Positions 1 to 42,077 of a stretch of DNA of 42,077 nt are shown piece by piece. The DNA lies in NCBI GenBank assembly GCA_938048755.1, contig CALIUG010000149.1, positions 1 through 42,077 of the forward strand, written 5' to 3'. Source of the stretch: an uncultured Alphaproteobacteria bacterium (GTDB lineage Bacteria; Pseudomonadota; Alphaproteobacteria; SP197). The translations under genes were made by a program, and so were the position numbers. Numbering within the stretch: the first letter of the stretch is position 1; the number at the start of each line of letters is the position of its first letter. The notes below the pieces were generated by a model. The model did no database searches. It saw only the letters and a list, made by a program, of their open reading frames with translations, and was not told where the DNA came from.

Positions 1-48
1 AACGTGATCGAAGGTTTCATTGATGAGCTCGAAGATGCCGGAGGCTGA
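1..48 (+). CDS. C-terminal tail of an unidentified protein (partial)
   Basis: An open frame enters from the left edge and reads NVIEGFIDELEDAGG before a TGA stop at 46-48. It is too short to assign to a family. It is in the same orientation as the following kinase gene, 57 bases upstream of it, so it could be the last gene of a preceding transcription unit. The frame is inferred only from the acidic, helix-like peptide and the good fit to downstream spacing. Confidence 0.4.
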   Translation, partial: NVIEGFIDELEDAGG

Positions 49-105
49 TCCGGCCCCCGGTGCTGCCGCGTAGAAGGTTGAGGAATTGGGCGAAGGGCCT
101 GCACT

Positions 106-1449
106 ATGCCTGACAAACCTGCCAACGAATCCAACCGCCTGACCGGCCGCATGGCGCGGTATGCCCGTGTCGGCTCATCGGTAGGCAAGGTCGGTGCGCG
201 CATGGCGGCAGGCCGCTTCCTGGGTGTGCCGACCGATCAGGCCGACATGGCCAACGATCTTCGCGCCGCCCTGGGTGGTCTCAAGGGCCCGCTCATGAAG
301 GTCGCTCAATTGCTGGCAACCATTCCTGATGCCCTGCCGTCCGACTACGCTGCGGAGCTGGCACAGCTTCAGTCCAACGCACCTGCGATGGGCTGGCCCT
401 TTATCCGGCGGCGCATGGCAAGCGAACTGGGGCCAGACTGGCAGGCCAGGTTCGGTTCCTTCGAGCGTGAGGCTGCTGCGGCTGCGTCTCTGGGGCAGGT
501 TCATCGCGCGACCACGGCTGACGGCAAGCCGCTTGCCTGCAAGCTGCAATATCCCGACATGCAATCGGCGGTCGAAGCCGACCTGTCGCAGCTCAAGCTG
601 ATCTTCGGCATCTACCGGCGCTACGACAAGGCAATCGACCCCAGCCAGATTCACGCCGAAATCGCCGAACGTCTGCGCGAGGAACTGGATTACGAGCGTG
701 AGGCGAAACACCAGCAGCTCTACGCCCATATCCTGAAAGACCAGCCGCGCGTCGATGTGCCCCAGGTCGTTCCGGAACTCTCCACAGATCGTCTTCTGAC
801 CATGGGTTGGCTCGATGGCACACCGCTCATGGACGCCGTTGATCGTCCGCTCGAGGAACGCAACGAACTCGCCATGTCGATGTTCCATGCCTGGTACGAG
901 CCGTTCTACAACTACGGTGTGATCCATGGCGATCCGCATCTGGGCAACTACAAGGTGCGCCCGGATATGGGTGTGAACCTGCTCGACTTCGGTTGCATCC
1001 GGGTCTTTCCGCCCAGTTTCGTCACCGGCGTGATTGACCTTTATCACGCCATCCTCAACGACGATCGCGAACTTGCCGTCCACGCCTATGAGACCTGGGG
1101 TTTCACGGGCCTGTCGGACGAAGTCATCGACACGCTCCATCTCTGGGCCAGCTTCGTCTACGCCCCGCTGCTGGAAGACAAGCCCCGCGCCATTCAGGAC
1201 GAAGGTACCATGTACGGCGCCCGCGTCGCCTCACAGGTTCATGGCCGTCTGCGTGAACTGGGCGGTGTTACGGTACCGCGTGAATTCGTCTTCATGGACC
1301 GCGCCGCCATCGGTCTGGGCAGCGTCTTCCTGCACCTGAAAGCCGAGGTGAACTGGTATCAGATTTTCCACGGCCTGATCGAAGGGTATCAGGAGAAGGA
1401 ACTGGCAAAGCGCCAGGGCTCGGCGCTGAAGAAGGTCGGATTGGCATGA
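106..1449 (+). CDS. ABC1/AarF/UbiB-family atypical kinase
   Basis: A 447-residue member of the ABC1 (UbiB/COQ8) protein-kinase-like family, whose members support ubiquinone biosynthesis or lipid/quinone handling through an ATPase-type activity. Visible motifs are the KxGQ-type signature as KVAQ (65-68), an alanine-rich nucleotide loop AAAASLGQVH (about 124-133), the lysine in CKLQYP (146), the catalytic loop HGDPHLGN (274-281) and the DFG metal site (294-296). All catalytic elements appear intact, although the usual Gly of KxGQ is Ala. No C-terminal membrane helices typical of proteobacterial UbiB are obvious, and no ubiE/ubiJ lies next to it, so it may be a paralogue rather than the biosynthetic UbiB. 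Its stop overlaps the next start (ATGA), suggesting translational coupling to the ureohydrolase. Family call is strong; precise role unknown. Confidence 0.9.
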   Translation: MPDKPANESNRLTGRMARYARVGSSVGKVGARMAAGRFLGVPTDQADMANDLRAALGGLKGPLMKVAQLLATIPDALPSDYAAELAQLQSNAPAMGWPFIRRRMASELGPDWQARFGSFEREAAAAASLGQVHRATTADGKPLACKLQYPDMQSAVEADLSQLKLIFGIYRRYDKAIDPSQIHAEIAERLREELDYEREAKHQQLYAHILKDQPRVDVPQVVPELSTDRLLTMGWLDGTPLMDAVDRPLEERNELAMSMFHAWYEPFYNYGVIHGDPHLGNYKVRPDMGVNLLDFGCIRVFPPSFVTGVIDLYHAILNDDRELAVHAYETWGFTGLSDEVIDTLHLWASFVYAPLLEDKPRAIQDEGTMYGARVASQVHGRLRELGGVTVPREFVFMDRAAIGLGSVFLHLKAEVNWYQIFHGLIEGYQEKELAKRQGSALKKVGLA

Positions 1450-2351
1450 ACAAGAGCCCGTTCAAGGCACCGCTCACGTTTCTCAACCTGCCGCTCTCGA
1501 CAGAGTTCGGGCCAGGTGACATTGCCGTGGTTGGCCTGCCGTTTGACTGCGGCAATTCCACGACACGGTTCGGCTGCAGGCTTGGTCCCAATGCTCTGCG
1601 CCAGGCGTCAATCCTGACCGCGGACTTGCTGACCGATGCAGAGCGGTCTCCGTTGGACAATCGGCGCGTCGTTGATGCCGGCGATATCGATTTGCCGATC
1701 GATGACATCCATGCCGCGTTCGATGCCATCGAGAGAGGCATTCGCGAGATTGTCGACGCTGGAGCGACTCCGCTGACCCTTGGCGGCGACGGTTCGGTCA
1801 GTCTGCCGGTCCTGCGTGCGATGCATCAACGCTATCCTGATCTGGCTGTTCTGCATCTGGATGCTCATACCGACGCCTATCCGCTAGCCGGCAACGACCA
1901 TTATGACAACGCAACCCAGTTTACCCATGCCTTGAACGAAGGGCTGGTCGATGTCGCTCATGCCATCCACGTTGGCACCCGTGGCCCGGTCAATGCCATG
2001 AAGACGATCCTCCATGCCCGGGACATCGGCTACGAGGTCATCCCCTTTGATGTCATGCGTGCGTGGGGTGAGAAACGCCTGCTTGCGCATCTCCATGCGC
2101 GCCTTGAGGGGCGCCCGCTTTATCTCTGCTTCGATATGGATGTCTTTGATCCCTCCGTTGCACCCGGTGTCGCGACCCCGACGCCCGGAGGCCTGCTTCC
2201 GGCTGACGGCATCGCTCTGCTGCGTGGCCTCGCCGGGCTCAACATCGTCTGTGCCGACATCAACACGCCAACGCCCGTGCATGACCCCGGTGGCGTGACC
2301 GCAGGGCTTGCCGCTGCCATCGCCACGGAATGTCTGGTTCTTCTGACCTGA
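1446..2351 (+). CDS. Arginase/agmatinase-family ureohydrolase with altered metal site
   Basis: A 301-residue ureohydrolase-fold protein. The family hydrolyses guanidino compounds (agmatine, arginine, guanidinobutyrate, proclavaminate and others) to urea plus an amine using two Mn ions. The second and third metal motifs are present: DAHTD at 139-143 and FDMDVFDP at 229-236. The first motif, normally GGDHS, reads GGDGS at 113-117, so one histidine ligand is missing. Length and overall layout match SpeB-type enzymes. It overlaps the upstream ABC1 kinase gene by four bases. The substrate cannot be assigned. The loss of the GGDHS histidine could reduce the site to one metal, shift substrate or indicate a non-ureohydrolase role. 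Confidence 0.87.
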   Translation: MNKSPFKAPLTFLNLPLSTEFGPGDIAVVGLPFDCGNSTTRFGCRLGPNALRQASILTADLLTDAERSPLDNRRVVDAGDIDLPIDDIHAAFDAIERGIREIVDAGATPLTLGGDGSVSLPVLRAMHQRYPDLAVLHLDAHTDAYPLAGNDHYDNATQFTHALNEGLVDVAHAIHVGTRGPVNAMKTILHARDIGYEVIPFDVMRAWGEKRLLAHLHARLEGRPLYLCFDMDVFDPSVAPGVATPTPGGLLPADGIALLRGLAGLNIVCADINTPTPVHDPGGVTAGLAAAIATECLVLLT

Positions 2352-2428
2352 TCTGGATCAAGAATTTTTGACGGTTCCAAGGTAGGCTGGTCCGGTCCAA
2401 CGCTTTCATTGAACCGGGAACATCCGTC

Positions 2429-3925
2429 ATGAAACCTTCTCTCATGCGTGCCGCGCTCGGTGCTGCCGTCGTCATGTTCGTTTTTTCAGGCCAGCCCAAG
2501 GCCCAGACCTATGAAGAGGCTGTGCCACAGGGCATGCGCACGCTCGTCACGCAGGCCGGGTTTGATGGCGTTGCTGCCGGGCTCCATCCGCTGGTTGCCT
2601 CGGGCGATCTGCGCGATGACATCGCGGTCAGCATTGCCGCTTCGCCCTGTTCGGCTTCCATCGGCGGTTTTGTCGAGGCGGTCTACGCCGACGAGGATCG
2701 CTACAGCGCGATTCTCAATCAGATCAATGCCGGTTTTGTCGACCCTCCGGCGCCCTATGCCATGGTCAATCCCTGGCGCGTGCAGGCGGGCGAGGGTGCC
2801 TATGGTCTGATGGTTCAGGATCTTGCCGCGAACTTTGTCGAATGGTGCACGTTCCTGCCTCAGATCGACGGCGATCAGGACAACGGCCTCAAGTACATCC
2901 TGGACTTTGCCTGGTTTTTCTATCGCAATCCGGCGGGTCAGATGTTCACACAAGGCCTCGATCCCATGACGGGCGCGGGCGATCCGATGTTCCGTAATTT
3001 CCTGGACGATTTTTCCAACCAGCGCGGCGCGTTCATGGATTCGCCTGAAAGCACTACCTACGTCGCCCAGTGGCTCAACGACCCCCGCATCGAGATCGAG
3101 GATTACCAGAAACAACAGGTCTCCGATTACGACTCCTGGAACGCCTTCTTTGCGCGCGAGATCACAATCGATGAAGCCACGCAGACCATCCCCTCGCGCC
3201 CGACCACCATGCCCGAACGTGATTATGTCGTCAGCGCACCGACCGACTGCATCATGAATCCGCTGGTCCAGGTACTCGACCTCGGCGCTGAGCACGGCCA
3301 GGTGCGCGCCCTGATCGACAATCCGCTCACCGCCAACACCATCATCGACGTGAAGTCCTATCCCATTTCGCTCGACCAGCTTCTGGGCAGCGCGCCCGAA
3401 GAACTCAAGGCGGAATTCGTCGGTGGCTCAGGGCTGGCTTGCGTGCTGATGCCCAACACCTACCACCACTTCCACACACCGGTATCGGGCGAGGTCGTGC
3501 ATGCCGAGGTCGTCGAGATCGATGAGATCGGTGCGGTCAGCACCTATGGCTATTATGACTGGCCCAACTGGGTGCCCGATGGCGGCGATGTCGGCAGGCC
3601 TGGCACGGATTTCAGCCAGTTCGAGGTCTTCGAGCGCGGCGTTGTCATCATCAAAATCAGCTATTCCGGCGCCCAACCCGGTGAGGTGATCGAAGGGTAT
3701 GTTGCCTCCATCCCCGTGGGCCTCGATACCATCGGTTCGGTCGTTCTGGACGAGGACATCGTGCCAGGCGCACAGGTTAAACGCGGCTACACACGCCTGG
3801 GCAATTTCTATTATGGCGGCTCGCTCAACATTCTTCTGTTCTCGAAAGGCATGGTTTCACCGGCCATCCAGGTCCGCCTGGGCAACCAGATCGGCATCCT
3901 GAACGCGGGCGACACGCCGGAGTAG
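2429..3925 (+). CDS. Exported phosphatidylserine-decarboxylase-family protein (PsiD/PSD-like)
   Basis: A 498-residue pyruvoyl-type decarboxylase homologue. Residues 1-26 form a signal peptide (basic start, hydrophobic AALGAAVVMFVF, PKAQ end), so export to the periplasm is likely. Residues about 70-220 resemble the extra N-terminal domain of eukaryotic-type PSD-related proteins (NGLKYILDFAWFF). The catalytic part begins at DYDSWNAFFAREI (233-245), then APTDC (270-274, position of the SPaDG aspartate), YHHFHTPVSG (345-354, equivalent to YHRVHxP) and the self-cleavage region YGGSLNILLF (462-471), where GGS replaces the usual LGST or GST. PSDs decarboxylate phosphatidylserine; the long PSD-like branch also includes fungal tryptophan decarboxylase PsiD. 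Substrate is unknown. The ATG at 2429 is preferred because it gives a complete signal peptide. Confidence 0.85.
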   Translation: MKPSLMRAALGAAVVMFVFSGQPKAQTYEEAVPQGMRTLVTQAGFDGVAAGLHPLVASGDLRDDIAVSIAASPCSASIGGFVEAVYADEDRYSAILNQINAGFVDPPAPYAMVNPWRVQAGEGAYGLMVQDLAANFVEWCTFLPQIDGDQDNGLKYILDFAWFFYRNPAGQMFTQGLDPMTGAGDPMFRNFLDDFSNQRGAFMDSPESTTYVAQWLNDPRIEIEDYQKQQVSDYDSWNAFFAREITIDEATQTIPSRPTTMPERDYVVSAPTDCIMNPLVQVLDLGAEHGQVRALIDNPLTANTIIDVKSYPISLDQLLGSAPEELKAEFVGGSGLACVLMPNTYHHFHTPVSGEVVHAEVVEIDEIGAVSTYGYYDWPNWVPDGGDVGRPGTDFSQFEVFERGVVIIKISYSGAQPGEVIEGYVASIPVGLDTIGSVVLDEDIVPGAQVKRGYTRLGNFYYGGSLNILLFSKGMVSPAIQVRLGNQIGILNAGDTPE

Positions 3926-3941
3926 CAGCTACTACCAAACT

Positions 3942-4086
3942 GACCGTCTTCACCCGGCTTGACCGGGTGATCCATCCCGTTACCTCGGCAATCTGGTCTG
4001 ATGGCAAAACGGAGCAGGTATCCAAGGGCAACGTCGGCCTTGCTGCCTCAGGCATGGATGGCCCGGTCAAGCCGGGCCATGACGGT
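3942..4086. repeat. Pair of inverted REP-like palindromic units
   Basis: Two related units face each other. The left unit (3942-3975) contains CACCCGGcttgaCCGGGTG followed by ATCCAT. The right unit (4052-4086) contains ATGGATGGCCCGGTCAAG and its complement reads GGCCCGGcttgaCCGGGCC followed by ATCCAT. Each unit can fold alone, and the two can pair over about 34 bases. Three more copies lie at 8307-8503. They sit between the convergent PSD-like and P-loop kinase genes, as expected for REP/BIME-type intergenic palindromes, and may act as a bidirectional transcription end. Confidence 0.75.
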
Positions 4087-4100
4087 GAAGGAGTGAGGAC

Positions 4101-4622
4101 TCACCCCAACCTTTCCCCAAACGCGTTCAGTGCATCCACCGATCCGATCCGCGTCACCTTGATTCCGGCCGCCGCGGCTTCATCCACATTGGCACGGATT
4201 GTGGGCATCCATTCCTGTTCGGTCTCCCACAGGGTCTCGAACATGGCGCGGGTGCTGATCGGCTCGCCCAGACCGGCGATGGGATGCTCCAGCTTGCCCA
4301 TCTCCTGCAGGATCTGGCGTTCGGCCGCCAACCAGAAGTGCTGCCACAAAACCATGTCGATGAAGATGACCCAGGTTGCGCGCAGCAGGCGGGGCCGGAT
4401 CGAGTCCAGCTTGCCCATGCCCTCGATGATCCAGTTCTCACCGGCAATGAGTGGTGCATGCTCGGCTTCATAGGCGGCATCGGTGGCTTCCACCCAGCCC
4501 GGCTTCCACAACAGTTTGTCGACTTCGACGAGCGGCAGATCACGCGCTGCAGCAAGCCGTCGCGCCAGAGTCGATTTTCCGCCGCCCGCATTGCCCAGAA
4601 TGGCGATGCGTTCGCTGCTCAA
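4101..4622 (-). CDS. P-loop NTPase / small kinase (DNA topology modulation FlaR-like)
   Basis: A 173-residue P-loop protein. The Walker A motif GNAGGGKST lies at residues 10-18, followed by DKLLWKPGW, a signature of the adenylate-kinase-like proteins annotated as topology modulation protein or FlaR. A hydrophobic strand with Asp (WVIFIDM) follows at about 83-89. Family members are predicted nucleotide or shikimate-type kinases; few have a proven substrate. It is downstream of the alcohol dehydrogenase gene with a 4-base overlap (ATGA on the minus strand), so the two are probably co-translated. Confidence 0.8.
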   Translation of the reverse strand: MSSERIAILGNAGGGKSTLARRLAAARDLPLVEVDKLLWKPGWVEATDAAYEAEHAPLIAGENWIIEGMGKLDSIRPRLLRATWVIFIDMVLWQHFWLAAERQILQEMGKLEHPIAGLGEPISTRAMFETLWETEQEWMPTIRANVDEAAAAGIKVTRIGSVDALNAFGERLG

Positions 4623-5704
4623 TGATCGAACACGATCACGCTGCGTGCGATCTCGCCCGACTTCATTTCCTCGAAGGCTTCGTTGATCTGGTCGAGCTTG
4701 ATGCGCCGGCTGATCATGTCGTCGAGCTTGAGTTTGCCGTTGAGGTAGAAATCGACGTAACGCGGCATGTCGCGCCGGAACGCGTTGGAGCCCATGTTGG
4801 AGCCGCGCAGCACCTTGTCGCTGAGCAGATCGTCGGCGGGGATTTCCAGCATCTGACCTTCGGGCACCATGCCGATAATGGTCGCTACGCCCGATGTGCG
4901 CAGCATACGGAAGGCCTGTTCGCTGGTGGTCTTCATGCCCAGCGCCTCAAACGAATACTCCACGCCGCCGCCGGTCAGTTCCTTCACGGCTTCCACGGGA
5001 TCGCATTCGGCGGCATTGACCACGTCGGTCGCGCCGAAATGTTTGGCCAGGTTCAGCTTCGAGCCCTTGATGTCGACCGCAATGATGCGGCCCGCCCCGG
5101 CGATAGCCGCGCCGTTGATGCAGGAAAGGCCCACGCCGCCGCAGCCGATCACCGCCACGGTGCTGCCCACCTCGATGTCGGCCGTGTTGATGACCGCACC
5201 AAAGCCGGTCGTCACGCCGCAGCCGATCAGCGCGGCACGGTCGAGCGGCATGTCCTTGCGGATTTTCACCAGGGCATGTTCGTGCACCAGCATCTGCTCG
5301 GCGAACGAACCCAGGCTGAACCACTGGGTGATGGCCGAATTGCTGTCTGAAAGGCGAGGCTCTTCCCCTTCGCCACGATCCACTTCCGGGTTTTCGCAGC
5401 TGAAGGGCCGCCCGGTCGTGCAGAACTCGCAATGACCGCAGAACACGCTGAGGCAGGTGATGACATGGTCGCCGGGCTTTACATAGGTCACTTCGCTGCC
5501 GACCTGTTCCACAACGCCGGCTGATTCATGGCCCAGGATCATCGGAATCGGGCCGCTGTAGAGTCCTTCGATATAGTGCAGATCGCTATGGCACACGCCG
5601 CAGGCCGCCGTGCGAATCAGCACTTCGTGTGACTTGGGCTTGGAGACCGAAACCTCCTCGATCGAGAGCGGTTTGTTCACTTCACGCAGCACGGCGGCTT
5701 TCAT
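4619..5704 (-). CDS. Zinc-dependent alcohol dehydrogenase (MDR family)
   Basis: A 361-residue medium-chain dehydrogenase/reductase. The catalytic zinc ligands are visible in CGVCHSD (Cys near residue 35-38) and GHESAG (His near 59). The structural zinc lobe has four cysteines in the pattern C-x2-C-x2-C-x7-C (VFCGHCEFCTTGRPFSC). The Rossmann motif GCGGVGLS is followed by acidic IAVD, favouring NAD(H). The insert and GHESAG context resemble the class III/aryl-alcohol dehydrogenase branch. Reaction: reversible oxidation of an alcohol to an aldehyde; substrate not determinable. It is the first gene of a two-gene minus-strand unit with the P-loop kinase. Confidence 0.9.
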   Translation of the reverse strand: MKAAVLREVNKPLSIEEVSVSKPKSHEVLIRTAACGVCHSDLHYIEGLYSGPIPMILGHESAGVVEQVGSEVTYVKPGDHVITCLSVFCGHCEFCTTGRPFSCENPEVDRGEGEEPRLSDSNSAITQWFSLGSFAEQMLVHEHALVKIRKDMPLDRAALIGCGVTTGFGAVINTADIEVGSTVAVIGCGGVGLSCINGAAIAGAGRIIAVDIKGSKLNLAKHFGATDVVNAAECDPVEAVKELTGGGVEYSFEALGMKTTSEQAFRMLRTSGVATIIGMVPEGQMLEIPADDLLSDKVLRGSNMGSNAFRRDMPRYVDFYLNGKLKLDDMISRRIKLDQINEAFEEMKSGEIARSVIVFDH

Positions 5705-5829
5705 GGCATTTCCCCGAAGTTTGATGTCGTTGGCGACAGTCTAACCACGCAGAAACACGAATGTCAGTTGCGGATACCTGATTGGAGCATTTCCATCATC
5801 GGCGGCCGTGTGCCTGACGTTCTTTTTTG

Positions 5830-6071
5830 GCACGCAGAGACGCAGAGGCGCAGAGAACCGAAACAACAAGAAGGGAATGCACACAGAGGCACAGAGACAC
5901 GGAGGGTGCGAGACTTTGGTCGGGAAACCGTGTGATACGAAGAAGTAACAACAACGAGGTTCTTCTGCGCCTTCGGCGCAATCACAAAACCCTCTCTGTG
6001 CCTCTATGCCTCCGTGTGCCCCTTATCTTCCTTTTTGTTTGGTTCTCTGCGCCTCTGCGTCTCTGCGTGCC
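5830..6071. repeat. Long inverted-repeat element with 31-bp perfect arms (GCAGAGRCGCAGAG type)
   Basis: The 443-base gap between the divergent alcohol dehydrogenase and PhyH genes is filled by this element. Bases 5830-5860, beginning GGCACGCAGAGACGCAGAGG, are exactly reverse-complementary to 6041-6071. Inside, a second degenerate pair follows: CACAGAGGCACAGAGACACG near 5882-5901 against TCTGTGCCTCTATGCCTCCG near 5995-6014. The arms are built from short AGAGRCGC/ACAGAGGC iterations. An ORF of 102 codons runs through it (5827..6135) but its two halves are the low-complexity translation of the two arms, so I treat it as non-coding. The element could form a very long hairpin between two promoters. 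It resembles the GCAGAG-type intergenic repeats seen in many unrelated bacterial genomes. Confidence 0.8.
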
Positions 6072-6148
6072 AATCCTTCCTTGGTTTTTCTGTTTCACGA
6101 ATCCGTCTTGTCGCGGCGTTCGTGCAGTGATCTAGTTCAGTTCCAACG

Positions 6149-7021
6149 ATGAAGGTCGGCATGGCAAGAGCAGAGCGGTTCCCGGTTTCCCAAACAGACA
6201 TCGATGCCTTCTGGCGCGATGGCGCCGTCATGATCAAAGGCGTGCTGAGCGACGCCTGGCTCGACGTTCTGGCTCAGGGCGTCGCTACCAATATGGAGCA
6301 GCCGACCAAACGCACGGTCGACTGGGTCAACAACAAGGAAACCGGCGAGCGCCTGTTTCATGACCAGCTTACCGTGCAGCAGAATGCGCATTTCGAGCGG
6401 TACATGACCGGCTCGCCCCTGGGTTCCATCGCGGCCCAGGTCATGGGTTCACCCACCGCGCTCGCCTTCTATGTCACGACCTTCGTGCGCAGTCCCGGCA
6501 CGAAATCGCGCACACCCTGGCATCAGGACCAGACCTATTGGTGTGCTGAGGGACGCCAGGCGCTCAGCATCTGGACTGCGCTTGATTCCGTGGCCCCGGG
6601 TACGGAACTGGAACTTGTCAGAGGCTCCCACCTCTGGGAGCGTCCGCTCGCCCAACCCCATTTCGGCGACGGTCAGCTCGGCGGTGTGATGGAAGTTGAC
6701 GGCGTGGAGTACATCCCCATACCCGATTTCAACGGTGCCGATGCCGGCAAGTACGAGATGATGCGCTGGCCCATGGAGCCGGGCGATATTCTCATTTTTC
6801 ATGGCATGACGGTCCACGGTGGATCCGGCGCGCTGCCCGAAGGTGTGCAGCGACGCAGCATCTCCGCGCAGTTTCTGGGTGAGGACGTCCGCGTGACCGA
6901 CCGGCCCAGCGGTTGCAATCCCGATTGGCTGCCCGAACTCGCCGAAAACGGCATCGGCCTTGGTGACTATCCAGCCTGCGCCATGTGCCCCACGATCACC
7001 TCTGAAGGTGCCGTACTCTGA
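6149..7021 (+). CDS. Phytanoyl-CoA dioxygenase (PhyH) family Fe(II)/2-oxoglutarate oxygenase
   Basis: A 290-residue cytosolic PhyH-family protein. The metal facial triad is visible as HQD within TPWHQDQTYW (His125, Asp127) and the distal His223 in IFHGMTVHGG; Arg235/236 in QRRS fits the 2-oxoglutarate-binding position. The family hydroxylates a wide range of small molecules (phytanoyl-CoA, ectoine, phosphonates, quaternary amines); the substrate here is unknown. The start is ambiguous: ATG 6149 gives the full ORF, while ATG 6161 has a GAAGG five bases upstream. It precedes the M24 gene by 18 bases and is probably co-transcribed with it. A homologue with the same TPWHQDQ core lies at 30843-31628. 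Confidence 0.88.
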   Translation: MKVGMARAERFPVSQTDIDAFWRDGAVMIKGVLSDAWLDVLAQGVATNMEQPTKRTVDWVNNKETGERLFHDQLTVQQNAHFERYMTGSPLGSIAAQVMGSPTALAFYVTTFVRSPGTKSRTPWHQDQTYWCAEGRQALSIWTALDSVAPGTELELVRGSHLWERPLAQPHFGDGQLGGVMEVDGVEYIPIPDFNGADAGKYEMMRWPMEPGDILIFHGMTVHGGSGALPEGVQRRSISAQFLGEDVRVTDRPSGCNPDWLPELAENGIGLGDYPACAMCPTITSEGAVL

Positions 7022-7039
7022 CCCGTTAAGGAGCGTTCC

Positions 7040-8290
7040 ATGACCAATGTAGGATTGCAGCCCGGCCACTTCGATGCTTCCAAGATGGAGGCCATCGAGC
7101 TTCCCTTCACACAGGAAGAGTACGACGCACGGCTGCAGCGCCTTCTGGGTATGGCGCGCGATCAGGGTCTTGATCTTCTCTGGATCACCTCGCCGGAAGG
7201 TGTCGCCTGGACCCACGGCTTTTTTGCCTCCTGGTACAAGGGGCAGGGGCCCATGCGGTATCCGCAGTGCTACGGCACGGCAGTCCACGTCGAATCCGGC
7301 CGCTACATCCATTTCGACAACCCCACCGAGGAACCGGTGCTTGCCCGCACGTCGGTCTCCAAAGACAACCGCTACACACCCGACCGGGAAGCCGAACCCA
7401 ACATCCGGTTCATCATGGATGAGCTTGCCACCGAAGGCTGGCTCGGCGGCACCGTGGGCATGGAATACTGGAGTTACGTGCCCAACCGCGCCATCTCCAC
7501 CATGTTCGAGGGCGCCTTCCTCATGCACGGCTGCCGGCCCGTCGACATGAGCGAGATGGTGCGCAAGGCGCGCCGGCAGAAATCACCCCAGGAAATCGCC
7601 TATACCGAACAGGCCATGGCCTGCTGCGACATTGGCCACCAGACGATCATGGAACACCTGCGGCCGGGCATCACGGAGCTTGATCTCTTCGGCAAGGTCA
7701 TGGCCGCCATGATGGAGGCCGGCGGTGAGTTCTCCGCACTGATTCCCATCTTCAACACCTCGCCCATGGATGGCGAAATCCCCATGTCGAACGGCCACAC
7801 GATGGCATCGCGCAAGGTCATCCAGGCAGGAGAAATCCTCTGCGCCGATCTCTGTGGCGTCTTCAACCGCTACCACGCCAATGCGCTGCGCGGTTACTTC
7901 GTGGGCGACAATCCGCCGCAGAGCCTGGTCGAGCAGTACAAGAAGTCAGGTGGCGTGTTCGAGGTCATCGCCTCGCAGGTGAAGGCCGGCATGACCGTTG
8001 CAGAGGTCAACCGCCTGCTGCGTGCCTACTACGAAGAGGTCGGCATCTGGACCGAAACCGCAGGCTGGGGCCTGGGTTATGAGCTCGGCTGGTCCCTGCC
8101 GCCTGACTGGGTCGGCGACTTCTACTTCCATCTGGGCGACGACAAATACCTCGACCGCGTGTTCGAGGAAAACATGGTCACCAACTTCGAAAGCCTCTTC
8201 AACACCCACCTCATCGACACCCTTGTCTATGAGAAGAACGGCACCCGCATCCTTTCCAAGACCCCCCTCGAACTCATCGCGGTGGGGTAG
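7040..8290 (+). CDS. M24-family (creatinase/ectoine-hydrolase-type) protein with incomplete metal site
   Basis: A 416-residue protein with the two-domain creatinase/prolidase layout: N-terminal domain to about 170, then a pita-bread domain. The five canonical M24 metal ligands are only partly kept. ADLCG retains the first Asp, but the usual GY-x-S-D-x-x-R segment reads RYHANALRGY (Asp to Asn), the catalytic-histidine segment reads GYELGWSLPPDW (His to Tyr), while NFES and VYEKNG keep acidic residues. The RYHxxLxR and PPDW forms recall creatinase and the ectoine hydrolase DoeA/EutD rather than true aminopeptidases. A good Shine-Dalgarno (AAGGAG) precedes the ATG, 18 bases after the PhyH stop. 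I infer a C-N hydrolase acting in sequence with the PhyH enzyme. Confidence 0.85.
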   Translation: MTNVGLQPGHFDASKMEAIELPFTQEEYDARLQRLLGMARDQGLDLLWITSPEGVAWTHGFFASWYKGQGPMRYPQCYGTAVHVESGRYIHFDNPTEEPVLARTSVSKDNRYTPDREAEPNIRFIMDELATEGWLGGTVGMEYWSYVPNRAISTMFEGAFLMHGCRPVDMSEMVRKARRQKSPQEIAYTEQAMACCDIGHQTIMEHLRPGITELDLFGKVMAAMMEAGGEFSALIPIFNTSPMDGEIPMSNGHTMASRKVIQAGEILCADLCGVFNRYHANALRGYFVGDNPPQSLVEQYKKSGGVFEVIASQVKAGMTVAEVNRLLRAYYEEVGIWTETAGWGLGYELGWSLPPDWVGDFYFHLGDDKYLDRVFEENMVTNFESLFNTHLIDTLVYEKNGTRILSKTPLELIAVG

Positions 8291-8306
8291 GGGCAGAACC
8301 ACTCAA

Positions 8307-8503
8307 AACCGTCTTGGCCCGGCTTGATCGGGCCATCCATCCCGTAGAACCAGCTACTTGCTGTGACCTGCACATAGGTGCGCCATTGGTGCATGGATTG
8401 TCGGATCAAGTCCGACGATGACAACATGAAGTGTGACGCGGTAGCGGACGCAACACTCCCCAAAAGAGTCATTCTCCGGCTTGACCGGAGAATCCATGCA
8501 CGG
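8307..8503. repeat. Cluster of three REP-like palindromic units
   Basis: Three copies of the family also found at 3942-4086 lie between the convergent M24 and MFS genes. Unit 1 (8307-8340) has GGCCCGGcttgatCGGGCC then ATCCAT. Unit 2 (8391-8422) is inverted: GCATGGATTG then TCGGATCAAGTCCGA. Unit 3 (8468-8503) has ATTCTCCGGcttgaCCGGAGAAT then CCATGCA. The core CGGCTTGAYCGG and the trailing ATCCATG are conserved while the outer stem bases co-vary, which points to selection on the hairpin. No gene is seen in this 246-base gap. Confidence 0.75.
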
Positions 8504-8536
8504 ACCTCTCATCCGCCCCGATCTTCATGCCGCACC

Positions 8537-9772
8537 TCACTCTGCCGCCGTCATCATCGAGGCAGGCGGTTTCTGGCGGATCAGGAAGACCATCAGGCCG
8601 GCCAGTACGGCAAGGGCCATGGACGAGAGCCAGACCCAGTAATAGGCGGCATAGAGGTCGAAGAGGTAACCGCCCAGGAAGGCGCCCAGTGCTGCGCCGA
8701 CGGCATGGCCGGCTGAAATCAGGCCCATGGAAAGCCCCATGACTGGCAGGCCCAGATGGCTTTTCACCAGGCTTGCGGTGACCGGAACGGTCGAGAAGTC
8801 GACAACCCCGAAGATCACGGCAAACATGACCAGCGTGGTGTAATCGGCGCCCACATTCAGCAGCAGAATGAACGACAGGCCCCGGATCAGATAGATCATG
8901 CCCAGCAGCAGCGGGCGGTTCATGCGGTCGGTCAGCCAGCCCACCAGGATCATGCCGCCCAGGTTGGCCGCCGACAGTACGCCAAAGGCCATAGTGCTGG
9001 GCACGGGCCCGAAGCCGCAGAACGATGCAAAGGGCATAAAGTGGGTCTCGATCACGCCAGAGGTCGTGTAGCCGCAGATGAAGAAACTCCAGAACAGCAG
9101 ATGGAACGTCGGCGATTTCAGGATGTGAAGCAGGTCCTGGCGCAGGGTCTTTTTTCCGGCACCGGCCGTGTCCGCCCCATCGTCATCGACAGGTTTGCCC
9201 GGCATGTGACGCCACAGGAACGGCACGAGCAACAGGCACAGCAGGCCCGTCGCCGCAAAACACCAGCGCCAGTCGGCATAAAGCAGGATAGCGCCGATCA
9301 GCGGCACGATGAAAAGCTGACCGGCCGTCGCGCCCGATGTCGCGATGCCGGTCGCAAGACCGATCCTTGGAGGGTTGGCCTGGGCAATGGCCGTGCTGAT
9401 CACGCTCATCGCCGCCAGCCCCTGGCCCAGGGCAAAGAGACCGGCAAAGGCAAGAACAAACAGAACCGCACCCTGGCTCAGCGCCACGGCAAAGCAGCCC
9501 AGCCCCAGGATGACGACGCCGGTCACCAGCACCAGCCGCGCGCCGTGTTTGTCGACAAACCGCCCGGCAAAGGGTGCCAGTCCCGCCATCACCATCAGGG
9601 ACGTTGCGGCAATGCCGGAAAGGAAGGTCCGGGTCCAGCCCATCTCGACTTCCAGATCCGGCATCACCAGACTCAGCGTGGCGCGCCCGGAAAAGGCGGC
9701 GGCCAGGACCAGGAAACCCAGGACGACAATCAGCCAGGACGACGAACGGGCAGGGGTGGCGGGTGACGACAT
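8537..9772 (-). CDS. Major facilitator superfamily transporter
   Basis: A roughly 411-residue inner-membrane transporter with about 12 hydrophobic helices. An MFS loop-2/3-type motif GRFVDKHGARLVL follows TM2, and the second half has a matching WLTDRMNRPLLL motif. The layout resembles monocarboxylate/oxalate-formate-type carriers; substrate unknown. The ORF track starts at 9814, but ATG 9772 (MSSPATPARSSSWL) is preferred because AAGGA lies about eight bases upstream and the added residues look non-membrane and unconserved. It is divergent from the GlxA-type regulator, which begins about 60 bases away, so that regulator is a plausible controller. Confidence 0.85.
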   Translation of the reverse strand: MSSPATPARSSSWLIVVLGFLVLAAAFSGRATLSLVMPDLEVEMGWTRTFLSGIAATSLMVMAGLAPFAGRFVDKHGARLVLVTGVVILGLGCFAVALSQGAVLFVLAFAGLFALGQGLAAMSVISTAIAQANPPRIGLATGIATSGATAGQLFIVPLIGAILLYADWRWCFAATGLLCLLLVPFLWRHMPGKPVDDDGADTAGAGKKTLRQDLLHILKSPTFHLLFWSFFICGYTTSGVIETHFMPFASFCGFGPVPSTMAFGVLSAANLGGMILVGWLTDRMNRPLLLGMIYLIRGLSFILLLNVGADYTTLVMFAVIFGVVDFSTVPVTASLVKSHLGLPVMGLSMGLISAGHAVGAALGAFLGGYLFDLYAAYYWVWLSSMALAVLAGLMVFLIRQKPPASMMTAAE

Positions 9773-9833
9773 CGGACAATCCTTGTGAACCGGGGACTGG
9801 TTAGGACGTTTCATCTATGGCAGAAAAGACATT

Positions 9834-10844
9834 ATGACCTCATTTTCTGCCAAACGACGTTCACCGCCCCGACGTATTGTGATCGTGGTGTATCACGGAG
9901 TCACCCTGCTGGATGCCACCGGCCCGGCCGAGGTGTTCGGCACCGCCTCGAATGCCGATGCCGGCGGGCCGCCTGCCTATCGGGTCGTGCTGGCTTCGGC
10001 CGATGGCGGCATGGTCACCACGGATGGCGGCGTTGCTCTGGGCACCGTATCGCTGAATCAGGCCGCAGCCGAACCCATCGATACCTTGCTGGTCGCCGGC
10101 GGCAACGGCGTCTTCGAGGTCATGCACGACACGACACTCGTCAACTGGATCGCCCGTGAAGGGCCGCGTGCACGCCGTTGCGGCTCCACCTGCCTGGGCG
10201 CGTTCCTGCTTGCCGCTGCTGGTCTGCTGGATGGCCGCCGTGTCGTCACCCACTGGCGCTGGTGCGACCGCCTGCGTGCTGAGTTCCCGGACCTTGCGGT
10301 CGAAGACGATCCCATCTTCATTCAGGACGGCACACTTTGGTCCTCGGCAGGTGTGTCCGCAGGCATCGACATGGCCCTTGCCATGGTCGAGGAAGACGAG
10401 GGCCACGCCCTGGCTCTGGAAGTCGCGCGCCGACTGGTGGTTTATCTCAAACGTCCCGGCGGCCAGTCACAGTTCAGCGAAACCCTCAAAGCCCAGGGCA
10501 CCGATAGCAACGGCGGCAGTGGCGCGCTCGATCAGCTCCCGGTCTGGATGCGTGCTAACCTCGCCTGTGACCTGCGCGTCGAACGCCTTGCCGAGGTCGC
10601 CGGCATGAGCCCGCGCAACTTCGCCCGCGTCTTCACCAGCCGCTTTGGCATGACGCCCGCCAAGGCGGTCGAAGCCATGCGCATCGAAGTCTCCAAGCAG
10701 CAGCTCGTTGCGCAGAAAACCGGCATTGCCGAAATCGCGCGCCAATGCGGCTTCCAGGACGACGAACGCATGCGCCGCGCCTTCCTGCGCCACACCGGCA
10801 TCGCCCCCTTGGATTACCGTCGAAGGTTTGGAGTCTTTGCGTAA
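9834..10844 (+). CDS. GlxA-type transcriptional regulator (DJ-1/PfpI domain plus AraC HTH)
   Basis: A 336-residue regulator. Residues about 15-190 form a DJ-1/PfpI (amidase-like) domain with the conserved cysteine elbow STCLGAFLLAAAG near 118-130. The C-terminal 100 residues carry two AraC-type helix-turn-helix motifs (VERLAEVAGMSPRNFARVFTSRFG and IAEIARQCGFQDDERMRRAFLRHTG). GlxA-family proteins are activators of nearby catabolic or transport genes, often for N-methylated or quaternary amines (GbdR and CdhR are relatives). Divergence from one MFS gene and a second MFS gene directly downstream suggest it controls transport. No clear Shine-Dalgarno precedes ATG 9834. Confidence 0.88.
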   Translation: MTSFSAKRRSPPRRIVIVVYHGVTLLDATGPAEVFGTASNADAGGPPAYRVVLASADGGMVTTDGGVALGTVSLNQAAAEPIDTLLVAGGNGVFEVMHDTTLVNWIAREGPRARRCGSTCLGAFLLAAAGLLDGRRVVTHWRWCDRLRAEFPDLAVEDDPIFIQDGTLWSSAGVSAGIDMALAMVEEDEGHALALEVARRLVVYLKRPGGQSQFSETLKAQGTDSNGGSGALDQLPVWMRANLACDLRVERLAEVAGMSPRNFARVFTSRFGMTPAKAVEAMRIEVSKQQLVAQKTGIAEIARQCGFQDDERMRRAFLRHTGIAPLDYRRRFGVFA

Positions 10845-11069
10845 CACACCAGAAAACCCTTGCTATAACCGCCGATCCGGAGAACATCGTGGGGTCATCC
10901 AACAGCCCGTAAACTCTGGGCGATGACCTCTCTCAAATCCGGCTTGCGTGGCATCCACGCGGCCCCGGGAACCCCGATTTCTACTTTGTATGGGGTTGAA
11001 CCGGAAAAACCGCGGAAGCCCCCCTGTAATGTTCAGCAACGTACCATCTTTGACGGGCACGGGCGTTTC

Positions 11070-12242
11070 ATGACATCGGTGACACCCGCGCCCGCCAGAC
11101 GCCTTGCCTCGTTGTTTGCGGTCATCGGCAGCATGACCGGTATGGCGATGTTCTACGGTTATACCGGCCCGCTGCTTTCCATTGTGCTGGAAGACAACGG
11201 GGTCAGCGGGTCGCTGATCGGGTTCAACGGTGCGGTCCAGATGGCGGGCGTCTTCATCGTCCTGCCGTTTCTGCCCTTCCTTATCCGCAAGCTGGGCCCT
11301 GCGCGCCTGATGATGATCGGGGCCGGCGTGGCACTCGCCACCATCCTGCTCATGGCCGCCATCATCGATGTCTGGGTTTGGTTTCCCCTACGCTTCATGA
11401 TGGGCGCGGCGCAATCCATGATGTGGACCACGGGCGAGACCTGGATCAACCATTCCAGCGATGACCGCAGCCGCGGGCGCACCATCGGCTACTTCATGAG
11501 TGCGGTGGCGGCCGGTTTCGCGACCGGCCCGTTCCTGCAGGCCGAGTTCGGCTCGGTGGGCTGGCTGCCCTTCCTGGTCGGTGCGGCGATGATTGCGCTT
11601 ATCATCCTGCCGCTGTTTGCCGGCATGGGCGACCGCATCGAGACCGAAGGACGCCCGTCCGTACGGCTGCCGCAATATGTGCGTCTGGCGCCGGTGCCGA
11701 TGTTCTCCAACCTGTTCTTTGCCATGATCGCCAGTTCGCTGATGGCGTTGCTGGCGGTCTATGGCCTGCGTCTGGAGATGGAGGCGGGCTCGGCCGCGCG
11801 CATGGTCGGCTGGATGGGCTGGGGCGGCGTTTTCATGCCGCTGCTGATCGGCTATCTCGCTGACAAGATGGACCGCACCCTGCTGCTGGCCTGTTTCGTC
11901 GGCTTTGGCGCGGTCTGTGCCGCGACTTTGCCCTGGGTCGCCGAGATGGGCGCGTGGATGGCGCCGGTCTATCTGATGATCTTCGGCGGTTTGCGCGGCG
12001 GCCATTATGGCCTGGCGGTCATGCTCATCGGTGAGCGCTTCCGGGGGGCGGATCTGCCCTCGGCCACGGCCGTGTTCGGCTTCATGTTCGGAATCGGCTC
12101 CGTCATGGGTCCGGCACTCTCGGGCCTGGCCATCGACATCTGGGACCCGCATGGCCTGCCGCTCGCCATCGCAGTCTTCTACCTCGTCTTCCTGCCGCTG
12201 CCGCTGATCGCCTGGTGGCGCCGCCGTCAGGCCAGCCTGTAA
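11070..12242 (+). CDS. Major facilitator superfamily transporter
   Basis: A 390-residue inner-membrane transporter with about 12 predicted helices, beginning ASLFAVIGSMTGMAMFYGYTGPLLSIVL. The region HSSDDRSRGRTIGYFMSA and the helix pattern resemble the YcaD-like/MFS_1 group. The ORF track opens at 10923, but the first 49 codons encode a hydrophilic proline-rich peptide unlike a transporter N-terminus, so the internal ATG 11070 (MTSVTPAPARR) is chosen. Its last 16 bases overlap the 3' end of the convergent DUF6134-like gene. Substrate unknown. Confidence 0.82.
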   Translation: MTSVTPAPARRLASLFAVIGSMTGMAMFYGYTGPLLSIVLEDNGVSGSLIGFNGAVQMAGVFIVLPFLPFLIRKLGPARLMMIGAGVALATILLMAAIIDVWVWFPLRFMMGAAQSMMWTTGETWINHSSDDRSRGRTIGYFMSAVAAGFATGPFLQAEFGSVGWLPFLVGAAMIALIILPLFAGMGDRIETEGRPSVRLPQYVRLAPVPMFSNLFFAMIASSLMALLAVYGLRLEMEAGSAARMVGWMGWGGVFMPLLIGYLADKMDRTLLLACFVGFGAVCAATLPWVAEMGAWMAPVYLMIFGGLRGGHYGLAVMLIGERFRGADLPSATAVFGFMFGIGSVMGPALSGLAIDIWDPHGLPLAIAVFYLVFLPLPLIAWWRRRQASL

Positions 12243-12940
12243 TCGACCGTGTAACCACGCTTTTCGAAGGAACCCTCGACAAACAGATCGCCCAGATAGA
12301 CCAGATCACCGACCGCGACCGGGCTTGTCACCCGGTAACGCAACGCCTCGTGGGAGGCGCCCTGATAGTCGAGTGTCGTGCTGGCTGGCGGCTGGACCGT
12401 CACCGCGACAATCTCGCCCTTCTTGGCGTTGAGAAGCGCATGGTTGCCCGGTTCCGGTGCCACCCAGATATCGTTGCTGGTCATGATGTCGTGGGGCGCT
12501 AGTGCGCTGGTTTCCTTGATCAGGGCATCGAGATTGTTGGTGTCGCGTTCGGTGTTGGAGAAGACCAGGCCGTCGGCGGTTGCGGTGCCGGTCACCTCGA
12601 ACAGGTCACCGTCATCCAGTGTCGTGCTGGAAAACGCAACCATCTGCCCGTCACGCCAGGTTTCGATGCTGGTGTGCTCGAAGCGCATAACGTCGAACAG
12701 GAGAAGATCGACCATCATGTCGACCTCGTTCGTGACCGTGAAATCACCCGGCCCGCCATCTCCGGCAACCGAAACGCTATGACGACCGACCGGAATGCCG
12801 GTCCAGGTCACATCATAGTCCTGGCGTCGCGTGTCCGGTGCGGCATGGGACGAAAGGTCATCGGCTCTGGCGAGTGCTGGCAGCATTGCTGCGGCACCCG
12901 CGCCCAGTAGAAGGGATCGGCGGTTTGAATGAATCGGCAT
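12227..12940 (-). CDS. Exported DUF6134-like protein
   Basis: A roughly 237-residue exported beta-rich protein. From ATG 12940 the N-terminus reads MPIHSNRRSLLLGAGAAAMLPALARA: a twin-arginine-like signal (RRSLLLG) with an ALARA cleavage site. The mature part starts DYDVTWTGIPVGRHSVSV and is rich in alternating strands, with GDLFEVTGTATADG and a final GYTVDYRLA, matching my memory of DUF6134 proteins of unknown function. ATG 12964 and a more distal start at 12988 are also in frame, but only 12940 gives a compact signal peptide. It lies downstream of the P1 peptidase gene on the same strand and its tail overlaps the convergent MFS gene. Confidence 0.7.
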   Translation of the reverse strand: MPIHSNRRSLLLGAGAAAMLPALARADDLSSHAAPDTRRQDYDVTWTGIPVGRHSVSVAGDGGPGDFTVTNEVDMMVDLLLFDVMRFEHTSIETWRDGQMVAFSSTTLDDGDLFEVTGTATADGLVFSNTERDTNNLDALIKETSALAPHDIMTSNDIWVAPEPGNHALLNAKKGEIVAVTVQPPASTTLDYQGASHEALRYRVTSPVAVGDLVYLGDLFVEGSFEKRGYTVDYRLA

Positions 12941-12994
12941 GGCAATCGTGGCCTGTTTCTGCATCAGGAATGACACGTGCCAAACCAACTAACC

Positions 12995-14116
12995 TTACGT
13001 TGTGGAGACATTGTGACGATTGAACCGGCCCAGGACCTCGATGACGGCATCATGGGGCAGTTCCGGAGACGTGTTGCCGTCGATCCCGGTCATGGCGGGC
13101 GAGGCGATGATGCTGTTGATCACGGCTTCCTCGGCGGCCTGCACGGCGGCCTCGAACAACGGGTCGATATGGGCGTCGTGCAGGAACTCCGCGCGGCGCA
13201 AACCTTCCGTGTCGGCCCAGGCCTCTGGATTGGCGGTCGAGAGCGCAACGAACATGTCGCCGGAATTGTTGCGCCCGATCGCACCGGTGCGCGCCACGCC
13301 CAGCCCGACCCGTTGGGCAATGCGTTTGAGTTGGGTGGAGAGCAGGGGAGCATCGGTGATCGCCGTCCCGATGATCGAGCCGGATTCGCTTCTCTTCCAG
13401 CCGCCGCCCAGTTCGCGCCCCACACGCACGCCGGCAATGGTGAAGTCATCACGCAGTCCGTGGTTGGCCTGCACGATGACGCCCAGAGTCCAGCGTCCCG
13501 GTCCGGCCGCGACCACTCTGCTGGCGGTGCCGATGCCCGCCTTGAACTCATAGGCCGTCATGCCGGTGCCACCGCCGACGCTGCCTTCAGCAACAGGCCC
13601 GCCGCGGGCACCTTCCAGCGCGTCGATGATATGCTCTTTCGTGATGTGCTGGCCGACAATGTCGTTGAGATGTCCGTCATGGGTTTCACCGACCACGCGA
13701 ATCGACTGGCCCATCAATGCCATCATGCGTTCGTTGTCGTGGCCCTGTGACAGCCAGCGCGCGATCGTGTCGCGCACCAGCCCGACCGACATGGAACTGG
13801 TCGTCGCCAGCGGCCCACCCATCAGCCCCTGGGCTTCCAGTCGGGCAATCCCGGTCAGCTCACCCCAGGGGTTGAGTCCGTGATAGCCGGCAAAACACGG
13901 AGCCATGACGCCGCCGCGGCCACGGGGAAAGATCACCGTCACACCGGTTCTCACCGGACCCCTGCCGACGACGAGCGGGCCGTCGCCGTCGATGATCGTG
14001 GTATGGCCGACCTCGACGCCGGCCACGTCGGTGACGGCATTGAGGGGGCCGGGTTCGCCGTCAAAGGGAATGCCCAGATCGCGGGCGCGCGGCCGGGATG
14101 CGGTTGGCGTGTTCAT
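12995..14116 (-). CDS. P1-family (DmpA-like) N-terminal nucleophile aminopeptidase
   Basis: A 373-residue DmpA/BapA-type protein. These enzymes cleave themselves at a Gly-Ser bond, exposing a serine N-terminal nucleophile, and remove amino-terminal D/L- or beta-residues from small peptides. The cleavage site is visible as GSIIGTAITDAPLL, with Gly246-Ser247. Other family landmarks are the early DVAGVEVGHTT (29-40), the glycine loop GSVGGGTGMTAYEFKAG (178-194) and GAIGRNNSGD after the nucleophile. There is no signal peptide, so it is probably cytosolic. It follows the GST gene on the same strand by about 66 bases. Confidence 0.88.
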   Translation of the reverse strand: MNTPTASRPRARDLGIPFDGEPGPLNAVTDVAGVEVGHTTIIDGDGPLVVGRGPVRTGVTVIFPRGRGGVMAPCFAGYHGLNPWGELTGIARLEAQGLMGGPLATTSSMSVGLVRDTIARWLSQGHDNERMMALMGQSIRVVGETHDGHLNDIVGQHITKEHIIDALEGARGGPVAEGSVGGGTGMTAYEFKAGIGTASRVVAAGPGRWTLGVIVQANHGLRDDFTIAGVRVGRELGGGWKRSESGSIIGTAITDAPLLSTQLKRIAQRVGLGVARTGAIGRNNSGDMFVALSTANPEAWADTEGLRRAEFLHDAHIDPLFEAAVQAAEEAVINSIIASPAMTGIDGNTSPELPHDAVIEVLGRFNRHNVSTT

Positions 14117-14182
14117 GTCCGAACGCTAGCGCGCGGAATGCCCGGACGCCACAACGCGATGCCGTGGCGTCTGGTTGGCACC

Positions 14183-14806
14183 TCAGCCCATCTGGGGAAC
14201 GGTGGCCTGAACGCTGGGCCGCTCGTTCATGCGGGCAAGCCAGCCCGAAAGGTTGCTCTGTGCGGCCAGCAGACCCTGGGTGTCGGGGCACAGCGAGGCA
14301 TAAAAGAGCGTGGGCAGCATCTGCCAATCGGCCTGGGTTGGCGCGGCACCTCCGAAGTGGCCGCCATCGGCGACCGCGGCATCCAGGGCCGGAAATAGAC
14401 GTTCCACCCTGGGCATGTTCTCGGCAATCACGGCCTCGTCGGTTTCCATGCCGAACTGCGGCTTGGCCAGGCGCTCGAAAATGACCCCCATGGAGAGTTG
14501 GCGCTGCACGGTGTCGTTCATGACGCTGATCCACTGCAGGGTGCGCACACTGTCCGCACCTTCGGGGATCAGGCGCGGGCCGTCGAAATGGGCATCGAGG
14601 TAGGCGGCAATCGCCAGCGTCTCGAAGATGGTGTTCTCGCCATGAACCAGCACGGGAATCTTGCCTATGGGATTGAGCCTGAGGTGCTCTTCGCTCCCCA
14701 TTTCAAGAGGCATGGGATCGTAGTCCAGGCCCTTTTCATGAAGGCCGATGCGCACGGTGCGCACGAACGTGCTCATGTTGAAGCCGTAGAGTTTGAGGTC
14801 AGCCAT
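14183..14806 (-). CDS. Glutathione S-transferase family protein
   Basis: A 207-residue GST. The N-terminal thioredoxin-fold domain (1-78) has MSTFVRTVRIGLHEKG with Ser12 as the likely catalytic residue, the cis-proline loop NPIGKIPVL (about 45-53) and the gamma-glutamyl-binding ETLAIAAYLD (about 62-71). The helical C-terminal domain follows. Shine-Dalgarno AGGGAG lies just upstream of ATG 14806. It is the third gene of an arsR-AHSA1-GST unit on the minus strand, 24 bases after the AHSA1 gene, so its expression is probably set by the ArsR-type regulator. Confidence 0.88.
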   Translation of the reverse strand: MADLKLYGFNMSTFVRTVRIGLHEKGLDYDPMPLEMGSEEHLRLNPIGKIPVLVHGENTIFETLAIAAYLDAHFDGPRLIPEGADSVRTLQWISVMNDTVQRQLSMGVIFERLAKPQFGMETDEAVIAENMPRVERLFPALDAAVADGGHFGGAAPTQADWQMLPTLFYASLCPDTQGLLAAQSNLSGWLARMNERPSVQATVPQMG

Positions 14807-14830
14807 GATGTTCTCCCTGCGCCTTTGCGC

Positions 14831-15265
14831 TTAAGTGGTGAGGTAGTTCTCGAGTTTGTTGAACGAACTGGACCAGCCCTGATTGTGCATCCGGGCGGAT
14901 TCATCGGATGGCATCAGGGTCTGATGGAGGTCGAGCACGGTGCCGTCACCGGCTTGGGTAAAGGTCAGCGTGACCAGCATCTCGACAGAATCAGGGATGT
15001 GCATCCAGCGCCAGGTGAAGACCAGGCGCTCGGATCTGGTGATCTCGCGGTAGACTCCCGCGACAACATGGGTTTCGCCTTCGCTGTTGTAGATCGCCAA
15101 CTCATAGGCTCCGCCAACCGACGCATCGACCTTGGGCTCGGGGCAGGCCATGCTTTCCGGCCCCCACCACTGGCGCAGGGCCTCGGGGTCGAGAAAGGCA
15201 TCGAAGACCCGTTCACGCGGAGCGGCAAATCGTCGGCTGATCTTGAGTTCGCTTTCCTGGGGCAT
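14831..15265 (-). CDS. SRPBCC / AHSA1-domain protein
   Basis: A 144-residue START/Bet v1-like (AHSA1) protein: SRRFAAPRERVFDAFLDPEALRQWWGPESM is the diagnostic N-terminus, and the C-terminal helix carries a HNQGWSSSFNKLENYL signature. Such proteins bind hydrophobic ligands, and the family is typically encoded next to ArsR-type regulators. ATG 15265 is preferred over the track start at 15385 because it follows the arsR stop after one base and begins at the conserved domain; the longer form would only read arsR in another frame. Confidence 0.86.
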   Translation of the reverse strand: MPQESELKISRRFAAPRERVFDAFLDPEALRQWWGPESMACPEPKVDASVGGAYELAIYNSEGETHVVAGVYREITRSERLVFTWRWMHIPDSVEMLVTLTFTQAGDGTVLDLHQTLMPSDESARMHNQGWSSSFNKLENYLTT

Positions 15266-15266
15266 C

Positions 15267-15635
15267 TCAGGTGTTCTCCTCTTGTGATGTGTCGGGGGCA
15301 GCGGGCGCGCTCGTCTGTTCCAGGAAGCGGGCCAGACGATCGAACTGCTGCTGCCAAATCTTTCGGTGTTCCTCGATCCAGCCATTCGCGGCGTCGAGCG
15401 GTTCGGGCGCCAGTCGGCACTGGTGGACGCGACCGTCGATGGTGCGACGGATCAGCCCGGCACCCTCCAGAACCTTCAGGTGTTTCGAGATCGCCGGTAG
15501 CGACATGGCAAACGGCTCGGCCAGGGTGCTCACGCGTTCCTCGCCCTGTGCCAGGCGCGCCAGGATGGCCCGGCGGGTGGGATCGGCAAGCGCATGGAAC
15601 GTTGCCGAGAGTTGGTCGTCTCTATAATTAACCAT
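15267..15635 (-). CDS. ArsR-family winged-helix transcriptional regulator
   Basis: A 122-residue ArsR/SmtB-type repressor. ATFHALADPTRRAILARLAQGEERVSTLAEPFAMSLPAISKHLKVLEGAGLIRR is the full winged-helix, with DPTRRAIL as the family signature. No metal-binding CxC (ELCVCDL-type) motif is present, so it is of the non-metal SdpR/AHSA1-associated kind. The ATG lies inside a 16-bp perfect palindrome that is probably its own operator. It is the promoter-proximal gene of the unit with AHSA1 and GST. Confidence 0.9.
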   Translation of the reverse strand: MVNYRDDQLSATFHALADPTRRAILARLAQGEERVSTLAEPFAMSLPAISKHLKVLEGAGLIRRTIDGRVHQCRLAPEPLDAANGWIEEHRKIWQQQFDRLARFLEQTSAPAAPDTSQEENT

Positions 15636-15643
15636 ATGGTTAA
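15628..15643. promoter_or_regulatory. 16-bp palindromic operator over the arsR start codon
   Basis: TTAACCATATGGTTAA is a perfect dyad. Bases 15633-15635 are the arsR initiation codon on the minus strand. A dyad of this length next to an ArsR-type gene is the expected form of a homodimer operator; repression would also block ribosome access. Inference from position and symmetry only. Confidence 0.6.
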
Positions 15644-15799
15644 CTTATTGAGTGCGCAGATGATTGGCAAGCACCTTTGGCATCACGTGGGCGTGATCCC
15701 CAGCCTGTGTGCATGTGTCGTTGCCGCGCCCTTCACAAACGCTTTCCCTTCGGTCATTGTGCAGCGCAACATTTCCCGCCTGAAGCCTTTGGAAACCCT

Positions 15800-16951
15800 A
15801 TGAAGCTTGCGATTTTGAAGGAACGTCACCCTGGCGAGACCAGGGTCGCGGCCTCACCCGACATGGTGAAGAAGCTGGTCGGCATGGGCCTTGAGGTCAC
15901 GGTGGAAACCGGTGCCGGTGTGGCTTCGGGCGTCAGCGATGCCGCGTTCTCCGATGCCGGCGCCAGCATTGCCGCCGATCCCGGCCAGACTCTGAGCGAT
16001 GCCGCCGTGGTCATGAAGGTGCGCCGTCCTGTCGTCGAGGGCGAAGGTGAGACCGATGAACTGGCCCTCATTCCCGATGGTGCGCTGCTGATCGGCCTGA
16101 TCAACCCGCTTGGCGATCCCGGCCAGTTCCAGGCCTATGCCGCCAAGCGTCTCACGGTTCTGGCGATGGAACTGGTACCGCGCATCAGTCGTGCCCAGTC
16201 GATGGATGCGCTGTCGTCCCAGGCCAACCTTGCCGGTTACAAGTCGGTGCTGGATGCCTGCATCTACTACAAACGCGCGATGCCGCTGATGATGACCGCG
16301 GCAGGCACGCTGGCGCCGGCCAAGGTGCTGATCCTGGGTGCGGGCGTTGCCGGGCTTCAGGCCATCGCCACGGCCCGCCGTCTGGGCGCGGTGGTGACGG
16401 CTTCTGACGTGCGTCCGGCGGTCAAGGAACAGGTCGAGAGCCTGGGTGCGACCTTCCTGGAGGTTGAAGGTGCAGCCGATGCCGAGACCGCCGGTGGTTA
16501 TGCCAAGGAAATGGATGACGACTACAAGCGCCGCCAGGCTCAGGCCGTGCACGATGCGCTGAAGAAGACAGACATCTGCATCACCACAGCCCAGATACCC
16601 GGACGGCCATCGCCCAGGCTGATCACGGCCGCCATGGTGCAGGACATGAAGCCCGGTTCCGTCATTGTCGACCTTGCCGCAGAAGGCGGCGGCAACTGCG
16701 AACTCACGCAGGTTGATCAGGTCGTCGTGGCCGAAGGTGTGACCATTGTCGGGTTTGCCAATGTCGCCGCACGCATGGCAACCGATGCCTCCTCGCTCTA
16801 TGCACGCAACCTGCTCAATCTGGTGCAGCCCTTCGTCGACAAGGAGAGCGGTAATCTCGCGCTTGATTTCGAAGACGAGGTGATTGCCGGTGCCTGCGCC
16901 ATGCGAGCCGGCGAACTTGTTCATCCCATGCTGACCAACAAGGAGGGCTGA
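15800..16951 (+). CDS. pntAA: NAD(P) transhydrogenase subunit alpha part 1 (NAD-binding domain I)
   Basis: A 383-residue cytosolic domain I of proton-translocating transhydrogenase, which transfers hydride from NADH to NADP+ driven by the proton gradient. Visible are the start MKLAILKERHPGETRVAASPDMV, the substrate motif SRAQSMDALSSQANLAGYKSV, the NAD-binding GAGVAGLQAIATARRLGAVVTASDVRP and the mobile loop ITTAQIPGRPSPRLIT. The track ORF begins at 15677, but ATG 15800 matches the universal family N-terminus and follows a GGAAA. The three-gene split (AA, AB, B) is the Rhodospirillum-type arrangement. It is first in the pnt operon. Confidence 0.95.
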   Translation: MKLAILKERHPGETRVAASPDMVKKLVGMGLEVTVETGAGVASGVSDAAFSDAGASIAADPGQTLSDAAVVMKVRRPVVEGEGETDELALIPDGALLIGLINPLGDPGQFQAYAAKRLTVLAMELVPRISRAQSMDALSSQANLAGYKSVLDACIYYKRAMPLMMTAAGTLAPAKVLILGAGVAGLQAIATARRLGAVVTASDVRPAVKEQVESLGATFLEVEGAADAETAGGYAKEMDDDYKRRQAQAVHDALKKTDICITTAQIPGRPSPRLITAAMVQDMKPGSVIVDLAAEGGGNCELTQVDQVVVAEGVTIVGFANVAARMATDASSLYARNLLNLVQPFVDKESGNLALDFEDEVIAGACAMRAGELVHPMLTNKEG

Positions 16952-16955
16952 GGCC

Positions 16956-17267
16956 ATGGAAGCCGCAGTCGATCCCTTCATCTTCCGTCTTTCGATCTTC
17001 GTTCTGGCGATTTTCGTGGGCTACTTTGTGGTCTGGTCGGTGACTCCGGCACTCCATACCCCGCTCATGGCCGTCACCAATGCCATCTCCAGCGTCATCA
17101 TCGTCGGTGCGTTGATCGCAGCCGGCCCTGAAGGCGCTGATCTCTCCAAGATCCTGGGCTTCGTTGCCGTGACGCTGGCCGCGGTCAACATTTTCGGCGG
17201 GTTCACCGTGACCCACCGCATGCTGCAGATGTTCAAGAAGAAGGAACGCGCCGGGGGAGACAAGTGA
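16956..17267 (+). CDS. pntAB: NAD(P) transhydrogenase subunit alpha part 2 (membrane)
   Basis: A 103-residue membrane subunit containing three or so helices: FRLSIFVLAIFVGYFVVWSV, PLMAVTNAISSVIIVGALIAAG and ILGFVAVTLAAVNIFGGFTVTHRML. TPALHTPLMAVTNAISS is the family signature at the domain II interface. It starts four bases after the pntAA stop, and its stop overlaps the pntB ATG by one base. Forms the proton channel together with the membrane part of PntB. Confidence 0.94.
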   Translation: MEAAVDPFIFRLSIFVLAIFVGYFVVWSVTPALHTPLMAVTNAISSVIIVGALIAAGPEGADLSKILGFVAVTLAAVNIFGGFTVTHRMLQMFKKKERAGGDK

Positions 17268-18655
17268 TGTCGGGTAACCTCGCAGCCATCGCCTATCTCG
17301 TTGCAGCGGTCTGTTTCATCCTGGCGCTGAAGGGCCTTTCCTCGCCCACGACGTCGCGACGCGGCAACATGATCGGTATCGTGGGCATGGTGATTGCCGT
17401 CGCCACGACCGTCGCCGACCCCACGGTGGTTTCCTACACCTGGATCATCGGCGGGCTTGTCCTGGGCGGTGCCATCGGCGTTGTCATTGCGCTCAAGATC
17501 CAGATGACCGCCATGCCGCAACTGGTCGCGGCCTTTCACAGCCTGGTCGGCATGGCCGCCGTGCTGGTTGCCGCATCGGCCTACTACGCGCCGGAGGCAT
17601 ACGGCATCCTGGGCGAAGACGGCATGATCAAGACCACCAGTTCGATCGAGATGATCCTGGGCATGGCGATCGGCGCGATCACCTTCTCGGGCTCGGTCAT
17701 TGCCTTTGCCAAGCTTCAGGGCCTTGTTTCCGGCGCACCGGTCGTGTTCCCGGGTCAGCATCTGCTCAACCTGGCACTGGGTATCGTGATCTTCGGCGTG
17801 GGCGCCTGGTTCGTGACGGGCCAGACCGAGATCGCCTTCCTGGCGGTCGCTGCCCTTGCCTTCCTCATCGGCATCACGCTCATCATCCCCATTGGCGGGG
17901 CCGACATGCCGGTCGTGGTCTCGATGCTCAACAGCTATTCGGGCTGGGCCGCTGCCGGTATCGGCTTCACGCTGGAGAACGAACTTCTCATCATCACCGG
18001 TGCGCTGGTCGGCTCGTCGGGCGCAATCCTGTCCTACATCATGTGCAAGGCGATGAACCGTTCGTTCATCAGCGTCATCCTGGGCGGGTTCGGTGCCGAA
18101 GCAGGGGTCATGGCCGACCTTGGCGACCGTAACGTCAAGCAGGGCAGCGCCGATGACGCTGCCTTCATCATGCAGAACGCGCGCAAGGTCATCATCGTGC
18201 CGGGCTACGGCATGGCTGTGGCCCAGGCCCAGCACGCGGTGCGTGAAATGGCCGAGATGCTCAAGGAGGAGGGCGTCGACGTTTCCTATGCCATCCATCC
18301 TGTTGCCGGGCGCATGCCTGGCCACATGAATGTCCTGCTGGCCGAAGCAAACGTGCCCTATGACGAGGTCTTCGAACTCGAGGAAATCAACAGCCAGTTC
18401 GCCACGGCCGATGTTGCCTTCGTGATCGGTGCCAACGACGTCTGCAACCCGCTCGCCAAGACCGATCCGGCCAGCCCTATCGCGGGCATGCCGGTGCTTG
18501 ATGCGGAGAAGTCCGGCACGGTGCTGGTCGTCAAACGTTCGCTGTCGCCGGGTTATGCGGGCATCGACAATCCGCTGTTCTATCGCGACAACACCATGAT
18601 GCTCTTCGCCGACGCAAAGAAGATGGTCGAAGACATCGTCAAGGCACTGGACTGA
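17267..18655 (+). CDS. pntB: NAD(P) transhydrogenase subunit beta
   Basis: A 462-residue subunit with about nine membrane helices (1-260) and a C-terminal NADP(H)-binding domain III. The domain III motif IIVPGYGMAVAQAQHAV (fingerprint GYGMAVAQ), then HPVAGRMPGHMNVLLAEA, GANDVCNPLAK and KRSLSPGYAG are all present. The ATG at 17267 overlaps the pntAB stop; an in-frame GTG at 17264 is possible but GGGGGAG is better spaced to the ATG. Together with PntAA/AB it supplies NADPH for biosynthesis and redox defence. Confidence 0.95.
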   Translation: MSGNLAAIAYLVAAVCFILALKGLSSPTTSRRGNMIGIVGMVIAVATTVADPTVVSYTWIIGGLVLGGAIGVVIALKIQMTAMPQLVAAFHSLVGMAAVLVAASAYYAPEAYGILGEDGMIKTTSSIEMILGMAIGAITFSGSVIAFAKLQGLVSGAPVVFPGQHLLNLALGIVIFGVGAWFVTGQTEIAFLAVAALAFLIGITLIIPIGGADMPVVVSMLNSYSGWAAAGIGFTLENELLIITGALVGSSGAILSYIMCKAMNRSFISVILGGFGAEAGVMADLGDRNVKQGSADDAAFIMQNARKVIIVPGYGMAVAQAQHAVREMAEMLKEEGVDVSYAIHPVAGRMPGHMNVLLAEANVPYDEVFELEEINSQFATADVAFVIGANDVCNPLAKTDPASPIAGMPVLDAEKSGTVLVVKRSLSPGYAGIDNPLFYRDNTMMLFADAKKMVEDIVKALD

Positions 18656-18731
18656 TACGTACCTGACGAATTTAGTGGGTTTGTTGCCAGGCTTGGTTCT
18701 ATCGTTTCGGTGGAACCAGGGATGATCCGCA

Positions 18732-20105
18732 ATGCCGCAAGCAAGACCCGCGCTTGAGCACCTTGCCGAGTGGGCAAGCTCGGTTTCCGGCGATGACCTG
18801 AAAGCCGGCCACGCACGCGCGGCCGATGCCATCCTTGACACGCTGGCCTGCATGGTCTCCGGCCAGGACTCCGATTCAACCACCATGGCGCTGGCCGCTG
18901 TGGGGCGCTGGGGCGAGGGGACCGCAACGGTTGTCGGCCTTGACCGCCAGCTTCCCGCGCCGTTTGCTGCCCTGGTCAATGCCGCCTCGGGCCATTGCCA
19001 GGACTGGGACGATCACGAACTTCCCGGTCAGACCCATCCCAGCGTCGTTCTGGTGCCTGCCGTGCTGGCGCTGGGTGAGGAGCGCAGGCTGAGCGGTGCT
19101 GCCGTGCTGGACGCCTACATCGTCGGTCTGGAAGCGATCATCCGCATCGGGGAAGCCTGCGGCATCTCGCTCTACGGCCGCGGCTGGCATGCAACCTCGA
19201 CCATTGGTGCGGTCGGCGCGGCGGCGGCCTGCGCCCGGTTACTGGGCCTCGACAGCGCGGCAACGGCCCATGCGCTGGGCCTTTCCGTCAGCATGGCCTC
19301 GGGTTTCATCAACCAGTTCGGCACATCGGCCAAGCATCTGCACTGCGGCCTGGCGGCAAAGGCCGGCATCACAGCAGCAGGGTTTGCCGAGGCCGGCTTT
19401 GATGCTTCCCATGAGGGATTTGACGGCACTTTCAGCTTGCTCACGCGCATGGCGCATGATGATGCGCCGGGGTTTGATGGGTTTGCGGACAGGCTGGGCA
19501 AACCTCTCGCCATCATCGAGCACGGAGTCGTCGTCAAGCGTTACCCCAGTTGTGGCTGCACCCAGCGCATCATGGACGGTGTGGAAGCGCTGCGCGACCA
19601 ACATGGGTTCACGGCTGAGGACGTGGTTTCCGTCATCGGTCGCCTGCCGGCCGAATACATGGCGGTTCTGCAATACGAGCGGCCGGAGAATGCCGCGCAG
19701 GCCAGATTCTGCGTGGAGTACTGTGTTGCCGCTCAGCTGTTGGATGGAGCCTTGTCGCCAGCGCACTTTTCACCCGAGTCACTTCAGCGCCAAGACCTTA
19801 TGGCCATGATGCCACGCATCACTAAGGCGGAACTTTGCCAGGCCGATGGACCGACCTATTCCGCGGTGGGGCTGGCAGACGAGATAGTCGAGATAGTCCT
19901 GAAAGACGGGCGCGCACTGCGCATTGTTGTGCGTGATCCCGTCGGTGCGCCGACACGGCCCATGAGCCCTGCGGCCTTTGAAGCCAAGGCTCGGCTCTGC
20001 TTCTCTGGCACACTGCAGGATACCGATCAGGATGCCGTCATCGCGCTCTGCGGTGATCTGATGCGCTGCGATCAAATCGCAGAACTGATGCGGCTGGTGG
20101 CCTGA
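18732..20105 (+). CDS. MmgE/PrpD-family protein
   Basis: A 457-residue MmgE/PrpD-fold protein. The family includes 2-methylcitrate dehydratase, cis-aconitate decarboxylase and iminodisuccinate epimerase. The N-terminus has the helical signature AADAILDTLACMVSGQDSD, followed by GHCQDWDDHE (the D-D-x motif seen near the active site), GRGWHATSTIGAVGAAAACARLLGL and the KRYPSCGCTQ active-site stretch (typically KxYPxC). The prp genes are not adjacent, although a propionyl-CoA synthetase lies about 8 kb away, so 2-methylcitrate dehydration is possible but not supported. It is 76 bases after pntB and probably separate. Confidence 0.87.
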   Translation: MPQARPALEHLAEWASSVSGDDLKAGHARAADAILDTLACMVSGQDSDSTTMALAAVGRWGEGTATVVGLDRQLPAPFAALVNAASGHCQDWDDHELPGQTHPSVVLVPAVLALGEERRLSGAAVLDAYIVGLEAIIRIGEACGISLYGRGWHATSTIGAVGAAAACARLLGLDSAATAHALGLSVSMASGFINQFGTSAKHLHCGLAAKAGITAAGFAEAGFDASHEGFDGTFSLLTRMAHDDAPGFDGFADRLGKPLAIIEHGVVVKRYPSCGCTQRIMDGVEALRDQHGFTAEDVVSVIGRLPAEYMAVLQYERPENAAQARFCVEYCVAAQLLDGALSPAHFSPESLQRQDLMAMMPRITKAELCQADGPTYSAVGLADEIVEIVLKDGRALRIVVRDPVGAPTRPMSPAAFEAKARLCFSGTLQDTDQDAVIALCGDLMRCDQIAELMRLVA

Positions 20106-20117
20106 CCAACGGCAAAA

Positions 20118-20147
20118 GCCGCCGCTCTTCACGAACGACGGCCCTGA
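20118..20147 (-). terminator. Possible rpsU terminator
   Basis: On the minus strand, downstream of the rpsU stop, GCCGTCG and CGGCGGC can form a stem with one G-U pair around an 11-base loop, followed by TTTT. The pairing is short and the T-run weak, but a hairpin with T-tract after rpsU is the expected arrangement. Confidence 0.35.
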
Positions 20148-20173
20148 CCAACGTGTAGAACTTCAGGCGAAGG

Positions 20174-20386
20174 TTATTCCCCGCCGCCCTCACGCTGAGC
20201 GCGCTTGCGCGCCAGCTTGCGTGCACGGCGCACGGCTTCAGCGCGCTCGCGCTTCTTCTTCTCCGAGGGCTTCTCGAAGTGGCGGCGCAGCTTCATTTCA
20301 CGGTAAACACCTTCACGCTGCAGCTTCTTTTTCAGCGCGCGAAGAGCCTGATCGACATTGTTGTCGCGTACGGTGACCTGGACGAT
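20174..20386 (-). CDS. rpsU: 30S ribosomal protein S21, apparent ATC start
   Basis: A 70-residue S21: [47 protein letters not shown] then a long basic tail. S21 binds the platform of the 30S subunit near the anti-Shine-Dalgarno helix. Family members start M(V)QVxVRDNN, and the codon at that position here is ATC (20386-20384). No ATG, GTG or TTG is in frame nearby: the next in-frame ATG, at 20539, adds 51 codons unlike S21. A strong AAGGAG lies seven bases upstream of the ATC. So initiation at a non-canonical ATC (or a sequence error of ATG) is the best reading. The gene is divergent from the MBL-def-COQ9 unit. Confidence 0.88.
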
Positions 20387-20389
20387 GGT

Positions 20390-20401
20390 CCTTCTCCTTA
20401 A
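20390..20401 (-). promoter_or_regulatory. Strong Shine-Dalgarno of rpsU
   Basis: On the minus strand the sequence reads TTTAAGGAGAAGGACC immediately before the ATC at 20386. AAGGAG with about seven bases of spacing is near-ideal, which decides the S21 start even though no standard start codon is present. Confidence 0.65.
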
Positions 20402-20589
20402 AGTCCTGGCAGCCGCCGGGCGGCCTGCCTGCTGATCGATTCGTTCCCGAAGGGAGGCGGCTGATAACACAGGCCCGTGTCCAAGGGAAGCATTGCGGCC
20501 CTGAATCTGCGCCGAACCGGCACTTTTCGCTGCATCCAACGCAGGCTAGGGTGCGTAAACATATCTATGGCCATGGAGCGCGACAGGCA

Positions 20590-21471
20590 ATGACCTTCAA
20601 GATCGGCGAAATCTCGATTGATCGCATCGAGGAATCCTGTGACATCGGCAGTCTGCCGCATGTCGATTTCCCTGATGCGACGCCAGAGGCCCTGGCTCCC
20701 TACATGGACTGGCTCAAGCCCTATGCCATCGATCCGGTCAGCGGCGGCACGATCATGCCGGTGCAATCCTATCTGGTCAGGACGCGCCACCACACGATCC
20801 TGCTCGATACCTGTGTCGGCCATAACAAGAACCACAAGGACTATCCCGACTGGAATCAGCGCACCGACTACCGACTGATCGAGGACCTGGCTGCCGCAGG
20901 CGTAGCCCCCGAAGACATCGATTTTGTGCTCTGCAGCCATCTCCATCTCGATCATGCCGGCTGGAACACCAGGCTGATCGACGGACGTTGGGTCCCGACC
21001 TTTCCCAATGCGCGCTACCTGTTCTGCCAGGAAGAGCTCGATTTTGCCGAGAAAGAGGGTGCCAAGGGTGACACTGTCTATGCCGAAAGCGTGCATCCCG
21101 TGCTGGAGGCCGGGCAGGGACAGATTGTTGCCATGGACTTTGCGCTGGATGACAGCATCTGGCTGGAGCCTACGGCTGGCCATACGCCGGGCCATGTGGC
21201 GACACACATTACCGATGCGGGACAGCGGGCGGTGATGGCCGGAGATCTGATCCATCATCCCTTCCAGCTTCCCCATCCCGAATGGAGCCCTGTTTATGAC
21301 TGGGATCCCGTGATGGGCGCCAAGACCCGCCGCCGTTTCCTGGAATCGGTGGCAGAAACCAACATTCTGGTCATGACCCAGCACTTTCCAGCGCCTTCTT
21401 CGGGGCAGGTGTTCTCCCGGGGCAACGGCTTTGGCATGCGTTACCACGGCTGCGACATGGTGCACGGCTGA
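20590..21471 (+). CDS. MBL-fold metallo-hydrolase
   Basis: A 293-residue metallo-beta-lactamase-fold hydrolase. The zinc motif SHLHLDHAGW (HxHxDH) is intact, followed by a downstream histidine in AGHTPGHVATH, Asp in MAGDLIHH, and a terminal MTQHFPAP histidine, giving a complete two-metal site. The form CSHLHLDHAGWN is that of the lactonase/AHL-lactonase-like or thiol-ester branch. The track start at 20551 would add 13 residues; ATG 20590 (MTFKIGEISIDRIEE) is the usual N-terminus of this group. Its stop overlaps the def start (TGATG), so it is translated with def. Substrate unknown. Confidence 0.87.
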   Translation: MTFKIGEISIDRIEESCDIGSLPHVDFPDATPEALAPYMDWLKPYAIDPVSGGTIMPVQSYLVRTRHHTILLDTCVGHNKNHKDYPDWNQRTDYRLIEDLAAAGVAPEDIDFVLCSHLHLDHAGWNTRLIDGRWVPTFPNARYLFCQEELDFAEKEGAKGDTVYAESVHPVLEAGQGQIVAMDFALDDSIWLEPTAGHTPGHVATHITDAGQRAVMAGDLIHHPFQLPHPEWSPVYDWDPVMGAKTRRRFLESVAETNILVMTQHFPAPSSGQVFSRGNGFGMRYHGCDMVHG

Positions 21472-21986
21472 TGCCCATCCTGAAGATTGCCAGAATGGGC
21501 CATCCGGTTCTGCAGCGCAGGGCTGAGGAGGTCGCCGACCCCACCGCGCCCGGTGTCGCCCGGCTCGTCTCGGACATGATCGCAACGATGCACGATGCCA
21601 ATGGCAGGGGGCTTGCGGCGCCACAGGTTCACGTGCCCTTGCGGGTTGTGGTTTTCATTACGCCTGATGACCCCGAACACGAAGGTGTCACTGCCATCGT
21701 CAATCCCGTTCTGGAGTTGTTGACCGAGGAGCGGGTCGATGGTTGGGAGGGTTGCCTCTCCGTGCCGGGGCTTCAGGGGGTCGTCCCACGCGCGCCCAAG
21801 GTTCGTTACACCGGCGTAACCCCCGACGGCAAAGAGATCGACCGCACCGTCGAGGGGTTCCATGCCGTCGTGGTGCAGCACGAGTTTGATCATCTCGACG
21901 GGATTCTCTATCCCCAGCGCATGACCGATCTGAACAAGCTGATCTTCGAGAGTGAATCGCGCTGGTTTGCTCCCCAAGAGGCCTGA
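21471..21986 (+). CDS. def: Peptide deformylase
   Basis: A 171-residue peptide deformylase, which removes the N-formyl group from nascent proteins. All three motifs are present: GRGLAAPQV (45-53), WEGCLSVPG (92-100) with the metal-binding Cys, and QHEFDHLDG (136-144) with both His ligands and the catalytic Glu. The motif 2 form EGCLS is standard. It overlaps the MBL hydrolase stop by one base and is eight bases from the COQ9 gene. The usual fmt partner is absent, so this may be a secondary deformylase paralogue. Confidence 0.93.
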   Translation: MPILKIARMGHPVLQRRAEEVADPTAPGVARLVSDMIATMHDANGRGLAAPQVHVPLRVVVFITPDDPEHEGVTAIVNPVLELLTEERVDGWEGCLSVPGLQGVVPRAPKVRYTGVTPDGKEIDRTVEGFHAVVVQHEFDHLDGILYPQRMTDLNKLIFESESRWFAPQEA

Positions 21987-21994
21987 GAGGGACC

Positions 21995-22690
21995 ATGAAT
22001 CAACCGTCCAGAACCCCACGACGCGATCGCGATCGGCTGCGCCTTCTGGAAGCCACGTTGCCGCATGTCAGCTTCGACGGCTGGACGCTGGCAGCCATGC
22101 GGGCCGGCGCTGCTGACATCGATCTGGATCCGGCTGACCTGGTGCGCCTGTTCCCCGATGGCCCCGACGAACTGATACGCCTGTTCATGGAAGACGCCGA
22201 TGCCCGGATGGATGAGGAACTGACGCGCCGAGACCTTGGCAACATGCGTATTCGTGATCGTATTGCCACGGCCGTCAGAGTGCGGCTGGAGCAGCAGATG
22301 CCTCACCGCGAAGCCATTCGCCGCGCGCTTGCCCTGCAGGTCCTGCCCCAGAACGGGCCCGGTGGATTGCGCGCGCTTTATCGCACCGTGGACCTCATGT
22401 GGCGGGCTGCTGGTGACACATCAACTGACTTTAACTTCTATACAAAACGTCTTTTGTTATCAGGTGTTTATACCGCAACTCTAATGTTTTGGATAAATGA
22501 CAAATCCGACGATTGCGAGGCGACCTGGTCGTTCCTCGACCGGCGCATCGGCAACGTCATGCAAATCGAGAAGGCAAAGGCCAGAGCCAAGCGATGGTTG
22601 CCTGATCCCGATGAACTTGTGCGCCGTGTGGTCCGGCGTCAGCGCGGCGGCCAGGCAGGCCCGTTCAGCGCTTCGGAAAAACCCGGTTGA
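21995..22690 (+). CDS. COQ9-family protein (rpsU-divergent family)
   Basis: A 231-residue COQ9-type protein: a TetR-like helical fold with a C-terminal lipid-binding region. The core signature DFNFYTKRLLLSGVYTATLMFWINDKSDD (about 146-174) and FLDRRIGNVMQIEKAKA are clear. COQ9 helps ubiquinone biosynthesis by binding lipid intermediates and COQ7 in eukaryotes; bacterial members are known by the TIGR02396 name rpsU-divergently transcribed protein, which fits the rpsU gene found 1.6 kb upstream. GAGAGGGACC precedes the ATG. About 100 bases coding for the core signature are strikingly AT-rich (see findings). Its last 26 bases overlap purK. Confidence 0.9.
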   Translation: MNQPSRTPRRDRDRLRLLEATLPHVSFDGWTLAAMRAGAADIDLDPADLVRLFPDGPDELIRLFMEDADARMDEELTRRDLGNMRIRDRIATAVRVRLEQQMPHREAIRRALALQVLPQNGPGGLRALYRTVDLMWRAAGDTSTDFNFYTKRLLLSGVYTATLMFWINDKSDDCEATWSFLDRRIGNVMQIEKAKARAKRWLPDPDELVRRVVRRQRGGQAGPFSASEKPG

Positions 22691-23750
22691 CGTGACCCAT
22701 CTTGCGACCGGGCCTGGCTTCGGCCTTGCCGTAGAGATGCAGCTTGGCGTTGTCTTCGGCCAGTACGTCTGCCCAGTGGTCGATGTCGTCACCCAGAAGG
22801 TTGGTCATCACGGCATTGCTGTGGCGTGAGGCGTCGCCCAGGGGCACGCCCGCAACGGCGCGGATGAACTGTTCGAACTGGCTGGCATGGCAGGCATCCA
22901 TGGTCCAGTGCCCGGAATTGTGGGGCCGTGCCGCCAGCTCGTTGACCAGAAGTTCCCCGCTGCGTGTCACGAAGAGTTCCACGGCCAGAAGGCCCGCCAT
23001 ATCGAGGGCACCGGCCAGGGTCGAGGCAATCTCCTTTGCCCGCATCGACAGATCCTCGTTGATCGGGGCCGGGGCGTGGGTTTCGGCCAGAATATGGTTG
23101 CGGTGGATGTTCCACACGACATCAAAGGCCGCGGTGCTGCCGTCCATGCCACGGGCAACGATGGCCGAGACTTCGCGTTCGAAATCGACAAACCCTTCCA
23201 GGATCGCATCCTGACCGTTCAAGGCGGCAAAGGCTTCGCCGGCGCTGTCATCCGCCCCGATCATGACCTGTCCCTTGCCGTCATAGCCCATGGTTGCTGT
23301 TTTCAGCACGGCAGGGCGGCCCAGAGCCTTGAGCGCGGTTTCGAGGTCCGCAAGGCTTGCCACTGAGCGATAGGGAGCGGTGCCGATGCCCAGGCTGTTG
23401 ATGAAGTCCTTTTCGGTCACGCGGTGCTGGGTTGTCTCCAGGCAACGCCAGTGCGGTCGAACCGGCGTTACGGCACCCATGCGGGCGAACGAGGCGGTCG
23501 GCAGGTTCTCGAATTCATAGGTGATGACGTCGACACTGGCAGCAAACCGGTCGAGCGCTTCGGTGTCCTCGTAGGGCGCGACCGTGGCCTCGGCACTGAC
23601 CTGTGCGGCAGGACTGTCCTGATCGGGGCAGAAGATATGGCAGCGATAACCCATGGCAGCCGCAGACAGCGCCGCCATGCGGCCCAGTTGCCCACCACCG
23701 ACAATGCCGATGGTTCCGCCTGGCGGAATGATTCTGCCGTTGTCCGACAT
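22665..23750 (-). CDS. purK: 5-(carboxyamino)imidazole ribonucleotide synthase
   Basis: A 361-residue ATP-grasp enzyme that makes N5-CAIR from AIR, bicarbonate and ATP in purine synthesis. Visible are IGIVGGGQLGRMAALSAAAMGYRCHIFCPD (Rossmann-like start), the ATP-binding TATMGYDGKGQVMI, EGFVDFEREVSAIVARG and the metal-binding end VNELAARPHNSGHWTMDACHASQFEQ. The ORF track opens at 23837 inside purE; ATG 23750, four bases after the purE stop, gives the family start. It forms the purEK operon with purE. Confidence 0.95.
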   Translation of the reverse strand: MSDNGRIIPPGGTIGIVGGGQLGRMAALSAAAMGYRCHIFCPDQDSPAAQVSAEATVAPYEDTEALDRFAASVDVITYEFENLPTASFARMGAVTPVRPHWRCLETTQHRVTEKDFINSLGIGTAPYRSVASLADLETALKALGRPAVLKTATMGYDGKGQVMIGADDSAGEAFAALNGQDAILEGFVDFEREVSAIVARGMDGSTAAFDVVWNIHRNHILAETHAPAPINEDLSMRAKEIASTLAGALDMAGLLAVELFVTRSGELLVNELAARPHNSGHWTMDACHASQFEQFIRAVAGVPLGDASRHSNAVMTNLLGDDIDHWADVLAEDNAKLHLYGKAEARPGRKMGHVNRVFPKR

Positions 23751-23754
23751 GAGA

Positions 23755-24246
23755 TCAGGCGTCGTCGCTGGGCGCTTCGGCCACAGATGCGGTGAGATTG
23801 GCCCGATAGGCGTCCAGAGCCTTTGCCACGTCGGCATCGCCCAGCGCCACGATGGCCGCTGCCAGAAGCGCTGCGTTTGTGGCGCCGGCCTTGCCGATGG
23901 CCAGCGTGCCGACGGGAATGCCGGCCGGCATCTGGACGATGGAGAGCAGGCTGTCCATGCCGCTCAGGGCCTTGCTTTCAACTGGCACCCCAAGCACCGG
24001 AACGGGGGTCTTCGAAGCCGTCATGCCCGGCAGGTGTGCTGATCCACCAGCTCCCGCGATGATTGCCTGCAGGCCGCGCTCGCGGGCGCTCTCGGCATAG
24101 GCGAACATGCGGTCGGGCGTGCGGTGCGCCGAGACGATGCGGACTTCGTGGGCAACGCCCAATCCGTCCAGGGTTTCGGCTGCGTGGCGCATGGTTTCCC
24201 AGTCGGACTGGCTGCCCATGATGATGCCGACGACGGCTTGCGGCAT
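23755..24246 (-). CDS. purE: N5-carboxyaminoimidazole ribonucleotide mutase
   Basis: A 163-residue class I PurE, which converts N5-CAIR to CAIR. Diagnostic motifs are [24 protein letters not shown] (with the catalytic His), [13 protein letters not shown] and [24 protein letters not shown] 24246 has GGAG six bases upstream and is preferred over the TTG at 24258. It is first in the purEK operon. An intrinsic terminator-like hairpin lies in its leader at 24263-24288. Confidence 0.95.
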
Positions 24247-24262
24247 GGTTTTCTCCAAGGCG

Positions 24263-24288
24263 AAAAAAGGCGGCCATCATGATGGCCG
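24263..24288 (-). terminator. Intrinsic terminator in the purEK leader (candidate attenuator)
   Basis: On the minus strand CGGCCATCATGATGGCCG (24288-24271) is a perfect 18-base dyad (seven-pair stem, CATG loop) followed within two bases by TTTTTT. It lies about 17 bases upstream of the purE start and in the purE reading direction, with no upstream gene on that strand to end. That makes it a candidate attenuator of purEK. Slightly further upstream CTGGCAaattcTGCCAG (24325-24341 region) can form a second small hairpin. Confidence 0.6.
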
Positions 24289-24416
24289 ACATGGGGATAC
24301 ACAAGCGCCATGATGCATCTGGCAGAATTTGCCAGAGATGGCACGTGAATTGCCTGTTTCTGCGGTTAAGTCAGGTGTGTAACGCGGTTGTTTGCAGCCG
24401 ACCGCAGGCGGGGAAG

Positions 24417-25181
24417 ATGGCCACGCAAAGAGCGCAGAGCGTAACAGAAGACGCAACGCATGGGGTGCCGGGTATGTCGATACCTGCTGGTGCCCAATCT
24501 GATTCGGCATCCAAGAATGTGAACGCCGAGGATTTCTCCGACAATATTGGCCAGGCGATCGGCATTCCGGCGGCGGAAGTGTCGACGAATGTACGTTCCG
24601 CCATAGTACGCCTGCTCGACGAACTTGAGCGATTGCGCCTGGAACTGGGTGAAACCCGCTCGCGCATTGAGTATCTCGAACGCCTTGCTGATCAGGATGC
24701 GCTGGCAACAGTCGCCAATCGCCGCGCCTTCATGCGTGAACTGGGCCGCTCGATTGCCTATTCTGCGCGGCACAACGTTCCCAGTGCCGTAGTCTATTTT
24801 GACCTCAACAAGATGAAGCAGATCAACGACAAGTATGGCCATGCCCGTGGCGATGCTGCTCTGCTGCATGTCGCCAATACCCTACTGAAACGGGTCCGCA
24901 ATTCCGAGCTGATCGGACGTCTGGGCGGCGACGAGTTCGGCCTGATCATGCCCAATTCCGACGAGGAGGGCGCCATGGCCAAGGCCACACGGATCGTTGA
25001 GGAAATCTGCACGACACCGATCATGGCAGAGGGGCGGCCTGTGGTGGTTGATGGTCAGCATATCTTCGTTTCGGTGTCTTATGGCGTGCATAGTTTCGTG
25101 AAGGGCGATGACGCGACCAGTGCGCTGGCCAAGGCCGACAAGGCGATGTACGTCCATAAACGGCGCGGCGCTGCGGCCTGA
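24417..25181 (+). CDS. GGDEF-domain diguanylate cyclase
   Basis: A roughly 254-residue cytosolic protein. The N-terminal 80 residues include a coiled-coil (IVRLLDELERLRLELGETRSRIEYLERLADQDALA) and the C-terminal half is a GGDEF domain with DQDALATVANRRAF, YFDLNKMKQINDKYGHARGD (metal Asp) and RLGGDEFG. The active site is intact, so cyclic-di-GMP synthesis is expected. The inhibitory I-site (RxxD five residues before) reads RNSE, so feedback inhibition may be weak. The start is uncertain: ATG 24417 and ATG 24474 are both plausible; the track start 24279 lies within the purE leader hairpin and gives an implausible cysteine-rich N-terminus. Confidence 0.85.
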   Translation: MATQRAQSVTEDATHGVPGMSIPAGAQSDSASKNVNAEDFSDNIGQAIGIPAAEVSTNVRSAIVRLLDELERLRLELGETRSRIEYLERLADQDALATVANRRAFMRELGRSIAYSARHNVPSAVVYFDLNKMKQINDKYGHARGDAALLHVANTLLKRVRNSELIGRLGGDEFGLIMPNSDEEGAMAKATRIVEEICTTPIMAEGRPVVVDGQHIFVSVSYGVHSFVKGDDATSALAKADKAMYVHKRRGAAA

Positions 25182-25300
25182 CGCGCAATTCGGGCCCGAT
25201 GCCGGGTTGCACCTTGATCCCTCACTCCCGATACTGAGATTTCTGCTGGCGGGGCATCGTGCTGCCGTCGCCACCGCCGATGTATGGGAGTTGCCGCATC

Positions 25301-25846
25301 ATGAGTGCCTTCTGGTCCTTCACGCTCGAAGTCTATGGACGCCAGGGCGTTCAACCCTCGGTCATCCATCTGCAGGATGACCGCGGTGCTGATGTCAATC
25401 TGCTGCTTTATGCCATGTGGACGGCCAGCCTTGGTCTCCCGGTCTTTGACCGTGCGCGTGCGCAGGAACTTGCCGATGCGGTCGAGGCCTGGCGCGATAC
25501 GGCCATCGAGCCGTTGCGTGCCGTACGCACAGCCCTGCGTGGCGGTGTGGCACATGCGCCAGAGGACGAGACCGAAGCCCTGCGCAAACAGGTGCTGAAG
25601 CTGGAGATCGAGGCCGAGCGGGTCGAACAGGTCATCATCGAATCCGCAACACCGGATGCAGAAGGCAGGGATGCCGGTGCGGCCAGCCCTGACGACGTTG
25701 CCGCCAATCTGGCTTCCGTCATGGCCCTGAACGATTCCCCACTGAGCGGTGCCAACCGTGACGCCCTGCGCGCCATCGTGATCGCTGCCTGCCCGGGTGC
25801 CGACGATGCTGCGGTGGATCAGGCGATGGAGGCTAGGCTGTCCTGA
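25301..25846 (+). CDS. TIGR02444-family protein
   Basis: A 181-residue protein of unknown function. MSAFWSFTLEVYGRQGVQPSVIHLQDDRGADVNLLLYAMWTASLG is the family signature of TIGR02444 (DUF2390). The rest is helical and acidic. ATG 25301, with GGGAG about 11 bases upstream, gives the conserved start; the track start at 25259 adds a peptide unlike the family. Its last 14 bases overlap the tail of the convergent ubiX gene. Confidence 0.82.
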   Translation: MSAFWSFTLEVYGRQGVQPSVIHLQDDRGADVNLLLYAMWTASLGLPVFDRARAQELADAVEAWRDTAIEPLRAVRTALRGGVAHAPEDETEALRKQVLKLEIEAERVEQVIIESATPDAEGRDAGAASPDDVAANLASVMALNDSPLSGANRDALRAIVIAACPGADDAAVDQAMEARLS

Positions 25847-26441
25847 TCCTGTCAGATTTTTTCCGGTTCTGACGCAGGGTGTCCCATCTCTGAACAATGT
25901 CTGTGTCTATCTGGAACAGGTCAAGCAGCCTTCCCACGGTCTGATCGACGATTTCATCCACAGTCGCCGGCTTTGTATAAAATGCCGGAACAGGCGGCGC
26001 GACAATCGCACCCATTTCCGAGACGGCAACCATGGTTTTCAGGTGCCCGGTATGGAGCGGTGTCTCGCGCAGGCACAGCACCAGCTTGCGGCGCTCCTTG
26101 AGCACCACATCGGCCGCACGGGTCAGCAGGTTCGATGTGACCCCGGTTGCGATTTCCGACATGGAGCGCACGGAACAGGGCACGACGACCATGCCCATCG
26201 TTCGGAAGGAACCGCTGGAAACGGCCGCACCAAGATCTCCCACGGGATAGACAACATCGGCCAGCTTGTGCACGTGGGCGGGTTTCAGGTCGGTTTCATA
26301 GGCCAGCGTCAACTCGGCCGTCTTTGTCATGACCAGATGGCTTTCCACCGGCGTATCACGCAGCGCCTCGAGCAATCGCACGCCAAGGATGACGCCGGAG
26401 GCACCACTTATCCCGATGATCAGTCGTTCTGGAGTCGCCAT
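25833..26441 (-). CDS. ubiX: Flavin prenyltransferase UbiX
   Basis: A 202-residue UbiX/Pad1-type flavoprotein. It joins dimethylallyl phosphate to FMN to make prenylated FMN, the cofactor of UbiD decarboxylases. Motifs: IIGISGASGVILGVRLLEAL (1-25, FMN binding), SGSFRTMGMVVVPCSVRSMSEIATG (SGS, PCS), LCLRETPLHTGHLKTM and PPVPAFYTKP. The partner ubiD is not in the window. It is divergent from the YdcH-type gene across a 112-base gap. Confidence 0.94.
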   Translation of the reverse strand: MATPERLIIGISGASGVILGVRLLEALRDTPVESHLVMTKTAELTLAYETDLKPAHVHKLADVVYPVGDLGAAVSSGSFRTMGMVVVPCSVRSMSEIATGVTSNLLTRAADVVLKERRKLVLCLRETPLHTGHLKTMVAVSEMGAIVAPPVPAFYTKPATVDEIVDQTVGRLLDLFQIDTDIVQRWDTLRQNRKKSDRIRTA

Positions 26442-26473
26442 GACGGCTTTGCCTACCTATATTGATTCCTTAA

Positions 26474-26512
26474 CCGGACGTTCGCCGGCATGTTGCCGAC
26501 GGAACGTACCGG
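26474..26512. promoter_or_regulatory. Imperfect long hairpin between ubiX and the YdcH-type gene
   Basis: CCGGACGTTCGCCGGCA and TGCCGACGGAACGTACCGG pair around a TGT loop with two single-base bulges and few mismatches. It lies in the divergent 112-base gap, about 40 bases upstream of the small gene start, so it would be part of that transcript leader. It is not followed by a T-run. Confidence 0.4.
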
Positions 26513-26553
26513 GATTGTCTGGCTCACGGAGTGACCATAATCCGGAGGTATCT

Positions 26554-26733
26554 ATGAACGAAACCGTTGATTTGGCAAAACTCGAAGCGCGCCACACCGC
26601 CCTCGAGAATGAAATCGACAGGGAACTTCATCGTCCGCTGCCTGATCAGGCTCACATTACCGAACTCAAACGCGAAAAGCTCAGGGTCAAGGAAGAGATG
26701 GCCCTCTTGTCGGGCGAACTTGCGGTAGCCTGA
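26554..26733 (+). CDS. YdcH-family (DUF465) small protein
   Basis: A 59-residue coiled-coil protein: MNETVDLAKLEARHTALENEIDRELHRPLPDQAHITELKREKLRVKEEMALL. This is the DUF465/YdcH pattern, with LEARHxxLExxIxxE and LKxxKLxxKEEM. Function is unknown. ATG 26554 has a strong GGAGG eight bases upstream; the longer track ORF (26329) is only the shadow of ubiX. A perfect stem lies five bases after the stop. Confidence 0.85.
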   Translation: MNETVDLAKLEARHTALENEIDRELHRPLPDQAHITELKREKLRVKEEMALLSGELAVA

Positions 26734-26737
26734 ACCG

Positions 26738-26755
26738 GCGGGTCCCTTGACCCGC
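26738..26755. terminator. Hairpin between the convergent YdcH-type gene and hldE
   Basis: GCGGGTCccttGACCCGC is a perfect seven-pair stem with a four-base loop, directly after the YdcH-type stop and 26 bases before the hldE stop on the other strand. No clear T-run follows on either side, so it is at best a weak or Rho-assisted bidirectional terminator. Confidence 0.45.
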
Positions 26756-26780
26756 TGACATCAACGTTTCAACGCGCACG

Positions 26781-28244
26781 CTAGGTGTTGAGCCTGGCGA
26801 CCATGGCGGTTGTGCTCTGACCTTCGGTCAGTTCCGCAAGAACGACCGTGCCGCCATAGGCCTGAACCTCCGCCGAACCGACGACTTCCTCGACGGTGTA
26901 ATCGGCGCCCTTGACCAGGATGTCGGGGCGCAGCCGCTCGATCAGTGCAAGCGGCGTATCGTCATCGAACACCACCACCAGATCGACATCGGCCAGGGAC
27001 GCCAGCACCTGGGCACGTGAAGGCTCGTTCTGGATCGGGCGCTCCTCGCCTTTGAGCGCCTTGACCGAACGGTCGCTGTTCAGGCCCACCACCAGCCGGT
27101 CACAATGGCTGCGCGCCTGGCGCAACAGGCTGACATGACCTGGATGCAGCAAGTCGAAACAGCCGTTGGTGAAGCCGACCTGCTTGCCCTGGCTGCGCCA
27201 TCGCTTGGTCATCTCCAGGGCCTTGTCGGCTGAGACGACCTTGGTTTCGTTCAGGCTGAATTCCTGGTTGTGGCGGGCATGGTGCAGGTCATCAAGGTCG
27301 ACCACCGCCGTGCCGGTCTTGCCCACGACAATGCCGCCGGCCAGGTTGGCGATACGTGTCGCAATCTCGGGCGCCAGTCCCCGGGCCAGGGCAACCGCAA
27401 AGGTGGCGACCACCGTGTCTCCGGCACCTGATACGTCATAGACCTCCAGCGCCTCGGCGGCGAAATGGGCGGCAGAGCCGTCCGCACCGATCAGCGACAT
27501 GCCGTCGGCACTGCGCGTGACCAGCAGGTATTCGGCCTCGGCATCGGCCATGACAGAGGTTGCAGCCGCAATCACCTCAGCATCGGTTTCAGCCATCATG
27601 CGTGCGGCAAGGGATAGCTCGCGCCGGTTCGGGGTGAGCGCGGTGACGCCACGATAACGCGAGAAATCATGGCTCTTGGGATCGACAACGACCGGTACCT
27701 CGGCATCACGCGCGGCAGCAATCACGGCTTCGACGACATCGTCGGTCAGCACGCCCTTGGCGTAGTCCGACAGGATCAAGGCGTCCATGTCGTCGAGTTC
27801 GGTGGCAACGATGTCGATGATGCGTGCGCGTGTGGCATCCTCGATGGCGCGTTCGGTTTCCCGATCGGCGCGCAGCAACTGCTGGCCGCCTGCGACGTAG
27901 CGGACCTTTGTTGTAGACCGGCGGCCGCGCTCGACCAGGAGATTGGGTTCAACGGAGGTTTCCTCGCCAACCATCTCGATCAGGTCGCGACCAATCTGAT
28001 CATCGCCAACCACGGCTGCAAAACAGACTTCGGCTCCCAGCGCGATCAGGTTCCTCACCACATTGCCCGCACCGCCCAGCATGGATTCTTCCGATCCCAC
28101 GCGGATCACCGGCACCGGCGCCTCGGGCGAAATCCGCTCGACCTCGCCATAAACAAAGCGGTCGAGCATCAGATCGCCGATCACCATGACGCGTGCGCCG
28201 GGCAGGGATTCGATCGCGGAAGATAGGTCTGTCGTCTCGGTCAT
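26781..28244 (-). CDS. hldE: Bifunctional heptose 7-phosphate kinase / heptose 1-phosphate adenylyltransferase
   Basis: A 487-residue fused enzyme of ADP-heptose synthesis for LPS inner core. Residues about 15-320 are a PfkB/ribokinase domain with GGAGNVVRNLIALGAEV near the start and the anion-hole/catalytic YDVSGAGDTVVATFAVALARG. Residues about 345-487 are a cytidylyltransferase-like domain with FTNGCFDLLHPGHVSLLRQAR and GLNSDRSVKALKGEERP, ending VEGQSTTAMVARL-like. Length is typical. It is divergent from prpE across about 160 bases in which I see no gene. Confidence 0.95.
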   Translation of the reverse strand: MTETTDLSSAIESLPGARVMVIGDLMLDRFVYGEVERISPEAPVPVIRVGSEESMLGGAGNVVRNLIALGAEVCFAAVVGDDQIGRDLIEMVGEETSVEPNLLVERGRRSTTKVRYVAGGQQLLRADRETERAIEDATRARIIDIVATELDDMDALILSDYAKGVLTDDVVEAVIAAARDAEVPVVVDPKSHDFSRYRGVTALTPNRRELSLAARMMAETDAEVIAAATSVMADAEAEYLLVTRSADGMSLIGADGSAAHFAAEALEVYDVSGAGDTVVATFAVALARGLAPEIATRIANLAGGIVVGKTGTAVVDLDDLHHARHNQEFSLNETKVVSADKALEMTKRWRSQGKQVGFTNGCFDLLHPGHVSLLRQARSHCDRLVVGLNSDRSVKALKGEERPIQNEPSRAQVLASLADVDLVVVFDDDTPLALIERLRPDILVKGADYTVEEVVGSAEVQAYGGTVVLAELTEGQSTTAMVARLNT

Positions 28245-28405
28245 GACTGGCCCTGAGCTGATCTCGCCTTCGTATACATGGGAACGTGGGCGTCAAGTCC
28301 GGCAGAACCAATGGCAAGGAGTCAATGACCGGTTTGTTGCGAGTTCTTGAGGTCGTGGCGCATCGCTCCTAACTTGGCGCGAGTGCGTGACCGGGAGTGA
28401 AAAGC

Positions 28406-30301
28406 ATGAGCCAGCAGTTTGAAGAAGCCTATCGCCGTTCGCTGGAAGACCCGGCCGGTTACTGGGGTGATCTGGCCGAGGCGATCGACTGGACGAAACG
28501 CTGGGATCGTGTGCTCGATGACGACCGCCCGCCGTTCTACCGCTGGTTCGAGGGGGCAGAGACCAACACCTGCTGGAATGCCGTGGATCGCCATGTCGAC
28601 AACAGCAGGGGCGAGCAGCGCGCGCTGATCTGGGACAGCCCGATCACCGGAAAGCAGCGCACCTTCACATACAACGATCTCAAGGCCGAGGTTTCGACCT
28701 TCGCCGGAGTATTGCGCAACCATGGCGTGGAGAAGGGCGACCGTGTTCTGATCTACATGCCTGCGGTGCCCGAAGCGGTGATCGGCATGTTGGCCTGCGC
28801 GCGTATCGGCGCGATCCATTCGGTCGTGTTCGGTGGCTTTGCTGCGGCAGAGGTTGCCAAGCGTCTGGATGATGCCACGCCCAAGGTGCTCCTTACGGCT
28901 TCCTGCGGTATCGAGCCTGGCCGCATCATTCCCTATCTGCCGATCCTCAATCAGGCCTTCGAGATTGCCGAACATGTGCCGTCATCGGTGGTTGTGCTGG
29001 CGCGCGAGGAACAGGACGCTGAGCTCAAGCCCGGGCGTGATCACGACTGGAACGAAGAGTTCGCGCGCGCCAATCCCGTGGACTGGGTGCCGGTGCTGGC
29101 AACCGACCCTCTCTACATCCTCTACACCTCGGGCACGACCGGGAAACCCAAGGGCGTGATCCGTGACAACGGCGGCCATGCTGTTGCCATGCACTGGTCC
29201 ATGAAGGGGGTCTATGACCTCGATCCCGGCGATTGCTGGTGGGCGGCCAGCGACATCGGCTGGGTCGTGGGTCACAGCTACATCGTCTATGCCCCGCTCA
29301 TTCACGGAAACACGACCATCATGTTCGAAGGTAAGCCTGTGGGCACACCCGATGCCGGTGTCTTCTGGCGCGTCATTGCAGAACACGGGGTGAAGGCGCT
29401 CTTCACCGCCCCCACGGCCTTCCGTGCGATCAAGAAGGAAGATCCCAAGGGCAAATTCCTCTCCAAATACGACCTCTCGAAGATGGATACGCTCTTCCTT
29501 GCCGGAGAGCGGGCCGACCCCGACACGATCCAGTGGGCCGAGAACATGCTGCAAAAGCCGGTGATCGACCACTGGTGGCAGACCGAAACCGGCTGGGCCA
29601 TGGCGGCCAACTGTCTGGGCCTGGGCCGTTTCCCCGTGAAGTACGGTTCGCCGACCAAACCGACCCCGGGCTACGACATCGATATTCTCGATGATGCCGG
29701 TCATCCCGTGCCCGACGGCGAGATCGGCGCCATCTGCGTCAAGCTGCCGCTGCCGCCAAGCGGCCTGCCGACCCTGTGGAACAACGATGAGGGTTACATT
29801 GAAAGCTACATGGCCGACTTCCCTTGCTACTACAAAACCGGTGATGCCGGCATGTATGACGAGGATGGCTATATCTACATCATGAGTCGCACCGACGACC
29901 TCATCAACACGGCCGGTCATCGCCTTTCGACCGGCGCGATGGAGGAGGTGCTGTCACGCCATCAGGACGTTGCCGAATGCGCGGTGATCGGTGTTGCCGA
30001 TCAGCTCAAGGGTCAGGTGCCCGTCGGATTCATGGTGCTGAAAGCCGGAGTGAACCGCGAGCATGAAGAGATTGTCGGTGAGGTCGTGCAGATGGTGCGC
30101 GACGACATCGGCGCTGTTGCCAGCTTCCGACAGGCCACCGTCGTCAACCGACTGCCCAAGACCCGCTCGGGCAAGATCCTGCGGAAGACCATGCGCCAGA
30201 TCGCCGACGGTGAAGACTTCCCCATGCCCGCCACCATCGACGACCCCGCGATCCTCGATGAAATCGCCGAAGCGCTGAAGCCGCTGGGGTATGGAAAATG
30301 A
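28406..30301 (+). CDS. prpE: Propionyl-CoA synthetase (AMP-forming)
   Basis: A 631-residue acyl-CoA synthetase of the PrpE/ACS class. The ACAS N-terminal domain has FEEAYRRSLEDPAGYWG; then YTSGTTGKPKGV (ATP loop), DIGWVVGHSYIVYAPL, WWQTETGW (A5), KTGDAGMYDEDGYIYIMSRTDDLINTAGHRLS (hinge) and PKTRSGKILRKTMRQI with the acetylatable catalytic Lys. SRTDDLINTAGHRLSTGAMEE is typical of PrpE rather than Acs. ATG 28406 follows GGGAG; the track GTG at 28397 is three codons earlier. It activates propionate or a related short acid. The stop overlaps the next gene start by four bases. Confidence 0.92.
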   Translation: MSQQFEEAYRRSLEDPAGYWGDLAEAIDWTKRWDRVLDDDRPPFYRWFEGAETNTCWNAVDRHVDNSRGEQRALIWDSPITGKQRTFTYNDLKAEVSTFAGVLRNHGVEKGDRVLIYMPAVPEAVIGMLACARIGAIHSVVFGGFAAAEVAKRLDDATPKVLLTASCGIEPGRIIPYLPILNQAFEIAEHVPSSVVVLAREEQDAELKPGRDHDWNEEFARANPVDWVPVLATDPLYILYTSGTTGKPKGVIRDNGGHAVAMHWSMKGVYDLDPGDCWWAASDIGWVVGHSYIVYAPLIHGNTTIMFEGKPVGTPDAGVFWRVIAEHGVKALFTAPTAFRAIKKEDPKGKFLSKYDLSKMDTLFLAGERADPDTIQWAENMLQKPVIDHWWQTETGWAMAANCLGLGRFPVKYGSPTKPTPGYDIDILDDAGHPVPDGEIGAICVKLPLPPSGLPTLWNNDEGYIESYMADFPCYYKTGDAGMYDEDGYIYIMSRTDDLINTAGHRLSTGAMEEVLSRHQDVAECAVIGVADQLKGQVPVGFMVLKAGVNREHEEIVGEVVQMVRDDIGAVASFRQATVVNRLPKTRSGKILRKTMRQIADGEDFPMPATIDDPAILDEIAEALKPLGYGK

Positions 30302-30714
30302 GCTTTCGCAACATCGAATTCAGAAGTGGCGGCAATGCCCTCGGCCTTGGCGGCATCATCCTTGGCATCTATGTCGGGTACCTGCTCGAGGGGACCTATC
30401 CCTGGCTGCAATGGGGCACTGGCGCGGCGGTTGGGATCTTTTGCGTCATGTGGTTCATCGACTGGTCGTCAGGTAGGGGGCTTTCGTTGTTTTCGTTCCT
30501 GCTCGACTTGATGGTCGGAGCCAGTTTCTTTTTTGCCGTGGGCGGTACGGCCTTTGTCAGCAGTCTTTATGACCGCACCGGCAACGGCCTCGTCTGGGTT
30601 CTGGTCCCCTGTGTCATCGCGGCCAGCGGCGGTGTGTTGTGGCTAGGCATCCGATACCTGAAAAAATGGCGCACTCCTGATGGTGGAAATCACAGCAAGG
30701 GGCTGTTGGGTTAA
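30298..30714 (+). CDS. Small four-helix inner-membrane protein of unknown function
   Basis: A 138-residue protein with four hydrophobic stretches: ALGLGGIILGIYVGYLL (about 14-30), WLQWGTGAAVGIFCVMWFIDW (34-54), LFSFLLDLMVGASFFFAVGGTAFV (62-85) and GLVWVLVPCVIAASGGVLWLGI (94-115), then a basic tail. I do not recognise a family. Its ATG overlaps the prpE stop (ATGA), so it is translationally coupled to prpE; this is the only hint of role. Confidence 0.7.
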   Translation: MSFRNIEFRSGGNALGLGGIILGIYVGYLLEGTYPWLQWGTGAAVGIFCVMWFIDWSSGRGLSLFSFLLDLMVGASFFFAVGGTAFVSSLYDRTGNGLVWVLVPCVIAASGGVLWLGIRYLKKWRTPDGGNHSKGLLG

Positions 30715-30842
30715 AGTCATGCCCGTGCCGTCTGCAGTGATGCGCACATGAAGAGGCGGCGACATCCAAGGACCTATCGTGATGGGGAACAGAAACAGTT
30801 CATGTTGGTTCCGCATGTACTTTTGCTGGACGAGATGGCGTG

Positions 30843-31628
30843 ATGAACTTGGAAAAGCAGATCAACACCTACGAATCTGACGGCGTCGTGTGCCTGCGCC
30901 AGACATTCCCGCAGCACTGGATCGAGTTTCTGCGCGAGGCCACCGAAACCGCGATGGCTGATCCCGGACCCTATGCGGAGGAGTACGCCAAACCGGGCGG
31001 TGGACGGTTTTTTGGCGATCTTGAACTCGCCCAGCGTCACCAGGCCTTCATGCGTTTTGCCTTGGAGTCACCGGCTGCCGAAGTCGCGGGCAGGATCATG
31101 GGCTCCTCCAGGGTCAACTTCTTCTATGACCAGCTTCTGGTGAAGGAGCCCGGTGCGAACGAGCGTACGCCCTGGCACCAGGATCAGCCTTACTGGGCTG
31201 TGGTGGGGCGGCAGGTCTGTTCGATCTGGCTGCCGCTTGATCCGGTGACGCAGGAAACCTGTGTCGAGTATGTCGCGGGCTCGCACGCCTGGCCGGAATT
31301 CAGCCCCTATCATTTTGCCGACGGCACCGCCTATGAAGGCACGGGTCTGCCGCAGCTTCCCGATATCGAGGCCGAACGCGAACGCCACCGCATCGTCAGC
31401 TTCGCCATGGAACCCGGCGACTGCCTCGTCTTTCAGGCGATGATCGTGCACGGCGCTCCGCCCAACCACAGCCCCAACCGCCGCCGCGCCCTGGCAACCC
31501 GCTGGGCCGGTGATGATGCGCGCTATTGTGTGCGCCCGGGGGAGGTCGGCATTCCCACCCAGGACCCCGGGCTCCGGCATGGCGACCTGATGGATTGTGA
31601 GCGGTTTCCCGTCGCCTGGCGCGCGTGA
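30843..31628 (+). CDS. Phytanoyl-CoA dioxygenase (PhyH) family protein, second copy
   Basis: A 261-residue Fe(II)/2-oxoglutarate oxygenase. RTPWHQDQPYW holds the HxD pair (His112, Asp114) and LVFQAMIVHGAPPN the distal His203, with Arg in PNRRRAL for 2-oxoglutarate. It shares the TPWHQDQxYW...GRQ...SIW...D and GSHxW segments with the 6149-7021 protein, so both belong to one subfamily. ATG 30843 is chosen over GTG 30840. It converges on an M24 gene, with a large palindrome between the two stops. Substrate unknown. Confidence 0.87.
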   Translation: MNLEKQINTYESDGVVCLRQTFPQHWIEFLREATETAMADPGPYAEEYAKPGGGRFFGDLELAQRHQAFMRFALESPAAEVAGRIMGSSRVNFFYDQLLVKEPGANERTPWHQDQPYWAVVGRQVCSIWLPLDPVTQETCVEYVAGSHAWPEFSPYHFADGTAYEGTGLPQLPDIEAERERHRIVSFAMEPGDCLVFQAMIVHGAPPNHSPNRRRALATRWAGDDARYCVRPGEVGIPTQDPGLRHGDLMDCERFPVAWRA

Positions 31629-31634
31629 CCGTGC

Positions 31635-31700
31635 CTAGACCGGATCATCTTTACACGGAAGCACATTGTGCTTCCGTGTAAAGATGTGAATCCGTTCTAG
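31635..31700. repeat. Large palindrome with 20-bp perfect arms
   Basis: CATCTTTACACGGAAGCACA (31646-31665) is followed by a single T and its exact reverse complement (31667-31686). The dyad extends outward through CTAGAcCGGAT on the left and ATCCGtTCTAG on the right, with a three-base offset. It fills the 93-base gap between the convergent PhyH and M24 genes. It can form a very stable hairpin in either transcript, so it is a likely bidirectional terminator or a copy of a REP/MITE-like element. Confidence 0.8.
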
Positions 31701-31721
31701 ATCAAATCAGGTGAAGATGCT

Positions 31722-32855
31722 CTAGGTATGGAACAGGCGGCGCTCGATTTGAGTCAGGCGTTCGGGGCCATCCTGGTTCACCACCACGGTCTCGCTGATC
31801 GCCAGACCACGGGCCGACAGGTACATGTGGAACACCATGCCGGCTTCCAGGGGCCAGTCTTCACCGGGCAGGAAACAGCGGGAGAAGTCGCTGGCGATGG
31901 GGCTGAAGCGGGGATAGTGGCCAAGGGTGTAGCCGCTCACATTGTCAAAGGTTTCCCGCAGGCCTTCGGCCAGCAAGGGGTCGCGCGCAATGGCGTCGAT
32001 GTCGCGAGCTGCAACGCCCGGCTTCATGGCTGCGATCTGCTCATCCTGCAGGGCGATGAGACGGTCTGCGATGCCCTGTTGTTCGCCGCTGGGTTTGCCG
32101 ATGACGCAGTTGCGCATCAGGCGGGCACTGTAGCCCCCGACATTGGGAACCAGTTCCATGTGCAGCACGTTGCCTGCTTCCAGCGGCCGGTTGTGGGTGT
32201 GGCCGTGCAGGAAATCCCAACCCTTGCCCGCAGTGATCGGGCCGCACTCGCCCCGGTCCGCACCCAGTCGCACGAACGCGCTGGAAGCGACCATGGCAGC
32301 TTCGCGCTCGGTCTTGCCTGGACCCGCGCTGGCGATGGTTTCGGCCATGGCGGTATCGGCAATGGCCGAGGCCTGTCGCAGCCTCTCGATTTCAGCCGGC
32401 GACTTGATCCAACGCAGTGCCTCAAGGTCGTCAGAGATGTCGATCCAGGATGTGTCGGGCAGGTTCGACTTCAGCGCCCGAAAGCCAGCGACATTGAGAT
32501 TGTAGGAAGCGCCATCGATGCCGACGCGTTCCAACGCCCAGCCGCGTTCCCGCATCGTCGCGGCGACGGCGGCCAGCATGTCGGCGCTGTCATCAATCGC
32601 GACATGATCGTCATAGGGACTGACCTCCAGATAGGGGGCGGCATCCAGAGTGCGATCCACCAGAACCGGCTGGCCTTCCATCGCCACCAGCAAGGCACGG
32701 TAGCGCGTGCCCGATGCATCGTATCCCGTCAGCCAGGCCAGGAACTCGGCACGGTCAATCAGAACCAACGCAAGATCGTGTTTCGCCATGACGGCCCGGA
32801 ACCGGGCCAGGCGCGCGGCAAATTCATCATGGGTGAAGACAGTGAGGTCGGTCAT
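31722..32855 (-). CDS. M24-family creatinase-type protein without canonical metal ligands
   Basis: A 377-residue protein with an N-terminal creatinase domain (1-about 130) and a pita-bread domain. Metal-site segments are degenerate: HMELVPNVGGYSARLMRN replaces D-x-G...GYxSDxxR, GYTLGHYPRFSP has Tyr where the catalytic His of peptidases sits, and GMVFHMYLSARGLAISETVVVNQDG lacks the two usual glutamates. Like creatinase, such a protein could be a metal-free C-N hydrolase. ATG 32855 follows a GAGGAA. It is ten bases downstream of an MFS gene on the same strand, so the pair is probably an uptake-plus-hydrolysis unit. Confidence 0.83.
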   Translation of the reverse strand: MTDLTVFTHDEFAARLARFRAVMAKHDLALVLIDRAEFLAWLTGYDASGTRYRALLVAMEGQPVLVDRTLDAAPYLEVSPYDDHVAIDDSADMLAAVAATMRERGWALERVGIDGASYNLNVAGFRALKSNLPDTSWIDISDDLEALRWIKSPAEIERLRQASAIADTAMAETIASAGPGKTEREAAMVASSAFVRLGADRGECGPITAGKGWDFLHGHTHNRPLEAGNVLHMELVPNVGGYSARLMRNCVIGKPSGEQQGIADRLIALQDEQIAAMKPGVAARDIDAIARDPLLAEGLRETFDNVSGYTLGHYPRFSPIASDFSRCFLPGEDWPLEAGMVFHMYLSARGLAISETVVVNQDGPERLTQIERRLFHT

Positions 32856-32865
32856 GGATTCCTCA

Positions 32866-34065
32866 TCAGTACCGTTTGGGGATGTAGCGGGTGAACCAGC
32901 TCGCGGTCAGCATGCCCGCGCCGGTGACGACAAAGACGGCGGGCAGGGGGAAGACCAGCAGGATCACCGAAAAGGCGCTTTGCGGCATGATGCGGCCGAC
33001 ATCGCGATAGGTCGTGTAGAGCGACATCATCTCGGCCCGTTCGTGTGGCTTGACTGCGCGCACGAACGGCGCGTTCCCCACTGCATCCAGCCACGAAGCA
33101 CAGACACAGGCCAGGATGAGCAGGGCAACGCCGATGGTCGGCATGCTCGAGAACGCAGCCATGACCAGTGCGACGACGCCGGTTGAAACATATCCCAGCG
33201 CAAGGAAGCGCCGCATGCCGAGCGTCACGCCCATGCGGCTCCACAACGGTGCAAACATGACGGCTGCCGCACCCATAGAAACGACCAGCCCGGCATCCTC
33301 GTCGCTGAAGCCGTTCTCGACGCAGTAGATCGGCGCATAGATGAAAAAAATGTTCCACCAGGACGAACGGAAGAGAGCCAGGACATAGGCAAGCTTCAGG
33401 CGTGGCTGACGCAGGAATCGGGGAATGAACCGCAGCGGGTTGGAGTGAGCGCCGCCCATGGTCTTGCGATCAACGACAAAGCCCTTCGCCAGAGCATAGA
33501 CGCAGACCAGGGTGGTCAGCGCACCCATCAGGAAGAACGGAGACCACAGACCGATCCTGTCGGTGATAAAGACGCCCAGCCAGGGACCCAGGGTGAAGCC
33601 TGCACCCAGACAGGCCATGCGCACGGCTTCGAAGCGCACGAAGGTCTGGCGTGGAATACGCTCCATGATCGCGACGTTGATCGTGATGTCGATGGCGAAA
33701 AACCCGAAGGTATAGAGGATCGTGCCGAGATAGAGCGCCCAGACCGTCCGGGTCGGCATCATGATGGCGGCCGCAACAATAAGGAGCGTGCTGGCAATGC
33801 TGATCCAGCGGCGTCCGTAACGGTCGATCAGGGCAGGCACGACCAGGGCACCGCCAAGGCCGATGACACCGGCAACCAGATAGAACTCGCTGACCTTCTG
33901 GGCATCGCCCAGGAGGTCGAGGGCAAGCAGGGGAATGACCGTGAACGGAATGGCCAGACCCAGAATCAGAACGCCCGACATCACCGCAAACGTCAGCGCG
34001 AGCGGAATATCCTGAACGTTCAGAAGACGGGCAAGGAATGATGGCAAGTGGGGGCCCCGTGACAA
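32866..34065 (-). CDS. Major facilitator superfamily transporter
   Basis: A 399-residue 12-helix inner-membrane carrier. ALTFAVMSGVLILGLAIPFTVIPLLALDLLG begins the first bundle, VVPALIDRYGRRWISIAS is the loop 2-3 motif, and the second bundle begins near PRLKLAYVLALFRSSWW. The start appears to be TTG at 34065; no ATG lies upstream of the first helix. The M24 gene follows after ten bases, so it is a candidate importer for the M24 substrate. Confidence 0.82.
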   Translation of the reverse strand: MSRGPHLPSFLARLLNVQDIPLALTFAVMSGVLILGLAIPFTVIPLLALDLLGDAQKVSEFYLVAGVIGLGGALVVPALIDRYGRRWISIASTLLIVAAAIMMPTRTVWALYLGTILYTFGFFAIDITINVAIMERIPRQTFVRFEAVRMACLGAGFTLGPWLGVFITDRIGLWSPFFLMGALTTLVCVYALAKGFVVDRKTMGGAHSNPLRFIPRFLRQPRLKLAYVLALFRSSWWNIFFIYAPIYCVENGFSDEDAGLVVSMGAAAVMFAPLWSRMGVTLGMRRFLALGYVSTGVVALVMAAFSSMPTIGVALLILACVCASWLDAVGNAPFVRAVKPHERAEMMSLYTTYRDVGRIMPQSAFSVILLVFPLPAVFVVTGAGMLTASWFTRYIPKRY

Positions 34066-34120
34066 GGACTAAGCCGGTCAGCCAAGTCCCGCCTAACGGA
34101 CGCCGAGCAGATACGGCCTG

Positions 34121-34591
34121 TCAAGATTTCAGAGCATTGGGCCAGTCCTCATAGAGCGCAAGATACTGTTCTGAACGTTTGGTCCATCGAAACCGACCGA
34201 TTGGCCGATTGCTATCCTTCGCACGGGTGCAAAGGCCCATTTGTACAAGATAATCGCCGATCCGTGGGTCACCATGACGCTGCACAAGAAGGCAGGTAAT
34301 CGCCATGACAAGGGTCTCATAACTGCACCCAATTTTCTCGTTCTTCTTGATGATGTCCTTGATTTCATGCGGCTCGCAATTGAAGACATTGCGACGGCCA
34401 AGTTCGTCGATCGGGGACAGAACCTGTAGCCGATTCAATACGCCCGTAGCGATCTGTAAGGAACTTGTGCACGTGTTATCTACATTCCAAACGACAGTGC
34501 CATCGATCTTGGTTTCAGGGTGGTGAAAGTTGTCCAAGAGATAATAAGCGATGAACTCCGCAAGGTCTTCGTAGCTGAATCCTTCAATCAC
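34121..34591 (-). CDS. Orphan hypothetical protein in AT-richer DNA
   Basis: A 156-residue protein I do not recognise. It is soluble, with acidic and aromatic N-terminus MIEGFSYEDLAEFIAYYLLDNF, a central mixed region (LNRLQVLSPIDELGRRNVFNCEPHEIKDIIKKNEK) and a C-terminus GRFRWTKRSEQYLALYEDWP with winged-helix-like spacing. Two sampled 60-base rows inside it are 43 and 52 percent GC, clearly lower than the surrounding genes, and it uses codons rare nearby. That suggests recent acquisition. Start is GTG at 34591. It sits between the flavoprotein and MFS genes on the same strand, but the spacing (over 50 bases each side) does not argue for coupling. Confidence 0.6.
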   Translation of the reverse strand: MIEGFSYEDLAEFIAYYLLDNFHHPETKIDGTVVWNVDNTCTSSLQIATGVLNRLQVLSPIDELGRRNVFNCEPHEIKDIIKKNEKIGCSYETLVMAITCLLVQRHGDPRIGDYLVQMGLCTRAKDSNRPIGRFRWTKRSEQYLALYEDWPNALKS

Positions 34592-34665
34592 ATTGGCCTC
34601 GGTTGGTGCTCCATGTTGATGCCGATAAAGGCCTGGCTAGGACCGGTATGTCGGAGCAGGTTACA

Positions 34666-35892
34666 TCAGCGATCTGTCGGCATCGAATAACCCTGACGGT
34701 AGGTCTCGGCGATCATGGCCAGGCAGGCATCGCGCGACAGGTCATTGGAAAATCTGGAGGGATGCACGATGGGAAGGTCATAGGGCGCCTTGCCGTCGAC
34801 CATCCAGTCAGCCAGGAATCCGCCCGACCCGCCACCGGTGCCGATGCCTACGGGAAATGCCGTGGCAAGCCAGAGACCGGGATGGCTTTCGACGGGCCCC
34901 AGCAGCGGACAGCCATCGGGGGCGTAGCCGATCGGTCCGTTGTTGACGGTCTTGATTCCCGCGTGCCCGAAAGCCGGCATACGCTCCATCACCTTCAACA
35001 GATGAGGCTCCAGACGCTCTGTGTCGGGCGGCAGCAATTCCTCGGCAAAGTCCGGCGGAATGCCGTCGGTCGCCCAGAACTCCGGCTCTGATTCATAAAC
35101 GCCGCAGAGGAACCCGTGGCCTTCCTGGCGCGTGTTGGACGGCGCCCAGGGGTCGCGCACGGTGGGCACCTCGAAGTCGAGGGCTTCCAGTTCGGGAACG
35201 GAGTCGGTGATGACTTCGTGATGCTGCAGCGGATAGATCGGCAGATTGAGGCCCAGGGGCGCGGCCAGTTCGCGTGCCCAGAAGCTGCAGGCCAGTACGA
35301 CATGATCGGCGGTGACGTCGCCCTTTGGTGTTTCGAGACGCCAGCGCTCTCCGTCCCGTGCGATGGCCTGGACCGGGCATTGGCGTCTGATCTCGGCGCC
35401 GCGTTTGCGCGCTGCCTGGGCCAGGGCATGGGTTGCGCCCGAGGAGTCGACATGGCCGTCGGTCGGGGTGTGGGCCGCGCCCAGCAGATTGCCGGTCTCC
35501 AGCAACGGGTGAACCTGCTTGACCGCGTCGGGATCGATTACGTGATAGGGCACACCCATCGCCTGATACATCGGCTTGAGACTGCGATAGGCAGCGAGCT
35601 CGCGTTCACTGGTAGCAAGGCGCAAGCTGCCTGCGGGGTGAAACCCGACGGGTTGTCCGGTCTCCTGTTCAGCACGCAGATAGGCCGCGACGGAATCGAC
35701 ATAGAGCCTGGTGATGCTGGCGTAGTGTCCAAAGAAGGTGGTGTTGCCCGCAGCATGCCAGGTTGAACCCGAGGTCAGTTCGCGCTTTTCGAGCAGGAGA
35801 ACTTCCGTCCAGCCGCGCCGGGCAAGGGCGTCAAGCACGCTGCAGCCTACAATGCCGCCACCGATCACGGCGGCCTGCACATGGTCGGTCAT
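34666..35892 (-). CDS. FAD-dependent oxidoreductase, DMGDH/sarcosine-dehydrogenase-like, without GcvT domain
   Basis: A 408-residue DAO-family flavoprotein. AAVIGGGIVGCSVLDALARRGWTEVLLLEK is the FAD Rossmann motif, and ELTSGSTWHAAGN (about 38-50) contains the histidine that carries covalent FAD in dimethylglycine dehydrogenase. The second FAD segment ATAFPVGIGTGGGSGG lies near the end. Full-length DMGDH and sarcosine dehydrogenases are about 800-850 residues with a C-terminal folate-binding GcvT domain; this one stops after the dehydrogenase half. It starts two bases after the MttB-type stop with GGGAGCC as ribosome site, so the two are coupled, pointing to oxidative demethylation of an N-methylated amine. 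Confidence 0.85.
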   Translation of the reverse strand: MTDHVQAAVIGGGIVGCSVLDALARRGWTEVLLLEKRELTSGSTWHAAGNTTFFGHYASITRLYVDSVAAYLRAEQETGQPVGFHPAGSLRLATSERELAAYRSLKPMYQAMGVPYHVIDPDAVKQVHPLLETGNLLGAAHTPTDGHVDSSGATHALAQAARKRGAEIRRQCPVQAIARDGERWRLETPKGDVTADHVVLACSFWARELAAPLGLNLPIYPLQHHEVITDSVPELEALDFEVPTVRDPWAPSNTRQEGHGFLCGVYESEPEFWATDGIPPDFAEELLPPDTERLEPHLLKVMERMPAFGHAGIKTVNNGPIGYAPDGCPLLGPVESHPGLWLATAFPVGIGTGGGSGGFLADWMVDGKAPYDLPIVHPSRFSNDLSRDACLAMIAETYRQGYSMPTDR

Positions 35893-35894
35893 GG

Positions 35895-37451
35895 TCAGGC
35901 TCCCTGGTTCCAGACGGGATCAAGAAGAATGGGATACTGCGCGCGGATCAGCGCATCGGTTTCGGGGTCGATCTGCACCGGGCGATGGCTTGCCAGCACC
36001 GAGCGTGCCCGTTCGCTGGCTCGGTCCCACATGTCACGGGAGCCGGCATCCTTCCAGTCGTCTGGCGAAGCGCGGTCGGCGTAGCGGGGATAGATGTATT
36101 CGGTTTCCATCAGCTCCATGGTCTGCTGCGCGCCCAGATAATGGCCGGGCCCCTCAACGGTCTGCGCGACGACATCGACGGAAAGAGTCTCGTCGGTCAC
36201 TTCAATGCCGCGCGCGATGCGACGGATCGAAGCCAGCATCTCGTCATCGATGATCAGGGCCTCGTGTGAGCAGCCCAGTAGACTTGCCAGCATGCCGGCG
36301 GATTCCCAGACGAAACCGCCGCCGGAAAGGGCAGCCGTCGCCATGGTCAGGCCCTTTTCGAATCCGGCCTGATTGTCCGGCAGTTTTGAATCGGTCATGC
36401 CTGCGCCACAGCCGCCGGGAATGCCGTAGAACGCCGACATCTGGCCGGCACCGGCACACAGCAGGGCCTGTTCGCCGCCTCCGCCACTGAAGGCACCTGT
36501 GCGCAGGTCGGAAACAAACAGCCAGTTCCCCATCGCCATGGGATAGCCGGGACTGAGCAGATTGATGACGCACAGGGAAGCCAGCGATTCCGCACAGCCC
36601 TGGGCCAGTGCACCGGCCAGGGCGGCGGGGGAGGTGGCTCCGGCCTGTGGGCCTGTCAGGCAATGGATCGGCATACCGATGTCGATGGCGGCACAGGCCG
36701 CTTCCAGACTGTCCTGGGCAAAGGTCATGGGCGAGACCACGGTGGTGGCATGCACGGTACAGAACGGCCGCTTGGCAAAGGCACCCTCGCCGCCCGCCAG
36801 TAGATCCAGCATGGGAAGCGACGCGGTGACGTTGTTCCCATCGGCAAAACTCGTCGCGATGTGTTTCTTTGTGCCCGCAGCACAGGCATAGATCGTGTTG
36901 ATGTCGAAGGCGAAGACATCCTCCACATCGGTCGCGACTACGGGGCGGGTGATCCATTGCAGGTTTTCCAGCGTGTCGCAGACTCGCGCGATGTCATAGA
37001 GATCACGCAGGGTGCTGGGCCGGTACTGGCGCGTCTCGATATCGAGCATCTTCACGGCAGCACCGCCGGTGCAGAAGTTCACCGTGCCGTTACGCGCCTC
37101 GAAGTCGAACTCGGGCGCGCGTCCATGCACCGTGTAGCGTTTGGCTGCCTTATCCAGCAGGTCTTCGACTAGCGCACGGGGAAACATCAGCCTGCCGTCG
37201 CCCGAGAGCGTGCACCCGCCGGCCAAAGCCGCATCACGTACGCGGTCGGTCGGGGCCGCCATGCCGATGGTCTCCAGCATGGTGAGCGCAGCATCGTGTA
37301 CGCGTTGTTCATCGTGGTCACTGAGGGGGCGATAGGGCGATGCCAGGCTGCTGCCCTGCACCATGGTCATGGATTGGGCCGCAGCCTTGCGTTGCCTGCG
37401 CCGCGCCTCGCGTCCGCCCAGGCGACCAGAGGGTGTCGAATGGTCATCCAT
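35895..37451 (-). CDS. MttB-superfamily (trimethylamine/glycine-betaine-type) methyltransferase
   Basis: A 518-residue member of the MttB superfamily. True TMA methyltransferases carry pyrrolysine from an in-frame TAG; this gene reads straight through with no TAG, so it is of the non-pyrrolysine type, whose characterised members demethylate glycine betaine, carnitine or proline betaine. Landmarks: the basic N-terminus GGREARRRQRKAAAQ, YRPLSDHDEQRVHDAALTMLETIG, TGGAAVKMLDIETRQYRPSTLRDLYDIARV, the glycine-rich YGIPGGCGAGMTDSKLPDNQAGFEKG and the C-terminal YLGAQQTMELMETEYIYPRYAD. These enzymes need a corrinoid protein (MtbC-type), which is not seen here. AAGG lies about eight bases before the ATG. 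Confidence 0.9.
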   Translation of the reverse strand: MDDHSTPSGRLGGREARRRQRKAAAQSMTMVQGSSLASPYRPLSDHDEQRVHDAALTMLETIGMAAPTDRVRDAALAGGCTLSGDGRLMFPRALVEDLLDKAAKRYTVHGRAPEFDFEARNGTVNFCTGGAAVKMLDIETRQYRPSTLRDLYDIARVCDTLENLQWITRPVVATDVEDVFAFDINTIYACAAGTKKHIATSFADGNNVTASLPMLDLLAGGEGAFAKRPFCTVHATTVVSPMTFAQDSLEAACAAIDIGMPIHCLTGPQAGATSPAALAGALAQGCAESLASLCVINLLSPGYPMAMGNWLFVSDLRTGAFSGGGGEQALLCAGAGQMSAFYGIPGGCGAGMTDSKLPDNQAGFEKGLTMATAALSGGGFVWESAGMLASLLGCSHEALIIDDEMLASIRRIARGIEVTDETLSVDVVAQTVEGPGHYLGAQQTMELMETEYIYPRYADRASPDDWKDAGSRDMWDRASERARSVLASHRPVQIDPETDALIRAQYPILLDPVWNQGA

Positions 37452-37524
37452 CGATCTGCCTTACCTTCCGTGACGCCAGTCAAACCTCACGATGAGGCAT
37501 TGGTGCTGTGATGGGCAATTGAAT

Positions 37525-38070
37525 TCAGGCTCCCTGAGCATCCTGCATCAGCGGAGGTGCCGTGAAGGTCATCACATTGCGCGGTTCGTTGTCGCGCTTG
37601 GGGTTGGGTATCATCCTCTCCTCGAACGCTCCGTGCGTGTAGCCATGGATAACGCTGCGCCAGAACGAAACCGCTGCCGTGTTCTCGGGAATCTGCGTGA
37701 CCTGCCAAACCCCTGGAAAACGATCGAATGCCAAAATCGTGGCGCGCCGTCCCACACCAAGGCCCGCAAACGGACCCATGACAAAGAACTGGCTCATGTT
37801 CCAGTCGATGCCGGGCACAAGGGCATAACGATCGATCAGGCAAAATTCGGCCAGCATGCCGTCAGCCTCGATCAGGAACGGATGGTTGCCGTCCTCCCAG
37901 GCATAGGCGATGTCTTCGTGATGCTGGAACCAGGTACGCTCGCCCACCCAATCGGCATCGGGGCCGATCTGGCTGCCAACGGCATAGATGTAGAATCGCA
38001 TCATGTCCTGGACGAGTGCCATGTCGCCATGACCGGCTTCGACCAGTGTGACCGCCCTGATGTCAGGCAT
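37525..38070 (-). CDS. GNAT-like N-acetyltransferase-fold protein
   Basis: A 181-residue protein with a GNAT-like layout: an N-terminal MPDIRAVTLVEAGHGDMALVQDMMRFYIYAVG, a central HPFLIEADGMLAEFCLIDRYALVPG strand region, MSQFFVMGPFAGLGVGRRATILAFDRFPG as the acetyl-CoA-binding region (G-x-GVGRR) and a final VSFWRSVIHGYTHGAFEER. ATG 38070 is chosen because it begins the domain and overlaps the hydrolase stop by eight bases; the longer track ORF (38538) is a shadow of the hydrolase. Substrate unknown. It lies between the hydrolase and MttB genes on the same strand. Confidence 0.8.
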   Translation of the reverse strand: MPDIRAVTLVEAGHGDMALVQDMMRFYIYAVGSQIGPDADWVGERTWFQHHEDIAYAWEDGNHPFLIEADGMLAEFCLIDRYALVPGIDWNMSQFFVMGPFAGLGVGRRATILAFDRFPGVWQVTQIPENTAAVSFWRSVIHGYTHGAFEERMIPNPKRDNEPRNVMTFTAPPLMQDAQGA

Positions 38071-38878
38071 AACCGGCGATGATCTCGCGGATCTTGTTGG
38101 CGACGGCTTCGGGCTTGTGGCGGAAGACCGAGCCGTGGCCCATGCCCTTGAGCAGATGAAAGTGGCCATCGGCGGCGGCTTCGGCGACCTGTTTGCCGCG
38201 GGCGGGCGGGGTCTGCATGTCCTGCTCGAACCCGATGACGTGGAGCGGCCGTGTTGCCTGGGCCAGGCGTGACGTGCCGGTGTATTCCAGGCAGGCCTGC
38301 CATTGCGCAGCCAGCATGTCGCCGTCACGTTCGGCATAGGCTGCCGCAACGACCGGCTTGCACTTTTCCCAGAGATCATCGTCGCCCAGCACCTCTGAGG
38401 GATAGAGCAGCAGCGCGTAATGGGCGAGAGCGAAATCAGCAGGCAGCTTGCCGCCGGATTCACGGAAGCGGATTTCCGCACCCTCCCATTCATGGATGAA
38501 ACCGGCCTTGCTGCCTGATGTTCCCATGGCGATGCCAAAACGGATCAGGTCGGGATGCGACAGGATCATCTCCTGGACAATCAGCGCGCCCATGGAGAGT
38601 CCCACGATCACCACCGGCGGCTCGCAGACCTCGCGGATCAGTGCGGCAAGATCATCAGCATAGGTCGCAATCGGCCAGGGTGGCGGCTTGCTGGCAACGG
38701 TCTTGCCGGCGCCGCGCGGGTCAAAGCTGGTGCAACGGAAGTCCGGAAAGAGGTCGAACTGCTCGCCCCATTCCTCCCCTGTCTGATCGCCACCGGGACA
38801 CCACACGATATCGGGGCCGCTGCCCTGCTGCACATAGTGAAGCGAAACTTCCGGTGTTTCGAACGTGGCGTGATGCAT
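38063..38878 (-). CDS. Alpha/beta hydrolase
   Basis: A 271-residue alpha/beta-hydrolase. The start is MHHATFETPEVSLHYVQQGSGPDIVWCPGG; the oxyanion region is DPRGAGKT; the nucleophile elbow is GLSMGALIVQEM; a late Asp falls in VIGFEQDMQTPPARGK and the catalytic His in KGMGHGSVFRHKPEA. ATG 38878, with GGGAG about nine bases upstream, is preferred over a TTG at 38905. Reaction could be ester, lactone or C-C hydrolysis; not determinable. It overlaps the GNAT-like gene by eight bases and probably heads a unit running to the flavoprotein. Confidence 0.87.
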   Translation of the reverse strand: MHHATFETPEVSLHYVQQGSGPDIVWCPGGDQTGEEWGEQFDLFPDFRCTSFDPRGAGKTVASKPPPWPIATYADDLAALIREVCEPPVVIVGLSMGALIVQEMILSHPDLIRFGIAMGTSGSKAGFIHEWEGAEIRFRESGGKLPADFALAHYALLLYPSEVLGDDDLWEKCKPVVAAAYAERDGDMLAAQWQACLEYTGTSRLAQATRPLHVIGFEQDMQTPPARGKQVAEAAADGHFHLLKGMGHGSVFRHKPEAVANKIREIIAGYA

Positions 38879-38930
38879 GACTGGCGCTCCCGATGCGATC
38901 GGCAAACGCTAGTCGTATTTGCCACGTTTG

Positions 38931-39392
38931 TCAGGCATCCGGCTTCAGGATCAGGTTCAGCCGTGGGCCAACGTCTTCGAAACCGTTCCGTTTGTAGAAG
39001 GCGACCGTTCGGCTCCATGTGTCGGCTGGAGGAGCGCCAACCTCCAGGATCGTCCAGCCTCGATTGCGGCAATGATTGGCGGCGGCCTCCACCAATAGTT
39101 TGCCCGCATTTCTGGAGCGCCATTCGGGACTGACATAAAGCTCGGCAATCTCGCCAAAGGCACCGGCCGCGTGAAGCGCGTAACAGGTCGACAAGGTCAT
39201 GGCGCCAACGACCTCGCCATCACCCACAGCAAGATAGGCGGCAAAGTCATCGGGGCGGTCCAGCAGGTCTGCGGCGACTGTGCTGGAGAGTTCCACAACA
39301 TCACCGCTGCGCAGTTCTGTCAGAAGTCGGCCGATCATGTCGGCCACGATGCCGGCGTCTTCGGGTTTTGCGCGTCGAATCTCTAGGGCCAT
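38931..39392 (-). CDS. GNAT-family N-acetyltransferase
   Basis: A 153-residue GNAT: MALEIRRAKPEDAGIVADMIGRLL, FAAYLAVGDGEVVGAMTLS, FGEIAELYVSPEWRSRNAGKLLVEAAANHC (acetyl-CoA binding, R-x-x-G-x-A shape) and VAFYKRNGFEDVG at the end. ATG 39392 has GGAG about seven bases upstream; the track start at 39527 would run into the LysR gene. Substrate unknown. It is divergent from the LysR-type regulator across 99 bases. Confidence 0.88.
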   Translation of the reverse strand: MALEIRRAKPEDAGIVADMIGRLLTELRSGDVVELSSTVAADLLDRPDDFAAYLAVGDGEVVGAMTLSTCYALHAAGAFGEIAELYVSPEWRSRNAGKLLVEAAANHCRNRGWTILEVGAPPADTWSRTVAFYKRNGFEDVGPRLNLILKPDA

Positions 39393-39456
39393 GGCGAACT
39401 CCGGTTTCTGTCGGGCGGATCGCAACAGGTCACCGAGCTGTTTTCCAATCAAAAAC

Positions 39457-39472
39457 TGATAGGTTCCTATCA
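39457..39472. promoter_or_regulatory. Inverted repeat upstream of the LysR-type gene
   Basis: TGATAGG-TT-CCTATCA is a perfect seven-base inverted repeat in the 99-base gap between divergent GNAT and LysR genes, 19 bases before the LysR start. LysR-type regulators commonly bind dyads of this kind at their own divergent promoter, so it is a candidate operator. Confidence 0.5.
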
Positions 39473-39491
39473 TCAGAACTTTGGAGGTGCT

Positions 39492-40439
39492 GTGAGCCAG
39501 ATCCATCTCGAAATTGACCACCTGCAACTACTCGATGCCGTCGCGCGGACCGGGTCGTTGGCACAATCGGCAGTGCTGCTTGGCTTGACGCAGCCCGCAC
39601 TCAGTTATCGTCTGAAAGAGGCCGAGCGTCGGCTGGGCGTGCCTCTGTTTGTGAAGGCGCAAGGACGCAAGGTGCAGATGACCGCAGCAGCGAGCCGCCT
39701 GTTGCCGACGGCATCGATGGTTCTGCGTGAGGTAGCCCGGGCCGAAGAGGACATTCGCCGGCTTTCCGACGGCATCCATTACCTGCTCCGTCTGGGTGTG
39801 GAGTCACGTTCCGGATTCCTCTGGCTCCCGAAGTTTCTTGCACGCTTGGGTCGGGAACATCCCGAACTGGAGGTTGATCTGGTCTGCGAGCCCTCACGGG
39901 CGGGGCTGGAGGCACTGGTGCGCAATCAGATCGATCTTGCCGTCGTCCTTGCCGGGGAAATCGGTCCGGCCTTCACGGCTCGATCGTTGTTTGATGATGA
40001 ATTGGTGGCGGTTGTTCCAGACGGGCACGCACTTGCGGAACGGCCCTGGCTGGAGGCCCTGGACTTCGCTGATCAGGCGCTCGTGACTGACGAGCCCTGG
40101 GGCGATGGTGGTGTGCATGCTGCAGCGGTTCTGGTGCCTGCCGGTATCCGTCCAGCCCGCATGGTCGGTGCGGGTTCCGCGCAGGGTGTCGTTGACATGG
40201 TGGAAGCAGGCTTTGGGCTCGGCATTGTCAGCCGGCGCCTGGCACAGGACAGAGGCCGAGCCATCACCCTGACACCGATCGGCAGGAAGGGATTCCAGAC
40301 ACGCTGGCAGGTCGTTGTACGAGGTGAGGAGGAAGCGGGATCTCCTGCAAGCTTCATGGCTGAACGCATGTCTTACTGGTGCGAAGGCGCGGATGCCGCA
40401 ACGCTTCCTCTGGTCACCCAGTCAGCTGCGCAAGCTTGA
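39492..40439 (+). CDS. LysR-family transcriptional regulator
   Basis: A 315-residue LysR-type regulator. IDHLQLLDAVARTGSLAQSAVLLGLTQPALSYRLKEAERRLGVPLFVKAQGRKVQMT is the N-terminal helix-turn-helix, MetR/CbbR-like in its LTQPALSYRLKEAERRLG form. The C-terminal half is a periplasmic-binding-protein-like effector domain. The start is GTG 39492 after TTGGAGGTGC; a GGAGG lies about five bases upstream. Likely targets are the divergent GNAT and/or the convergent cupin-peroxiredoxin unit. Its last 26 bases overlap the 3' end of the cupin gene. Confidence 0.9.
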   Translation: MSQIHLEIDHLQLLDAVARTGSLAQSAVLLGLTQPALSYRLKEAERRLGVPLFVKAQGRKVQMTAAASRLLPTASMVLREVARAEEDIRRLSDGIHYLLRLGVESRSGFLWLPKFLARLGREHPELEVDLVCEPSRAGLEALVRNQIDLAVVLAGEIGPAFTARSLFDDELVAVVPDGHALAERPWLEALDFADQALVTDEPWGDGGVHAAAVLVPAGIRPARMVGAGSAQGVVDMVEAGFGLGIVSRRLAQDRGRAITLTPIGRKGFQTRWQVVVRGEEEAGSPASFMAERMSYWCEGADAATLPLVTQSAAQA

Positions 40440-41052
40440 TCGGACCCGGTGAGCGCCAGAAGCAGAAGGTAAAGAGCGGCGTTTTCTGGGTGATCATCTC
40501 GTGGGGCAGCCAGGGCGTGTTGTGCACCGCTTCACCGGCAGGGCGCAGGCGCGGGGTTTCATCATCCTGGCTCCACAGGGTGTCGCCGCCGAAGGGGAAA
40601 TAGATCTCCTCGGCCTCGTGATGATGGCGCGGATAGTGGCGGCCGGGCCCGATGATGAAGAAGGCAGCGATGACCCGGTCATGCTCGATCAGGCCGTCAT
40701 AGCCCAGAATGTTGGTGTAGCAGTAGTTCTCCATGTAATCGTCGCCGAGTTTCTCCCGGTAATGCTCGGTGCGGATCCAGCGCAGGTCGGGCTCGATCTC
40801 GGCGAATGCGGCTGCCAGGGTCTCCATCGGTCCGCCCTTCGCCATGGCCAGTGCGGCGTCGAGATGCCGGTGGCCGCCCAGGCGTCTGGGCTCCGGTCGA
40901 ACCGCGGGCAAGTGCGCCTGCTCGATCTCGGTCGCAACGGCATGAATGACGTCGGCCTGATGATCCGGCGCATGCCGTTCACGGTCGGCAAGAAAGGCAA
41001 GCATCTCGTCGCGCAGACGCTCAAACCGGGCTTCAAACGATGGCGTGTTCAA
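40414..41052 (-). CDS. DMSP-lyase-family cupin (DddQ/DddL-like)
   Basis: A 212-residue single-domain cupin. The C-terminal half carries the metal signature HYPRHHHEAEEIYFPFGG (140-156) and a second motif LPHEMIT (His184). Position for position, Tyr140, His143, His145, Glu149, Tyr151 and His184 match the Y-x2-H-x-H-x3-E-x-Y ... H set described for the DMSP lyase DddQ. The N-terminal helical region with DLRWIRTEHYRE and GYDGLIEHDRV also fits the DMSP_lyase family. DMSP lyases split dimethylsulfoniopropionate into DMS and acrylate. The start is TTG 41052, overlapping the peroxiredoxin-like stop (TTGA), which indicates translational coupling. Family call good; DMSP as substrate is inference. Confidence 0.78.
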   Translation of the reverse strand: MNTPSFEARFERLRDEMLAFLADRERHAPDHQADVIHAVATEIEQAHLPAVRPEPRRLGGHRHLDAALAMAKGGPMETLAAAFAEIEPDLRWIRTEHYREKLGDDYMENYCYTNILGYDGLIEHDRVIAAFFIIGPGRHYPRHHHEAEEIYFPFGGDTLWSQDDETPRLRPAGEAVHNTPWLPHEMITQKTPLFTFCFWRSPGPIKLAQLTG

Positions 41053-41696
41053 CCGTCCTGTCCTGCCAGCGCATCCAGCGCTGCCACGACATCGGCCGGT
41101 TCGGCGCGCTTGCGGAAATCAGGATCAGCCGAGGCGAAGGCAATCTCGCGCTGGTTGTTGATGATGAACGTTGCAGGTACCGGCAGTTCCCAACTGTCGT
41201 CACCATTGATCGAAGCAAGGTCCAGGCCGAAGTCGCGGTAGAGCTCCCGCGACGGGCCATCCATCTGGTAGACGATGCCGAACTTGCGCGCGACCGTGTT
41301 TCCCGGATCGCTCAGCACTTCGAACGAAAGCGCGTCGATTTCACTCGGCGTGAGTGAATCATCGGGAACCTCAGGCGAGATTGCCACGAGCCTGGCACCG
41401 CGTGCGGTAATCTCGGGCAGGGCAAGCTGATAGGCCGCGAGTTTCGCGCTGCAATAGGGGCACCATTTTCCGCGATAGAACACGACGACGGCCGGGCCCT
41501 CGATCAGGAGCGCGCGCAGGGCCGTTGCACTGCCATGGGCATCCGACAGGATGAAGTTCGGTGCCTGGTCGCCCACCTTCAACGCACCGGATCCTGCGCC
41601 GCCTTCGGCAACGCGGCGGATCATGTCGTTGACGGCACTGGACGCTTCAGGCGGCATGCCCTGTTCGATGGCATGGAGCTGGGTTTGCAGCCTCAT
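41049..41696 (-). CDS. Peroxiredoxin-like (AhpC/TSA) protein
   Basis: A 215-residue thioredoxin-fold protein of the peroxiredoxin-like group. VGDQAPNFILSDAHG is the family start, FYRGKWCPYCSAKLAAYQ the active site (CPYC: a CxxC rather than the PxxxTxxC of classical AhpC), and LPVPATFIINNQREIAFA the cis-Pro region. It probably reduces hydroperoxides or a disulfide. It is first in a two-gene unit with the cupin. I see no good Shine-Dalgarno before ATG 41696. Confidence 0.88.
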   Translation of the reverse strand: MRLQTQLHAIEQGMPPEASSAVNDMIRRVAEGGAGSGALKVGDQAPNFILSDAHGSATALRALLIEGPAVVVFYRGKWCPYCSAKLAAYQLALPEITARGARLVAISPEVPDDSLTPSEIDALSFEVLSDPGNTVARKFGIVYQMDGPSRELYRDFGLDLASINGDDSWELPVPATFIINNQREIAFASADPDFRKRAEPADVVAALDALAGQDG

Positions 41697-41774
41697 GGGG
41701 AACTCACGGGTTGCTTGTTGCGTGTGTTATCCAATATTGGTGCGGGCAGGGCTTCAGTCAACGGATAAGAAACG

Positions 41775-42077
41775 ATGAAACAGGACGCACCGCGCTGGCT
41801 CACGCCCATGACCGACTATGGTCCGCTTGCGGTGTTTTTTGTCGCCTACCTCACCGCCGGTCTGATGGTCGCAACCGGCGCGTTGATGGTTGCGACCGTG
41901 ATTGCGCTCGTCGTTGCCTATGTCGTCGCCCGGCATATTCCCAAGATGGCATTGGTTACTGCCGTTCTGGTCGGCATCTTTGGTGGCCTGACGCTGATCC
42001 TGCAGGACGAGACCTTCATCAAGATGAAGCCGACCGTGGTGCAGCTCCTCTTCGCGCTTCTGTTGCTGGGCGGCCTT
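41775..42077 (+). CDS. YciB/IspZ-type inner-membrane septation protein (partial, 5' part)
   Basis: The first 101 codons of a membrane protein that continues past the window: MTDYGPLAVFFVAYLTAGLMVATGALMVATVIALVVAYVVARHIPKMALVTAVLVGIFGGLTLILQDETFIKMKPTVVQLLFALLLLGG. The GPLxxFFxxY start, and GGLTLxLxDExFIKxKPTxxxLLFA, are the YciB/IspZ (intracellular septation protein A) signature. Several transmembrane helices. ATG 41775 is chosen as the first in frame. Confidence 0.9.
   Translation, partial: MKQDAPRWLTPMTDYGPLAVFFVAYLTAGLMVATGALMVATVIALVVAYVVARHIPKMALVTAVLVGIFGGLTLILQDETFIKMKPTVVQLLFALLLLGGL

Follow-up and report, generated by a model that had tools for sequence, protein, structure and literature searches.

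A PF16867 cupin with the DddQ active-site residues in a clade of its own within one alphaproteobacterial lineage

Introduction

PF16867 genes are labelled DMSP lyase in annotation, for example in rhizobial plasmid records, and, as Lei et al. 2018 put it in their title (cited in PMC8520302), the family also contains "other enzymes with unknown function". Residues Y120, H123, H125, E129, Y131 and H163 are essential in RlDddQ (PMC4437653). A cupin gene with the equivalent residues, found in DNA of an uncultured alphaproteobacterium, raises the question of whether the residue set identifies a DMSP lyase. If its clade cleaves DMSP or DMSOP, alphaproteobacteria have one more group of cupin lyases; if it does not, inventories of DMS-producing genes built on such matches are inflated. 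The whole stretch of 42,077 nucleotides that was analysed is called the window below.

Results

The cupin and its active-site residues

40414..41052, minus strand: PF16867 (DMSP lyase-like) cupin, 212 aa, TTG start (open reading frame; PF16867 E 3.3e-30; orthologues in 12 loci)
40501..40635, minus strand: active-site stretch with Y140, H143, H145, E149, Y151 and H184 (aligned to RlDddQ)

The active-site stretch extends exactly from Y140 to H184, codon 140 starting at 40635 and codon 184 ending at 40501. Alignment paired Y140, H143, H145, E149, Y151 and H184 with RlDddQ Y120, H123, H125, E129, Y131 and H163. A preliminary description, made from the sequence without database searches, had reported the full DddQ set in DddQ order, and all six residues are indeed present; its list of RlDddQ residues agrees with PMC4437653. 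The last histidine had appeared to be one residue off, which is explained by a one-residue insertion in the cupin before that histidine, shifting H184 relative to H163. W92, Y98, Y140, H143, H145, E149, Y151, H184 and W199 are invariant in the orthologue group A2; the orthologue in genome G003, which is additional to A2, departs from this pattern.

Family membership and predicted fold

The cupin scored 105.4 bits against the PF16867 profile, for which the cut-off is 27, and the E value of 3.3e-30 excludes a chance match. In the AlphaFold model (pLDDT 92), the predicted fold had DddQ structures as its six best matches, and these aligned over the full length with TM-scores of 0.64-0.74. Further down the list were generic cupins, phosphomannose isomerases and thiol dioxygenases, which matched the barrel only, with TM-scores to the query of about 0.4. 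The closest solved sequences were also DddQ. On the profile, the closest solved sequences and the closest solved folds, the assignment to PF16867 holds at the family level.

The fold matches included no solved structure of a non-lyase PF16867 protein, so the fold search cannot separate the branches of the family. R. pomeroyi DddQ (5cu1) matched the cupin with an E value of 3.7e-11 (46 bits), and the best E value to any solved DddQ was 1.2e-11. The cut-off of the DddQ survey in PMC5395565 was E < 1e-30 to R. pomeroyi DddQ; the cupin, at 3.7e-11, lies outside it, in a comparison between databases of different size.

The residue set across PF16867

About 100 PF16867 proteins were gathered across the genus, family and class to which the window genome belongs; a locus on a rhizobial plasmid and the sequences of three solved DddQs were added. 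The complete six-residue set was found in 97 of the 103 aligned rows, with every branch represented. The set is thus family-wide and marks PF16867, not the reaction, which rules it out as proof of function. It cannot tell DMSP lyases apart from other members of PF16867: three such genes lie in one genome, and a rhizobial one lies in a betaine-catabolism cluster. The two further paralogues of the window genome gave best E values to solved DddQs of 3e-10 and 3e-12, about the same as the 1.2e-11 of the window cupin. They belong to other PF16867 branches and are located at L037 8853-9491 (C256) and L003 1360-1977 (C134). The C256 gene is divergent from an NADH:flavin oxidoreductase gene and near a URO-D family gene.

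The rhizobial protein with the full set is annotated as DMSP lyase and sits within a betaine/ETF/formaldehyde cluster. Rhizobium johnstonii pRL12 carries two PF16867 genes annotated in this way (L149 4995-5600 and 7350-8045), surrounded by genes for betaine transport, flavin oxidoreductase, ETF and formaldehyde detoxification. The second of them (7350-8045) has lost most of the active-site residues. The DMSP lyase annotation of the L149 genes may be wrong.

Tree placement and likeness to known lyases

In a maximum-likelihood tree of the 103 PF16867 rows, which did not include DddW, DddU, DddK or DddY sequences, the window cupin fell in its own 15-row clade with support of 100/100. The three solved DddQs fall in another clade. 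A further clade, of nine rows, is also separate; we read it as DddL because one of its members is encoded in an acuR-acuI operon, with AcuI and AcuR both above their NCBIfam cut-offs. The acuR-acuI-dddL operon type is described in PMC3017554. The tree thus placed the cupin in neither the DddQ clade nor the DddL clade with its acuR-acuI operon. In AU tests, a constraint grouping the window clade with only the DddQ rows was disfavoured (p 0.037), and one that also included L129 and L135 was not (p 0.4).

Mean core identities between the window clade and other groups were 29 and 28% for the two DddQ groups, 26% for DddL and 30% for each paralogue group, with values of up to 35% for groups that are uncharacterised. 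As judged by sequence, the window cupin resembles DddQ (28-29%) no more than it does other PF16867 branches. Speaking for lyase chemistry, the clade retains nearly all residues that do not vary across DddQ and DddL, among them an N-terminal Trp/Tyr pair. In this alignment the tyrosine of the pair is missing in most of the rhizobial-type group and in the P3 paralogue group; a two-residue insertion makes the alignment uncertain there. The cupin had been described as a DddQ-type DMSP lyase. The family stands, and DddQ supplies the nearest solved folds and sequences, but the label DddQ-type is not borne out, as the residue set is family-wide and the cupin lies outside the DddQ clade.

The DddQ structures compared were those of Ruegeria lacuscaerulensis (4la2/5jso), R. 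pomeroyi (5cu1) and Roseovarius nubinhibens DddQII (4b29). The window cupin is like them in belonging to PF16867, in pairing a helical N-terminal part with a cupin barrel, and in having the six essential residues and a tryptophan equivalent to W178; it is unlike them in its clade and its core identity of 28-29%. With DddL of the acuR-acuI-dddL type it has in common PF16867 and the W, Y, H, H, E, Y, H and W positions, but it is in a different clade, at 26% identity, without acuR-acuI neighbours and with different cupin-motif spacing. The rhizobial proteins annotated as DMSP lyase (RL_RS35500 and relatives) share the family, the residue set and a context of methylated-compound genes; they differ in clade, and most of them have a gap in the N-terminal Tyr column. 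DddK and DddY have the cupin barrel, the site in DddK being H-H-E-Y-H (PMC10686828), and both were found by the fold search, but their fold match was weaker and they were not among the sequence matches of the window-clade profile.

Gene neighbourhood and distribution

41049..41696, minus strand: peroxiredoxin-like protein (AhpC-TSA; Pfam), adjacent to the cupin in part of the family only
39492..40439, plus strand: LysR regulator (Pfam), convergent with the cupin, 3' ends overlapping by 26 bp
38063..38905, minus strand: alpha/beta hydrolase (Pfam and locus comparison), the most constant clade neighbour, 75-94% identity
35895..37451, minus strand: MttB-family methyltransferase (PF06253; Pfam)
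34666..35892, minus strand: FAD-dependent oxidoreductase (DAO; profile match)
34121-34591, minus strand: open reading frame without a Pfam match
32866..34065, minus strand: MFS transporter, a frequent clade neighbour

The LysR gene shares 40414-40439 with the 3' end of the cupin and 39492-39527 with the start of a divergent GNAT open reading frame, the GNAT start being taken from the first start codon. The dddW gene has a divergently transcribed LysR (PMC4437653); the window LysR is ruled out as a regulator of this type because it is convergent with the cupin.

A minus-strand run at 31722-37451 consists of the MttB gene, the FAD oxidoreductase, the 34121-34591 frame, the MFS transporter and a creatinase/prolidase-like M24 gene, and is likely a methylated-osmolyte catabolic locus. 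In marine bacteria, MttB-family (PF06253) proteins in the MtgB role have been linked to the demethylation of glycine betaine (PMC12478193). Across the orthologous loci the most constant neighbours were the alpha/beta hydrolase, the MFS transporter and the septation gene yciB (PF04279); LysR, GNAT, peroxiredoxin, MttB and DAO were present only in subsets. Some loci carry an additional second MttB gene and an NADH:flavin oxidoreductase. The NADH:flavin oxidoreductase neighbours matched OYE/FadH models best, below cut-off, so that demethylase is a putative label for them. The gene context suggests methylated-osmolyte use. It is suggestive only, and may mislead, since the congener G008 has yciB, hydrolase, MttB, DAO, MFS and PrpE at the same locus without the cupin or the peroxiredoxin, and since two cupin copies from bins labelled Gammaproteobacteria have none of the usual close neighbours, save a weak GNAT match in L065.

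A clear cupin orthologue was found in 13 of the 16 genomes of the window's family; a weaker match in G011 belongs to a different PF16867 branch by the tree. A pattern-based scan of 84,980 genomes gave 11 loci, all from MAGs, nine of them in alphaproteobacterial or unclassified bins and two in the Gammaproteobacteria-labelled bins. The latter two (L065 4473-5105 and L066 4977-5606) are 67-70% identical to the window cupin and may reflect transfer or mis-binning.

Discussion

We propose, with a probability of roughly 0.55, that the gene encodes a mononuclear-metal cupin of PF16867, from a separate subfamily in one alphaproteobacterial lineage, whose substrate is a small carboxylate of the onium or betaine type. 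In nature this is most likely to be a methylated osmolyte, and it may be a compound processed by the methyltransferase/FAD-oxidoreductase locus nearby. DMSP is among the candidates, and its cleavage is possible. In line with the proposal, PF16867 genes occur in the rhizobial betaine/ETF cluster and beside an NADH:flavin oxidoreductase in the window genome. The metal, the chemistry and the substrate class are modelled on homologues, following the mechanisms in the DddW, DddQ and DddK papers (PMC4437653, PMC5395565, PMC10686828). By homology to these enzymes, H143, H145, E149 and H184 would hold a divalent metal. The metal would bind the carboxylate of a small zwitterionic acid of the onium or betaine type, and aromatic residues such as W199 would hold the cationic head. 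Y151 would then act as the base that removes the alpha proton, leading to beta-elimination or a related proton-transfer reaction.

The cupin may instead be a true DMSP (or DMSOP) lyase that converts DMSP to DMS and acrylate by a Tyr151-initiated beta-elimination, the acrylate passing to the PrpE-like ligase or to another route. Every cupin DMSP lyase known so far accepts DMSOP as a substrate too (PMC10686828). The presence of every essential DddQ residue is consistent with such a lyase, as are DddQ being the best solved sequence and fold match and the retention of the Trp/Tyr pair common to DddQ and DddL, which is absent from two other groups in the alignment. Against it, the cupin is outside the DddQ and DddL clades, its E value to R. 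pomeroyi DddQ is about 4e-11 against the <1e-30 of PMC5395565, and the paralogues match DddQ about equally. Further, the window's own genome gave no AcuI equivalog above cut-off, a search of ten genomes of the genus gave no AcuI match at E <= 1e-60, and no acu gene lies beside the cupin. We regard a true DMSP lyase as unlikely, though a real candidate.

The prpE and Zn-ADH genes of the window had been offered as downstream support for DMSP use, and this support falls away, neither gene being DMSP-specific. The "prpE" at 28397-30301 has propionate-CoA ligase as its closest model but scores 711 bits, under the cut-off of 827; it lies 10 kb from the cupin, and G008 has it at the same locus without the cupin. 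The Zn-ADH at 4619-5704 is nearest to the class III/formaldehyde-dehydrogenase branch, below cut-offs, and was rejected as AcuI (33 bits against the TIGR02823 cut-off of 297).

The coupling to the peroxiredoxin-like gene also claimed in the preliminary description was upheld in part. The stop of the peroxiredoxin-like gene overlaps the cupin's TTG start as TTGA, which makes coupling plausible, and the peroxiredoxin homologue, present in seven family genomes, always accompanies the cupin (7/7); but the association is patchy, with six family genomes carrying the cupin and no peroxiredoxin homologue. The two genes might together make up a small module of redox or detoxification function, with no relation to osmolyte carbon, in which the cupin modifies a reactive product. 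The TTGA overlap, the restriction of the homologue to cupin-bearing family genomes and the damaged look of both genes in G003 favour such a module, and the six cupin genomes without the homologue, together with the gammaproteobacterial-bin copies that stand without peroxiredoxin, speak against it; we give it only a small chance. In G003 the cupin (L049 8232-8861) has H143Y and H144Y, and the adjoining peroxiredoxin homologue (8864-9511) has an in-frame TAG. These changes may reflect joint decay or an assembly or sequencing error.

Other cupin chemistry, such as that of an isomerase or a dioxygenase, or a non-catalytic binding role is quite improbable: generic cupins, phosphomannose isomerases and thiol dioxygenases are next in the fold list and the Lei et al. 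2018 title (cited in PMC8520302) allows for enzymes of other kinds in PF16867, but such folds match the barrel only (about 0.4, against 0.64-0.74 for full-length DddQ) and both tyrosines are conserved.

A bolder idea is that the members of the clade act as lyases on a nitrogen analogue of DMSP (e.g., beta-alanine betaine to trimethylamine and acrylate) or on another methylated betaine, with a tie to MttB-type methyl transfer in these bacteria. The reaction would be new for the family, and we hold this idea as a long shot.

Two M24 genes in the window were considered as DddP and rejected; their best solved matches were the ectoine hydrolase DoeA and prolidases, with no DddP at E <= 0.001. At 6149-8290, a gene for a PhyH family protein adjoins one for an M24 protein; among solved proteins the latter matches ectoine hydrolase DoeA best.
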